A DNA stretch of 64,000 bases, from positions 4,350,152-4,414,151 of the forward strand of contig OY783218.1 of NCBI GenBank assembly GCA_963678705.1. The letters are read 5' to 3'. Positions 1 to 64,000 of this stretch are shown piece after piece. Numbering within the stretch: the stretch's first letter is position 1; every line of letters starts with the position of its first letter. The notes below the pieces were generated by a model, which worked only from the letters and a program-made list of their open reading frames with translations, was not told where the DNA came from and searched no databases. Source of the stretch: Panorpa germanica (lineage: Eukaryota; Arthropoda; Insecta; Mecoptera; Panorpidae). A program made the translations under genes and the position numbers.

Positions 1-3000
1 TTGATAAAACAATAAGGGAGGAACTTCCTCTCATTATAAAGTATGCTAATGCGAGTACACTGTTGATGCGGCGTTTTGTTTAGAGAGAGTGTGTACCCCC
101 GTAGTGTCTTTGTTTTTTCCAATAAATAAATAATTATGAAGATGAAAAAGAATAAAAATAAACACGTTCAGCTTGATTTATAGAAATTCTTTACCTAGCT
201 ACCAATAAATCTTCTTTTTGTATCAACAAGTAGCAATTTATCCCAATCTATTTAATTACAATGTTTCACACATAAAGGCCCTGCACGTAAAGATCTTTAC
301 AGCCTACTTTACTGATCCATAAATGTATTTGTCCATAGATGCTTAACTCTAAATAAATATTTTAATGTATTTTGTGTGGTTAATGTCCCGCACCAGGTAT
401 ACCTGGAGTAGTAGACGGATGCTGTGCGAACTGAATCTTACTGACCGTCCATCAGGTCAGCCTTCTTACTGTTTCGCCGTCTTGCCTTCAAGCTGTCGAC
501 TTTATTGACTTAAATCACGCATGCGCAAGCAAAACTAACCAAATTCACTGTTTAATAACAACAACAATGTATTTTTAAAATACACGTCAAAAAAATATAA
601 CATTGAATATTTAATTGTCATGCCATTATAATTCAGTGTTTTATTTATATGTAGGAGTTATTTTATGGCACTCGTATTTTAAAGAATGCAACAGTCTTGG
701 GGTAACTTAACTTAAGTATGATGAGTTGACAGGCTAATTAAATAGTAAATAATTAATAATTTAAAACACAAATTTCAACGACCGGCGACCTCTGCAATCG
801 TAGTTTTAGAGTTTCGACAAATTGAATTCTGACAGCGCTTATAAATTACAAAATAACCTATGTTATGTATGTTATGTATACTCAGAAGATTTTAATTAGA
901 CGTTCTTAAGAGTTATTCAGAAAGATCTTAAGACCTTAATCTTATAGCAAGTATACATAATAATCTTCAAAACCTCAATGTCACTTTTAGAAAATCTGTA
1001 AGTTCATAACACTGCACCTGTTTCTTATGTTCTGTTCAATGAAATCAAAACCATAACTTTACAACTAGTGATATAAATAATTTTGCAAAGTTATTATTGA
1101 AATAATGTTCAGAATTACTATCCCGATAACTGACTAAATACATATTTAACACTGTGTAAATAAAATAAAATGCTATTCACCTGTTTGGAAGCAATATGCA
1201 GTCCTAACCTGACAGTAAAACTAGGTTAGGTTAGGTTAAAACTGGTTTTATATTGTCAAAAAAATCGTAAGAAAAGCACTTATATTTACTTTAAAGTTTA
1301 ATGTCATCTTACAACTTTTAGTTTATGTCTAAGAAGTATTTTCTTAATATTGTCACAACACTTATTAATTACTTCCACTCAGAATTGTCTAATACACAAA
1401 ACACTCATCGTATTATAATAACAAGTTGTCAACACACACATTGCATATATTAATAGTTAGTAACCTCACAAATATATCAATAATCAATAACTATATTAAA
1501 TCTAATAAATTATATTTCAGTAATTCTTGTCAGACGTTTAGATAACACCGACTAACCTTTAGTACAATTACATTTTTAAGATGGCGACAACGTCAGGTGT
1601 GAAGTACAAATAGAATAGAATGGGGTGCATTCAAACACTGAATAAACTAGTAAACAAATAAATGTTATTATATTATAAATTAAACTTACTTGCAGTAAAA
1701 AGTATTTATAGTTATTATAATATGTTACAATTATTATACTTTAGTCGTCGCTTTATGATATTATTGTTATTTATAATCTTCTAATTCTAATTATGGTTTG
1801 TGTATTGGATAAATTATTTGATATCGCACTAATTATTAAAAGTGCAAGTAATTGATTTTACTGTATGCAACCACTTTCATTTTCAAAATAATAATTTACT
1901 GAAGGCAATCACGAGACTCGGACCGGTTTTAAGTCTACAAAGAAATTGAGTACAATACCTTTTTAAGAGAGTTACTTAAATTATTATGTATTCTAAATAT
2001 AAAATAATGTTTTGCTAAAAATAAAATAAAACAATTTGAAAAACGTTGCACTGCGTGAATTTTTCAGTCGTACATGTTTTAAAACGTTTATATAATGATA
2101 TAGGTTTATCCTAATGAATTATAAATCAATAAAATAGCCTTTCGTGTCTATATATCAAAACGGAACCATGTTTTCATTAAGAAAGATTTTATTAGCTGTA
2201 CATTATAGTAAAATAAATCATTAATATATGAACATATACTATGGTAATACTATGTTCTTCGTAAGTGATATTAGGCAACACTTTTTTTATAAATAATTAG
2301 TGCCGTAGATGATGCAATATTACTGATGTCAACGTTCTAGGTAGTGGGTTCGAGCTCAACCAAAAAATTCGCAAATTTTCGTAAAATGTTAAATCGAAAC
2401 ATCGTCAGAATAAGCCTTAGCGCTAAGCATTCAAACTGAAGCTAAATTAGCATTAACTTTTATAGCTGTATCACGTGACTAGCTTAATCTCTGACCTAGA
2501 GATAATCTGTATAAATCTTTTGAAGTTCAGCTTTAGTATCGATTGACTATCCTGATATCATTAGTTATATTAATTAGTTAATTAACTAAAAAAGGTATTC
2601 ATTATATAGTTTTACAATTATTATTATGGATATTTAAGTGAGGATGTTTACGAAATTATTATTATGTTTACTATTTATATTAACTTAATATATAAGAGTA
2701 GAATTATTATTATTATTATCTTAATAATTAAAATAACATTATTTATAATGCTCTATCTTGTGAAGTATTTAGTTTTTGAAAAATGTTATCTTTGTCAACT
2801 TTTTCATTTGTATAAAAAGAATATAAAAACTTAGGTAGAATAGGTAGAAAATTATCCTGGTTTTTAATAAAACTTCTTTAAAACACTCTTTTAAAGAGTT
2901 TTCAAGAAATACAGGCTTTAAGAATAGTTATATAACAAGACTCTTTTCATTAAATATTAAAATTTTAGCATTAATTTTAAGTTTTAACCTAAAATGTAAG

Positions 3001-3923
3001 TTTCAGCTTGTGAAATATAAAGAAATTAAATTAATTATATTTAATACAATAATTTTTAGTATTTATTACAAAATAATGTATATTACTGACGCATGATTGT
3101 ACAAGTTCAAAATTACCTTTAAGGTTAAAACCTTAAATTAAAACTAAAAACAGTGAGTAGGAATGGAAATTTGAGTAAAATATTATTATCTTATTGAAAA
3201 TCGCTGTACTATTGATATTTTAAAGTAGTTTATATAATAAAGTGTTTCGAAATAGATAGCTACTTTTGTTTTGAGTTGAAGATAAGAGAAATTAATGGCC
3301 AACTAGTCAGGTAGAAAGGTTATAACAATTGCAAGTACTTATAGATAGTATTATATCACGTTAAAAAATAAATTACGATATTCGAGTATAGTAGACTAGT
3401 TAAAACAGATTAAATTTCAAGTCAACATAAATGCAGTTTCGAAAACATCTTTTTGAATATCTACAGAACATGTTAAGGGTATTAATTTCGAAAAGACTTT
3501 ATACATTTAAAGTACATATTCACTTTATTATTTTGCATGCCATCATGTCCCATATTAATGATAGATGATCGGCTACATTGACCGTCGATCTGGAATACCC
3601 TTCACCTTGATTCGCTTGTTGCAAGAACATAATTTCTTCTTCATTTCTATATCCATGTCTATTTAAAGCCGAGAGCTATTTTACGCATCAAAATAAAGCA
3701 TTTATACACTATTAATTTTAATATCACGTTATCCCGAAGAAGTAATAATATCGAACGTAATTGTTTTCAAACACAGAAGACAATAGTGCCGCCTGGTGGG
3801 GAAATTATGAACTACATTCCAAAGATAGAATGTTGAAATTTGATTAGTATACAATGGATACAACATTAATTATGTTTCACCATCGATAAAATAGTTTTAA
3901 CACCTTTTTACCGGTCTACATAC
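1..3923. other. Non-coding, presumed intron of the dac gene
   Basis: This stretch follows the donor of the last visible dac exon, so it should be intron. It is strongly AT-rich, with stops in all frames. A G+C-richer patch at about 388-520 contains a 14-base perfect palindrome at about 393-406 and was checked as a possible exon without success. Three tandem TTAGG-like units lie near 1222-1240. I see no bounded transposon. The next dac exon must lie to the left of the window. Confidence 0.55.
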
Positions 3924-4106
3924 CTTCATCTTTGTCTTCGTGGTCATCCACGTCGCTGATGTTATCATCACTGAGATTATCCTCCTCATCCCTGGGTGAG
4001 GGGACGGGGGAATGACCCTCACTGCGGTCACTGTGGTCGCCCGCGCTACCAGGACCCATGCCGCTTTTGGACAGGTTGAGGACAGGGCTGTGACCATTTG
4101 ATGAAC
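3924..4106 (-). CDS. dac: dachshund, internal exon: Ser/Gly-rich VLNLSK segment and acidic tail
   Basis: This 183-nt exon is the fourth and last dac exon visible. The acceptor TTTCTAG precedes it and the donor GTATGTAG follows. It takes one base from the previous exon (G+GT, glycine), encodes 60 full codons and leaves one base, so the reading frame continues off the left edge. The peptide opens SSNGHSPVLNLSKSG, runs through a Gly/Ser/His/Asp stretch, and ends in a strongly acidic segment (RDEEDNLSDDNISDVDD, then DHEDKDE). It is much richer in G+C than the flanking intron and uses C/G third positions. VLNLSK resembles a degenerate CtBP-docking motif (PxDLSxK type), which would suit a co-repressor, but that is inference. 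No globular fold is expected. The gene name rests on the neighbouring exons. Confidence 0.88.
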
Positions 4107-4305
4107 CTAGAAATTGTTCAAAATTAATACATTAAGGGAATACTTCATCATTTGTCCGCTTTTATAACTCCCTAAGTGTCGCTACTTCAATTATCAATTA
4201 ATTAATATTACTAAGAAGCATTGGTTGATATTTTTGTTTCTCAGGTTCCATTTTTAATCTAGTTAAAGATAACTGTTAACGGTTATAATAAATATAATAA
4301 TTCTA

Positions 4306-5212
4306 GGAAAAGATGGGAGGAGAGTAGAAAGCAGGGTGGAAGAGGAGGAACGGAAAAGAGAAATGATTACTTTGAAAAGAACCAAATGGCGACACAAGAA
4401 GCAGATAGAGGAAAAAAGAAGGCATAAGTGTGGAAGAGGAACTAAGGAGCAAAGGCAGAGAGATACAGCAGCAGGAAAGAATGAAAAATATTGAGAAGAG
4501 CAAATATTACGAAAGATACAAAAGTAATTGACAGAGAGAGAGGGAGAGAGAGATACTGGAATACATACGATAAAAAGGAACATAAGAAGAATCGCAAAAT
4601 TTAGATTTAGTTTTTTATTTAGAAAGGTGTGTAAGAAGTGCTGGAGAGAGATTGAAACACTGGAGCATATTAACTATTCATGTGAGAAAAGAGTAAAAAG
4701 GAAAAAGAAGATTATGCAGTTATTAAAAGGAGGCAGTGAAGGGAAGAGGTGGATGACGGAGATAGAGAGAATGAGCGAGGAAAGAAAGGAATGGCAGAGT
4801 AGCAGAAAGTTTAAATTTATTTGTTTTGTTTTTATTTAATTTTTTGAAAGGAGTGAGAATGGGTAATAGCCCAGTCATTATAGTAAGTTCACCTCGGAAT
4901 TCGAGATACCCAGCTGTAAGTCTGTAAATACTTGTATATTGACACCCTAAAGTTGTCTCAAAACCTACATATGGTAGGGTGTATAAACCATATGTAGGTT
5001 TTGAGACAACTTTAGGGTGTCAATATACAAGTATTTACAGACTTACAGCTGGGTATCTCGAATTCCGAGATTCTTACCTAATTTAAGCTTAAATGACTGG
5101 GCCATAAATAAAATAAGGATCACAAATATAATGTAATTAGGCACAATGATATATAATTTAATAATTGAAAGTAGGAAGAATGTAGTGCCTAATGGCAAAA
5201 ACATTAAAATAA
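4306..5212 (+). mobile_element. LINE fragment, family A, 5'-truncated 3' end
   Basis: A purine-rich degraded reading frame (about 4306-4840) encodes lysine/arginine-rich peptide with CKKCWREIETLEHINYSCEK, the C-x2-C...H-x4-C zinc-knuckle-like motif found near the C-terminus of many insect LINE ORF2 proteins. GKRWMTEIER follows and then a stop. The 3' UTR resumes after the foldback insertion and ends with GTAGTGCCTAATGGCAAAAA and an A-rich tail near 5212. A second copy of the same region, in reverse orientation, lies at 45118-45660 and matches both the zinc motif and the 3' end. The frame contains stops and there is no reverse transcriptase core, so this copy is dead. The left boundary is approximate. 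Confidence 0.75.
4868..5103. mobile_element. Foldback element with two perfect 83-bp arms, nested in the LINE
   Basis: The left arm 4893-4975 is the exact reverse complement of the right arm 4987-5069, separated by an 11-base loop. Weaker outer complementarity extends the structure to GCCCAGTCATT on the left and AATGACTGGGC on the right. The other family-A LINE copy (45118-45660) lacks this block: its sequence passes directly from GGAGTGAGAATAGGTA to the TAATTAAGCACAATG region. The block is therefore an insertion into the LINE 3' UTR. No clear target duplication is seen beyond a possible ATA. It codes for nothing. Confidence 0.8.
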
Positions 5213-7173
5213 AATAATAATAGTACAGTCATGTCTAAATAACGTCAACTTATGAATGAAAATATCTAAATGTCGCATGTTTAAGTCGCAGCAATGTGTA
5301 CGAGGCATTATACTATTACGAACATCTTGCTAATCCTTATAATTTTTAATGTAATCATTTTGAATCCTTATCTCCTTACAGATTTATTTGAAATTATAAG
5401 CGTAGTGTATCTCCCTAATGATTTATATAACATAAACTACAGTTAGTTGCAATAATAACCAAAGCAAGTGCATTCATAAAAATCATATGAAAAACAGTAT
5501 GGTCAAGTTGTAAATTTATAATTAAAATACAAACAAAATAAAAGTAATTCTTCTTTGGTTGTCTCACTTGAAAGAAAGAATAATTAACCAATTTGAATTT
5601 CAATCCATTCGCGTACATCTGTGTATCTACATATGTATGTATAAATACATTTACATACATATTCGTACTATGTATTTGTATATATGAATTAGTTATATTG
5701 GTATATATTGTATAGGTTTTAATTGGTACCATTTACATGTTCTGTTCTTCTTGATGAGAACATCAATCCAATACCACTGAGAGAACATTTCAAAAAGATT
5801 TAAATTCGTTTCAAAACGCCCACTCTTGTTGGACGTCTGTTTACATATGTAGAAACAGAGCCGTATTTTTAGCCAAGGCTACATAACAGTTAATCAAATT
5901 TTAACTAAATTTTGCATTTATATTAATAAGAATATTATAACACTTAACACTAAATTGTAATTTTTGATGAAAATAAGAATAAGTTACGGCTGAAATTTTG
6001 TAATTACCTAAGAGAGATATTAGTTAACCTATTTATAAAAAAATAATTTCATTAAATAATGAGGTTTTAGATGTTCGTTTGCGTTTTATTTTCCTATATT
6101 AAAACAACAATATAAGACACTAATTGGTGAATTTATATATTATATAATAATATTCAAGTTACCTAATACTTCTACAGTATATTATCACTTAAATATTTGC
6201 TTAAATGTTCCGATTAGCCATGTAATTTAAAGTTCAATTTAACACCGAATTAATTTTGATTTACACCACTAGTCCGAATCGACTGCTATCGAATCGGCTG
6301 CGTACTTCACTGACGTTATTTCTTTTGATATATGATAGATAATTAAATTCCAAACTAATGATTGGAATTAAGGAAACCGTAGCAAAAAATAAGTAGTGTT
6401 ACAAAACAGGTTCTGGCTTAAATTATAGATAAGTTTTATACATATTGTTTAATAACTCATCTAATCTTTTGGTCCTTCAAACCGGATTCCTATTTCACAT
6501 AATGATTTCGTAAAGAAATAGAAACAATTAAGCAACAAGAATTGATTCTACTACACAATAAGGTGCCATTATTTAAATAAGATTGCTTACATATATAGAA
6601 TTATATGATTGTCCTCAACCGGCCCTGTAATACACAAGTGTGCAAAATCCGATGAGAGAGGCTCCGATGAAGTCAGTGACTAATTGCTCAAAGAATATAA
6701 CTTGGAGTCGTAATCGGACGGTAGACGGTGAGAATGATTACGGGTGCCCTGTATAAATGACCCCGCACGTATTCGTATATTGAACAGAAAACATTTCATA
6801 TGAGAAGCGAAAAATTATTTCGTGCGATTATTTTATATATTACATATATTTTACATTTTGTACAGGCAGTTGTATATGTTGCATTTATGATTTAATGCTG
6901 TAAGTTTACTAGCATAAATGTCTACTTGGAGGACTTGAACCAAAGGATCTCTTAAAGGTGAGTGTTTCAAACGTGGAAGGAAAAGGAAGCAAGAAATAAT
7001 GCGTGCGCAAGACCGCTACGGGTCTACTGTAACAACAATTGAGTTCAGCTATGCGTTACTCTTCGAAGCAATCTCGTTGACATTGCTGGCCATATAAATA
7101 ATACTAAATAATTGTAATTAACGCTGCATACTCTACTTAATGGTTTGATGACAAAGATAGGTATAGTTCTTAC

Positions 7174-7250
7174 CATTATGTGAGCTGAGGTCTCGTGGTT
7201 TATGGTCCAGCGCCAGTGCTCGATCTACATCTCCTCGTTCATCTCGTATC
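7174..7250 (-). CDS. dac: dachshund, internal exon: IRDERGD...DHKPRDLS segment
   Basis: This is a 77-nt exon with acceptor TTTGTTGCAG and donor GTAAGAAC, both strong. Its first base completes the codon opened by the 55944-56003 exon (CG+G, arginine), giving HLER-IRDERGD. Twenty-five codons follow, ending DHKPRDLSSHN, and the last base joins the next exon to give glycine. The other two frames are closed or fail to join. I recognise HKPRDLS after the ERxRxERGD block as part of the insect Dachshund middle region, which is poorly conserved in vertebrates. The segment is charged and probably unstructured. The exon lies at the far end of a 48.7-kb intron and only 3.1 kb from the next exon. Confidence 0.88.
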
Positions 7251-7320
7251 CTGCAACAAAGAAGGAAAAAAATATTAACTAATGCAAAACTTGCTTGTAA
7301 ATTTCTTTATTTCGCATTAA

Positions 7321-8064
7321 GGAGGTACAGGACGTACCGTCAATGCAAAAAGTTTGTCTCTAGGTAATACGAAATGCAAAATACGAAGTACATGAGGGAC
7401 GAGCAAATATTGGGACTGTATCTTCGAAAATGAATTTTTCAATTCCCTATTAAACTGCTATATGCTAGTTAAAATGATTTTATTATGCATATAATAGTTA
7501 AATAAATGAAAAATTACCTATAATTAATATCAAATTTATATTAATTCAATTTAAATTCAAATTAAATATTTTGAAAAAGGAATAATAAATTTGGCAACGC
7601 TGTAAATTTACGTGTGTTGACGCATGCGTGATTTGATTTGATATTTTATAAAATATTTATTCCGATTTTGAATTTCCCGCTCAAATTGGGATTTGCAACG
7701 TTGCCAGCTTATAACCTACACTTACTGTTTCTTACTAGTTTTCTTTAAATATTTTCGGGTATCTTATATAGGTATCCTTTTGATAATTTTCTTTTTGCAA
7801 TAGTTACAGAGAAGATTCTTTTATATACAACTAGTTTTTGAAAGCCGTGTCACCATTTTTTCATAGTTAAAAGTTATATTATGTGGTGAAATTGAGCTAA
7901 AAATTATGATTTGTATGGATAATGACTATTTTTAAGCATGTATAAAAAGAAAACCAGGAACTCTAGGTCTCTAAAATTTTGAGACAGCATGTGCTTCACC
8001 TATTTGTATCGACCCTCTAAATTTCACAACGTTTTCATCATTTACGTTAAGGTCCTATACCTCT
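7321..8064. mobile_element. Candidate TTAA-flanked MITE (piggyBac-type)
   Basis: TTAA at 7317-7320 is followed by GGAGGTACAGGAC. At the other end GTCCTATACCTCT (8052-8064) is followed by TTAA at 8065-8068. The two ends are inverted repeats matching at 11 of 13 positions. The 744-bp interior has no long reading frame. TTAA target duplications are typical of piggyBac-type elements, but the terminal bases are not the usual CCC, so the superfamily is uncertain. Confidence 0.5.
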
Positions 8065-9406
8065 TTAACAAGTGTGAAACATGCATTATAAGACAATTTC
8101 TATATTAGAAGTAGAATATTAACTTTAGAATTAATTAGCTTATAGCAAGCAACTTGTGTACTGCAAGACGATATTCTTCTTGGGATGTGTGTCTCAATGA
8201 TTTTATTTGTAAAAAGAACTATAGTTTAATTAATTCAAAATCCCTTTTATATTTGAAAAATACTATAGCATCGTGACGTAAATCGCCTTGCAAATGGATG
8301 GTGTCGCCGTCTATTTGTGAACTGCTTTAGTGTTGCCAAATGATGTACATTAGTGTATATTTAACAGTTTCTTCAAGCTACATGACTTTTGAAAATAAAG
8401 GTGTAATCAGATTTCTAGGTTTATTTTGAAAACTATAACTCCTACAAAAATGTTGTAAAGAGCTTTCTTTTAGATAGTAATATTATCTACAACTTTTCTT
8501 AACAACTTTTTGTTACATTTTTTATATATAAAAAGTTATACACAAAAATAAATATTACTTTAGTGATGAATAAAGAAAAACAACTTTCAAATAAAATACA
8601 CGTTACAGATATTGAATAATCAAAGTCAACACCAAATGAAAGAGGAAACAAGAAAATAATACTCTCATTTTTCTTAAAATACTTTTTTTACGAGATAAAT
8701 CTTTAAATACTAAAAGATGTATAATTTCATTTCAAAGTTTTCTAACTTTAATTTATTTGCTGACATTAATATAAAGAAGGGCAGAAATACTAAAAGCATT
8801 TAGTCATTAAAAAATTAAAGTATTTACAATAATGCATTCACGGTTCGCGGGTGGAATAAACCTATTACATATATTTGTAATGGCTTCTATTTCACCCCCC
8901 TTCTACACCCTTAATTTCTTATATTTATGTTTGGTATATTATAAGGGTAGAATTGTACACATAAGTAATTTTTGTCACTTTTTAAAATGTGGCGTATGAA
9001 AGAAAAAAAATTGTTTTTTAAGTGGCGTTAAGTGTGTCATATTCTTATCAATTTTAAATTAATTTATCACTGGAATCATTCATTTTATTAAGAGTTTTTG
9101 ATTTAACCTTGAATATACAAAAACATGTAGTAATTTGATGTGTTTTCATATTTGATTGTCAATCAGTTCCGCTACTTGTTCGATTTTATCTATTTTAATA
9201 TGAAATGTTTTGCTACTGATATAAATAAATAATTATTTGTATCACATATGTGTGACATGGTTTCGTTAAATATTTAATTAAATGTGATTTTAATTAATTT
9301 TTCGTTTAACAATTACACGTTAGTGTTCCTTACTATTAATTCGATTTGATAATATAAATATTTGAAAGGTTTCTGATAGAAAATGTTCTTGTACATTTTT
9401 ACATTA

Positions 9407-9702
9407 TCTTCTTCTTAATATATATAAATTACGTGTCACTGCATCTCCCCGCGATGGACTCCTAAACTACTTAACCGATTTTAATCAAATTTGTACACCG
9501 TGTGCAGTTTGGTCCAACTTGAAAGATAGGATAGCTTAAATCTCAATTTATTTATCTTATTGCTAATTATTTGTCTATTAATTATCTGTATATGACATAT
9601 GACATCGGGCGACGATGATGGCGACATCTGTTGACTAGATTGAGTAAATATTCAATAGATGGCGCTACGTTAGGCACAGCAACGCGTGGCCGGGACAGCT
9701 AG
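9407..9702 (+). mobile_element. Non-autonomous Helitron-type element
   Basis: The left end is TC after an A (TCTTCTTCTTAATATATATA). A subterminal segment with CTACTTAACCGATTTTAATC follows, typical of the 5' part of short insect Helitrons. The right end is CTAG followed by T, preceded by the G+C-rich hairpin-like segment GCGTGGCCGGGACAG. There is no target duplication and no Rep/helicase coding. Length is about 296 bp. Confidence 0.65.
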
Positions 9703-9959
9703 TATACATTTATATCTAAACTATTTATTTTATCAAAAAAATATGAAAATTAAAGTTGTAGATCGCTCAAAATCCTTTTTAATAATATATGATATGTTTA
9801 TATGTTGTAATGGGTTTAAGAGATATGAGCAAAATGGTACGCACTGTTATCTGCTGCTTTGAATTACATATTAACCACAAATCAAAGTGACGTGTGTTTA
9901 AGGTTTTTCTAACATAAGAAAAGTTATCAGTTACGTAAACGATTTTACTTAATATAGTT

Positions 9960-10250
9960 AACTATATTAATGAACGTAGGTATTATTAAAAATTATTTAA
10001 AACACTGGAAATACAATTATTTTCTCATAGTTAAACTTGAAAATAGACGACTAGCTTATATACTCTAAGCGTAGTTGCTTATAACTTATCAGTGCCGTGA
10101 AGAAACTAAGTACGTTAGTCTTCAGAGAGATGAACTGATCAAAAGAGAGAAGCAGTTATTGTAATTTACAGGTCTTTACTTACTTAGTGCTAGACTAAAT
10201 CTGAGGTATTCTTCACCTGTCTAATCTATATATAACTGGTAAGTTCCAAG
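9960..10250 (+). repeat. Dispersed repeat D, copy 1
   Basis: This segment shares long near-identical blocks with 40300-40682 (reverse), 41935-42560 (reverse) and 51333-51910 (forward). Key shared blocks are CACTCTAAGCG-type sequence, GAAACTAAGTACGTTAGTCTTC, and the CTAGACTAAA...GAGGTATTC segment near its right end. It has no coding capacity and no clear terminal repeats. The superfamily is unknown. Confidence 0.7.
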
Positions 10251-10426
10251 AATTTTGTGTGTTATTGTTATGGGGGTGCCTAATGTGTGTAAGACCAGTG
10301 TAATAATGTTTAGTTTAAAACGTTTGTGACCTATTTTACTGCTTTTTGTCAAATAAATTAATGCATCTGAGCTTTAGCAAATTCATATTTCATTTTTAAC
10401 TTAGGCACACGCTATTATATTCTTAA

Positions 10427-10431
10427 TTATA

Positions 10432-10514
<83 letters not shown>

Positions 10515-10530
10515 GTGTGTGTGTGTGTGT
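10427..10530. repeat. (TA)n/(TG)n microsatellite
   Basis: About 88 bases of alternating AT, with few interruptions, pass directly into eight TG units. Confidence 0.95.
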
Positions 10531-11439
10531 ATTATGATTTCCACAATGTTGTGTTAACGTGATACATTTTTTAATACAACTGCTTTCTGTTTATGTCCCT
10601 ATTTGGCACCCCCCGTTGTTCTAACAATCATTAGACACAGTTTACACCCTGTGTTTTTTTATCCCCCGTATTAAAACATCCCCAAAAAACAAAGGCACCG
10701 TTACAGACTCCTACATAGTCGTCGTGGTCCATCCGCACTGTGATTTGTTCGCTCCTTGTTGGAGAGATGAACCGTCCCGTTCTACCCGTAGGAACCGTGC
10801 CTACTTTTGGTATGTGTTAACTGTTGATGGATTTACAATCTGTAGAAATGTTTTTTTAATTATAAAATTCATTTATTATATTATCAAGAGTGGTGGTGGT
10901 TGGTTTTTTGTGTTGTTGTACGAGTACATTCCAAATTAACTGAGATTTTTGAAATTTTAATTAAGTTAAAGAATGTTTTGAAATGGTTCATCAAATTTAT
11001 TTAAATCGGGGTGTTTATTGTAGGTTTATTAAGACAAGATTATTTATTAAATAACTGATATATCAAAATAGAGAATCAAATATTAATTTGTTCCAATGTT
11101 TTCGTTTATTGTGAGAGTTTCTTTTATATATGTCTATCTTAAATAAAACTGTAGTGAAAATTCAACTTGAGGTTAAGCAATTCATGACGCATGACGTCAA
11201 AGAAAGAGTTACAAAATGAGTCTGCTTTTAATATTATTCTGTAAAACATATACAAAAACTATAGACATCGTATTTTCACGTAGATGAATAAGTTTTATAT
11301 TTGCACCTGTTGTTTGTAAAGGTCCTCACTTTCAAACTAGCAAGCGCATATGTTTTTTTTATATATAGTTTCTCGGGCTTCCTAGGCACGTAGACTTTTA
11401 TCGCCCCTAATATTGTTCTGCTTCTTTTTATACGTTATA

Positions 11440-11830
11440 TCCAGACAACAAGAATGATCTATTCATGGCTACTGCTGTTATAAATTTCGGTTTCTCAATA
11501 AAAAAGGCAGTGTTAACAGGAAGCACCGCCCTTTCGAGTCCATTTCATGCCATTGCTGTATTTTTAACATTGCCACAGAATGTGGTCAGAATCTGCCTCC
11601 TCTTCACCACATTCGCATTTAGGGAAGCGCATACTTTCTTAACTACATATTACATTATTTATTGCCAAAATTTTAGCTTCGCTTAAGCGACGTAGTTTCT
11701 GGAATCTTACTCTATAACGAATCTATATATGTTTCGGAAGAGAGTGCCCATATTTATTTATATTTCGAAACAAAGTAACCATATGTAAATCTGGTATTAT
11801 ATAGAAGAACAAATTAAATGATTTTGTAGG
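11440..11830 (-). pseudogene. LINE ORF2 C-terminus, RNase H/zinc-knuckle type, decayed
   Basis: On the minus strand a broken frame encodes FPKCECGEEEADSDHILWQC, the C-x-CG...DHI-x3-C zinc motif that follows the RNase H domain in I-clade-like LINEs. Upstream is a divergent RNase H tail-like segment. Downstream, FITAVAMNRSFLLSG resembles the usual C-terminal tail. Several stops interrupt it. It is of the same general type as 50045-50600 but clearly a different, older copy. Confidence 0.55.
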
Positions 11831-12559
11831 AAAAACTTGTTCTGCAAAGCACAATCTATATTTCTATTAGTAGACTAAAATACCCAGAGTTCATTTCACA
11901 TCGCCCCGATTTAAATAAGATCTCTTAACAATTTAATTTCGCGTATCCCATTATTATATCCACATATAATTTCATTACACCTTTAGACGTCATCTGTAGC
12001 AAGCATTAAACCTTTTGGAGATCTTGATATGTATATAACTCGCCGTCACCCCCATTGCTCCATTGTATCAAGTAATCTGTGACGAAAATTACAAGTCCCA
12101 TGTCGACATCTAGCTATGTTGGCTACACCGTCTACATTTTCTCAGTTCATTGTCATTGCCATTGCCGCGTGATTACCATTCTAATTTAATTTCAACTGAA
12201 CTAAGCTAACTAATAAGAGAGTACAGCAGAAGAGCTTGTCTTAAATCGTACTGTAAATGGGTGAAAAGGTCCGTTAACAATACGACTGGAGACTGGAAAC
12301 TGGAGATAAAGATCTTAATAACTGGATGTGTACCATCTATGTGTGATCTTTAATTAACAGGGATTTATCTGTGTGTTTTAATGAAATTATTTTACATTTT
12401 GCTTACTTCTACGAAAGTTTATGATGTAGTAATTTCTCCCCGTTGTTGCCCTGATTTATTTAGTGACCGGGGAATCCATTATTCATAATGTTAAAAAAGT
12501 TGTAAGATTTTTTATAATACATACAGTAAATATGTGTAATTGTGGCAGTTGATATAGTT

Positions 12560-12850
12560 GAAATTACGAGTATTTTCAATAATGTTTTTTGATGACACAG
12601 TTAATATCTAATTATTTCTATAATAACTACATGATAAAATAACATTTAAAGGATACTTTGTGAAATTTGCATAAATAAATATCAAGAAATGAGGCATTGA
12701 CAGCGAATCTCCGCAGACGTCACAAAAAAAGTAACATTTCGATGCCACTCATAACTCATCACTGGATTTTCTGAAATCGAAAATCCAAAAAGATTTCAAT
12801 AGTTGATAAGTTTCTGCAGGTAACGCTGTCGAGTAGTAGAAGTTTCAAAA
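12560..12850 (+). repeat. Dispersed repeat E, forward copy
   Basis: This segment is the reverse complement of 16290-16585, with scattered mismatches over about 290 bp. The match includes the block around GAGGCATTGACAGCGAATC, then CTCCGCAGACGTCACAAAAA, then GATGCCACTCATAACTCATC. There is no coding capacity. The two copies lie 3.4 kb apart in opposite orientation. Confidence 0.75.
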
Positions 12851-13094
12851 TAAGGCGAAACCAGACCAGAGAGGTGAAGACTTAAAACTCTATACCTCCG
12901 ACAGTTTTACTCCAATCGATTTCAAATTTTCCCACAATAAACTTAATATGTTGTACAATAATATATATATATATTACAATTTAAAAAAAAAGTTAAAACC
13001 TTATTCTCCACTTAAAAGAGATTTTAAGACTGTATAAATCTACGATACGTTGGTAAATTCTATCCTATTCGTCCCTATATACATTGTAAAGAAA

Positions 13095-13128
13095 TTTGTA
13101 AGACAATGCTTTTTCATTGTCTTACAAA
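13095..13128. other. Perfect 14-bp hairpin
   Basis: TTTGTAAGACAATG (13095-13108) is exactly complementary to CATTGTCTTACAAA (13115-13128), with a six-base loop. It lies in an otherwise unassigned region (12890-13500). It may be the core of a small palindromic element; no function can be given. Confidence 0.6.
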
Positions 13129-14716
13129 CTTGTTATTTCGTACATTTCCACCGAACTCTCATAATTTGAACTATATCTATATTATAAAATATATTTCTTA
13201 AATTTTGCACCCAAGAATGTTTTTTATCATTTTCTCGAAAACGGATACATCGAAATCTTTGCAAATTCTATATTTTGTAGAAAAACGTTTCTTAAAAGTT
13301 TTGGTGTCCTTGGAGCCATCTTTTTGGATAAACTGAACATTTTTATGTAGAATCTTGAGCAAGAACAAAATAGATCTTCGATTCTAAAACGACAAAATTA
13401 CACCTGTGGCCGGGGGTGGTTCGAGTAAAAAAGGGAAAGCGTTAAATATACGAAGCCATCCGAGAAAAACACAACATCTACGAGAGTTTTTCATCAACAT
13501 ATACCTTACGTTAAGTCATATATGAACAACGATCGGTGAATTGACCCAGATAAGTTGAAATGGCCATAAAACAATAAAGAATAAGAAAACTAAAGTAATA
13601 AATAATTTTTCAAATCGAACATATTATAATCACGTCGCAAAAATCTTCTAAGAAAATAGCTACATAAACTAATAAATTACTTCACTCTGTTGAACTATTC
13701 TTGTGAATTTCAATACACCTACACCTACATTGCTTCCCCTTCCCCTTCGCGATCCTTGACAAGGACTAAGGAGGCACTGCTGACTACCAAGAAGTCACAG
13801 GACCTTCCTACGATGCCATTATACAACTACATGTCTCTGCACATTAATTTCATAATATTGCAGACATTTTATAAAACAAAATTCATTAAAATGAAAACTT
13901 TTCTTCATATACTCGTATTTCATAGCAATAAATTTCCATTCTCACTTATATTACTTTCAATAATTTAAATTGTTATAATATTAATTACCTTTATTATTAT
14001 AGAATACACAAGCTATGCTTGCAAGAAAGATAGGATGTAACAGAGGTTGCCAAGATGGATAAAAATAGTAAAGACTTATCTTTGCGAACTATTAATTTAT
14101 ATGAATTATTAAATAGTTGTTATCACCTATAGATTTTTTAATAAAATAAAAAATAGCAAATATTTGCAGCGTGGAAATATAATATAGAAATTGATAATCA
14201 CATCAGCTAGGTCAGGGAGAATCGCAATAAATAAACAATCACAAAAGTTATGTAGAACAACTAGAATAATACACGCACGATAGCCTCCCATTTATCAATC
14301 AAATACGTAATACTGAAAAACATTTTATTGTCACACATGATCACAGCCTCTCGGAGAAAGCATGAGGCTCTCAATATGATATTTTGGTTCTAAACGACAC
14401 GTTATGGTATCTTTAGACCTTTTTAAATTCAGTTTAATCATGAAAAATTATTAAAAACTTATTTATACTTTACATAAATTCTTTATCCTAAAATATTGTC
14501 TCATTTTAATTTCTAACGCGAACATTTTCTTATGATTCAGAATAGAAATTTTAGATAAAACAATTAAAATTTAATGTAGATGAAATCAAAATTGAAATGA
14601 GAAAATTGTTTGGACTAAATGGACATAGAAGTGTGAAAGAAGACGAGAACCAAAAGTAAAAAAAATATGGGCGAGAAGACGAGAAATGAAGGTAAAGAAG
14701 CATCAACTATAGAGAT

Positions 14717-14906
14717 CAGTGCCAGATTTGGAGGTGGGGAGCCCCTGTGGCAACGAAGGAGTGGAGGCCGCTAATTATTTTCCAAAATAAAGGAACAATT
14801 ATTTTCCGTCAAGTCTTTTAAAAATTTATTGCTTTTATCTCTATTGTAGATGTCTCTCTCTTGTGGAGGCAGTAGCCCCGCCTGCCCTCTCTCAAATCCG
14901 GGCCTG
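14717..14906. mobile_element. hAT-type MITE with 8-bp target duplication
   Basis: The 190-bp element starts CAGTGCCAGATTTG and ends CAAATCCGGGCCTG, imperfect terminal inverted repeats in the CAG...CTG style of hAT elements. It is flanked by ATAGAGAT (14709-14716) and ATAGGGAT (14907-14914), an 8-bp duplication with one mismatch. Inside, both subterminal regions are C/G-rich. A segment at about 23719-23800 begins with the same CAGGCCCGGATTT end but lacks a visible partner end. Confidence 0.75.
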
Positions 14907-16289
14907 ATAGGGATGAATGAACGCTACGGAATAAAGAAGAAAGGACGCGATAAGCAGGAAACTGTCTTTTTATAAACTGTTATGTATATGTATAAACTTA
15001 AGTCTGTTTATAATTTGCCCGAAAACTGCCGCATGTAGGCCCAAAGGAGGAGCAAAAATTCTATGTAAAAGAAACCAGAAACGGGTTGTTTTAGGTCGGC
15101 AATAGGGTCAAAATTTCGAGTCGGGTAGTTACAGATAAGAGTTATATTAGAGAGATTTGTTTTAGTTTTAGTAAGGACAAAATTATGTTGAATTGAAATA
15201 ACAAAGTAAATCAAACGAAACGTAAGGAAATTGTAAGAAAACCGAAATTAGGTCTTTATGTGGCTCCTTACAAAAGTTTGGCGACACCTGCACTATCACA
15301 CGACTCACTATATCTTAAGCACAGTGCGAAAATTAAAGTACATACATATTTTAAGTATTCTTAGTAACGAAGTTACAGACGTAGACATTATTATATACTC
15401 GTACAAGCAAAGGTAAAACGACCAAGAAAATTATAGCTCCCGTCGAAATGGAAAACTGGAAAACCGAGACACCAAAGAACCATGGAAAGCATGGAAGCAT
15501 GGAAATAGAGATGGAGCTTATCAAAACTTTGTGATTAATTCATTAGGAAAACTTAACGGCGTTGAATTACATATTACTCGTACGATGGTAGAATTCGCTA
15601 TTTTACATTCAGCATTAATGAATGCCAACGGAATGCGCTAGCACAGGGGATGGGGCGACACCCCACACCCCTCTCTGAAGAATTAGATTTTTAGTACTTA
15701 CTATTATTTCATCAATTATTATTCCATTAATTTTTTATCATAACTTTTATGTAATTATTATTTGCTAATTAACATAAGTATTCTATAAAACGAAATGCAA
15801 TATTTATTATGTTAAAGCAGTTTTATATTATTATAAAATAAACCTTATGTATACCTGCCATAAGATGTATAGTTTCCATGGTATATCGTATACTTTTCAC
15901 GAAAATATACCGCACTTTTATTGCTTTAAAATGACCTCTCTTGTTGAAAGAACCTATCTTTGCTTGCAAAACTAGAAAAGTAGTCTTTGACTTGTGAATT
16001 TTGAAAGAACGTTGCATTCGAATACGCGCGTATTCTTGAAAATCGAATTCACTTCTTTCGTTTCTTTTCAGTTGATCGTCGTCTTTTATTTACTTTCCAA
16101 TTCATTTCACATCAGGCTCAGCCACAGCGAATCGTTGTCAGGTTTAGCTAGTAGTATATAGTACAAACAAATAAAATATCATTTAAATAGATTTTTAACG
16201 TTTTACAGGTTAAACAATCTATAAATAATCCTTGATGACTTCGTCCGCAGTTGCTCGAATTCGAAATCTGCAGCGTAGATAATAGTCAT

Positions 16290-16585
16290 GGTATCATAGG
16301 TGGCGGAGTAAGGTTACCTCCAGATACTTATCAACTTATCAACTAATGAAATCATTTTGGTTTTTTGATTTCAAATAATCCAGTGATGAGTTATGAGTGG
16401 CATAGCAATGTTACTTTTTTTGTAACGTCTGCGGAGATTTGCTGTCAATGCCTCATTTTTGATATTTATTTATGAAAATTTCACAAAGTATTCTTTAAAT
16501 GTTATTTTATCATGTAGTAATTATAGAAAGAATTATATATTAACTGTGTCGTCAAAAAACATTATCGAAAATATGTTTTTTTGTA
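16290..16585 (-). repeat. Dispersed repeat E, inverted copy
   Basis: Reverse-complement partner of 12560-12850. The match runs from the TTATCAACTTATCAACTAAT region through GATGAGTTATGAGTGGC to the GACGACACAGTTAATAT equivalent. Neither end shows a convincing target duplication. Confidence 0.75.
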
Positions 16586-17929
16586 TCGATTTGATCTAAT
16601 ATCCGCCTCGCTCCCTTTAAGCTACGTATCTAATTCAACTGATGACAATTTTCAATCAGTTTTATATACAATTAAGTTTTCCAGTACCTCCCGGGCTCTG
16701 CTGTATTTCAATTATAACCACCCCTCTCTCCCCCCTCTTAATACGATTCTCTAAATCCTAGTTCACGTGTTTATAATTCCCGTGACACAAACAGAAATGT
16801 CTTATATGATTAATTCTCGAAGTTTAAATCCATAACGTTCGTATTTATTAAAATTATTAATATCTATTCCACGGTGCTCTGCATTCTCTCGCTTTAACGT
16901 TCGCGTTTAGCGTTTAGCGCCTCCACCACACTACGGAGAAAATAAGTACAATTATTATTACAGACTTACTGAGTTGGTAGTATGAACTTGTAACGGAGTA
17001 ACTGTTGATGCCCCGGGCATTTTATTTGAATATTTTAACCCTTTACTTATATTTGGATCTACCACTACCCCTCTGTAAAATAATTGTGGGGAGAAATATC
17101 TAAAAACATTACAAACCAACCCCTTTTAATGTCTACCTTATTAATAAATATAAGGAATGGTAAAACTGATCAAGATTTTGTAAAAGTGATATGTCAAATG
17201 CCAGATATTAATTGAAATTTAAAATTAATATTTTCTAATGTTGAAATTTCTTGATAGCGAATTTGCTGACGAAACAGCTAAGTGAGCATTGAGGGATGGT
17301 AAGTTATTTTACATTTAGTTATTATTGGTAGACACAAAATAATGACTAAAACAAGTTGAAATTCAAAATCATAAAAACTAATGTCATAAACCAATCATAA
17401 AAATCCAATTTGTATTTAATTACAATAAATAATAATACACTACAATAATAAATAATATATACACACATTATATAACATAAATAGCACAATAAAAAAATAA
17501 AGCTCCAGTTTTACTATTAGTAGTGCATATATTTAGCTATTCAAAAAGTTTTTTTGCGCTTCTCTGGTACTTTTCTATCAGTTTCAATATCCAGATTTGT
17601 AGGTACTATCGCATTCTGTTTTTATCAATGAAATTAAAGATTGAGTACATAATATATATATTATTATTCCAATACCATATGAGTTATGGCTTTAAAAAAA
17701 GATTTGCCTTTTTCGTCAATTTGGAAAAATGTCCTATGTCCTAATGTCCGTTACAGTGCGCTTGTTATTGGGTTTAGAGAAGACCTTTGTCATAGTTCTA
17801 TTTCCGATGCTAAGTCTTATCATCCTACTTACAATGTTTACAGTATTTATGGTGTCGGCCTCGTCTATGTAAGTGACTACACTACACTCAGTGGCGTACC
17901 GAGACTAATGAGTGCCTGGGTGGTACTGT

Positions 17930-18222
17930 TGTCTCATTTACATTTGAAAATATTTATTTTAGTAGAGAAAAAGTTCAACATTCATTCCACTGAAATTTCA
18001 TAGAAAAGGAAACAAGATATAACTGTCTCTGTTACACTTTAATGGTTTATTTGCAACTTCATTCAATACTGGTACGGTTGTGAGGCCAGGTGAAGTGATT
18101 TTGTCATTTGCAGTTTATATTACTGACATTTCCTTGAACGAGTTAAATCAAATTGAATTGTTTCATGACAAAAAAAACATACGCATCTGTAATATGATGT
18201 TAAAGTGACTGAGTAGTCTCAA
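17930..18222 (-). mobile_element. MITE family F, long form, end-damaged copy
   Basis: The sequence matches 37095-37477 and, in reverse, 53566-53945: shared blocks include CTTCATTCAATACTGGTACGG, TGAGGCCAGGT and AATCAAATTGAATTGTTTCATGACAAAA. The terminal CCCAGTAAACATTTTGG has been lost or has diverged on both sides. Confidence 0.65.
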
Positions 18223-19348
18223 TTGGTTCCTTATGTATAATTATCTTCTTGCAGCTTTTTCAAGTTTCAAGTCACACGAAATAAATTATATATAGTCGTA
18301 ATTGAAAAGCGTTTTTGGATTGTGCAGAGCCTGCGTCTAACTACTCTTTCCATCCGACCCTTAGTACTGTTGCGACTGTATCACAGTTTTTTAAGTTTTC
18401 TGATTATTAACACATATTAAAATTAATCCAGATAATAACAAAACACAGAAAATATATCACTGGTTCAGAAATCCAACTAGAAGACACAGTAGTTTGACGT
18501 AAAGCATCAATGCGCACTCACTACGTCGTTAATTGTACATAGCTACTGCATTACATAATAATTAATTATTTCTCAACATTTTGTACCAGTATGCAGACAT
18601 CCGAATATAATTTACTAGAATATGCATATTTCAACCTACTATAAATGATTAAAAATAAACACTAATTGAATAATTAAATAAAATGAGTAATTTTAATAAT
18701 TGCTAAGAAATAAATTTGCTTTTAACTTTCCAACAACATTAATTGTAGCACGAGTATAATCATTTTTATTAACTTGTTTAATTATTAGATTTCTTAAAAT
18801 TAAATCTGTATTAAATGAAATGTTCACAATTTTCGGCATGCAATTTCAAATTAAATTTTAATTATGACTGAAGGCAATTAAGACTCAATCATTTGATGAA
18901 AATTACACAACTGTTATATGCTATCTCTTTCTCGCATCATTCGTAGAACAGTATTAGTTAGAAACCCCAGACAGATTTATTAGAAAAGACGAAGGCTATA
19001 TGAATCTGTATGGTGTTAGAGTGAGATGCAACATGTTATTAAATGTTTGCACTAATTACTACAATATTAAACGTTTATTATTAATATTCTTGTTACTCTA
19101 TGGGTATCGTTACGAACGCGTATTTCGCTCTGCAATTTTACTTTTAAAAAATGGATTTCGAGAGATTCTGTAAAAATACTTTGAAATGTGAATATAGTAT
19201 GGATAGAAATATAAAGAGACGTACATAGATTATTTAGACAAAACAGCATGTAATATAGTGCATCTTGTTCAGAGGATAGGACAACAACTATGATTGACGC
19301 GCTCTTCGATGCAATCTCGTTGGAAATATCGACAATAAAACATTTCTT

Positions 19349-19687
19349 AACATCTGAAAAGAAATCATTTGGTACAAGAAGATAGCATACTTGGTAGCAG
19401 ATCCAGAACATTTGATCGTCCAATGTACAGAAACGGAGACCTGCAGAAATAATTTGTACAGAGTTATGGTAGAAAATGGAGTGGTGTTGCCAACGAGTAT
19501 GCAGGAACTACTGAGATATTCGAGATGGCCAGTATGTTTAGTCATAGACAGGATATGGCATATAGCGGGTTTAAAAGTTTAGGTAGTAATAATAAATGAA
19601 ATGTAAATAGGTAAAATGTAAATAAAATAAATTAAGGAGGGCGAAAAAAGGTCCTAACAAGCCCGTGAAGTATTAATAAAAAAAAAA
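19349..19687 (+). mobile_element. LINE fragment, family B, with 12-bp target duplication
   Basis: A 339-bp 5'-truncated LINE is bracketed by AAAACATTTCTT at 19337-19348 and again at 19688-19699. A frame from about 19391 to 19582 encodes VADPEHLIVQCTETETCRNN and a short C-terminal tail, ending in a stop. The start resembles the C-terminal zinc region of insect LINE ORF2. The 3' UTR ends AAGCCCGTGAAGTATTAATA followed by A residues. The same 3' end occurs at 35639-35686, 48351-48412 and 56203-56319. Confidence 0.8.
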
Positions 19688-20063
19688 AAAACATTTCTTC
19701 GACTAATTTATGATTGCTTTCCAGCTACTCGATCCGGCACATATTTCAGAAATTAAGAAATGTGTTGTTCCTCTTTGTTGCTACAGAATAGCTTTAGTAT
19801 ATTTCTGCATCCACCAAACAGTGGAAAGGAAAGGACAAAACGAATAGGATACAACAAATTGAGGAGCCCTCGAAAATAACGTGAAATATGATTCCGAACG
19901 TTATTCGTATAATGTTTTGTAACTTCTGCAATATCCTCTGATTAAGCCAATTGGGAAATAAAGAAAACGAGACACAATTTGAAACCAACGAACCAAATGG
20001 AATAGAAAAATTGAATAATTACCCATTTATGAGTCCTCTATATATATACATATAGATATAGAG

Positions 20064-20280
20064 TACAGGGTGATTATTCCTTGAATGACCGGTTAATTAT
20101 ATGTATACAATTCGTTACGTTAAATAAAAATTGATTGCTGTAGAACTCCTTTTAAATGATATATAATATGTTTATATAATATGTAAAGTTTATGAAATAT
20201 GAGCAAAATTGTAAGCGCAATATAATGCATTAAGTCAATAACATATCTATATTTTTGTTTTATTTCTTGAACACCCTATA
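20064..20280. mobile_element. Short element with TACAGGGTG/CACCCTATA ends
   Basis: The ends are a nine-base inverted pair with one mismatch. The ACAGGGTG end is common in insect non-autonomous elements. Part of the interior (about 20130-20215) resembles 9750-9840, around the shared ATGATATGTTTATAT-like and ATATGAGCAAAATGGTA-like blocks. No target duplication is clear. Confidence 0.4.
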
Positions 20281-20813
20281 CACTAACGAAATAAAAAACT
20301 GGAATATAAATGAATGATCTTCGATAGACTGAATTTTTTGCACAGAACAGGGGTGAATGTAAGTAAAGAAGATGTGAGGTAGGGGGTAGACTAGATGCTG
20401 GGAAATAATAGGGTTGTTTATTCGTTTTGGAATCATCTTAGCGTCAGTAATTAAACTCACCCCTTTATTGGAGCTGGAGCTGGACTGATCTCTGTATGTA
20501 TTATTATACACATTTAGAACGGAAATGAGATTTGAATCGTACTCCCGCGAGATTCCTGTTGTTTTGAGATGCTGGCAACCCTTAAATATTAAGTACAGTC
20601 GAACATTTGTGTACTAATTGTAAAAAATACAAGTTCTTATATTGAATTATGTTCTCTGCTAATTCTGATTTGGTTATGAACTTTTTCGTGATTTTCGTAC
20701 TTTAGTGAACTGGGCAGAGCCCCACATCTGACTTATTTCTATTGTCATTGAATGATCAGGTTTACTTTATGAAAATATCTCATTATCTGGTTTTATTGAT
20801 AATGTATTGAGCA

Positions 20814-20972
20814 AAGGAGCCAAGTGATGATGAAAAAGATGAGGATGAAGAAGAAAATGAGGAAGATATAGGAAATGAAGAGGAAGATCTAGATGATGAA
20901 GATAATAATGACAAAGAGGAATCAGAAAATGAAAGACAACGAAACAAAAGGATGAAAAGGGCAAAGGAATAG
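20814..20972 (+). other. Low-complexity acidic reading frame, no start codon
   Basis: A purine-rich stretch stays open for 53 codons between stops, rich in Asp/Glu with a basic end (NERQRNKRMKRAKE). It has no ATG, no convincing splice sites, and lies on the strand opposite to dac. Purine-rich repeats stay open easily, so this may be chance or a relic of a transposon ORF. I do not call it a gene. Confidence 0.25.
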
Positions 20973-22499
20973 GAAAGAATAGTCGAAAGGCAGTGGAAAT
21001 ACTAGATCTAATTCAAGTAAAGATGGGGAAGCAAAGGAAATCAAAATAACAAATGAGAAAAGGGGTAAAAAAGTAAGGAACGTGGTTAGTAGAAAGAATC
21101 AAGCAAGGAAATGTTTAAGGCGATCTTGCAAGTACGAGACGCATTGTAAACTATTGTTATTGCAATTTACAGCGCCTTAAGAAGCCATTAACATTACACA
21201 TTGAATTATAAATAGAATAATTCAGAGTGTGTTTATAGAAACATGTCGAAACATGAAAATAAACCAAGTAAAGTCAAGTTTGATATTTTGAAGATGGTAT
21301 CATCATCATCCATTGTTAAATCACATTACTTGTTTCAATAGAAAAGCATAAAGCAGAAAGCAATAAGGAGTGTGGAAGGGGGGGGGGAGTCGGACGAAGA
21401 GTCGGCAAAGCATTTAGATATACAATCCCACTTAGCCGTATGATTAATTCAATTGCAAAGCATTAAGTAACAGCTTCTAGTACGACTTCTCCCTGCAATC
21501 CTCAAGAGGGTACAACTAAACTTAAACTTTATATCTTAGAGTGGAATCTTTAAAGCTTTTGAACTGTTGCTTTTGCTTTGGTTCAATTCTGTATGCGAAC
21601 TTTACAGCCATTGTTTCCTGTACTGCTTCAATTGTCTGGAAAATTATAATATGTGCAGGTATTGTTTTGCTGTTGATTTGAGTTTCAGTCAACGAAGATT
21701 TTGTTACATAAACACTGATTCTTTTTTGGTTAACTTCAAAACTTTGCTACATTTTTATTTACTAGTTATAATTTCTGACAGACGTATATGCGATGCCGTC
21801 GCCTCTAAGGTGTATTCAAGAGTGGTGATTAGACCTAACAATATTTACATGCTTTTTAAAATGAACTAGCGCCATTATGTGTATATTTTGTACTAATGTT
21901 ATTTGCTTGAAGTATGACAGGAAACGTAAAAATATAACATCAACGACAAGCAAAAGAAATAGTTACTTGTTTATATTCAGAAATATTACAAATTTTGTAT
22001 CAAAAATAGTTTGCAGGTAAAGTAGCAGTAATGGTAAAAAGAATAATAATTTTTGATAACGAATTTTAAGCAGTATTACAGTTATACGAATATTATATTG
22101 AAATAACTTACTTTAAAAGAATCTTTTGAATAATTGAATTAAATTTTGTAAGTCTCGCACTTGTTAGAATGACGAATTGACGATAGCATATCATGCTTGA
22201 CGCCAGACTGCTTGGTCTTCGTGTTTCAACTTCGGAGCAGCGTTATATTATTGGGGTTTGGATGTTGTCAAACTTATTTCATTATGACATTACATAATCA
22301 CAAACTAATTAGACATTTGTTTTTTCATTTATTAAATTTAATAGCACCTCCTAGGCTTCCGCCCATATGTGCTGCTTTGTCCACTTATTATATCCCCCTT
22401 AATTTTTTACATTTCAATTACATTAATATATAATTATATTGGAACAAATAAACGATGTACAAAGTTAGGTTAAGCTGCACAGTTAGGAACTTATTACAA

Positions 22500-22780
22500 C
22501 TCATTTTATCTAAATTACTGTTCAATCTCATCCGCCGTGAAATTATCCCAAATCCCTTGCTCTAATTCTTCTCCTTCACTTCCTATTACTGTCTCTGCGT
22601 CTCTTCTTCTTCTTACTTCATCATTCCTCAATAGCATTTTTCTAGTTTTAAAAATCTCCTTCGCATACTCATTATAATATTGATAAATAACCTCTTCATT
22701 TACTAGGTACTCTAGACTTCCAATTTCTCTGACTTTTATTCTATCTTGAAATTTTACTCTCGCTTCATAGTAGTCCGAAA
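22500..22780 (-). pseudogene. Unidentified coding relic, probably transposon-derived
   Basis: On the minus strand about 85 codons stay open: DYYEARVKFQDRIKVREIG, then EEVIYQYYNEYAKEIF, KTRKMLLRNDEVRRRRDA and a Glu-rich end. The highly charged composition is like linkers in insect LINE proteins, but I cannot name the family. There is no start codon or splice context. Confidence 0.3.
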
Positions 22781-24370
22781 ACTAATTAGACAGTGATATG
22801 GCATACATATATGAATCAACGACACCACAAGAGCTGCCAACATAGTAAGAGATCGTCGGTGATAGGACTCAGGATCGGCCAACATTAAATAAATTAAATT
22901 TAAAAAGAAAATTAAATTAAAAAAATAAAGACAAATTGGTTTTAATATTTGCATATGAAATGAATATTTTAAAGCAATAAACAACCGGAATGACGTCACT
23001 TTTCGCATTACATTTTCCATTTTCCATTAGGGATAAAACCACATAACAATTAATATAAAATATCGTGAAATTAACGCCTTTTAAAACTTTTCTTATCCAT
23101 GCTTTTAAGATATAAATATGTAAACATATAATAATGCAATAAGAGTGTCTTATTTCTTTTAATAATGCCATTAACACACCACCGCGCTACCACCCTCTTT
23201 TTATAAAGCTTCGTGTAAGGGTATACAGCACTTCCCACTCCCCACCCCCACACCTTTGCAAAGCCACGTCCGGGTAAAGTAAGATACCCCTAAATTAAAA
23301 TAAAATATGTAATTATGAATATTAATAAGAGAAAAGCAAATAAGGATCTTGTAACAAATGTTGTATCATTTTACTGGGTAAATATGTTGGAGGCATCCTA
23401 AGGAAATTGAGTGGCATTTTTTAATCGAGACACACCGACGATGAATATATTATCTGGATGAAGTCCATTAGACTGACGCGCTACCCGACATGGTGTGCCG
23501 GGGCAATTAAGAAATACATTGTGACATTAGAAAATGACAAAAAAGAACATTAATTTATTGTCAGAGTATAAAATGAATTAAGGCAGTACCAGCTAAACCC
23601 GGCCACGCTTGGCAGTTGCTCAGTCTGACATAAAACGGATGATTATCAACTAGAAGGAAATGAATTCAATTTTTGAAAACATGAACAAGATCTTCGGGAA
23701 CATGGACAAACTTACAATCAGGCCCGGATTTAAGAAGGGACAAACCGGGTACTTGCCCCGGACACGTATTAATTCATGGGGGCACTAATTTCTGAAAGGC
23801 ACTGTGTGCTCATGTAATTAATTAAAAAAAGTGATTGTCAGGGACAACTAATCTATCCTGTTACTTTCTTTTTACTTTATTCTTTTTTCGCCAATGAAAA
23901 AGGACAAATTAATTTTCTTTTTTAATTCGCCAATGTGAAGTTGTTGACTCGGTTCGGCGTTACTGCTCGAAATAACATACAATTCAACAAATGGGATAGT
24001 CGTTTTAAATTCACGAACAAATATCACTAAAATCAAATTCAAAATCAAATCAAATTTCAAATAAAGTAACTCAGAAGTCTGAAAATACATCCAAATATTC
24101 ATTTACGGTACACTCCTTTTAAAAAGTGTGTGGTAATAATGTAAACGAAGTAGTCGATGAAGGGGAAAGAAAGATGTTGAGGGAGAAAAGAATAAGAAGT
24201 AGCTATTGATAGACTTGCAATGACTTTTGGTAGATTTCAAAGAGACTAAAAAAAACCCTCAGGGGGTTTAAAATGTATTTGCATTGTGAGGGAACATATT
24301 GTTGCGGATAGATAGGGAATTTGTAGCATCATTTGTCTAGATTATTTGATATTGATAGGACTTATAAAGC

Positions 24371-24373
<3 letters not shown>

Positions 24374-24407
<34 letters not shown>

Positions 24408-24408
24408 C

Positions 24409-24433
<25 letters not shown>
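24374..24433. repeat. (TA)n microsatellite followed by a T run
   Basis: About 32 bases of TA repeats are followed within a few bases by about 24 T residues. Confidence 0.9.
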
Positions 24434-24439
<6 letters not shown>

Positions 24440-26511
24440 ATTTATTTAAAGTCGGCACATTTTCGATGTCGAATCCTAACACCGATTACCACCAGTTTCG
24501 GCCGTTAGTTGTTTCATGTTAGTAGTTTCTTTGATGTCTTAGCTTCATATGCGTGAACTACACCGTTGCCTGATAAGTCTTTTGATTAAGATTAAGTTTT
24601 TAACTTAAATAACAGCAAAGCTCAGAAAATATGGCGGTGATGCGGGAATCAAAGTCGAAGACACAGCAGTCAGTATCGGAGAATCAAATAGGTACATTTC
24701 TATTAAAACAGTGCCGGTTTCTCGAACAGGCACCGATTTTCAGGGGTCACTAACATTTCTATAGTTTAGAGAGCAATTTATTTCTTGATAACTGCGATCA
24801 CTATTAATGATTGAGTAATAAAATAGTTAACAGTTTTGAAACCAGGTGTCGCTTTCCGTGTTTTTAACTATGTAGCGGGAAGAATCTAATTATCAACTGA
24901 GCTCATCCAAAAATACTGTCACCCGCTTCCAACATAACTTCTGTTTGTCAATGAACGTTTGATTTAACCTCCAACGTGTGTATCAAATAATTGAAGATTG
25001 ACACGACAAGTTTACTACTACACGGTGGAACGAATGTTTGATTCGAATAATTTAATTATTTTATTAATTTGTTGATATTATTGACACTAACACTTTTTAA
25101 CAAGTACATAAATAAACGTTCAAGTGTAAACTTTTCAATGTTGAACGATTCGTGCAGTAGTGCATGGCATGTGGATCAAGTGGGTGGTGTGGGTAAAGAA
25201 GACAACAGGCCGAACATCGTCCAACATGAACGTTGGACACACTTAGTTTCAGCATCGGCTACACTATGCGTCCAATCATCAAGCGTTCAACGTTGGAAGG
25301 TGTTCGTAGCATCGTTTGGCGCTAGCATAACCATCACCGTTTATAAAGTGTTAAATAAAAATTAGAAGACCTCAAAACTAGTGCCCCACCAAGTTTTCGA
25401 TCCACCACTGCTTATAAAACACTCAATATTTTTCAAAAGCTATAAAAATCCACAAAATGCATAAAAGTATTCGATTATAATAGCTTATCTCCATTATGGC
25501 TTGAAAAAGAAACATTACAGTCGGCTTATCAGTTCACAATTGACACGCGCGTTGAGGTTTTTCGGGATTTCAATATATCTCTCGACATTTTGTGGGCACA
25601 TTTCCGTTGTATTTGAATGTGGAAAACCCTATGGCAAATCAATGCAAAGTCGAACTAGAAATTGACACTTAAAATGGGTGAAAAGAGAGGGTTTTATTAT
25701 GTTTTATTGATAAATAAGGATTATAACCACCGACGTAGGGTTGGAAATGATGTGGGAATACTTTCAATGTGTTACAATGGTTACAAAGATTAAAATCTAT
25801 GCGATTATTTGAAATATACGTAAAGCCACAAGCTACTAGACCTTTTTAATTTTAAAGCCAATCGTTTGCTGCGGTTTTACAGTATATTGTTCAAATATTT
25901 TTATATTTAAAAAAATCTTAATATTTAATACTTATTGTTTTGTTTTCATTATTTCATTTCGAGTGCAATATTCCCGCTAAAGAAATTTACATGTATTTCA
26001 TATTTATTTAACATAAGAAAATTTAACTTTTACATAAAATCCTTTAGTTCAATATAAGATCAGATTATTCTTTGACATAGTTTGCGTTTTAAGGTGAAAA
26101 TTAGTCTTTTTATATAAGAATATGTAAAGTTACATATCGCTTGCTAATTGCCATATTTATAAACTCAAAGAAACATAATATATAAGAAATGACTACTTGA
26201 AAAGTCTTGATTGGTACTTTGGAGTTAAAGAATTTGTAGTTAAATACCTATTGCAGATTGCCTATTAATTCATCTTACATAACTTTTTAAAGTTCTTGTT
26301 TTTAATTTAATTTATTTAACGTCGGTCTATTACCGATGCTCAGTCTTATCACCAACTAACTCCTACTTTGTTAATAGTTTTTCTTGTGGTTGTTTTAAAA
26401 TTACAAAAAAAATATATAAATCTTTCGAAAATTGAAACACCTTAAGATGCTTTTAACTATCATGACCACAATTTTTCAAATATTTCTGATTTTCTTTTTG
26501 TATCGGCAACC

Positions 26512-26749
26512 TAAATAGCACTGCTATCCACCACAACTATTAAAAATCACAGAATACTAGTAGTTCTAAAATGAAATCCTGAAGAGTTGCGCCAATTTTT
26601 AAAGAAACTTGCGATAGTAGTGTTCATACTTTTTTTTACACCACGATGAGTTAAATTTTAGGGAAAAAAATAATTTGGATTGATTTTTGTGTAAAAACTA
26701 CTAGCATTCTAGGATTTTTAATAGTTGTGGTGGATAGCAGTGCTATTTA
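26512..26749. mobile_element. MITE with perfect 37-bp terminal inverted repeats
   Basis: 26512-26548 is the exact reverse complement of 26713-26749. Weaker complementarity extends inward over about 20 more bases (around ACTAGTAGTTC and AACTACTAG). The terminal TA on both sides could be the TA target duplication of a Tc1/mariner-type MITE. The 160-bp interior codes for nothing. Confidence 0.75.
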
Positions 26750-26984
26750 GCTAAATTAATGAGATAGTGTTTTCTAAAAACTTCCTAATTTAAAAGTAAT
26801 GTATATCTTAGATTCTGATAAATTAAACAGTACACTTTTATACAATTTTAGACTACTGTAACTACCCTATCATTAGACAAACTTAAAACATTTCATAAAT
26901 AAGAAAAATATCATAAAATGTAAGAAGAGTAATAATATATCACAATAAGAAAAGTTTTCATTTTAAACTGTGTTTTTCCGGCAG

Positions 26985-27110
26985 CAGAGGATCGTAAATG
27001 TACTATAAACCATGAAACCATAGATCACGTGGTTTTCAGGTTGGCACTACCGCAGCAATAGCAGAAGAAAACACCCAGACCAACAGAATAGAGAGAAAAG
27101 AGAAAGATAA
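26985..27110 (+). pseudogene. Short LINE ORF2 C-terminal relic
   Basis: One frame reads CTINHETIDHVVFRL, which fits the HETxDHVxFxC part of the LINE zinc motif. A basic segment follows. It is too short and broken to classify. Confidence 0.4.
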
Positions 27111-28020
27111 GTTTCAAATTTCATTTAGGATTTAATTTAGGTTTAAACATTTCACCATATAAATTATTTGAAAGATATACTACCCTTGCTTGAGTCGTTG
27201 AATGCTACCTTTTAACAAGTTAGTAAGTATTATATGTATATACATATATGTTACTGTGTCAGTGACGGCCAACATGAGGTTCTTTTCATATATAAATCTT
27301 TCTAACACTTTAAAGTTGAAACGAAATGTTTCCCGTCCTTTGAAAGAATATTTAGTAAGATTTTTACTGTAACAAATTGAGAGTTCTTCGTAAGAGTTCA
27401 CTATTTTTAATAATAAAGAGGTTACGATTGTATTCTTATAGCTCTAAAATATTTTTGAGCCTTTACCGAACATTTTGAACCAATTTTGTCTTAAGACAGT
27501 CGTCTCTTCAGTGTGCTGCCGTACGTAAAGTATTGTAGTGGTGGTAAAGTATTAAGCGGTGGAGGTTATTAAACAAATTATGATGTTCTTCAACACAAGA
27601 CTACTTTTAAAAATACCAAATTAGGCTACTTATGTGCACCGCAAATTTTTATCATATTCTTCAATTTAAATAAAGTCTGAATTAGATTTGGATGGACTGA
27701 CGTACTCCGAATTGGTTGAAGAAAACTCCTATACGAAATCATCTAATATTATAAAGCGTCCTTAAAAAGTTTAGGGGCTCTCAGCCCCCAATTTTGTTGT
27801 ATTCTTTTTGTTTGAATGGCTGTTAATATAAAATGATTTGTAAAAGGACTTTTGTGTTGGAACAATCAGGTAACCTACGGTTATCCAAAGCTATAAATCG
27901 ACTTAAATGAAAAACAAAATAAGTGCCATGCAGAAGTAAAACCACAATTTTGTAATATTATAAGGGTGCCCTTTAAAATTAAATGATCTTTCAAAGACCT
28001 ATGTTTGAGAAAGTAGACTA

Positions 28021-28261
28021 CCCAGTAAACATTTTGGACTCACTTTGTCATCATATTTAAGATGCGTAGGATTTCTTTGTCATTTACAGTTCAGTTTCAT
28101 ACAGTCGTTCATTTAAAATGTCTATTTTATCGGCTACAAATGGCGAAACCACTCCATCAGTCGGAATACAAATGAAGATAAAATAGATGCGAACTATAAT
28201 TGAAGTGCAATAGTGATAGAAACGTCGCAAAATAGGACACTTCACTAAATTGTTTACTGGG
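28021..28261 (+). mobile_element. MITE family F, short form
   Basis: It begins CCCAGTAAACATTTTGGA and ends TTGTTTACTGGG, with TA just outside the left end. The interior closely matches 39656-39901, including CAAATGGCGAAACCACTCCA and TGAAGTGCAATAGTGATAGA. Length is 241 bp. Confidence 0.8.
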
Positions 28262-29238
28262 TTCATACTTAAGTTCACTCAGAATTATCGGTTTGACGCT
28301 AAACAAGTTGCTAAATATGTCTGACACATTAAGTAGCATAATAAAGTTTAATAAAGTAATTTGAATAATAATCTAATATTGTCTAATAGTCTCTAAAGTT
28401 AGAGGCTATAAAAATAGAGGTTTAGATGGCCTGTGCGATTTCCAAATGCAGGTGAAAAAAGAAACATGAAAAAAAAATGTAAAAAAATATTATGTAAGTT
28501 ATAGAAAAGGATTTAAAAAATGGACTTCTATTTTATCCTTTTATTGTGATGTAACCCCTTAAAATATTTGAAAAGACAACTATTGTTCATATTCAATGAC
28601 CATCCCTGTAAAAATACCATGGCGCGTGCAGGGGATCACAGATACAGCCACCCCTACGCTAGACATGCAGCCCTTGCCTGTGTAGTAGGTGTAGGTGTAG
28701 AAGCACAACCATAGGGGATGGAACTTTATACGAATTTATTTGAATCGTTAAATTTTACCTTAAATATGCATGTTAGGTACATACTCGTATATTCGTACGA
28801 GTATACAATATAAAGATATACCTACGCTGAATACTTCTTGGCGGTAGTATTTATTCTTCTTATTCCTGACATAAAGGAAATTTATACACGTATATATAGA
28901 TAGAGATGGAGATGGAGATGGTTGTATTATTAAATTTATAAAGGGAATTATATGAAAATAATTACGTACGATTTCCTTTGTGTCCTACATTATTGCGAGA
29001 CGTCATGTTGAAAGTAAAGAATGTATTCCAGGCAAACTTAAATTCTAACAAATTACAAACAAGGAATGTCACAATTGTATTAGCCGTATATGCTCGTAAT
29101 TTCACATAGAAAATGAACTTAACTTAAGATTACTGAAAGTGAGAAATCCTCTATTGGTGCTATCTCTAACTGTTACCTGAGAATTAACCCCCAACCTACA
29201 CATCCTACTGTAAACTTCCCACTTCTGAAATTACCTTA

Positions 29239-29535
29239 CCCAGTAAATAGTTTGGAGTAAATTTTATTTCATTTCTATTACTTTTTATGAGTTTTTTGTC
29301 ATGAACGCGTTTGTTTTCTATTCTGTTTTTCATAGGTAATGTCTCTTTTATGAGCTACAGACGGCGCAACGACTGCTCACTGTTGAATAAAAGTGACTCA
29401 TGTGACACGTAGGGAATCAATTTGAACTAAAATTGATTTTCTGTGTGTTGCTCCAACTTGTAAAACGTTAGAATTGCAATGTACAAGTGACTAGAACTTC
29501 ATCTAGCCATTCTATTTCACCAAATGTTTACTGGG
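29239..29535. mobile_element. MITE sharing the family F ends, flanked by TA
   Basis: It begins CCCAGTAAATAGTTTGGAG and ends CACCAAATGTTTACTGGG, with TA on both sides (29237-29238 and 29536-29537). The interior differs from the other F copies, so it is a separate subfamily with the same ends. Length is 297 bp. Confidence 0.75.
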
Positions 29536-29642
29536 TAGTTACTAAAATGTTCCAGAACCTACTTAGTTTCTCTATTGACAATTAAAGAAAAAAGGTGCAC
29601 GACCGACACAGCATTTCGAGAGCATTTATGTTCCATGCAAAA

Positions 29643-29880
29643 TTAGGGGTCATTCATTAATTACGTTATATGCAAAGGAGGAGAAAACGTGACACGAGGG
29701 GGAAGGGCAGTCACAAGTTTTGTGACGTCACATCGAATCTAAACTTTGGTTTCTAAAAGAAAGTAAAAACAAGATCAAAACAAAATAAGGTTTAAAAAGT
29801 ATATGTCTTTATTCAGTGTATGTGTGAAGAGACGTGACAATTGAGACAGGGGGGGGGGGGGGGGTGACCCCTTACATGCT
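29643..29880. repeat. Probable dispersed repeat with GGGGTCATTCATTAATTACG
   Basis: The segment starts with GGGGTCATTCATTAATTACG, contains GTGACGTCACA, and ends beyond a run of about 15 G residues in GTGACCCCTTACATG. I recognise this motif combination from repeats in arthropod genomes. No other copy is seen in the window, so its limits are uncertain. Confidence 0.4.
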
Positions 29881-32004
29881 TAGTCAACGACCTAACTTAA
29901 AAAATCAAATCAAGTCTGAGAAGAAATTTCAGAAGTCTTCTGTGTGCTAAGTTTAAAACTCACTAAATTAAAAATGAAGACACATCTATTACAATAACTA
30001 CACAAACTGACTCAAAAATACCAAGAAGGTGTGGCCTGTGATCCATTTAGTCAAGAAAACGTATTTCAACAATCCATTATAATTGAACTAAAATAAAGAG
30101 AAAAAAATCTATATAAATATTTATAACGATACGACAGTAAAGTAAAGTAAAGTAAAATTCTTATTTTAGAATTTAAGATAATGTCGTTGACAGACAAGCA
30201 AAAGATTAATTAGCCTAAACAAATTACAAGAAAACATCACCATTTTACCGTCTTGTAAATGTCCCGTGAAATGGGCGGTTCGATTGTGTCATTAGCACAC
30301 AACTAGTGACATCTGTGAGACATAATGCAATACTAATTTGTTAGGAAAATATTTAAATAACGAAATTATTAAATATTGTAATTAAAATATTAAATAATTA
30401 TCAGTCAATCTACACTGACGCGATAAATTGATTATTATATGCAAATGTGTTTTTATTTAATCAATATTTTTATATTCTATATTTTATATTTCTTATCTCA
30501 CACTTTTGTTAATAAACTATAAGAGAGAATATTTTTCTCTTTTTAGTGCATCAAAGATATATGTCGACAGGATCGTACTTTTAGCATCCAAAGCATTGAT
30601 AAAGCAGTCAAGAGAAAACAAACAAAATGGAATGCGTATACAGTGACAACAACTGGTCTACTGTGACAACAACTGAAATCGAAATACATTGCAAAGGTTC
30701 AGTACAGAAAGCACTCAGCACATTTTATTTAATGAATGAAACGTAGGAAAGAAGAAAAGACATTTCCTATAATATTTTTTATATCATTCGTCATTTTTTA
30801 TAAATATTTATTTGAGTGCATCAACTTTAAAAAGTTATTGACACTAAAAAATATATATACATTTTTAAACATTTACAATACATAATTTACAACTTATAGA
30901 TTCGAGTATGGGTACTTAAAATAAAAAGATTAAATTAGTTTTATTGATAAAATCAATAAGGTTTTTCAGACTTTCCCTGCTTTCAAATATCTGCCTATAT
31001 TAGTCATATATGCTTTACCGTTAGTGGGCTGTTACATTGCTTGTGGTTCAATTTTGAATAAGTAGGTATGAGTAGATTTAATCCGATCGGTAATTGATGC
31101 AACCTTGTTGGACGAAGCCGATTGTAGCAAATTTCTATGACTAAACTACGAATATACCGAAATAACTAAAAATAGTATAAAAAAATGTGTAGTCAGATAC
31201 GTGTGTCCTGTTTATGACATGAAATATATATCCTATAAGTAATAGGATAATACACATGTACTTGTATAAAAATATTGTCTAAATTTGAAAGTCCAACGCA
31301 TTAAAGTACAAAGTGTGTACATTTGTATCAACAGTCCTTGCGCGTCCCTCTCTCCAAGTCAGCAGAAGATATAGCAGTGGTCCAGGCATTAATATCTGCA
31401 GTACGCCCCATCCCCCCACTCGTTTCCCCAGCTTCCAATAACTCCAAACATGAAACCGTTTTGCATTTTACAGATGTAGACGATTCAAGTACAAATATGA
31501 ACACATATTTGCAAACCACAACGGTTCTGGTTTTAAAATCATAAAATATTCAGAAATTCCACTTGAAAAATATGCTGACAGATAAAATATCGTTTTCCCG
31601 TTGCTGAAGCGAACAATTTTTGTTGAATTATGTAAATTATTGAGTATCCACTCGACCCGAAAAGATATAAAGATGATTTCAGATTTGTGTGGAAAATTAT
31701 GACTAAAAAACTGGTTTATAAATTATTGTATATAATAAGATATTCCCCACATGGCGTGGGTGACTTGTTTTTATTTCCATATGAGTCAGGAACAATGTAT
31801 CTATACAAAATTTAAAGCAGGAAGAAAGAATGATATAGAAAATCGTAAATCAGACTTGTTCAGAACAGATTAAATGGTAAGTTCCATCAAAAGTTAAAGA
31901 AAATCAAGTTACAACAGTATGTCATGACAAGTTGTCATCCAATCCAAAGATTAACAATTAATTCAGGCCGTATTCTTTAAACTTTAACTTAATTTAAAAA
32001 TTTA

Positions 32005-32558
32005 AGTTTCACCCCCAGTGCTTTAATTTTATTTTTATTTTGTATTTAATTTAAATTGTTATTTTTATTATATACATATGCTAATATATGGCAATACGCG
32101 TACCATTTTTTCACAATACCATTTTTAATTTAATTTATTTTTTAAGTTTTCTTAGTTTTTTTAGAACCTTACAAGGTTTAATGTCTTAAATTAAAAATAT
32201 TAAATTAAGAAAAACTATATTATATTATAACCTCCAAAATGTGACAATCTGTCAAAATGCAGTAGGATTTACTTTTAAAAAAAGTTTAATGTCAGTTTTT
32301 GAAAAAAATATAGAAGTGAAATCAATTTCTATTACTAATTGTTATTAAATATAGCAATGTGAATTATTTCACATACAATTTTATCGAACTGTCAAAATTT
32401 ATATTAATAACGACGCATACGCACCAATTAAATTAACTAAACTTAAATTAAAACACAAATGTGAAAAGAAATGCTTTAACGAAAACCTGGAACTCGAGAT
32501 TACAATATTAGATAAAAACAGTAAATTAAATATCAAACCAGTGAGTGGGAATAAGGCT
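32005..32558 (+). mobile_element. Element C, copy 1, uninterrupted
   Basis: This is a roughly 555-bp AT-rich element. It matches 35548-36106 forward and 33337-34320 in reverse over nearly its whole length. Diagnostic blocks are TATAACCTCCAAAATGTGAC, AATCTGTCAAAATGCAGTAG and TTAAATTAACTAAACTTAAA. The outermost parts are degenerate inverted repeats (CACTCACTGGTTT type). It has no open frame, so it is non-autonomous. Confidence 0.8.
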
Positions 32559-33336
32559 TAACTTTCCACAAATTTAATTTTGATTAACAATTTCTTTATA
32601 TATCACTAATAACTAAATCAAGTTAGCATTGGAAACAAAAAAGATATTATTCTAAATTCAAATAATTTGAATATCAAATAAAGTTTTTGTATATACATAT
32701 ATTTCAAGTTTCTCTTTCATCCCTTAAAGAAACGAACCCTTAAGGGATCCCGTGAAGGGTGTAGGTTTGACCGCATGTTTGGCACACGTTTGGTAGCATC
32801 ATTTGTCACCGAATTGACAGGTTGTGACACCCTCGCAATAACAAAAAGCCAGATGACAAAAAAATACTAAAAAATGACACTTTTTAGATATAGTATTAAA
32901 AAATTCTATGTCACGTACAATATGTATAAAACAGATATTTATATACAAATATTTTAAATATAATGAAAAATTGTCAAGGGAACGGAGAGTACCTTTCTTA
33001 AATCTTGAAACTTAATCAAAATTAACGCAGAACAAATTTGCGCACTGACATATTCATGAAAAACTTTATAAACTCTTACTAAGAATTAAAGGATTTAAAA
33101 TAGCTATAAAATAATAAAGTAAAACCCTTATTGAATTAAATATTACTTGGTTACGTTTAAGTAAGGTGACATCTAAGTTTTAGTTAAATTTATTAGGCTA
33201 TTCGAAGACCGTGAGCTCAAAGAACCTCAAACGACCTTAAATTTAGTGTAAGGTTAAAGTTTACCGTGAAATAAACTTACAATTCATTCAAACGTAGAAG
33301 TAAAATTATTGAAGTTTGATTTGAAAAACAAATAGT

Positions 33337-34320
33337 AAAGCCTCATTCCTCTTACTTAATTTACGCGTTTTTATTTAATAATTTAATCTAGATTTTAGGT
33401 TTTCAGGATAAGCATTCCTTGTTATGTATGTGTTTTAATTTTAATGTAGTTAATTTAATTTTAACAAATCAACAGTTGGATAAAATTGCATGTGGAATAA
33501 TTAAAAATGCTCTTTCTAATAACAATTACTAATAGAAATTGTTTTTATTTATTTATTTTAAGCAAAATATCTAGAAATGACGCTTGATGCTAAGTTAAGG
33601 TGCAAAACGCATATCAAAAAGAAAAAGGAAAAACTGAACATAAAATACAGGCTAATGGGACGACGCTCTGAACTAAACATTGGAAACAAGCTGCTCCTAT
33701 ATAAACAAGTGCTAAAGCCAGTATGGACGTATGGAGTGCAACTCTGGGGTTGCACCAAGAAATCGAACATTAAAGAAATCCAAACGTTCCAAAATAAAGT
33801 TCTACAAGGAATAGTTAATGCACCGTGGTTTATCCGCAATGACGACATACATAGAGACCTGAAGATTAACACAGTCGAAGAAGAAATCAAATCGCAAATG
33901 TTGCTTGATAGTAATGATGTTCGAAGACTTCGCAGGACTAAACCCTCGGACCTAGTAACCTAATCATGTATAATTGTTCATTGGAGCAATATCTACCACA
34001 CCGTGTAATTATAGAAACGTAAGCCTCTAGATAAGTATATCTATACTTAGTTGTAGTATTATAGAAAATAAAAAAAATGATATATTTTTGAAAACCTTTT
34101 GACATTGAACTTCTTTTAAAAATGAATCCTATTACATTTTGACAGATTGTCACATTTTGGAGGTTATAATATAAAATAGTCTTTTTTCTAAAGAAACGTA
34201 AATTAAATTAAATAAATTCAAAATTGTACAGGGAATGACTACGCATATTCCCATATGCTATACAATTTAAATTAAATACAAAATTAAAAACAAAATTAAA
34301 ACAGTAAGTGAGTATGATAC
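33337..34320 (-). mobile_element. Element C, copy 2, inverted and split by a LINE
   Basis: 33337-33540 matches the reverse complement of the right half of copies 1 and 3 (AAAGCCTCATTCC end, AATCTAGATTTTAGGTTTTC block). 34079-34320 matches the reverse complement of the left half (GTCACATTTTGGAGGTTATA block, CTTACTG end). The about 540 bp between them is a Jockey-like LINE fragment absent from the other copies. Confidence 0.8.
33541..34078 (+). pseudogene. Jockey-like LINE reverse transcriptase C-terminus, inserted in element C
   Basis: An open frame from about 33560 to 33963 encodes the region after the reverse transcriptase core: MTLDAKLRCKTHIKKKK, NKLLLYKQVLKPVWTYGVQL, WGCTKKSNIKEIQTFQNKV, then APWFIRNDDIHRDL, ending RRLRRTKPSDLVT and a stop. 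KPVWTYG-x-QLWGC and the PWxxRNxxxHRDL block mark this as the Jockey-like group. The 5' part is missing, so this is a truncated copy. The 3' end is A-rich (AAAATAAAAAAAA). The frame has no internal stop, which suggests a fairly young insertion, younger than the element C copy it splits. Confidence 0.85.
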
Positions 34321-34794
34321 TTGAAAGGACCCCATCAATTTTTCAGGTTATGGTTAATATGAAACGTAACCCATCTCTGATTTTAAATTTGTATTTATCA
34401 AGTTTTGAAACAAAGAGTACTTTACCCCCTTACTGATCATGTTTACTCGTACAAACTCGTTTGGACTTGCGGGCAGCTCTACTTCGTACTTGCTGATAAT
34501 GTCCAACAACACTCAACACATTTGCTCACTGCATTCACTGTTTCTAGCATCAAAACTTCATACATTTCTAATGCTAAATAAACATTTGCATATTTCAGAA
34601 TTGACGTTTCCATCGAAATAAAATGAAAAACACACATACACAAATACATAAGCAAGTATTATATAATGAGTACATGAATTACAAATACATAGACACATAA
34701 AATGTGTGTGTGTCTGTGTTTACTTCTGTACAGTTTTAGATAAACATAATTAAAATTATTGACGTAGTATCGACATTGATAGAAACGAGTGGGC

Positions 34795-34806
34795 GGGCCC
34801 GGGCCC
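34795..34806. other. 12-base G+C palindrome
   Basis: GGGCCCGGGCCC is a perfect palindrome, embedded in GTGGGCGGGCCCGGGCCCAC, in surroundings that are otherwise AT-rich. It may be the end of a hAT-like element. No partner end was found. Confidence 0.5.
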
Positions 34807-35209
34807 ACCTTGTTATTACAGGTGTATTTTTTAATGTTTATTTAATGTTCCACCTGTCCTAGTATTAAATCAGATACTAAATTCTTTTCGGAAATTGAAT
34901 AACTACTAATTAAATAGTTTTTTGACAATTGTTTACGTAAATTTAATAAAAACACAATGACCAAGTGTCAGAAAGTCTGTGCTTCTGTTATAAATCTCTT
35001 GAATCAGTTTTTAAATCGTATAACGTACAAAAAGATCCATCAGTGTTGCAAATCCAGAATCCTTGTTCGTGTTCGTGGATTTAATAAAACCATAATAAAA
35101 TAAAATGTAATATTTTATTACGTTACCCAAGTAGCCACTGAATATATATCCTTGATGCCATCTATTGTTAGATCTAGAAACCGCAAAAAAATATGTATTG
35201 AAAACCATA

Positions 35210-35211
<2 letters not shown>

Positions 35212-35306
<95 letters not shown>

Positions 35307-35322
35307 TATGTGTGTGTGTGTG
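35212..35322. repeat. (TA)n/(TG)n microsatellite
   Basis: About 95 bases of TA repeats end in a short TG run, nearly uninterrupted. Confidence 0.95.
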
Positions 35323-35547
35323 ATATGCATATAAAATTATGTGAATATGTATTGTTAGGCTTCTTTACTGATAGAGGGCAGAGGGCCTCGTTTATTGGGC
35401 ATTCAGGTTAATAAATTTTGGCTAAAAACAATTGAACTTAGCGTCTGATTATCTTTACCACCAATTTTCTCTTGAACATAGTTATCCTAACATAACAAAA
35501 GTTACTTGTTACGTAAACAATGTTACCTAATATACAGTCTTGCGCTC

Positions 35548-36106
35548 GTATTAGGGCTTTTTGAAATTAAATACTTTGTTTTTGTTTTTAATTTAAATTG
35601 TATACCATATGAAAATATGAATTTAATATACGATTTCTAAGGACCGTGGTCCTAAGAAGCCCGTAAAGTATTAATAAAAAAAAAAAATACGATTTCTTTT
35701 TTTAGAACCTTACAATATCGAACGTTTCTAAATTAAAAATACTAAATATAAAAAAAACTATATTATATTATAACCTCCAAAATGTAACAATCTCTCAAAA
35801 TGCAGTATGATTTTTTTTTAAAAGAAGTTCAACCAGTTTGTCAAAAATAAAAAAGTAAATACAATTTCTATTACTAAATGTTAATAAAAACAGCAATTTT
35901 AATTATTCTACATTCAATTTTGTCCAACTGTCGAACTGTTAAAATTTATATTACTTACTAAATTAACGTACCAACTAAATTAACTAAACTCAAATTAAAA
36001 CACGAATGTGACAACGAATACCTATTCTGAAAACCTGAAATCTAGATTACAATATTAAATAAAAGTGTAAATTAAACACCAAAACAATAAGTGGGAATGA
36101 GGCTTT
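35548..36106 (+). mobile_element. Element C, copy 3, carrying a 48-bp LINE insertion
   Basis: It matches copy 1 (32005-32558) throughout, including TATAACCTCCAAAATGTAAC and AACTAAATTAACTAAACTCA, and ends GTGGGAATGAGGCTTTAG. A family B LINE tail interrupts it at 35639-35686. Confidence 0.8.
35639..35686 (+). mobile_element. Minimal LINE family B insertion (about 48 bp) with 11-bp target duplication
   Basis: The insertion consists only of AAGGACCGTGGTCCTAAGAA, the CCCGTAAAGTATTAATA block and A residues. ATACGATTTCT flanks it at 35628-35638 and 35687-35697; the first A on the right could be tail. Copies 1 and 2 of the host element C lack it, which confirms the insertion. Confidence 0.85.
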
Positions 36107-36329
36107 AGTTTATGATTACGTCATCGGTGGGTGGAAAGCTCACATGTCATTTTCATGTATCAAAACAAAATTCGATGAATGTCTCTCGGGAGAAATTGTA
36201 AATTAAGAATTATAATTAAAAAAAAAAAAAATCTCCCACTTGCTCTACCTCTTGTTTTTATGTAATTAGATAAGTTTCTGCAAGAAAATTTAATTGAATG
36301 CAATTGTATGAGCTAAACGTATAATTCTT

Positions 36330-36332
<3 letters not shown>

Positions 36333-36382
<50 letters not shown>
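36333..36382. repeat. (TA)n microsatellite
   Basis: About 50 bases of uninterrupted TA repeats. Confidence 0.95.
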
Positions 36383-36383
<1 letters not shown>

Positions 36384-37094
36384 CAGTAGTAAGCAGTAGG
36401 CTCACAACACAACACAACCATTTTAAATTGCGTGACCATGGCGCGGTTCTGCACAAGCGAAACCGCATTTACTACGTGAAACTATTATTATTTGTTATAA
36501 CAAAAACTGAAAAGAATGAAAAGTACCTCTCAACCTTATATTATATATAAAATCCATGTCCATAAATCCATCCGATATGACATTTGCTTCAGTTGGTAAC
36601 ATTGTGCTTGCTGTGTTGGTATCACATGTTTTTTTTTACTGGTATATTTTTTTTTTATTTTGTTGGTTGACTATTATGTTGTTATATCATTCTTATGTTG
36701 GCTAGCCGCAATATATAGAATTTAATTAAACGTAGTTTAACATAAATTATTTAAAATATAAAATTTATTTTATATTTATATAAAGGTAGACATTAAAAAT
36801 GTCGTTATTCTATTGTTAATGCCCTCGCAAAAACGAAATGTATTGCCAAGTGAATTGCAGATGTATTGGATGCAGTGTTAGAAGCCACATGCACTAAACT
36901 AGTCGATTATCCGGGTTATTCTCAACCTAATAAGTGCCGTTATAATATCCTGTTATATAATTAGCTACTGTGAGGTGAAGTCCCTTTCACATTTCCAAGA
37001 TAGATTCCAAGAAATCGCTTAAAAAGTTTTTTTAAATCCGATTCTTTACCTCTACATTTTAATTTTTTTTAATTCATGATTTACAATCTGTACC

Positions 37095-37477
37095 AACCAA
37101 CTAAACATTTGGTGAAATGACATAGCAGGGTTTTTAGCATTTTTTCATAAGAGCATTAGAAAGGATATATACTTATTGTCTCTTTTGCATTTCAAAATAT
37201 TTGCTTTGGTAAAAATAAAATTCTACATTCATTTCACTAAAAGATCATAGAAAAAGAAACAAGATATATCTCCCTCTCTCTCTGTTACACCTTAATGGTT
37301 CATTTGCAACTTCATTCAATACTGGTACGGTAGTGAGGCCAGGTTAAGTGATTTTGCCATTTGTAGTTCATATCACTGACATTTCCCTGGAATGAGTGAA
37401 ATCAAATTGAATTATTTCATGACAAAAATTCATACGCATCTTCAATATGATGTCAAAATGAATCCAAAATGTTTGGT
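37095..37477 (-). mobile_element. MITE family F, long form
   Basis: The ends are CCAACTAAACATTTGGTGAA and ATCCAAAATGTTTGGTT, degenerate versions of the family F terminal repeats. The interior matches 53566-53945 in reverse and 17930-18222. Length is about 383 bp, with no coding. Confidence 0.7.
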
Positions 37478-38067
37478 TAACTCATTTATCAAATTCTGGT
37501 GATAAATTTGCCATCCATCAATGACGTACTCTTTAGCTTTACCAATTATATTAACACGAGTTTTATGCAACTAAGCAAATAACTTCTATGCTGTTGTTGA
37601 TGAGTCCATTGGATTTTTGCGTTTCAGCCGTCTTATTGGTCTGTGGTGGTAGATATGTACCACTGAATTCTTTAGATGATCTTGTAGTCTTCGAGGTCAT
37701 TTCTGCCCCATGATTTTAATTTCGTCGTTTACGTAAGGCTTAGGTAGCGAATTCTCTTCAATTTAGCAAGTTTGTCTTATGGTTTTTATAACAGATGTGG
37801 TTTGCAAATGTGTAGTTAGTATTCATAGCAGATCACGTGCTTTATAGGTACTATTCTCTCATGAATAGCTCTGTCTGTCTCTAACGAGTTCTCCTATTTG
37901 GAACAAACTCCATCTTACACAATTCCATTTCTCACAATTTGGTCCCAATTAAACTCACTGCTTACCTAAATAATTACAAATGAAAGGTCAAACATCGCTG
38001 TTATATAACGAGGACTTGAACTTCTATATTATTTATATTATATTTTAATTATTATTTATATTTTTTT

Positions 38068-38287
38068 GCTAAGGATTGTCACGAACGCATCATGGTTTAT
38101 ACCTAATCACATAATACATCGAGAGCTGGATATACCTACAGTAAAAGAAGAAATAGTGCTTAGAACCAAATATACAAGGAGAGAATAATAGAACATCCAA
38201 ACAATTTGGCCAGCTGTCTAATGTCCAATATTTCCACAGTACGCAGACAGAAAAAGAAGGTACCTCAGGACCTACTAGCCAACTAAA
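38068..38287 (+). pseudogene. Jockey-like LINE C-terminal relic
   Basis: A frame reads IVTNASWFIPNHIIHRELDI then PTVKEEI, and after a break EHPNNLASCLMSNISTV and RRQKKKVPQDLLAN with a stop. This matches the APWxxRNxxxHRDL-to-end region of the fragment at 33541-34078. It contains a stop and a frame shift. Confidence 0.7.
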
Positions 38288-39655
38288 CAGAATCTAGGAT
38301 CTATTAAAATTGAGGGATGAGTCGATGGGCATATCGCGCGCAAGACATTTTATTTTGACATACCTATCACTGAATGTCCTACAGGCAGGACAGATTGTAA
38401 TAATCTTTAGTAATCACAAAAAAAAAATTTTTTTTTAAATGTATTAATTAAAGAGACAAGAAATAAACGTTTCTGGACCAATGTTATTTTTACCAGTGTA
38501 GAAAAAAACTTTTATAAAACCCACCTTTAAATATATAAAACTTAAACGTAAGCTTTTTTGAGTGCTTTGAAGCTTTATTACATACCACTACAATCTCAAG
38601 TAGTGTTGACTAGATTTTGAAATAAATTACATAAATATTCTGATTTAATCAGAAGTTCATTAATTATTAGAAAAAGCTCTTGGAGTGTCTCTATGTTTTT
38701 CTTTTAGCTCCTCCCGGGCTTTTAGTAAAGCTCATATTTCCTGTCATGCACTCTAGCTGTCTATTTCAATATATCACTAATTGAATTATCAATATTTCTT
38801 TTATAGTAGACTGCAATTACGGTTTCAGTGTACTATTAAAAAACATTTCTTAACAAAATATAACAGTTTCTTAGTAAACAATATAAAAATTACGTAAAAT
38901 AAACGTATTATTTATGTTCAGTAGTCGATAAAATAAGAAATATATAATCTATAGATGGAAAACGAGCATTTAATCTGCTTGGCTGGACTCCACCAGTTTA
39001 TGACGGACAAAGTAGTCGGGTAATTATACGTCCACCAGGTCTATCATTGGAAATATGTCATTGCACTACGTCGACAGTGGACAGTCCATAGTCACAAGTC
39101 GCGACTAAGTCTAGGTCGTGGACCTAGAGTGTCGTTTGTCAACTTGTTTTAATTTGATCGCATGATTTTATTATTGCAATAACTCTCGAGTTAGCTGCAT
39201 CGATTATAATTTAACTGCTGATTATTTTAATTTAGATATTATTTACGTAATTTTATGTATTAAGTAAATGGAGCTTACAAGAGTCATAAACAATTTGAAA
39301 TAATTACTAGGTTTAAGTAAAAAATGCAAATAGTTAAAAATAATATTAAATTCTGTTGCGATACGTATACAGTGGACCCTTGTATAACACGACTTTCAAC
39401 AATACGACATCATGCAGTAAGACCAGAATATAAGGACAGGCTCTTGAAATAATCTAGTTTTAATATATTGCAGTATGTATTCCTTTTTATATTTATAATT
39501 ATTCTTATTTCTTATCTATTTCACAAATTATTGTTATGTTTTATTTAACAGATGTTGCTTGTAAACGTCTAGTAACGACACCAACAGTATATATTGTTAA
39601 CAAATGAGCACCCCGTGTGCATTCACCTGGGTACAACACTGCAATCTTTACACTA

Positions 39656-39901
39656 CCCAGTAAACATTTTGGAGTCACTTCACCATCATATTGAAGATGT
39701 GTATGATTTAAGTCATGAAAGAGTTCATTTACAGTTCAGTTTCTCACAATCGTTTATATGAAATGCCTATTTTATCGGGTGCAAATGGCGAAACCACTCC
39801 ACCTGTCGGAATACAAACGAAGATAAAGTGAATGCGTAATTGAAGTGCAATCGTGATAGAAACGTTACAAAACAGGACACTACACCAAAATGTTTACTGA
39901 G
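39656..39901 (+). mobile_element. MITE family F, short form
   Basis: It begins CCCAGTAAACATTTTGGAGT and ends CCAAAATGTTTACTGAG, with TA just before the left end. The terminal repeats match at 16 of 17 positions. The interior is close to 28021-28261. Confidence 0.85.
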
Positions 39902-39904
39902 AAA

Positions 39905-40275
39905 GCATTGTTGCCATTGCGAGGCCCCGGGCAGCAGAACTTTGCGATGCCCCGGGCGGCAGATCTTTGCGAGGCACTTGTTCTATGTATAATTTATGTA
40001 AATTGTAAGTAAGTATTTTTGATGATAATTGACGAGAAATAAAATTTTATATTGGAAGATTTATAAAAGTTAACAAGCACAAAGACGATAAATATTAATG
40101 ATGATAAACTAAGGTAAAAGAATGCCTTAAAAGATATACGTGGTGATTCTAGTAGGATTTCTCAAGAGCGATAGAGTAATGAATTTTTCTACTTGGGTTG
40201 TTGCACAAGAATGCGAGGTGCTTACAAGAGCAGGACCTCGGGCGGTTGCCCTGCTTGTCACCCCCTAAGGCCGCC
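39905..40275. mobile_element. Possible hAT-like MITE with internal 25-bp tandem repeat
   Basis: Near the left, GAGGCCCCGGGCAGCAGAAC is followed by a diverged second unit and part of a third (39917-39975, period about 25). Near the right, read on the minus strand, GGCGGCCTTAGGGGGTGACA then AGCAGGGCAACCGCCCG resembles the ends of many insect hAT-derived repeats. Proper terminal repeats and a target duplication are not visible. Confidence 0.4.
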
Positions 40276-40299
40276 TCCGGTTATAGATATCAGGTTGTT

Positions 40300-40682
40300 T
40301 CATAATTGTGGCAATAATAGCAATCCTTGGAGCTTATAATTTATGACCTGCATTAATGACAATCCTTATACAAAAGGGTTATATAGGCTAGATAGGTAAA
40401 GAATACCTCAGATTTAGTTTAGCACTCAGTGAGTAAAAATCTCTAAATTACAATAACTGCTTCTCTCTTTAGTTCAGTTCACCTTTCTGAAGACTAACGT
40501 ACTTAGTTTCTTCACGGCATTGACAAATTATAAAAAAAACACGCTTAGAGTATATAAGCTAGTGGTCTTTTTTCGAACAAATTAAAATAAGTTTAGATAT
40601 AAGAGAATAATTATATTTCCAGTGAATTAAATTCAGTGAATGCATATCCTGAAACAATATTAGTACCTACGTTATTTAATAA
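40300..40682 (-). repeat. Dispersed repeat D, copy 2
   Basis: Reverse complement of copies 1 and 4. It carries GAAGACTAACGTACTTAGTT, the TTCTTCACGGCATTGAC block, and ACGCTTAGAGTATATAAGCT. The left part (TGGCAATAATAGCAATCCTT) pairs with the right part of copy 4 at about 51610-51650. Confidence 0.75.
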
Positions 40683-41469
40683 GGTTAACTACATATATAA
40701 TTTTGATTTATATAATGTGCTATGTTCCACGCCATAGACCTCCCGCTCTCGTTCCCATTTCTCGTATCCGTCAACATTTTTACCATTTTTAATATATCTA
40801 ATATTTTAAATAGCAATTCAGAATTCGATTTATAAACGTTTCGCTTAAGGTTATGTAAATTTCGATTCAACAACACATTTATAACATCACATCATTTGTA
40901 TTTCAAAGCACGAATTCTACTAATATTAAATATGTAATATCATTAGGTTTTATTTAAATAAGTTTTCCCCTCTGTCTCACATTTATACGAGTATTTCTTT
41001 TACAAATGATGACATGCAAAGACAAAACCGCGAACATGAAGCCCACCTCCACCTACACCCTGTACCCCCTTCAAAAACCTTGAAACTTAGGATCCAGGAA
41101 GCTAACAAAAAAATATTTTGTCGGGATGACAAAGTTAAGAAGCGATTTGTCATTGGCACTCTGTTTTTATATTTGTAAGTGTGTGTGTGTCTGTATTTTA
41201 CCCTTACAAAAAAAGAATGAGTATCTTTAAGGGATGTTTTAGACTTTTAGAGTATTATGTGGGTGTTTAGGGGTAGCCCGTAGCTTATGTCTTCAACATA
41301 CCCCTTCAAATTAGGGTAGTTTATATTTTTTGTCATTTGAATATATATTTATTTTTTCTGCTTTTATTATATTATGTCGCTCTTGTGTTACAGTCATTTG
41401 ATTTTTATGAAGAAACATTAGGAATATTGGAACTACCTTGCGTGAATGTTGTAATTTGAACAGTGAGCG

Positions 41470-41790
41470 TGTCAGCGATGGATATAGAGATATCCATGTG
41501 TACTATTGAGACGCTATTTGTAAACATTAGGTTATCGGGGATGCCTTTGAAACGCTATTGATATAATAAGTTTTGCAAATAGCACCTCAAATATATACGG
41601 AGTTAATACGTTTCTCAATAGTAGGCCAAATTCGTTAAATGGTATTGTGTACATAACTAAAAAGACTATTGATACGCTAAATACAATTGAACCAAACTAT
41701 CCATGAGGTCATCATTAAAGCATCCTGTATTCCAATTGATGCCCAAATGATGACCTAAATTTCGACTCGGGTATTTATATTTCTTATGAT
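41470..41790. repeat. Dispersed repeat G with internal inverted repeats
   Basis: The right part carries AGGTCATCATTAAAGCATC facing GATGCCCAAATGATGACCT, an imperfect palindrome. It recurs at 44515-44610 with the same GAACCAAA lead-in and GACTCGGG exit. Further left, ACTATTGAGACGCTATTTG faces CAAATAGCACCTC and CTCAATAGT. Probably a foldback-type MITE; the limits are approximate. Confidence 0.5.
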
Positions 41791-41934
41791 TGAATAACTC
41801 TCTACGTCTACTAAAGGTATTCTCCAAATCTAGGTAGCTCAGAACAGCAGTACTCTGAAAATACGACTAATAATAATAATTGTCATATAATAAAAAGCGA
41901 ATACCAGTGGCTGTAAATTTCTTCATAAGACAAT

Positions 41935-42560
41935 AATTATGATATTCTCAATTAATGATTTTAACTTTTTTAAAACAATCGTAAGAATATTACCATTGGT
42001 ATATTACAAAAATTTCGTTTCATCACAAATCGGTGTCAAGCTCGAAATATGCAATTTTTGAAATCTACAAATGTAGTACCGCAAACTTTTTCTACGTATA
42101 AGGACAATAAAAAATATTGTTAACGAATGAGCATTCTCACGTGAGTACAATCCTGCTATTTCTAAATTAAGCATTATTACACTGGCCTTACAAACATCCG
42201 GTACCCCCACAACTGTGTCAATAATATAAAACCTACAATTTATAACCTGCATAAATTGTATCCCTTTTTACAAAAGATTTATGTAGGTTAAACAGATAAA
42301 GAATACCTCAGCTTTAGTCTAGCACACAGTACTAAATTACAATAACTATTTCTCGCTTTTAATCAGTTCACCACACTGAAGACTAACGTACTTAGTTTCT
42401 TCACGGTACTGACATATTATAAAAAACCACGCTTAGAGCCTATTTCCAAACAAATAAAAATACGTTTGCATATAAGATAATGATTGTATTTCCAATATTT
42501 TAAAATTCAACTAATAAATATTCTAAAATAATAATAATTCCTACGTTAATTAATAAAAGT
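41935..42560 (-). repeat. Dispersed repeat D, copy 3, long form
   Basis: Reverse complement of 51333-51910 over about 600 bp, including AATATTGTTAACGAATGAGC, the GTAGTACCGCAAACTTTT block and GAAGACTAACGTACTTAGTT. Together with copy 4 it defines the full element, which has no open frame. Confidence 0.8.
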
Positions 42561-43786
42561 AGTATATAAACGTTAAATATGATGTATTATTATTTAAAAT
42601 GTTATATTCACATGTCAAGGTACAGTCATTACCTCGTTTATCACATCTAATGTCTACGCTTGCTCGAATTCATTTTAAATGAAACAATATGCAAATACAA
42701 CACGCTGCAGTCAGCTGAATAATTACCTGCCTCTGCCTGTGCCAGTGCCTCCATAGTTAATTAGATGTATGCTACGTACACATACAATTAACATTTCTTT
42801 AATAATCTTCAACTTTACAAGTATTTATATCTCTAGTAATAGGCTGCGATAGTTTCACAGAGTTTATTAATTGAAATCTTTCATGTTTTACTCATTATTT
42901 TGATATGTAGATTTATATGTATTCCATCAGTTTGAAGATAGGAGTAGGTATATAACACTACAGAGTAAAACACATAATGTACTAACTAAATATAAGCACT
43001 AGCGCACCTGTTTCCCAATTTACATCGTACTTTTTCTAACGAAAACGAAAATTTGGTAATCATTTTCTACATTACTACTATTTCTTTGTGTATTTTTATT
43101 TTATCAACAAATATATGAATTTAGTTAAATAAATGACGTAATTTGTTTGTTTCTTTGCGCGTATTTAGGTAAATTTCGTGTTTACCTAAGCCTCCACAGG
43201 TACGCATGATTGGGTTTTAACGTGTCAAATATGGAAGACATGACAAGCGCGAGAGGAGGTATAAACCCTCCCAGGATTACCAACTCACCCCAAAAGTTTA
43301 TTTCTAAACTCAAATTGAAATACCACTAAACTCCCGTAAATTGGCATTGTACAAAAAAATTAATTGTACCCAGTCATAATTGCATCTTTTCGTCGACTGT
43401 GTTTGCGAATTATTCTATACACTAATGTCAAAATAAGTTTTTTACACACATTAAGAAATTGATGATGCATTTACTGTACGCATAATTTGCATAAATTTGT
43501 TAATACTTAATTAATAAAAACAGAACCGTTTATTTCTGTATATTTGTTTCTTCTTTACACGGTACCAACACAAAGCGTTATAATTTCCCGTTATTTTTCC
43601 CGCGTTTAATGAGATTAACGGCACGTCTTCAGCTTTAACGCTTGTTACCATTTCACCATTAAGCAAGAATAACTGTCAGTCCTCTCAATTCCTATTTACA
43701 TTTTTATTTCTCTTGTAGTCCTTGCAAAAATATTATGAATTTATTTTTATTTCAATATTACATGAAACATTTTTCTATTACACAGA

Positions 43787-43806
43787 GATAGAGAGAGAGA
43801 GAGAGA
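43787..43806. repeat. (GA)n microsatellite
   Basis: Ten or so GA units with one imperfection, preceding a purine-rich stretch. Confidence 0.85.
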
Positions 43807-44514
43807 ACGAGGGCGCGAGAGAAAATTTAGTTAGTCATTTGTCAACGAATTTTTTTAGACTAGAAAGTATTTTATATTTTTATTAAGTTTTATATTATAT
43901 AAAAAATGTAATACTTTGTGAGACGTGGGGTCCACAGATGTGCGTAACGTAATGCAGTCAATTTTTAATTCAGTTATAGAACATTTTTCTTTTGTAAGAG
44001 ACAATATAAGTGGGATATTACTCGTCTTTTAGATATGAAAAGAGAGTTTTTTTTAAATCATCATACTAGCTGTCATCGTGACAGTATTTCCCTACAGAAT
44101 ATTATATTTAAATTGTGGCTTCTTTGATAATAAATAAAAATAATATATATTAAGATGAAATATCTGTCTCATCTCTGCTTCTGCTCCTGCAGATGAAGTA
44201 CCACACCTATATCTACCCATGTTGTGCTCCCACTATTAAATTTATAATGATAAAAAAATGTTTTTTAGATATAGTAGTATACCTACCTGCTTAACAAGAA
44301 ATATAAATATTAAACATAACATATTACATCAGTTAAAATATTACGTTACAAAAGTCTGCTGAAGATGAAATGTACCAAATGCATTATGATTAGTAAACCT
44401 AGTAAAACCACTTCTCTACTATTAATTTAAATACTTCATCAAATATATACTGAGTCAAAGTCATCAAAATAGCGTGCCGCATTTGTAAAATGCCATTATG
44501 TACAAACTTGAAAC

Positions 44515-44610
44515 ACTAAATTGAACCAAATTATATTTTAGGTCATCATTAGTGCATCCAGTATATCAATTGATGCTTTAACGATGACTTAAATTTAGAC
44601 TCGGGATAAC
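44515..44610. repeat. Dispersed repeat G, partial copy
   Basis: It matches the right part of 41470-41790: GAACCAAA, then GGTCATCATTAGTGCATCCA, then CAATTGATGC, and GACTCGGG. Confidence 0.6.
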
Positions 44611-45117
44611 ACGTATGTTCTTAATTTAATTACCAAGTTTCAAATGTTTTGAGCTCCTGTGAAACGAGATATTAACAACTAAACTGCGCATATTTAACAT
44701 GCGAGAGGCCTAAAAAGTATTAAAAATGCACCGTTTTAAGGCTTATCTGAAGAATGGTTCTGCAGATTAAAAAGAAAAACTGATACCTTGCAAAGAAAGA
44801 AATTATGAATTATGAAAATGCTGACTATTTCTTCAATTGTTTAACCAGTTAGCAAAATTATAAAGTGGATATTTTTTTAAAAGAGCATACGCGTACTGTG
44901 AGCTTGGCGGAGTATTGCGTTGTTATACTATTATTGTTATACTATTATTATTGTTGCTATATTATTTTTATTTTATTTCAATGTTCATACAATATATGAT
45001 ATATTATAATAGTTTATTGTATATAAAAACAAGAGGGCATTCACTGGAATGTTTCTCTTACATGTCTTAATTAATTAATCATGTAAGAAGCTTATTGCCT
45101 ACTTAGGCAGATTGCTG

Positions 45118-45660
45118 AAACAATAGGAGAAATAAAAAAAAAAAATTCAATGTTTTTGCCATTAGGCACTACATTCTTGCACCTTAAATCATTAAATTAC
45201 ATATCATTGTGCTTAATTACAGACTATCCTACCTATTCTCACTCCTTCTAAAAGAAAAAATACAAACAAAACAGAAAATTGCTATTGCAGAAAAGCCCTA
45301 TTGCTTCTCTCTTCGTAAAACTCTCCCTCCTGTTTCTACTTTGCCCTTACTTCTCTTTCCTCGCTCCATCTCTCTATCTCCGCTATCCATCTCTTCCCTT
45401 CACTGCCTCCCTTTAATAACTGCACAATTTTCTATTTATTTTTACTCTTTTCTCACATGAATACTTAATGTGCTCCAGCGTTTCTATCTCTCTGCAGCAC
45501 GCCTTGCAATCCTTTCTCTCTATTTTCGCAGTATCTGCTACCTTTTTGATCGTTTTTGATCGTCTCTATGTATTTCGGTATCTCCCTCTCCCAAGTCCTC
45601 TTGTATATTTCCTTATATTTGTTATAGTTGCTAAATAGTGTAATTGTATTTAGTCTGTAT
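45118..45660 (-). mobile_element. LINE fragment, family A, second copy
   Basis: On the minus strand the sequence encodes the same zinc-knuckle region as 4306-5212, here CREIETLEHIKYSCEKRV after a frame break, then GSEGKRWI. The 3' UTR ends GTAGTGCCTAATGGCAAAAA near 45150. It extends further upstream than copy 1, with YKRTWEREIPKYIETIK. It has no foldback insertion. It is broken by stops. Confidence 0.75.
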
Positions 45661-46714
45661 ATTTATATAAAAGGTTACATGTATTGGGTACTATCCGATA
45701 TGGAGTGTACATAACGTTGTACTTAAAATTCGACTTTGTCTACGGTTGTCACCTAAACAGAGTTCCTAAATCAGCTGAATCATTTTAAAGTGATTAGATT
45801 TGAGACTGATCAGATTAGATTAGATACATTTAAAGAGTGCTACACTGTGAGAAAGACACAGTAAAAATTGCAAGGTGACTATAGTACCTATGTGCCAGGG
45901 TTTCTTTTAGGACAAGAATTTCTATAGCATCAAATAAAAATTACTACGACTAAAATCATTTTTACTAAATATTTCTCACAGTTTCCTAATATAGTAAAAG
46001 TATCTAAATAGTTGACGTATCTAGTTAAATTACAACACTGGGTAGTAAGATTCATCAGTTTAATATAGTTTCTCCTTGCATTTATCATCTCACCAAGCGG
46101 TATTGTTCACGAATTGCACCGAACAATAAAGCGTGGATTGCAAAATAATATTTTAAAGTTATTTTACACTTTCAACAATACTTGTACGAAATCGTTTGTT
46201 ATATTGTTTTGTTGTTCTTTGTGTTTGTTACCCGTTTACACTTGCTTATATCTATATTATAGCTATTTGTTGATGATTGCAAATGTTTAGTTTACTTAAC
46301 AGTTGAAGAACTGTTTAACAATCTGTAAATACATGATGTAAAAATCATGTTGTTGTGTTGTTGAAACATTAAATATATACTAGAATAGTTATTATATTTA
46401 ATATATCTTTAACAATATGTTTGCGGGAATATTTTAGTAGTTAATTTGTTTATATATCAGGGATGGAACACCTTTTAAGATGTGTGTTGTCTGTCTTAAA
46501 TAATATATTCCCACACATTCAATAATCAAAGTTTTAGCACGGCAGGTCTGATAGAAATTTACTGAAGATTCCCACCCCATCTTTCAAAGTTCAAGTTACC
46601 TATGTGTATTTGGACAAATCAATCAAATAATTAAATTTAGTTTGTTCTGTAATCTAAATCCTCAAGTTTGGTAATATGGTATTCAACTATGAAGACGCTC
46701 AAAGAAAACTAACT

Positions 46715-46945
46715 TAGAAAGTATACAATGTGTTCAAAATAAAGAACTGAGGACTATAGTAAACACTCCTTGGTATATTCGAAACAGCGATCTCCACTGG
46801 GATCTCCAAATAGGGACCGTCGCCGAAGAAATAAAAAGATATGCTTCCAAGCATCATGGCAGGGTGCACTATCATCCGAATGACGAGGTACTCCAACTGT
46901 TGGACCAAGTTAGAAGACTTAAGAAGGAAAAGAGTATATTTTTCA
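46715..46945 (+). pseudogene. Jockey-like LINE C-terminal relic
   Basis: A frame reads VQNKELRTIVNTPWYIRNSD, LHWDLQIGTVAEEIKRY, then ASKHHGRVHYHPNDEVLQLL and DQVRRLKKEKS. This is the same protein region as 33541-34078 and 38068-38287 but a different family member (HHGRxHxHPN block). Both ends are truncated. Confidence 0.75.
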
Positions 46946-48350
46946 AATTTTTTCTTTGTATTTTCTCTTATGGCGTGGGGATTCAAGGTTACCCTTTTAC
47001 ACCCTCACCCGACATACATGACAAGATATATCATATACCTTTTTAGATTTAATATAACTAGGCTTCGTTTAGTAATGACAAATTATTTAACTGTATATAT
47101 TTAAACATGTTATAATGATAAACGCGGTGTAATGAGATGCTTGCTTCCCCCCTCCCCCTAATACCATGTTATGACTCCCCCACCCACTCTTTTCGTTTAT
47201 ATATAACGCTGATCCTGTATACTATTTTACCATCAATACTTTCATCTTACCAGCAATTTTTCATTGCGTTTAATAAAAGCTTTCATAAATATTTTCCCAA
47301 AAATTTCCCCAATTTGTTATCAATATCTTGTGCTCCTCAAACGGACCACAGCATTTCCTTTGTGCCTACGTACTTGTCTGTGTTCCATGATCACGACAAC
47401 AATAACAAAATATAATTAAAACATTATTAAATATTGTAACTAAAAATACAAATAATATTCGTCGTATACATAAGCTGATAAATTTGATAAAAAAAATTCC
47501 AAAATTTTAATAAGGTAACAAAAAAGTCTACATGTTTGTGTAGGTATAGCTTTAGCATAGATTGACTACGTTTTAAAATTAATTAATATGATCATGTTTT
47601 ATTAATTACTATGAAAAATAATTTTAAAATACCAAAACATATTGGTTTTATGAAATAATTGATAAAATATCAAATTCCTTGTGCCAGACCGCTAAGCGGC
47701 GGGATATAGCTACAGGGATAAATCAGTAATCTCCTGGACACTGGGATACGCGGGATAACAGGATGATGGGATAACTTCCACACACAACAGACGCAATTAC
47801 ACAAATATGCGTGATGTCAATACGCGAGATAGAAAACATTAAACATAAAAATAAAATACTCGTAAAAAATGTTGGTTTTTTCACAATGTGAGACAGTAAC
47901 AGTACAATCATATTAAATAACAAACATATTTTGTACACATACCGAAAAGACTATATCTCCCCCATCCCTTCCACTTTGTCACCATCCGACCTGGTCAATA
48001 TTCAAACAATTACAACAATTCATAACATTTTTTTATTTAACTATTAGAATTTGCGTACTAGCAACCTAATGATATTAAGTAAATTTTGTGTCACTGAACT
48101 ACTGGCTTCTGATTAGTGGCTCCAGTGATCCACTTCCTCCTACATTAAATTATAATTGTATGGACTTGTTTTAGTATATTAATTTGTCGGTATTTGTATT
48201 GGGAGTAAGTCTGTGGCCACACGTCTCTTTAGTCTGGTACATTTTTTAGATTTTAGCAATCTGGTTGCAAGTGAATTCTGATGAATTTGTAGTCGTTTCC
48301 GATATTTTCCGCTTTGTATGGGTGTAAGGTCTCTCTCTAACTGATGATAT

Positions 48351-48412
48351 TTTTCTTTTTTCTTATTAATACTTCACGGGCTTCTTAGGACCATGGTCCT
48401 CTTTTCGACTTG
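48351..48412 (-). mobile_element. Minimal LINE family B insertion (62 bp) with 11-bp target duplication
   Basis: On the minus strand: AAGAGGACCATGGTCCTAAG, then AAGCCCGTGAAGTATTAATA and an A-rich tail. ACTGATGATAT flanks it exactly at 48340-48350 and 48413-48423. This is a severely 5'-truncated copy of the LINE at 19349-19687. Confidence 0.88.
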
Positions 48413-50044
48413 ACTGATGATATGTGGAGATCATTTCTAATAGTTGTATTTCTGACGAACCACGGAACGTTGACTATTGTTCTAATTGTTTTGCATTGAA
48501 ATCTATCTAATTTCGTAACATGTGACTCAAAAGACATATAAAGCTATTGATTATTGTAATTAGTGTTTCAAATTTGCAAAATATGTCACTTAATGCAACT
48601 TATGTCACATAAATTTCTGGTTTTTTAACTCCCTTTCGTTTTCTACTTAACACACACTGCCGAATCCTTCCTCTGAGATCACTCATTTGAAAATAAAAAA
48701 AGCTTCCACGCGAAATCAATTGTGTCCAGTCAAATTTATCTTTTAGCCTAATTAAAATTTAACTTTTTCATTTATTTTGGTGAATTTTACACTAGATATA
48801 ATGTAATGAAGTCTTAACTGTTCCTTCTTCTCCTGGCCACATTTGGTCAACCCTTTAACCACCCTCCCCACTCTTCTTAACTAACTAAATGTTTATCAAT
48901 TCTTACTGTTTTGGATCGGAAATGCATTTATAAATTTGTAATTATATAAACTTACTTTCTTTCTTTAACTAAGTCATCTTGAAAATTTTCACAAATATTG
49001 CTGAAACATGTAAGCCAAATTGTGATTTTTTTGAATTTCAAAAATTAATTTCGTTTCTATCTCTATTAAGTAATCCATTTCTTTTGTAACTAGATATATG
49101 TAAGCGAATATTTCCAATAATTTCACAGAGGTATGACTAAGAAACTACGTCTGATAGAAATGTAAAGATTTGAATATTTAATATACTCTAAACGTATCTG
49201 TGCAAATTTTTTTGATCACTTGAGATACGTATGATTACACCCACATGAAAACATCCCGATAGAGGATTAGCCATACTCTAAAGTCACCATATTAAATATT
49301 TACGAATTTTTTTACAAATACAATCGAACAATAGAATTACAATAAATACCTTCCACGATATTAATTTTTACTTTTTCTTTCATGTTACCCCGTTATCCCA
49401 ATCAGCTACCATGATCACCACCCCGTGCACCTGTACGGGGACTAATCGGTCTACCATATTACCCCACACCTCCCACTCCCTCCATCGAATGATGGGGTAA
49501 CGGAAAATCGAGTATCAAATATTTAATTTGTCTTTGTAATTCACAAACTGACGAACACAAATACTATTTGATAAATATTTCAATACACAGTATTTAGGGG
49601 TGGTTATTTGAACTGGGTGGTTTAACATTGGAATAGAATGGCAAGGGGAAAGGAGGGTTCATTGTTATATTTCATAATATTGTTTGTTTTATGTTTTGTT
49701 ATTTGAAATATTTTAACTATGAATTATTTCATTATTTTCTGGATACTCATAAATATGTATGATAGTAGATATATTTTTTAATTATTTTATATTAGATTAT
49801 AATATTTGAGGAATCATTTTAAATTTATAAATACCTAAATTAATTAATTATAGATACATTTAATTTATTTATTTATATTCCTTCAACATTTAACGTCCCT
49901 TCAGTTTATCTAGTCAAAGGTGCTCTCAGATTTATTGGACATGGACTATTTTCTGTAGGCTGTTTTTTTTTTTATATTTATTTACTTATTTGCCTTGACT
50001 TTCTTTCGTCATAGCCACCATCAAACATTTTTTATACATCTTTT

Positions 50045-50600
50045 ATAATTTATAATTCAATTTTACAAATTTTTAAATATTTCAATAATTCACTAATTAA
50101 TTTTGAATCACTTAACAAAAATTTAGTATTAACAGGAAAAGTTTTAATCACATCTAATATATCACTAATCAATTTTAATCTTTCTAAACTATAATTTATG
50201 TATTCAAATATAATATGATCCAAAGTTCCTTCTTCACCACAGTGACATCTATCGTCAGATTTAATATTAATTTTGTACAGGTGAGCTGGAGTTTTGCAAT
50301 GATTACCTTTGATTCTGATTATAGTTGATATAATTTTGCGGGACTTATTTCTAAACCATCTCTTCTTACTTAAATTTGTATGTAACATATAATAATCTCT
50401 TCCTCTTAACTGACTTTTGTTAATGAAATTTGTGTTTCTCAAATTGAAGTTTAATTTTTTGATTATATTAAAAGTTTCATATGCAGGTAATTTCACTTTC
50501 ATCTCAATTTTTAAATTTATTGATTCCTTTGCCAATTTATCCACAATTTCGTTTCCTCTTATTCCACTGTAGGGTGTATTACAGTTGTTTCACATGAGCA
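50045..50600 (-). pseudogene. LINE ORF2 C-terminus with RNase H end and zinc knuckle
   Basis: A 164-codon frame (50050-50544, minus strand) begins MDKLAKESINLKIEMKVKLP. In the same frame upstream, GIRGNEIV precedes DKLAKES: this GxxGNExxDxxAK block is the hallmark end of a type I RNase H domain. Downstream come YMLHTNLSKKRWFRNKSR and the zinc motif RCHCGEEGTLDHIIFEY, where the last cysteine has become tyrosine. RNase H plus this zinc motif points to an I-clade-like LINE. The 5' part is missing, with a frame break near 50575, so it is not functional. Confidence 0.8.
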
Positions 50601-51332
50601 CATTTTATCATTTTTTTTTTATATATATTAACATTTTATCGTTAGAGGAAGAAATTTCTATCAGCTTTATGGGGATACAAATAACTCTGTAAAGAATGTT
50701 CGCGATAATCTTTGTGTTTATGATACTTATCAGACGCAATGTAAATGTAATTTTTGTAATGTAAAATAAACCTTAAATACACGTAACTATATTTAACGGG
50801 ATTGTTGTATATATAGCTATACGTGACTATTACGTTTATAAAAAAAACTTTCGAAGCAAACACGTGGTAAAATTAATTATAATTATTTTAAAAACAAAAT
50901 ATATTTGAAAAATTAATATGATACAAATGAGGTTTTCTTCGCAAGGTATATATACGACACACACAAACAAAGAAACTTAGTATTTACATATATTTCAACA
51001 TGCACCTATACTATCACACGATTACACACAACCACGCGTATTTGAGCTGTTGGTGTGACGAGGACGACTGACGTGTATGACATGGTGACAGCCGCATGAT
51101 AGCGAGATGTCCCTTGCAATGATTAATGGCCACATTTTAATATTAACTCCTCTAGCCCTATTACAGGCCAGGACAGGACAAGAGCGTAGAAACAAATAGG
51201 GTCGTTTAACAGACGGTGTCCTCTTTATTAATGAAATAGAGATAGAGAGTTACGACATAAAGTAGGATTTACAGGATACAAAATTTTGAAAAAAAAAAAA
51301 TTCTTACGACTATCTTGAAATGTTAACTTTAT

Positions 51333-51910
51333 TTATTAACGTAGGTGTTATTATTGTTCCAGAATATTTATTAGTTAAAATTTAATAGCCTGAAAATAAA
51401 ATAAATTTCTTATATCTAAACTTATTTTAATTTGTTTGAAAATATACCACTAGCGCATACACTCTAAGCGTGGCTGGTTATATTTTATGAATGATGAAAC
51501 TAAGTACGTTAGTCTTCGGAAAGGTGAACTGATTACAAGACACAAGTTTTTATTGTAATTTAGAGGTCCTTACTTACTGAGTGAAGGATTGCAATTAATA
51601 CAGGTCATAAGTTATGTGTTCCAAGGATTATTGCCAAAGTTATCTTAATGTAGAAATAGCAGAGTTGTACTCAGGTGAGTCTACGCTAAATGCTCATTCG
51701 TTAACAATATTTATTAATGCTCTTTATACGAACAAAAGGTTTGCGGTACTAAATTTGTAGATTTCAAAAATTGCATTTTTAACATAAGAGCCTTACACCG
51801 ACCTATGTTGAAACGAATCCTTTGTGATGTACCAATGGTAATTTTCTAACGATTTTTAAAAAAAAGTTAAAATCATTAATTGAGAATATGACAAATATTG
51901 TCCTGTAAAG
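51333..51910 (+). repeat. Dispersed repeat D, copy 4, long form
   Basis: Best forward copy of the family. Blocks in order: TTAACGTAGGTGTTATTAT, CACTCTAAGCGTGGCTGG, GAAACTAAGTACGTTAGTCT, TGCTCATTCGTTAACAATAT, AAAGGTTTGCGGTACTAAAT, TTAAAATCATTAATTGAGAA. No coding; termini not resolved. Confidence 0.8.
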
Positions 51911-53129
51911 AAAATAAGAGCTAGCGGTATTCGTTTATTTATAAGATATGTTGAAAGTGAGCACCTCAGCTCCTTTTGATCATTTTCGACTTTCCTCACG
52001 AAAAAAAGCACTGCCATAATCTTTTTTTTATTAAATACATGTCAGTTTACATAGGTGGATTTATCTGTAGGTCGGGCTTGGAAACGTCCTTAAAATTGAA
52101 TTTTTTTTAACGTGGACCCACTTCCGATGCTGCTTCCTATCGTCGATGACTGCTACAAGGTTTGCAGTATTTATTTATGGTGTCAATAACTCATATATGT
52201 AAACTACATCGCTGCCTCATAAGTTTTATGATTATGAGTACATAATCAAATTAATTCTAAAAGACACAATTTTGATTGAAAGTAACATGATAGACGATAG
52301 ATTCTTCAGAAGTTTTCTAGTCAAGAATTCAAATAATTTAAATTCTCTTCTAATGACATAGTAAAAATAAAAAGTGTCAAAAAGGACTATGAGTAATCTG
52401 CGAAGACGCTCGTAATTAATGATCTGTAGTTATCAGCTCTGCCCATACTGGAGCAGTGTCGGCACGGCATGCACCCTTATCATACGCGAAGTACTCCTTA
52501 GTGCAAGTGACAGATATCTCTACGTCAGACAATATGATGTTGAGAAACACGAAGAGTGGTTGATTAATATTACGTTAATACACTATCAAAATGATTTCAG
52601 TTTATAAATTTAAATAATGAAGAAAAAAGTGAATGTTAAATTAATGAAGTGTGAAGAAATAAATGGGTTTGACATTGGTTAAGTTTGTAAATAACTTTGT
52701 AAGTGATATCCATGTCATTAATCATAATTAATTGATAGTTTTGTTAAGCGATACACTTATGTGACAAGAAATAGGGGAGATTTCTAATTTCAATTCAATT
52801 TCTAACCTCAAAAAATTATCTAGAAATATTTTATTTCCAAAACGCAAATGGATAGATATTAGTTCATGTTGTTCATTAAAAAATAATGAAATTTTTAATT
52901 AAATACTGTAATATTTTATTTGTAGCAAAATTAAAAATTAATTAAAGGTATTAAACAAAGTTTATAATTAAAAATAAATTATTGAGTGTAATTAAACATT
53001 AATATGAAAAATGATTTTCTCCTATATATTAGTTATTATATTTATGTGAAAAACTAATGTAGTAATAGTTTGTTGTAATGGAAAATTATTTGTTGTTAAT
53101 AAATCAATGGTTAAAATATGGATTATGCA

Positions 53130-53470
53130 TTATATTCTTTTCCACAAATACATCGAAACTTTCTCTCTTTCGTACGCCTCAAAAGCCTCTGTTCCCTATA
53201 CATACTTGCACATCGCATAACTGTAATTTAAATTTAAAAAATCGGTTTTTCAATTCTAGTTTTGCATTGAAGAGACTTAAAATGGGACACACAAAAATTA
53301 CACAAGATTACATCCTCAAGAGACAACGACAACGATTACCAATTGAACACCTACTACTACAATACAATAAATTTAACCATATTATAGGACATTTATAACT
53401 AGATGATAACATTTTTACGAGACACAAAATTAATAAACAAAATACATATAGAATAAATAACCTATCCAAT
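53130..53470 (+). pseudogene. LINE relic, post-RNase H region
   Basis: The reading frame at 53078-53398 contains KMGHTKITQDYILKRQRQR followed by LPIEHLLLQYNKFNHIIGHL. This matches the LGHTxLTHxYLL and xVEHILLxCxxY blocks that follow RNase H in I-clade-like LINEs, but the zinc cysteines are gone. Everything upstream of about 53250 in the frame is unlike a LINE, so the start codon is meaningless. Confidence 0.6.
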
Positions 53471-53565
53471 TAAATTAAGGATAATTCAAAAAACTAAAAA
53501 ACAATCTGGGTTTATCAACAGGCCAATCAACTATTAACTAACGCAAGATGTAAGCAATGCATTTT

Positions 53566-53945
53566 CCCAGTAAACATTTTGGAGTCACTTTGACATCATA
53601 TTGAAGATGTGTATGATTTTTTGTAACGAAACAATTCAATTTGATTTCACTTCTTCAAGGGAAATGTCAGTGATTGGAACTATAAATGGCAATGTCTCAC
53701 TATCGTACCAGTATTAAATGAAGTTGCAAATAAACCATTAAAGTGTAACAGAGACAGATACTAAAATGTGCCCCTACTAAAATAAATATTTTCAACTGCA
53801 AAAGAGACAACAACTATGTCTTATATTATGTCTTATATTCTTATGCAAAGATTCTAAAATTCTTTTATCATAGGTAACATCTATCTGAAATCTGAATGAA
53901 AAAGAACTGATTTCTTGACTGGAATTTTACCAAAATGTTTAATTG
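53566..53945 (+). mobile_element. MITE family F, long form
   Basis: It begins CCCAGTAAACATTTTGGAGT and ends TTACCAAAATGTTTAATTGG. The interior matches 37095-37477 and 17930-18222 in reverse (TCGTACCAGTATTAAATGAA, TTGCAAATAAACCATTAAAG). Length is about 380 bp. Confidence 0.75.
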
Positions 53946-54431
53946 GATATTATGGTAATTAGAAAATAGACTCCAATAGTTAGAACATGTAGAACTCAGA
54001 GCAACATAGAAAGAACAAGAGAACGAAGACGTAGGTAGATGGGTATTGCGAATGGAAAAAGAAGCGCGGTCAATACGAAAGAATGAAGCGAAATTTTAAA
54101 GGCTACTATGACTCTACAAAGCTTGCAGTAGCAAATAAAATTCTAGCAACGGTTTTAATAAACCTTAACTAAGGGAGAAGTGCAAAATTGACTTTGTATA
54201 ATTAAAAGTTGAGTCGATAAAATGTTGAGAAATTTTTGAAGCGGTCAGGTTGTTGTTATTAGTTGAAAATTACAAAACAGGGCAATCTTATTTTCAATTT
54301 CTGAACTTTTTTCTGAATTTGTATACATATCGTAAATAGTTGTAGTATTCATATAAAGCGTTCCATGTGGAGCTGAAAGCTGTGTTGTGATCTCTCTATT
54401 AGAGTAGAACATTGTACTCAATTGTAAATCA

Positions 54432-54606
54432 ATGACAATGACAATGACAATGATTTGTAGCAAATTGTCGTGATCATTTAAAACCGAGTTTGTTTCAATT
54501 GATCCCTTTACAGTAGAATTTATGTTAAACTAACATTCCCGTGACGTTCCATATAACTCATTTCGCATTTGGAGCTATGTGAATCCTGAGCCTGAGCCTG
54601 AGCCTG
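54432..54606. repeat. Two short tandem repeats
   Basis: (CAATGA)n occupies about 54432-54455 and (CCTGAG)n about 54585-54606. The sequence between them is unremarkable. Confidence 0.7.
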
Positions 54607-55943
54607 TGCGAGTATTACACCTACATAGAACAAACGTTACCATTGACTAAAGGGTTTAAATCCTCCTCCATTCCAGCCCCATTCCCGTTCCCGTTCCCCT
54701 TACGATCCCAATCCAGTGAATGAAGTGACACGCCAGTGATGGGTATTGAACCACGAATCTCTGGGATTATCCAGGACTTAGTCAGGGTTATTTTAACCGG
54801 CTGGAACAGGAACAGGACATACTTCTACTTCTCGTCGTTTTTGATTCTGGATTTGGTATTTAACTGAAACGGGGAGTAATGGTAGGAAAGAGAAGGAGGT
54901 GCCATGAAAGGGATAAAATAGAGTTCTGTGTTTTGAGTTGTTTATTTGTGATAAAGTATGTTGTTCCCGTTTTGGCTTAATCTTTGTAGAATTTAGATAG
55001 ACGTTTGCTGAGCTTCCCTCTCTTTCTCTCTCTCTCTCTTTGTGATGAATTTATTAGCAGTTTATAGATTTAGTGTTAAAGTTAAAAAGTTTCTAGTTAT
55101 ACAAATATACATAAAATTAATTGTTGACGAATTGACATCAGTAGATTAATTTCAGAATTATTTGGATATTTAGACAGAAAGTTTAATGATTTTTGTTTCA
55201 AAAATAGTTTTCTCTGTGTATCAATAAATATAACATACAAGTAAGTTGAAATTATGTAAATATAAAATTAATTGTTATTGCTGAAAATATGTTAACGGAT
55301 AATGAATTGCTGTTGCTATTGTATTCTGACATGGATTTCTATAGTTTACCGTCAGAATAACCACCATTGTCATTAGCTTCAGGGTAACGATTGACCTAAA
55401 TCCGCCACAGGTTGTGCCTACTCTATTGAATAACATATTTCCAGTTTTCAAATTTTTCACATTAAATTATAATATTTCGAACTTTCTGAAGAAGCAGCTA
55501 AGCAAGCATCAAGGGATGGTTCATCACTTTCTGCACTCAGATCTTACTCAATTTATAACTCATTTAAATAACTTCCTAGATCCACAATCGTTTTTCTCCA
55601 AATGTGGAAAGCAGCTATATATTTTGAAATTGAGTACTACTTTGAAGAGATACAAAAATCAATGAAATTCTAGTTTCACAATCTAATCTGCAATACACGC
55701 GTATGTAATACTGTCAATATTTTGTCCTACATCAATTAATGGGCTTCTAATTCGACACGGTTTCGCTATAGTTGTCGTAATCCATTTATTTGATACTTGC
55801 TTGACACGATTCTGGGAATTAGGACGTACCGCGTTGATTAAATGCTTGGTGTTTGATGCTTACGCGTGTCTGACTAATTACCGTATTTACTCTTACTCGT
55901 ACTTAATGCTAGGTTAGTAAATGAGTGGTTTAATTTGACATAC

Positions 55944-56003
55944 CGTTCCAGATGTTTGACTATATCCTCGTAGGCAGCCCGACAGTTCTCCCAAATACCG
56001 GAT
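55944..56003 (-). CDS. dac: dachshund, 60-nt internal exon: SGIWENCRAAYEDIVKHLER
   Basis: The acceptor CTATTTCAG and donor GTATGTC bound a 60-nt exon. The first base joins AG of the previous exon to make arginine. Nineteen codons follow, SGIWENCRAAYEDIVKHLE, and the last two bases join G of the next exon to make arginine, giving HLER. This amphipathic block, immediately followed by ERIRDERGD, is the part of the window I recognise best as insect Dachshund. It lies between the Dachshund domain and the C-terminal coiled coil. It is too short to be found by ORF length. The upstream intron is 5.6 kb and the downstream intron 48.7 kb. Confidence 0.9.
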
Positions 56004-56202
56004 CTGAAATAGAAAATGACAACCGTTCATCATTCAGAAAATATACAATTCCTAATACTTAAGAGAAATAGATGGAAAACAATGGAGTATCGTATTAGAT
56101 TCTAAGTGTACAAGATATACATATTTGTACCTGAGGTAAACTATCGTAACTACAAACATATTGATTCCTTAACTGAAAATTAGTCAGCGGCAAAAAATCG
56201 TA

Positions 56203-56319
56203 CGCACATTGTATAGGATATATGTAATAATAAATAAAATGTAGATTTGTAAAATGTAAATGAAATGTATTAACAAGTGCGAAAAAGGACCGTTGTCCTA
56301 GAAAGCCCGGTAAATCGTG
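56203..56319 (+). mobile_element. LINE family B 3' end, short insertion
   Basis: The sequence runs AATAATAAATAAAATGTAGA, then GCGAAAAAGGACCGTTGTCC and AGAAAGCCCGGTAAATCG, matching the 3' UTR of 19349-19687. AAATCGTA occurs at 56195-56202 and 56320-56327 as a possible 8-bp target duplication. The A-rich tail has decayed. Confidence 0.65.
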
Positions 56320-56895
56320 AAATCGTATTTATAGAGTGAACTACATAGTCAATTTATTTTGTTATCGCAAGTAGAAAATGAATTTCAGAATTATTTTGCA
56401 GCAAGCTAGTAAGTTAACAACTGTCACTTCGTTACAATTTTCTATATGAGAGACAGAAAATAAATGTTTGAATTAGGTTATAACAAGTTAGTAAGTATGA
56501 AAGTGCACTGCGTTATAATCTACTATATAATAAGTGGAAATTAGATTGTAGTAAGCTAACAAATTAAAACTTCACTGCTCTACAATATTCTAAAAGTAGA
56601 AAATGATCCTCTGATTTAGGTTGTAGCAAGCTAGCAAGTGTGTGCTACAATGCGTTAGCATTTACTATATGAGAGGTAAAAAATGAACTATTGAAATATT
56701 TAAATTCTTTGAACACAATAACAAACTGTTCATTGTGGAAGTTAGTTAAGACAATTTGGGTGTAACAAAATCATAACTTTCATCAGAGATCATTGATAGA
56801 CATTACTGATATAAGGTATAATTACATTCCCTAACACCACAACATAGATAATACACAACATGGACAAAAGAACCTCTCAGATACAGATAAACATA

Positions 56896-57147
56896 AGAAT
56901 AGCGTGCGCAGAAGGCTGCATACTGCGATAAAGACAATGAGAGAGATAGCAGACGGGTGTCCTCTGTATCTCTTTCTAGTCGAGCACTGCGTCTGCTTGC
57001 TTGCTTACCCCCTATCAGCGCCAATCAGCCAAACCAGGAGCAGCGGTTTGACTAGAAAGAGACAAATAGGACACTTGGCAGCTATCTCTCTCTTTGCCTT
57101 TATTGCTTCCTCTTACACGTGTCCGTACACTCCGCGCACTCTATTCT
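56896..57147. mobile_element. Foldback MITE with long imperfect inverted repeats
   Basis: The ends are AGAATAGCGTGCGCAG and CTCCGCGCACTCTATTCT. Complementarity continues inward: GACAATGAGAGAGATAGC faces GCTATCTCTCTCTTTGCC, and TCTCTTTCTAGTCGAGC faces GTTTGACTAGAAAGAGA. Each arm is about 90-100 bp. The short loop is C/G-rich. Frames across it, on both strands, are by-products of the palindrome. Confidence 0.75.
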
Positions 57148-60100
57148 AATATCTTTATGAACATAAGTCTACAAATATATTTAATCTTCACAGAAAAACT
57201 AACTAAAACATATACTAATTAAAACATAGCATTTAAGAACACAATGAGATATGTAAATGCCATGAAGAATAGCATTATAAAGACAGTGAGCGTGGGATAA
57301 GGGTGTGGAAGACGTGGAGGAGGAGGAAGATACTTTAAAATGTAACTCGACTCCAGCTTTACATTATTACTTTACTTTACATTAACCTTCATATGGTTGT
57401 AGGGATTCTAAAGTTCAAAAGGTTTAAGTGACAGGTCAATAAAAGTCAAATAGGTTAATTTTATATTTAACTTGTGAGAGCTTTTAAATTATGTAACATA
57501 TACTTATTTTATATTTTAGAAAATTATTTGTTTTTCATTTGTGTAGTGAAACTTCTTTAAGGAAAAAAGAAACACCGCGTACACTGTAGATTTAAAATTC
57601 GCGCGGAAATAGTTACGCGAATATTTGTCAATCAATATGATGAATACTTTTAAAATAATATTATTATTTATTTTATTTATTTAAGCCTTATGTGCACAAT
57701 GTTAATTTGTAACAAACTATTTAAATGGTTATGGGCGGATTGTATTTTTTTATTTAGATCTGCAACAATCCATGCTAAACGTATAATTTGGCGTGGTTCT
57801 TTCAGTTGCCGGCTGACTATTGCTACGCGAGATTGAAAACTCAATACTTGTAATTTTCCAGACTTTGAAGATAATAAATTTCAATTAAAAAAAACATACT
57901 TCAATGTTAAAATATATTTTAATAAGAGGAACAATTGTATAAAGTTGTTTTACGTTATACGGTAAAGTTGCAAAAACTGTCGTCTTCTTAATTTAATTTA
58001 TGCTAAAATCTTTTGTTAAGAAGTGAGTACAAAATCATAGTCAAACATTCGGTTCAAATTTTAGCTCAAAATTGGAAAACAAATTTTTTGACGCTGACTT
58101 GAATTACCACGATTTAGAATCAAAAATAATGAGAAGAACCATTAAATAAAATGGATGAAACAAGATGAATGATATAATGATGATTGTGATAGGATGTAGG
58201 AGTCTGTAAGTTGTATTACAAATAACTATTACATATAAACTAATTCTAATTATTTGTTTTAAACTGGACTGAGATTATAAAATAATAAATTTACTAAATA
58301 TAATATAATAGGAAAATTATACTACCTATTTACTTTATCTCTCAGTCCAATTTGTAACAAAAAGATATTAAACTATCTTCTTCAGCTTCCTGTTGTTCAC
58401 GTTGTTTTTGTCTTCTCCTTCTTCTTGAGCTGTCAATCTTCTGATAATCTTAAACACACTTCACTTGAATTAACACATTGTTTAAATTATTTATAGTTTT
58501 GAACGCGAGTATATTTATGGCATAAATTAACGAAAAGAAAGTATTGTACTACATTTGTAAGTCTTCTATGCAATAATGTATTGTACATTTCTTATGTCTT
58601 ATTTTAAAGAAACACAGACTTTGTCTTCTAATCCTCTTAGAATTCCTTTGGCCTCTAGAACCGTACTATTTTAAGTTAAATGTACCCGATGCAAAATCCA
58701 ATTAATTTTTATATTTTAACTTCTTTCAGTTCGTTTTTTTATTATTGTTTTAGTTTTATATTTTATTATTGTGTTTACATAAATATTTATTAAAGAATTT
58801 TGTCATATTCGATCAATTTAGTTATTTGCAAAGTGCGCGAACACGTTTATATAAATAAAATTAATAAAAATAAAAAATTGTGAAATAAAAATCGATATAT
58901 TCGGTTTATTATTGAATTATCTATTCAATTTTATTATTATATAATTTAAAGTATTTAATTTACAATAATTTTAAAAATTATAATCTAAAATATACAATTT
59001 AATGAACATTCTTAAATTTACATTAATTTTGAAATTACAGAATCATTTTTTAATAGATTATTAATATTATGAAAGTTAATATATAATTATTACTTTTCTA
59101 AATTTTTAAACATGTCTTGAGGAATTAACACAAAGTGATATTTTTTAAATCTTTGTTTAGTAAATTAATACTAATTACATTTTTAAACAATGATAATTGT
59201 GATATCAAAATCATCACAGAAATATGTACGTACAAAGATAAATTTCTCATGCTAAATGTTTAACTTACACAATATTTATTATTATTTTTAAATGTATTAC
59301 GAATTAGTTATATATTATATACAATTACAATTTGCAAAAATAGCCAATTATAGTTTAAATTAGGATTAAATATAAGTTATAGATAGTTAAAATTAATGAT
59401 AACTATTAAATTATGACAGTTTGTGACAGTTGTAATTATTTACATTGTTTCTTTCGGACAATAAGATACTCGTACAAAGAATTTAGTTTACTTAAGTCAA
59501 ATACAAAATAAAAGTGATTGTCATATCTATAAAGTACAGTACATAAAACGTCTAAACGTATGTTAGGCTGCTCCCACACTGATATAACTGGCGACTATAG
59601 ACGGCCATTGTTAGTAGAGTGTATAGAAAAAGTTTATTGTGAGAGCAAAATTTTACTTTAATGTTTATCAATAAACCAGTGTGTTCATAAAAATAAAAGT
59701 ATATACTATAATGTCTGTATCGTTGTCCCTTTCTTTCATTTACTGTACACGCAACAATCATAAATAGAAAACGATCAGATATTTAATATCTACTTTTATC
59801 TCTTTTAATATTGTACAAGTTTGCTCTATGATAAACTGTGTTAATGTGAAACAACTCTAATACATCCTACTGACAATACTCATACATAGTCGGAAGTCGC
59901 ACGTAGTCTGTTTTTATGTGAGAGCAACTTTATATTTTAAAAGAATTTAAAGGTATATTAATTTCAAGTGTACAATGGTGTTGCTATTATTTAAATTAAA
60001 TTCTATAATATTACGACGTAGAAAATTTTATCAAAATATAGTATGAATATTATAGAATTTACAAACATAAATTTTTGAGTGTATTTTAAAAGTTTTCATT

Positions 60101-60699
60101 ATAAATTTTAGTTAAATAATATAAGTAGCGGATACATCTAATATTTTAATTATTAATTAATTATTACTAAACTTATTTCTAGGTTACTGACCTAAATTAT
60201 ACAAATCACTATTAGGGCTTAGGTTAATTCAACTAATTACTTAATTATTTATAAAATTTCAAAACAGAAATTAATTCGACTTATTTTATCTAATTTACAT
60301 AAACAATTGTAATATTAATATCTAAATAATCACACGATTTGTTTTGTTATGTTCTATAAATATATATGTACTTAATAAAACTAAGAGTTAGCTGTGCATT
60401 TAATACAAATAGAAGGACGATTCTCTTATTTCTAATAACATTTCTAAAGGTATAAAGATATTTCACTAATCAATTTGAAATTCTTATGTTTCAATAACTG
60501 TAAACATTTACCCTAATATTATTTTAAGAGGCTACCCTATCAATCGGTAGAGATATATTTACGTTTTCTTATACATTTATGTTTCAAGAAAGTCTCCTTG
60601 AAATATTTGGGCGAAATTGTAAAAATTGGCAGAGTTACTTAAGATGTGCGGTACATCTCTAGAAATAATCACCCGATGTCAAATTAGGATTATTGCAAA

Positions 60700-61010
60700 A
60701 CATATTTCTTTCCAGATGAGTCTATTTTTATACAGATTTCTTAAGAAAGGAAGAAGTGCAGGGAATATAGAAGTGAAAGAGAAGAAGAGGATGAGGAAGA
60801 TGAAATATAGGCAGTTGTGGACGAGGAGGATGCCGTGTACCCAGATAAAGAGGGGAACAAAAACATCTGAATGATCGCTAGATTTAAGCTAAGAAACAAG
60901 GAAAGAGAAAACAAGTATTGAAGAGAAGATAAAGGGAGAACATGTAGAGAGAAGTCTAAATGAACTGTTGAACAGAGAAGATGGGTGGCGGAAGAAAGAA
61001 CAACGCGAAA
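60700..61010 (+). pseudogene. Purine-rich stretch, possible decayed LINE fragment
   Basis: The plus strand is rich in A and G, and a broken frame (about 60830-60900) can be read in a charged pattern like the C-terminal part of insect LINE proteins (KEEKGNKN, ARFKLRNKEREN-like). Stops are frequent. It could equally be simple purine-rich sequence. Confidence 0.3.
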
Positions 61011-61181
61011 CAATGAAACAAAATGAATTGAATTATATTCTTAATATTTGTTAACTTAGAAAAAGAAATACGAAGATTGAAAGACCAAAGAGACTTGAAT
61101 AATAGTAGAATGTATCCACTGTAAGATTTAAGAAAATCGACTGCTAACTTCCTTTAGAAAAACATTATATAAATAGTCGAG

Positions 61182-61187
61182 TTTATT
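61182..61187 (-). terminator. dac: Candidate intronic poly(A) signal AATAAA
   Basis: On the minus strand AATAAA lies about 156 nt after the TAG that ends the read-through frame. A U-rich segment (TGTTTTTC) follows 20-30 nt downstream. It is the first AATAAA after that stop. It would allow a shortened dac mRNA to end here. AATAAA is frequent by chance in such AT-rich DNA. Confidence 0.35.
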
Positions 61188-61342
61188 GTACAACTGATAG
61201 GGTTACCCCTTTAGTTCATCTTGCATTTATCCATGCTTACATAAATAATAAATAATTTGGCAAACTTAAATGCCAAAGTATATTAGTTTACTAGAAAATA
61301 CATATAAAAAGTTAATATTTCTATAACTAGTCCTACCCTAAC

Positions 61343-61637
61343 CTAATCTGATGTGTAGGAGGAAGATGATGGTGAGGATGGTGACGGTGATGGAGAAGAT
61401 GAAATATGATTTGTGAAATATTCAGCAGAACTGCGTCCACTATTACTCCCATTGGAGCTTAAATTTAACACCTCATCGTTATGATTGTGATTGTGACTGT
61501 GACTATGAGTTTGACTTTGACTTTGTGTTACATTTGTGTCGACATGTGGGTGAGCGAGTGGATTGGAATGAGCAGTATGATTGTTTAGCATTGCTGCTTC
61601 TGAGTAGTATAAGTAAAGCATTTGCATGAGCCAGTAC
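61343..61637 (-). CDS. dac: Possible alternative 3' extension of the dac exon (His/Ser-rich tail)
   Basis: If the donor at 61637 is not used, the dac frame stays open for 97 codons to TAG at 61343-61345. The peptide starts YWLMQMLYLYYSEAAMLNN, passes through a His/Asn/Ser/Gln-rich segment (SHSHNHNHN), then DEVLNLSSNGSNSGRSS, and ends with a Ser/Pro-rich tail. The region is visibly richer in G+C than the rest of the intron and has codon use like the exon. VLNLS recurs in the 3924-4106 exon as VLNLSKSG. The simplest readings are a retained-intron isoform with its own poly(A) site, or a longer exon using another donor. Chance low-complexity sequence (TGGTGA-type and CATGAC-type runs) keeping the frame open is the alternative. 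Confidence 0.5.
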
Positions 61638-61863
61638 CTTGCGATGGCTTCCATGCCAGGGATACCACCTCCTGGTTGATTCTTGATAATACTACCATCC
61701 GGTCTGGGAATACCATGTGCGGTCATACCAGGCGACATAAGTGCAGCATGTGCGGCTGCACCGGGATGATGATTCAATTGCATAAATTGCATGTGGTTCA
61801 AATGTGTCGGGGGTGCGTTGTACCCATTTGCCAATAGTGGTGACTTTTCCATTCGAGAGATAT
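61638..61863 (-). CDS. dac: dachshund, internal exon: PLLANGYN...LMSPGM...GMEAIA segment
   Basis: This is the first dac exon in transcription order within the window, 226 nt. The acceptor is TTTTGTTACAG. Two bases complete a codon begun off the right side, then 74 codons follow, then AG is left for the next exon. The peptide begins ISRMEKSPLLANGYNAPP, has a Met/His-rich HLNHMQFMQLNHHPG run and LMSPGMTAHGIPRPDGS, and ends GGGIPGMEAIA. The donor AAG|GTACTGG joins it in frame to the 55944-56003 exon, giving GMEAIARSGIWENCR. The LMSPG stretch resembles the LxSPG motif that follows the Dachshund domain in vertebrate DACH proteins. An ATG occurs inside the exon, but the upstream splice signal and phase make an internal exon more likely than a start. 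Dac is a nuclear co-regulator working with Eya and So in eye development and in limb patterning in Drosophila. Confidence 0.88.
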
Positions 61864-64000
61864 CTGTAACAAAAGAATATACATTAAAAATATGCCTAAT
61901 TGTTTGTCTTTGTCTTACATCATGTGCACACATTAAACAAAAAGAGACAAAGCTAACAAATTTCTCCTAAGACAGTTATATGTTACCATGGTTCGTAAAA
62001 ATATGTGAACTAAATAAATTTTATATTAAACAATAAATAACAAATGAAACACAGCTACAAAGTAATGAAAACATGGCTTAACTTCCATGCAATAATATCT
62101 TAATTCTAATTCTTAGTTTTTGCAGATTGCGTACCGTTTGCTAACTCATGGATTCACTCATGGATGAAACATGAAATAATAATTGTAAAATATTTCAATT
62201 GTTGGGTTTTATTTGTAAAATAAAATGTTTACGGTTGGAAGATAATGGCCCTTCAAGGGATATAGTAAGTACCAGTATTTAGTTACAACTCTCTATGACT
62301 TTGTATGTATATATCATGTCGTTTTTATAAATGGTGTAACAATATATCAAAACGATTATAAACAGTAACAGATTATATTTTTATAAAAGTATAACATATT
62401 TTATTTAATAAATAAAAAAGAATCTGCAACTATCAACATTACATCTGCTGATTTGCGGCTTGCATTTTGTTATTTTTTTAAAAGGAAATTGAATAAAATG
62501 ATATAATAATATGATTGGTATTTCGATGTAGTTTCATCAATAACATAAAAATTGAGCATAGGAATTGTCTCCGAATTACGGGCTCTAGATATATGTCTTA
62601 AGGCTTATCTTAAGTCCTCAAGTTGTGACGTTATCAACGTCTGTGCCATTTGCTGTACTCATAGTTCTTGCAACAGTTAGGCCTTTCGCACACGAGTCGA
62701 CTCATCGCAAACACGAAGTTTCCAACGAAAACGAAAAACGAGCCATGTCGAGCCGTGTTTCGTGACTCTATAGAATTTTTAACAATAGCATAATAGGGAA
62801 TTTTATTGTGTCGTATTGAGGTATTTGTATGTATGTATTTAAATACTTTTGAAAAGTATTTGTGTACATTTCTGCTCATGATGTCACCTTCAAAAGCATG
62901 CAACGGAATTGCCCTGCGACCGAAAACTGTAGTCGCTCAAAACCAGTTTGAAATAACTTTAGTTTCGTTCGTCCCGTGTGTTTTTTCTCACTCGTATACA
63001 CGTGCGTTCTCTCACTAACAACACAGTTCTATTCTCATTCGATTCAGAACGATTTAATGTTACTTCTTTTTAACTGACTACGTTAATTAACTATTGCAAT
63101 AACTATGAGTACAGCAGTCGCTTCTAAGTTTCAATGTGGTTTATCAGTTGCATTATAAACTCACAAAATATTTGCAAAAAACTATTGTAATCGTTATGGA
63201 ATAAAGTCACACGCCTGTTAACTAAAGAATATGAATTGGATAACTTCCAAATAAGATAAATTTCTATTGTGACTCCTTCTTTAAAGACAGTATTGCTCTT
63301 TAGTAGCCTGCAGCACTACATACCGTGCGCTGCGTCTGGTTTATCACATACTTTAATAATTGGTTTTTTAACTATACTTATTTATAAGTTAAAAAAGAAT
63401 ACCTGAAATAAAACTAAAACCCTATATTGTCATTTAATTTTAAACTCTATTATATTATCATTTATATTTGAAACCCATTCATTTCCAAGTTAAGAAAATT
63501 ACTATCATTTGCTTTAATACCAGTCCGACCGATCTTCGAAATATAAGTGTTCCACAAAACATTGGTCGATTCAAATTATAGTAATGGAGAAGACCCATCC
63601 TTTCTGGAGTAGTCCATTTCCATTTAACTGCGGTTACAAATTTCAGACACAGTAAAAAAAACTTTGATTTTGGATGAGACAAAAACGAACTGCTGAATTT
63701 TATGTGGCATATGTTAGAAATGGTAACAAGACCTTATTAAATAAATCTCGTCATATCAATCTTTTTGATATGTATTTAAATTTATTGGCTTGATATGTAA
63801 TACATGCTATTACTGTCAACTTTAGCCGGCAACATGCATATTATATTGTGACAACCATTTCGTTTCGTGTGAGAACTTGGTTTGACAATATTTTTAGAGG
63901 TTATGAACATTCTCATGCATCAGGTTAAGGATTTGATATGCGGTTTTTGATATAATTAAATTTCAATTATTAAGTGTATATATTAGAACGAATAAAGATT
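61864..64000 (-). other. dac: Upstream dac intron, no feature seen
   Basis: This runs from the acceptor of the first visible exon to the right edge. Long polypyrimidine-containing sequence precedes the acceptor. I looked for the exon encoding the end of the Dachshund domain, which should finish one base into a codon, and found none. A less AT-rich patch at about 62630-63020 has frames on both strands without homology or splice context, and could be regulatory. No transposon was recognised. Confidence 0.6.

Follow-up and report, generated by a model that had tools for sequence, protein, structure and literature searches.

A candidate read-through isoform of Dachshund with a 97-codon tail and an intronic poly(A) signal in Panorpa germanica

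In Panorpa germanica, one exon of dac (61863-61638) ends at a weak 5' splice site across which the reading frame stays open for 97 codons, to a stop that precedes an intronic AATAAA. Our best reading, which we hold with moderate confidence, is that this arrangement would yield a regulated composite-terminal-exon isoform of Dac that carries the Dachshund domain (DHD) and lacks the PRDLS motif and the DD2 coiled coil. A coding tail is favoured by its frame-specific Dac-like composition, by its echo of a VLNLS/SPxPSP block of the normal protein and by the weaker donor. Dac has a central place in the development of eye, leg and brain; for the eye, its role is also described in PMC10961645. If the reading is true, a short form with the DHD but neither DD2 nor PRDLS would be a natural separation-of-function protein, and its level would be set by U1 and the cleavage factors, not by the promoter.

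The window analysed here is a stretch of 64,000 nucleotides (C15:4350152-4414151) in a genome of 464 Mb in 249 contigs; window coordinates on the minus strand are given in reading direction. Four dac exons of the window, all on the minus strand, form one joint reading frame: 61863-61638 (ISRMEKSPLLANGYN...GGIPGMEAIA(R); acceptor TTACAG, phase 1 to phase 2), 56003-55944 (SGIWENCRAAYEDIVKHLE(R), the SGIWENCR block), 7250-7174 (IRDERGDVDRALALDHKPRDLSSHN, 77 nt, with PRDLS at 7198-7184) and 4106-3924 (PVLNLSKSG and SPVPSP lie here, and the tail echoes this block). Along the normal splice path, AG/GT at 61637 is joined to AG/A at 56003 across an intron of 5.6 kb, giving AIARSGIWENCR. The introns on either side of the PRDLS exon measure about 48.7 and 3.1 kb.

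Upstream of these exons, about 158 kb past the window end and on the same strand as the 61863-61638 exon, lies a match to PF02437 (Ski/Sno/Dac DHD; C15:4572334-4572645, minus strand, E 5.4e-35). It is one of three PF02437 matches above the cut-off in the whole genome, and the open frame around it contains MDSAMDSLSTASDHSV. From its location and its likeness to Dac sequence, we take this match to be Dac and not Ski or Sno. Downstream, a search with a query based on human DACH1 returned two DD2 coiled-coil matches on the minus strand: one at C15:4346061-4346303 (E 3.5e-7), which holds five TAA within the matched stretch and seems to overrun its exon into an intron, and a second at C15:4245686-4245841 (E 6.8e-7), which holds no stops. 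If the DHD exon, the window exons and the DD2 matches belong to one gene, it would span about 327 kb.

The initial annotation had described the frame as running on past the donor at 61637 for 97 codons to a TAG, with AATAAA 156 nt further on, and we confirmed this to the base on the minus strand. The tail (61636-61346, 97 sense codons) starts with YWLMQMLYLYYSEAAMLNNHTAHS (61636-61565) and continues through a Gln/Ser/His/Asn hexamer-like tract (61525-61478), a VLNLS motif that matches a dac exon (61471-61457) and a Ser/Pro tract with SPSPSP (61402-61358), to the TAG at 61345-61343. AATAAA at 61187-61182 is the candidate intronic poly(A) signal; it is adjoined by TGTA (61192-61189), and a candidate downstream element, TGTTTTT (61164-61158), lies 18-24 nt past its end. 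A frame that is open across the unspliced donor and stops before an intronic AATAAA has the layout of a composite terminal exon. Counted from the junction codon, read-through stays open for 98 codons here and for 23, 13 and 2 at the other three dac donors. An in-frame extension of the exon by way of a later donor was considered and rejected: the two other GTs listed in the tail (those scoring above -3) are in phase 0 and do not fit the phase-2 acceptor.

A quite possible alternative is that all of this arose by chance, the first 291 nt of the intron happening to be open and Ser/His/Asn-rich by way of short repeats, with the donor always used and the AATAAA one of many in AT-rich DNA. The openness of the frame does little to counter this explanation. 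Among the GT-anchored frames of the window (both strands, the tail's own included in the pool), 21 of 6,873 reach 98 codons; in 20 stretches of 10 kb from this genome (200 kb in all), 43 of 3,342 G/GT-anchored frames (1.3%) are as open; and the six frames of the window contain a further 22 stop-free stretches that run to 97 codons or longer. Because comparable open frames turn up in all of these places, the argument that the initial annotation had built on openness is weak on its own. When the tail is shuffled, 2.4% of dinucleotide shuffles and 0.4% of base shuffles stay open (20,000 each), as do 0.08% of 20,000 dinucleotide shuffles of the intron flanks. Taken for a single exon, such a frame is moderately unusual and deserves notice, but cases like it are expected genome-wide.

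The poly(A) signal is also compatible with chance, since an AATAAA falls within 160 nt of a point in 27% of cases. In a looser test, an upstream TGTA together with a downstream G/T-rich stretch accompanies 28 of the 305 AATAAA of the window, the one at 61187-61182 among them. The donor, on the other hand, counts against chance. The GT at 61637-61636 (AAG/GTACTG) scores 0.65 bits by an approximate matrix, versus 4.06, 4.32 and 5.40 at the other three dac donors, and its positions +4 to +6 read CTG, not AGT. This is a weak 5' splice site, yet it stands at the 93rd percentile among the minus-strand GTs of the window.

The composition of the tail likewise speaks against chance. We scored it with a model built from the Dac N-terminal exon and the four window exons, not from the whole of Dac. 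The read-through frame reaches 0.231 bits per residue; read in any of its five other frames, this DNA scores no higher than 0.067. True exons score 0.282 (N-terminal), 0.51 (61863-61638), 0.397 (PRDLS) and 0.537 (VLNLS exon), and the test misses one true exon, SGIWENCR, at -0.261. Within the tail, the signal peaks at the Ser/Pro end (0.653) and is absent from residues 56-78 (0.001). For the off-exon controls used here and in the tests of phase information, codon model and window peptides, we excluded segments overlapping the four dac exons. In the 64-kb window, the tail's composition is reached by none of 412 open segments of 97 codons, which overlap, are drawn from 22 stretches and do not give independent counts, and by none of 17,620 sampled off-exon segments. 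In the 200 kb elsewhere, where segments again overlap and are not independent, 45 of 129,480 segments overall reach it, as do 2 of the 2,849 that are open, and both of these look protein-like by eye. None of the 3,342 G/GT-anchored frames in those 200 kb is both as open and so composed.

Tests for the protein nature of the tail disagree, with composition positive and the codon tests neutral or negative. When a codon model is compared with a third-order background, the tail gains 0.9 bits in total, or 0.009 per codon, which is near zero and in keeping with chance; the two true dac exons that were scored, the SGIWENCR and PRDLS exons being left out, gain 0.33 and 0.29. The tail's score is reached by 10 of the 412 open off-exon segments, and the five top segments all come from 33.6-34.0 kb, where their frame resembles by eye a reverse-transcriptase remnant. 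Synonymous codon use in the tail is -0.056 per codon, a test to which we give no weight, since true dac exons are negative as well. The phase-nucleotide information of the tail is matched by 3% of 20,557 segments and by 20% of 150 open segments, the open ones coming from one frame per strand in 9 of the 22 stretches listed; single-stretch results of the codon-model and synonymous tests likewise refer to those 9 stretches. In favour of coding, deviations within the repeat tracts fall 4, 4 and 13 times on codon positions 1, 2 and 3 (P 0.02), and GC is lower at third positions of the tail (31/97) than at first and second positions together (86/194; Fisher P 0.04). The hexamer and Ser/Pro tracts make the tail partly low-complexity, which agrees with chance, and short period-6 arrays are also present elsewhere in the window. 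The echo, repeat-tract and composition tests were designed after the sequence was seen.

Going beyond the initial annotation, we found in DEVLNLSSNGSNSG an echo of a normal-protein block that lies almost equally far from the junction. When the tail is searched against the window, its best non-self match is the dac exon 4106-3924, and the reverse search also gives this pair as best (E 0.007 and 0.02 in the two directions, without composition correction). The elements common to both are VLNLS, which starts at residue 55 from the junction in the tail and at residue 53 in the spliced protein, and SPxPSP, which starts at residues 80 and 77, respectively. The echo score is reached by 4 of 5,000 full shuffles of the tail, by 11-35 of 4,000 block shuffles of either sequence and by none of 3,084 window peptides, and score and offset are matched together by 13 of 8,000 block shuffles. 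Both the echo and its spacing speak against chance. A junction-anchored alignment is less striking, its score being reached by 140, 98 and 16 of 4,000 shuffles under three shuffle types, and a 5-mer that also occurs in the dac exons arises in 1.6% of shuffles. A supposed kinship of the first 31 tail residues with SGIWENCR and the sequence following it was rejected, as 2,343 of 4,000 shuffles reach that similarity.

The same echo could have been left by a relic, either an extension that once was coding or a copy made long ago from cDNA of the following exons, in both cases out of use and in decay. Such an origin would account for a VLNLS distance that matches in spliced and not in genomic coordinates, and the colinearity with the spliced continuation and the neutral codon statistics agree with it. 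But in the alignment of the tail with the spliced continuation little identity is seen by eye outside the two short motifs, and the codons of VLNLS differ at 5 of 5 places between tail and exon, so a recent copying of DNA does not explain the echo. In DNA where 7% of triplets are stops, moreover, a frame of this length should have acquired some if it were unused. We consider a relic, and this account of the spacing with it, very unlikely.

Under the reading that we prefer, a regulated composite-terminal-exon isoform, U1 recognition of the weak donor at 61637 would lead to splicing to SGIWENCR and to full-length Dac. Where the donor goes unrecognised, the exon would extend and become a composite terminal exon, with cleavage some 10-30 nt past AATAAA, near 61172-61152. 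The resulting mRNA should evade nonsense-mediated decay because its stop would sit in the last exon. We infer that the transcript and protein of this short form exist. The predicted protein would consist of the DHD, a linker and the 97-residue tail and, acting through its DHD without DD2- and PRDLS-dependent contacts, may modulate or compete with full-length Dac. The proposal of the initial annotation, an isoform that keeps the DHD and loses SGIWENCR and the C-terminal coiled coil, agrees with the exon and domain matches on each of these points, and as an interpretation it is partly supported. To it we add that the predicted short form would also lose PRDLS (7198-7184); at least five coding exons would be missing, those of PRDLS and DD2 included.

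In a single-sequence AlphaFold2 model of exon plus tail, residues 70-99 of 172 form a predicted helix that begins in the exon and bridges the junction into the first part of the tail; two short helices are predicted in the exon. Ten-residue means of pLDDT are 89 and 91 over residues 71-90; the mean over the whole is 54, and 94 of the 172 residues fall below 50. The predicted junction helix has no sequence similarity to SGIWENCR. Searches of exon plus tail against Pfam and PDB gave nothing significant (best E 0.16 and 0.81), Rfam (at gathering scores) and tRNA searches gave nothing, and 18 and 2 pattern matches against genome contigs and viral contigs, respectively, included none that was confirmed. 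A protein search of the organism's own genome at E <= 0.001 returned one match, the tail locus itself, so that at this cut-off the tail protein does not count as a repeated element. Among the open-access matches listed, none reports a dac isoform made by read-through or intronic polyadenylation, which does not prove its absence in print.

Composite-terminal-exon polyadenylation is known as a kind from IgM and CstF-77. In the IgM heavy chain and in intron 3 of CstF-77, a weak 5' splice site is likewise read through to an intronic poly(A) site, and a weak donor with a large intron is the reported setting of composite terminal exons in human genes (PMC3708835). The dac intron is smaller, at 5.6 kb versus 33.2 kb in human CstF-77, and the outcomes there are an altered protein for IgM and a short mRNA for CstF-77 (same source), whereas dac encodes an insect developmental regulator and is a candidate case. 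The CstF-77 short mRNAs give no apparent protein and have a feedback role, according to PMC3708835. It is highly improbable that dac read-through RNA does the same, lowering full-length Dac without a functional short protein: CstF-77 likewise pairs a weak donor with an intronic poly(A) site (PMC3708835), but attenuation needs no long open frame, and 97 codons of Dac-like composition are open here.

The composite-terminal-exon isoform, if real, would be relevant to where on Dac the CtBP contact lies, a question left open in PMC10961645. There, fly Dac binds CtBP directly in a GST pull-down, and PRDLS at residues 491-495 is proposed for this binding, with the matter of whether PRDLS does the binding left open. 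Dac of Drosophila is the product of the same gene; its DHD, PRDLS and DD2 all have matches in the Panorpa germanica genome, whereas the predicted short form would have VLNLS only, without PRDLS. The tail lacks the P at the first place of P-x-D/N-L-S (the PXDLS CtBP motif), reading VLNLS instead, and a looser pattern, [PVAIL]x[DN]L[ST], appears in 6.6% of 20,000 shuffled tails. In SOX6/EGL-13, binding to CtBP2 and CTBP-1 is disrupted when the second leucine of PLNLS is changed (PMC8816384). The tail shares the LNLS core of that motif and differs in having V for the first P and E before it. A CtBP role for the tail's VLNLS is speculation. It is tempting, if doubtful, to go further and suppose that Dac has two C-termini from one exon, both with a VLNLS...SPxPSP module some 55 residues on, such that the short form would keep one partner contact and shed PRDLS/CtBP and DD2 contacts; this would be a switch between splicing and polyadenylation within the retinal determination network.

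The dac introns of the window hold other features as well. Open frames at 33562-33963 (plus strand), 46693-47046 (plus) and 50050-50589 (minus) resemble by eye what is left of the reverse transcriptases of non-LTR elements; the last has a sub-threshold zf-RVT match (E 0.01), and the other two are without a supporting Pfam match. A 104-residue open frame at 25051-25362 (plus) has a weak Pfam match to CfaA_B_C (E 0.004), under the cut-off. Long (TA)n dinucleotide arrays occupy 10428-10514, 35214-35309 and 36333-36382.
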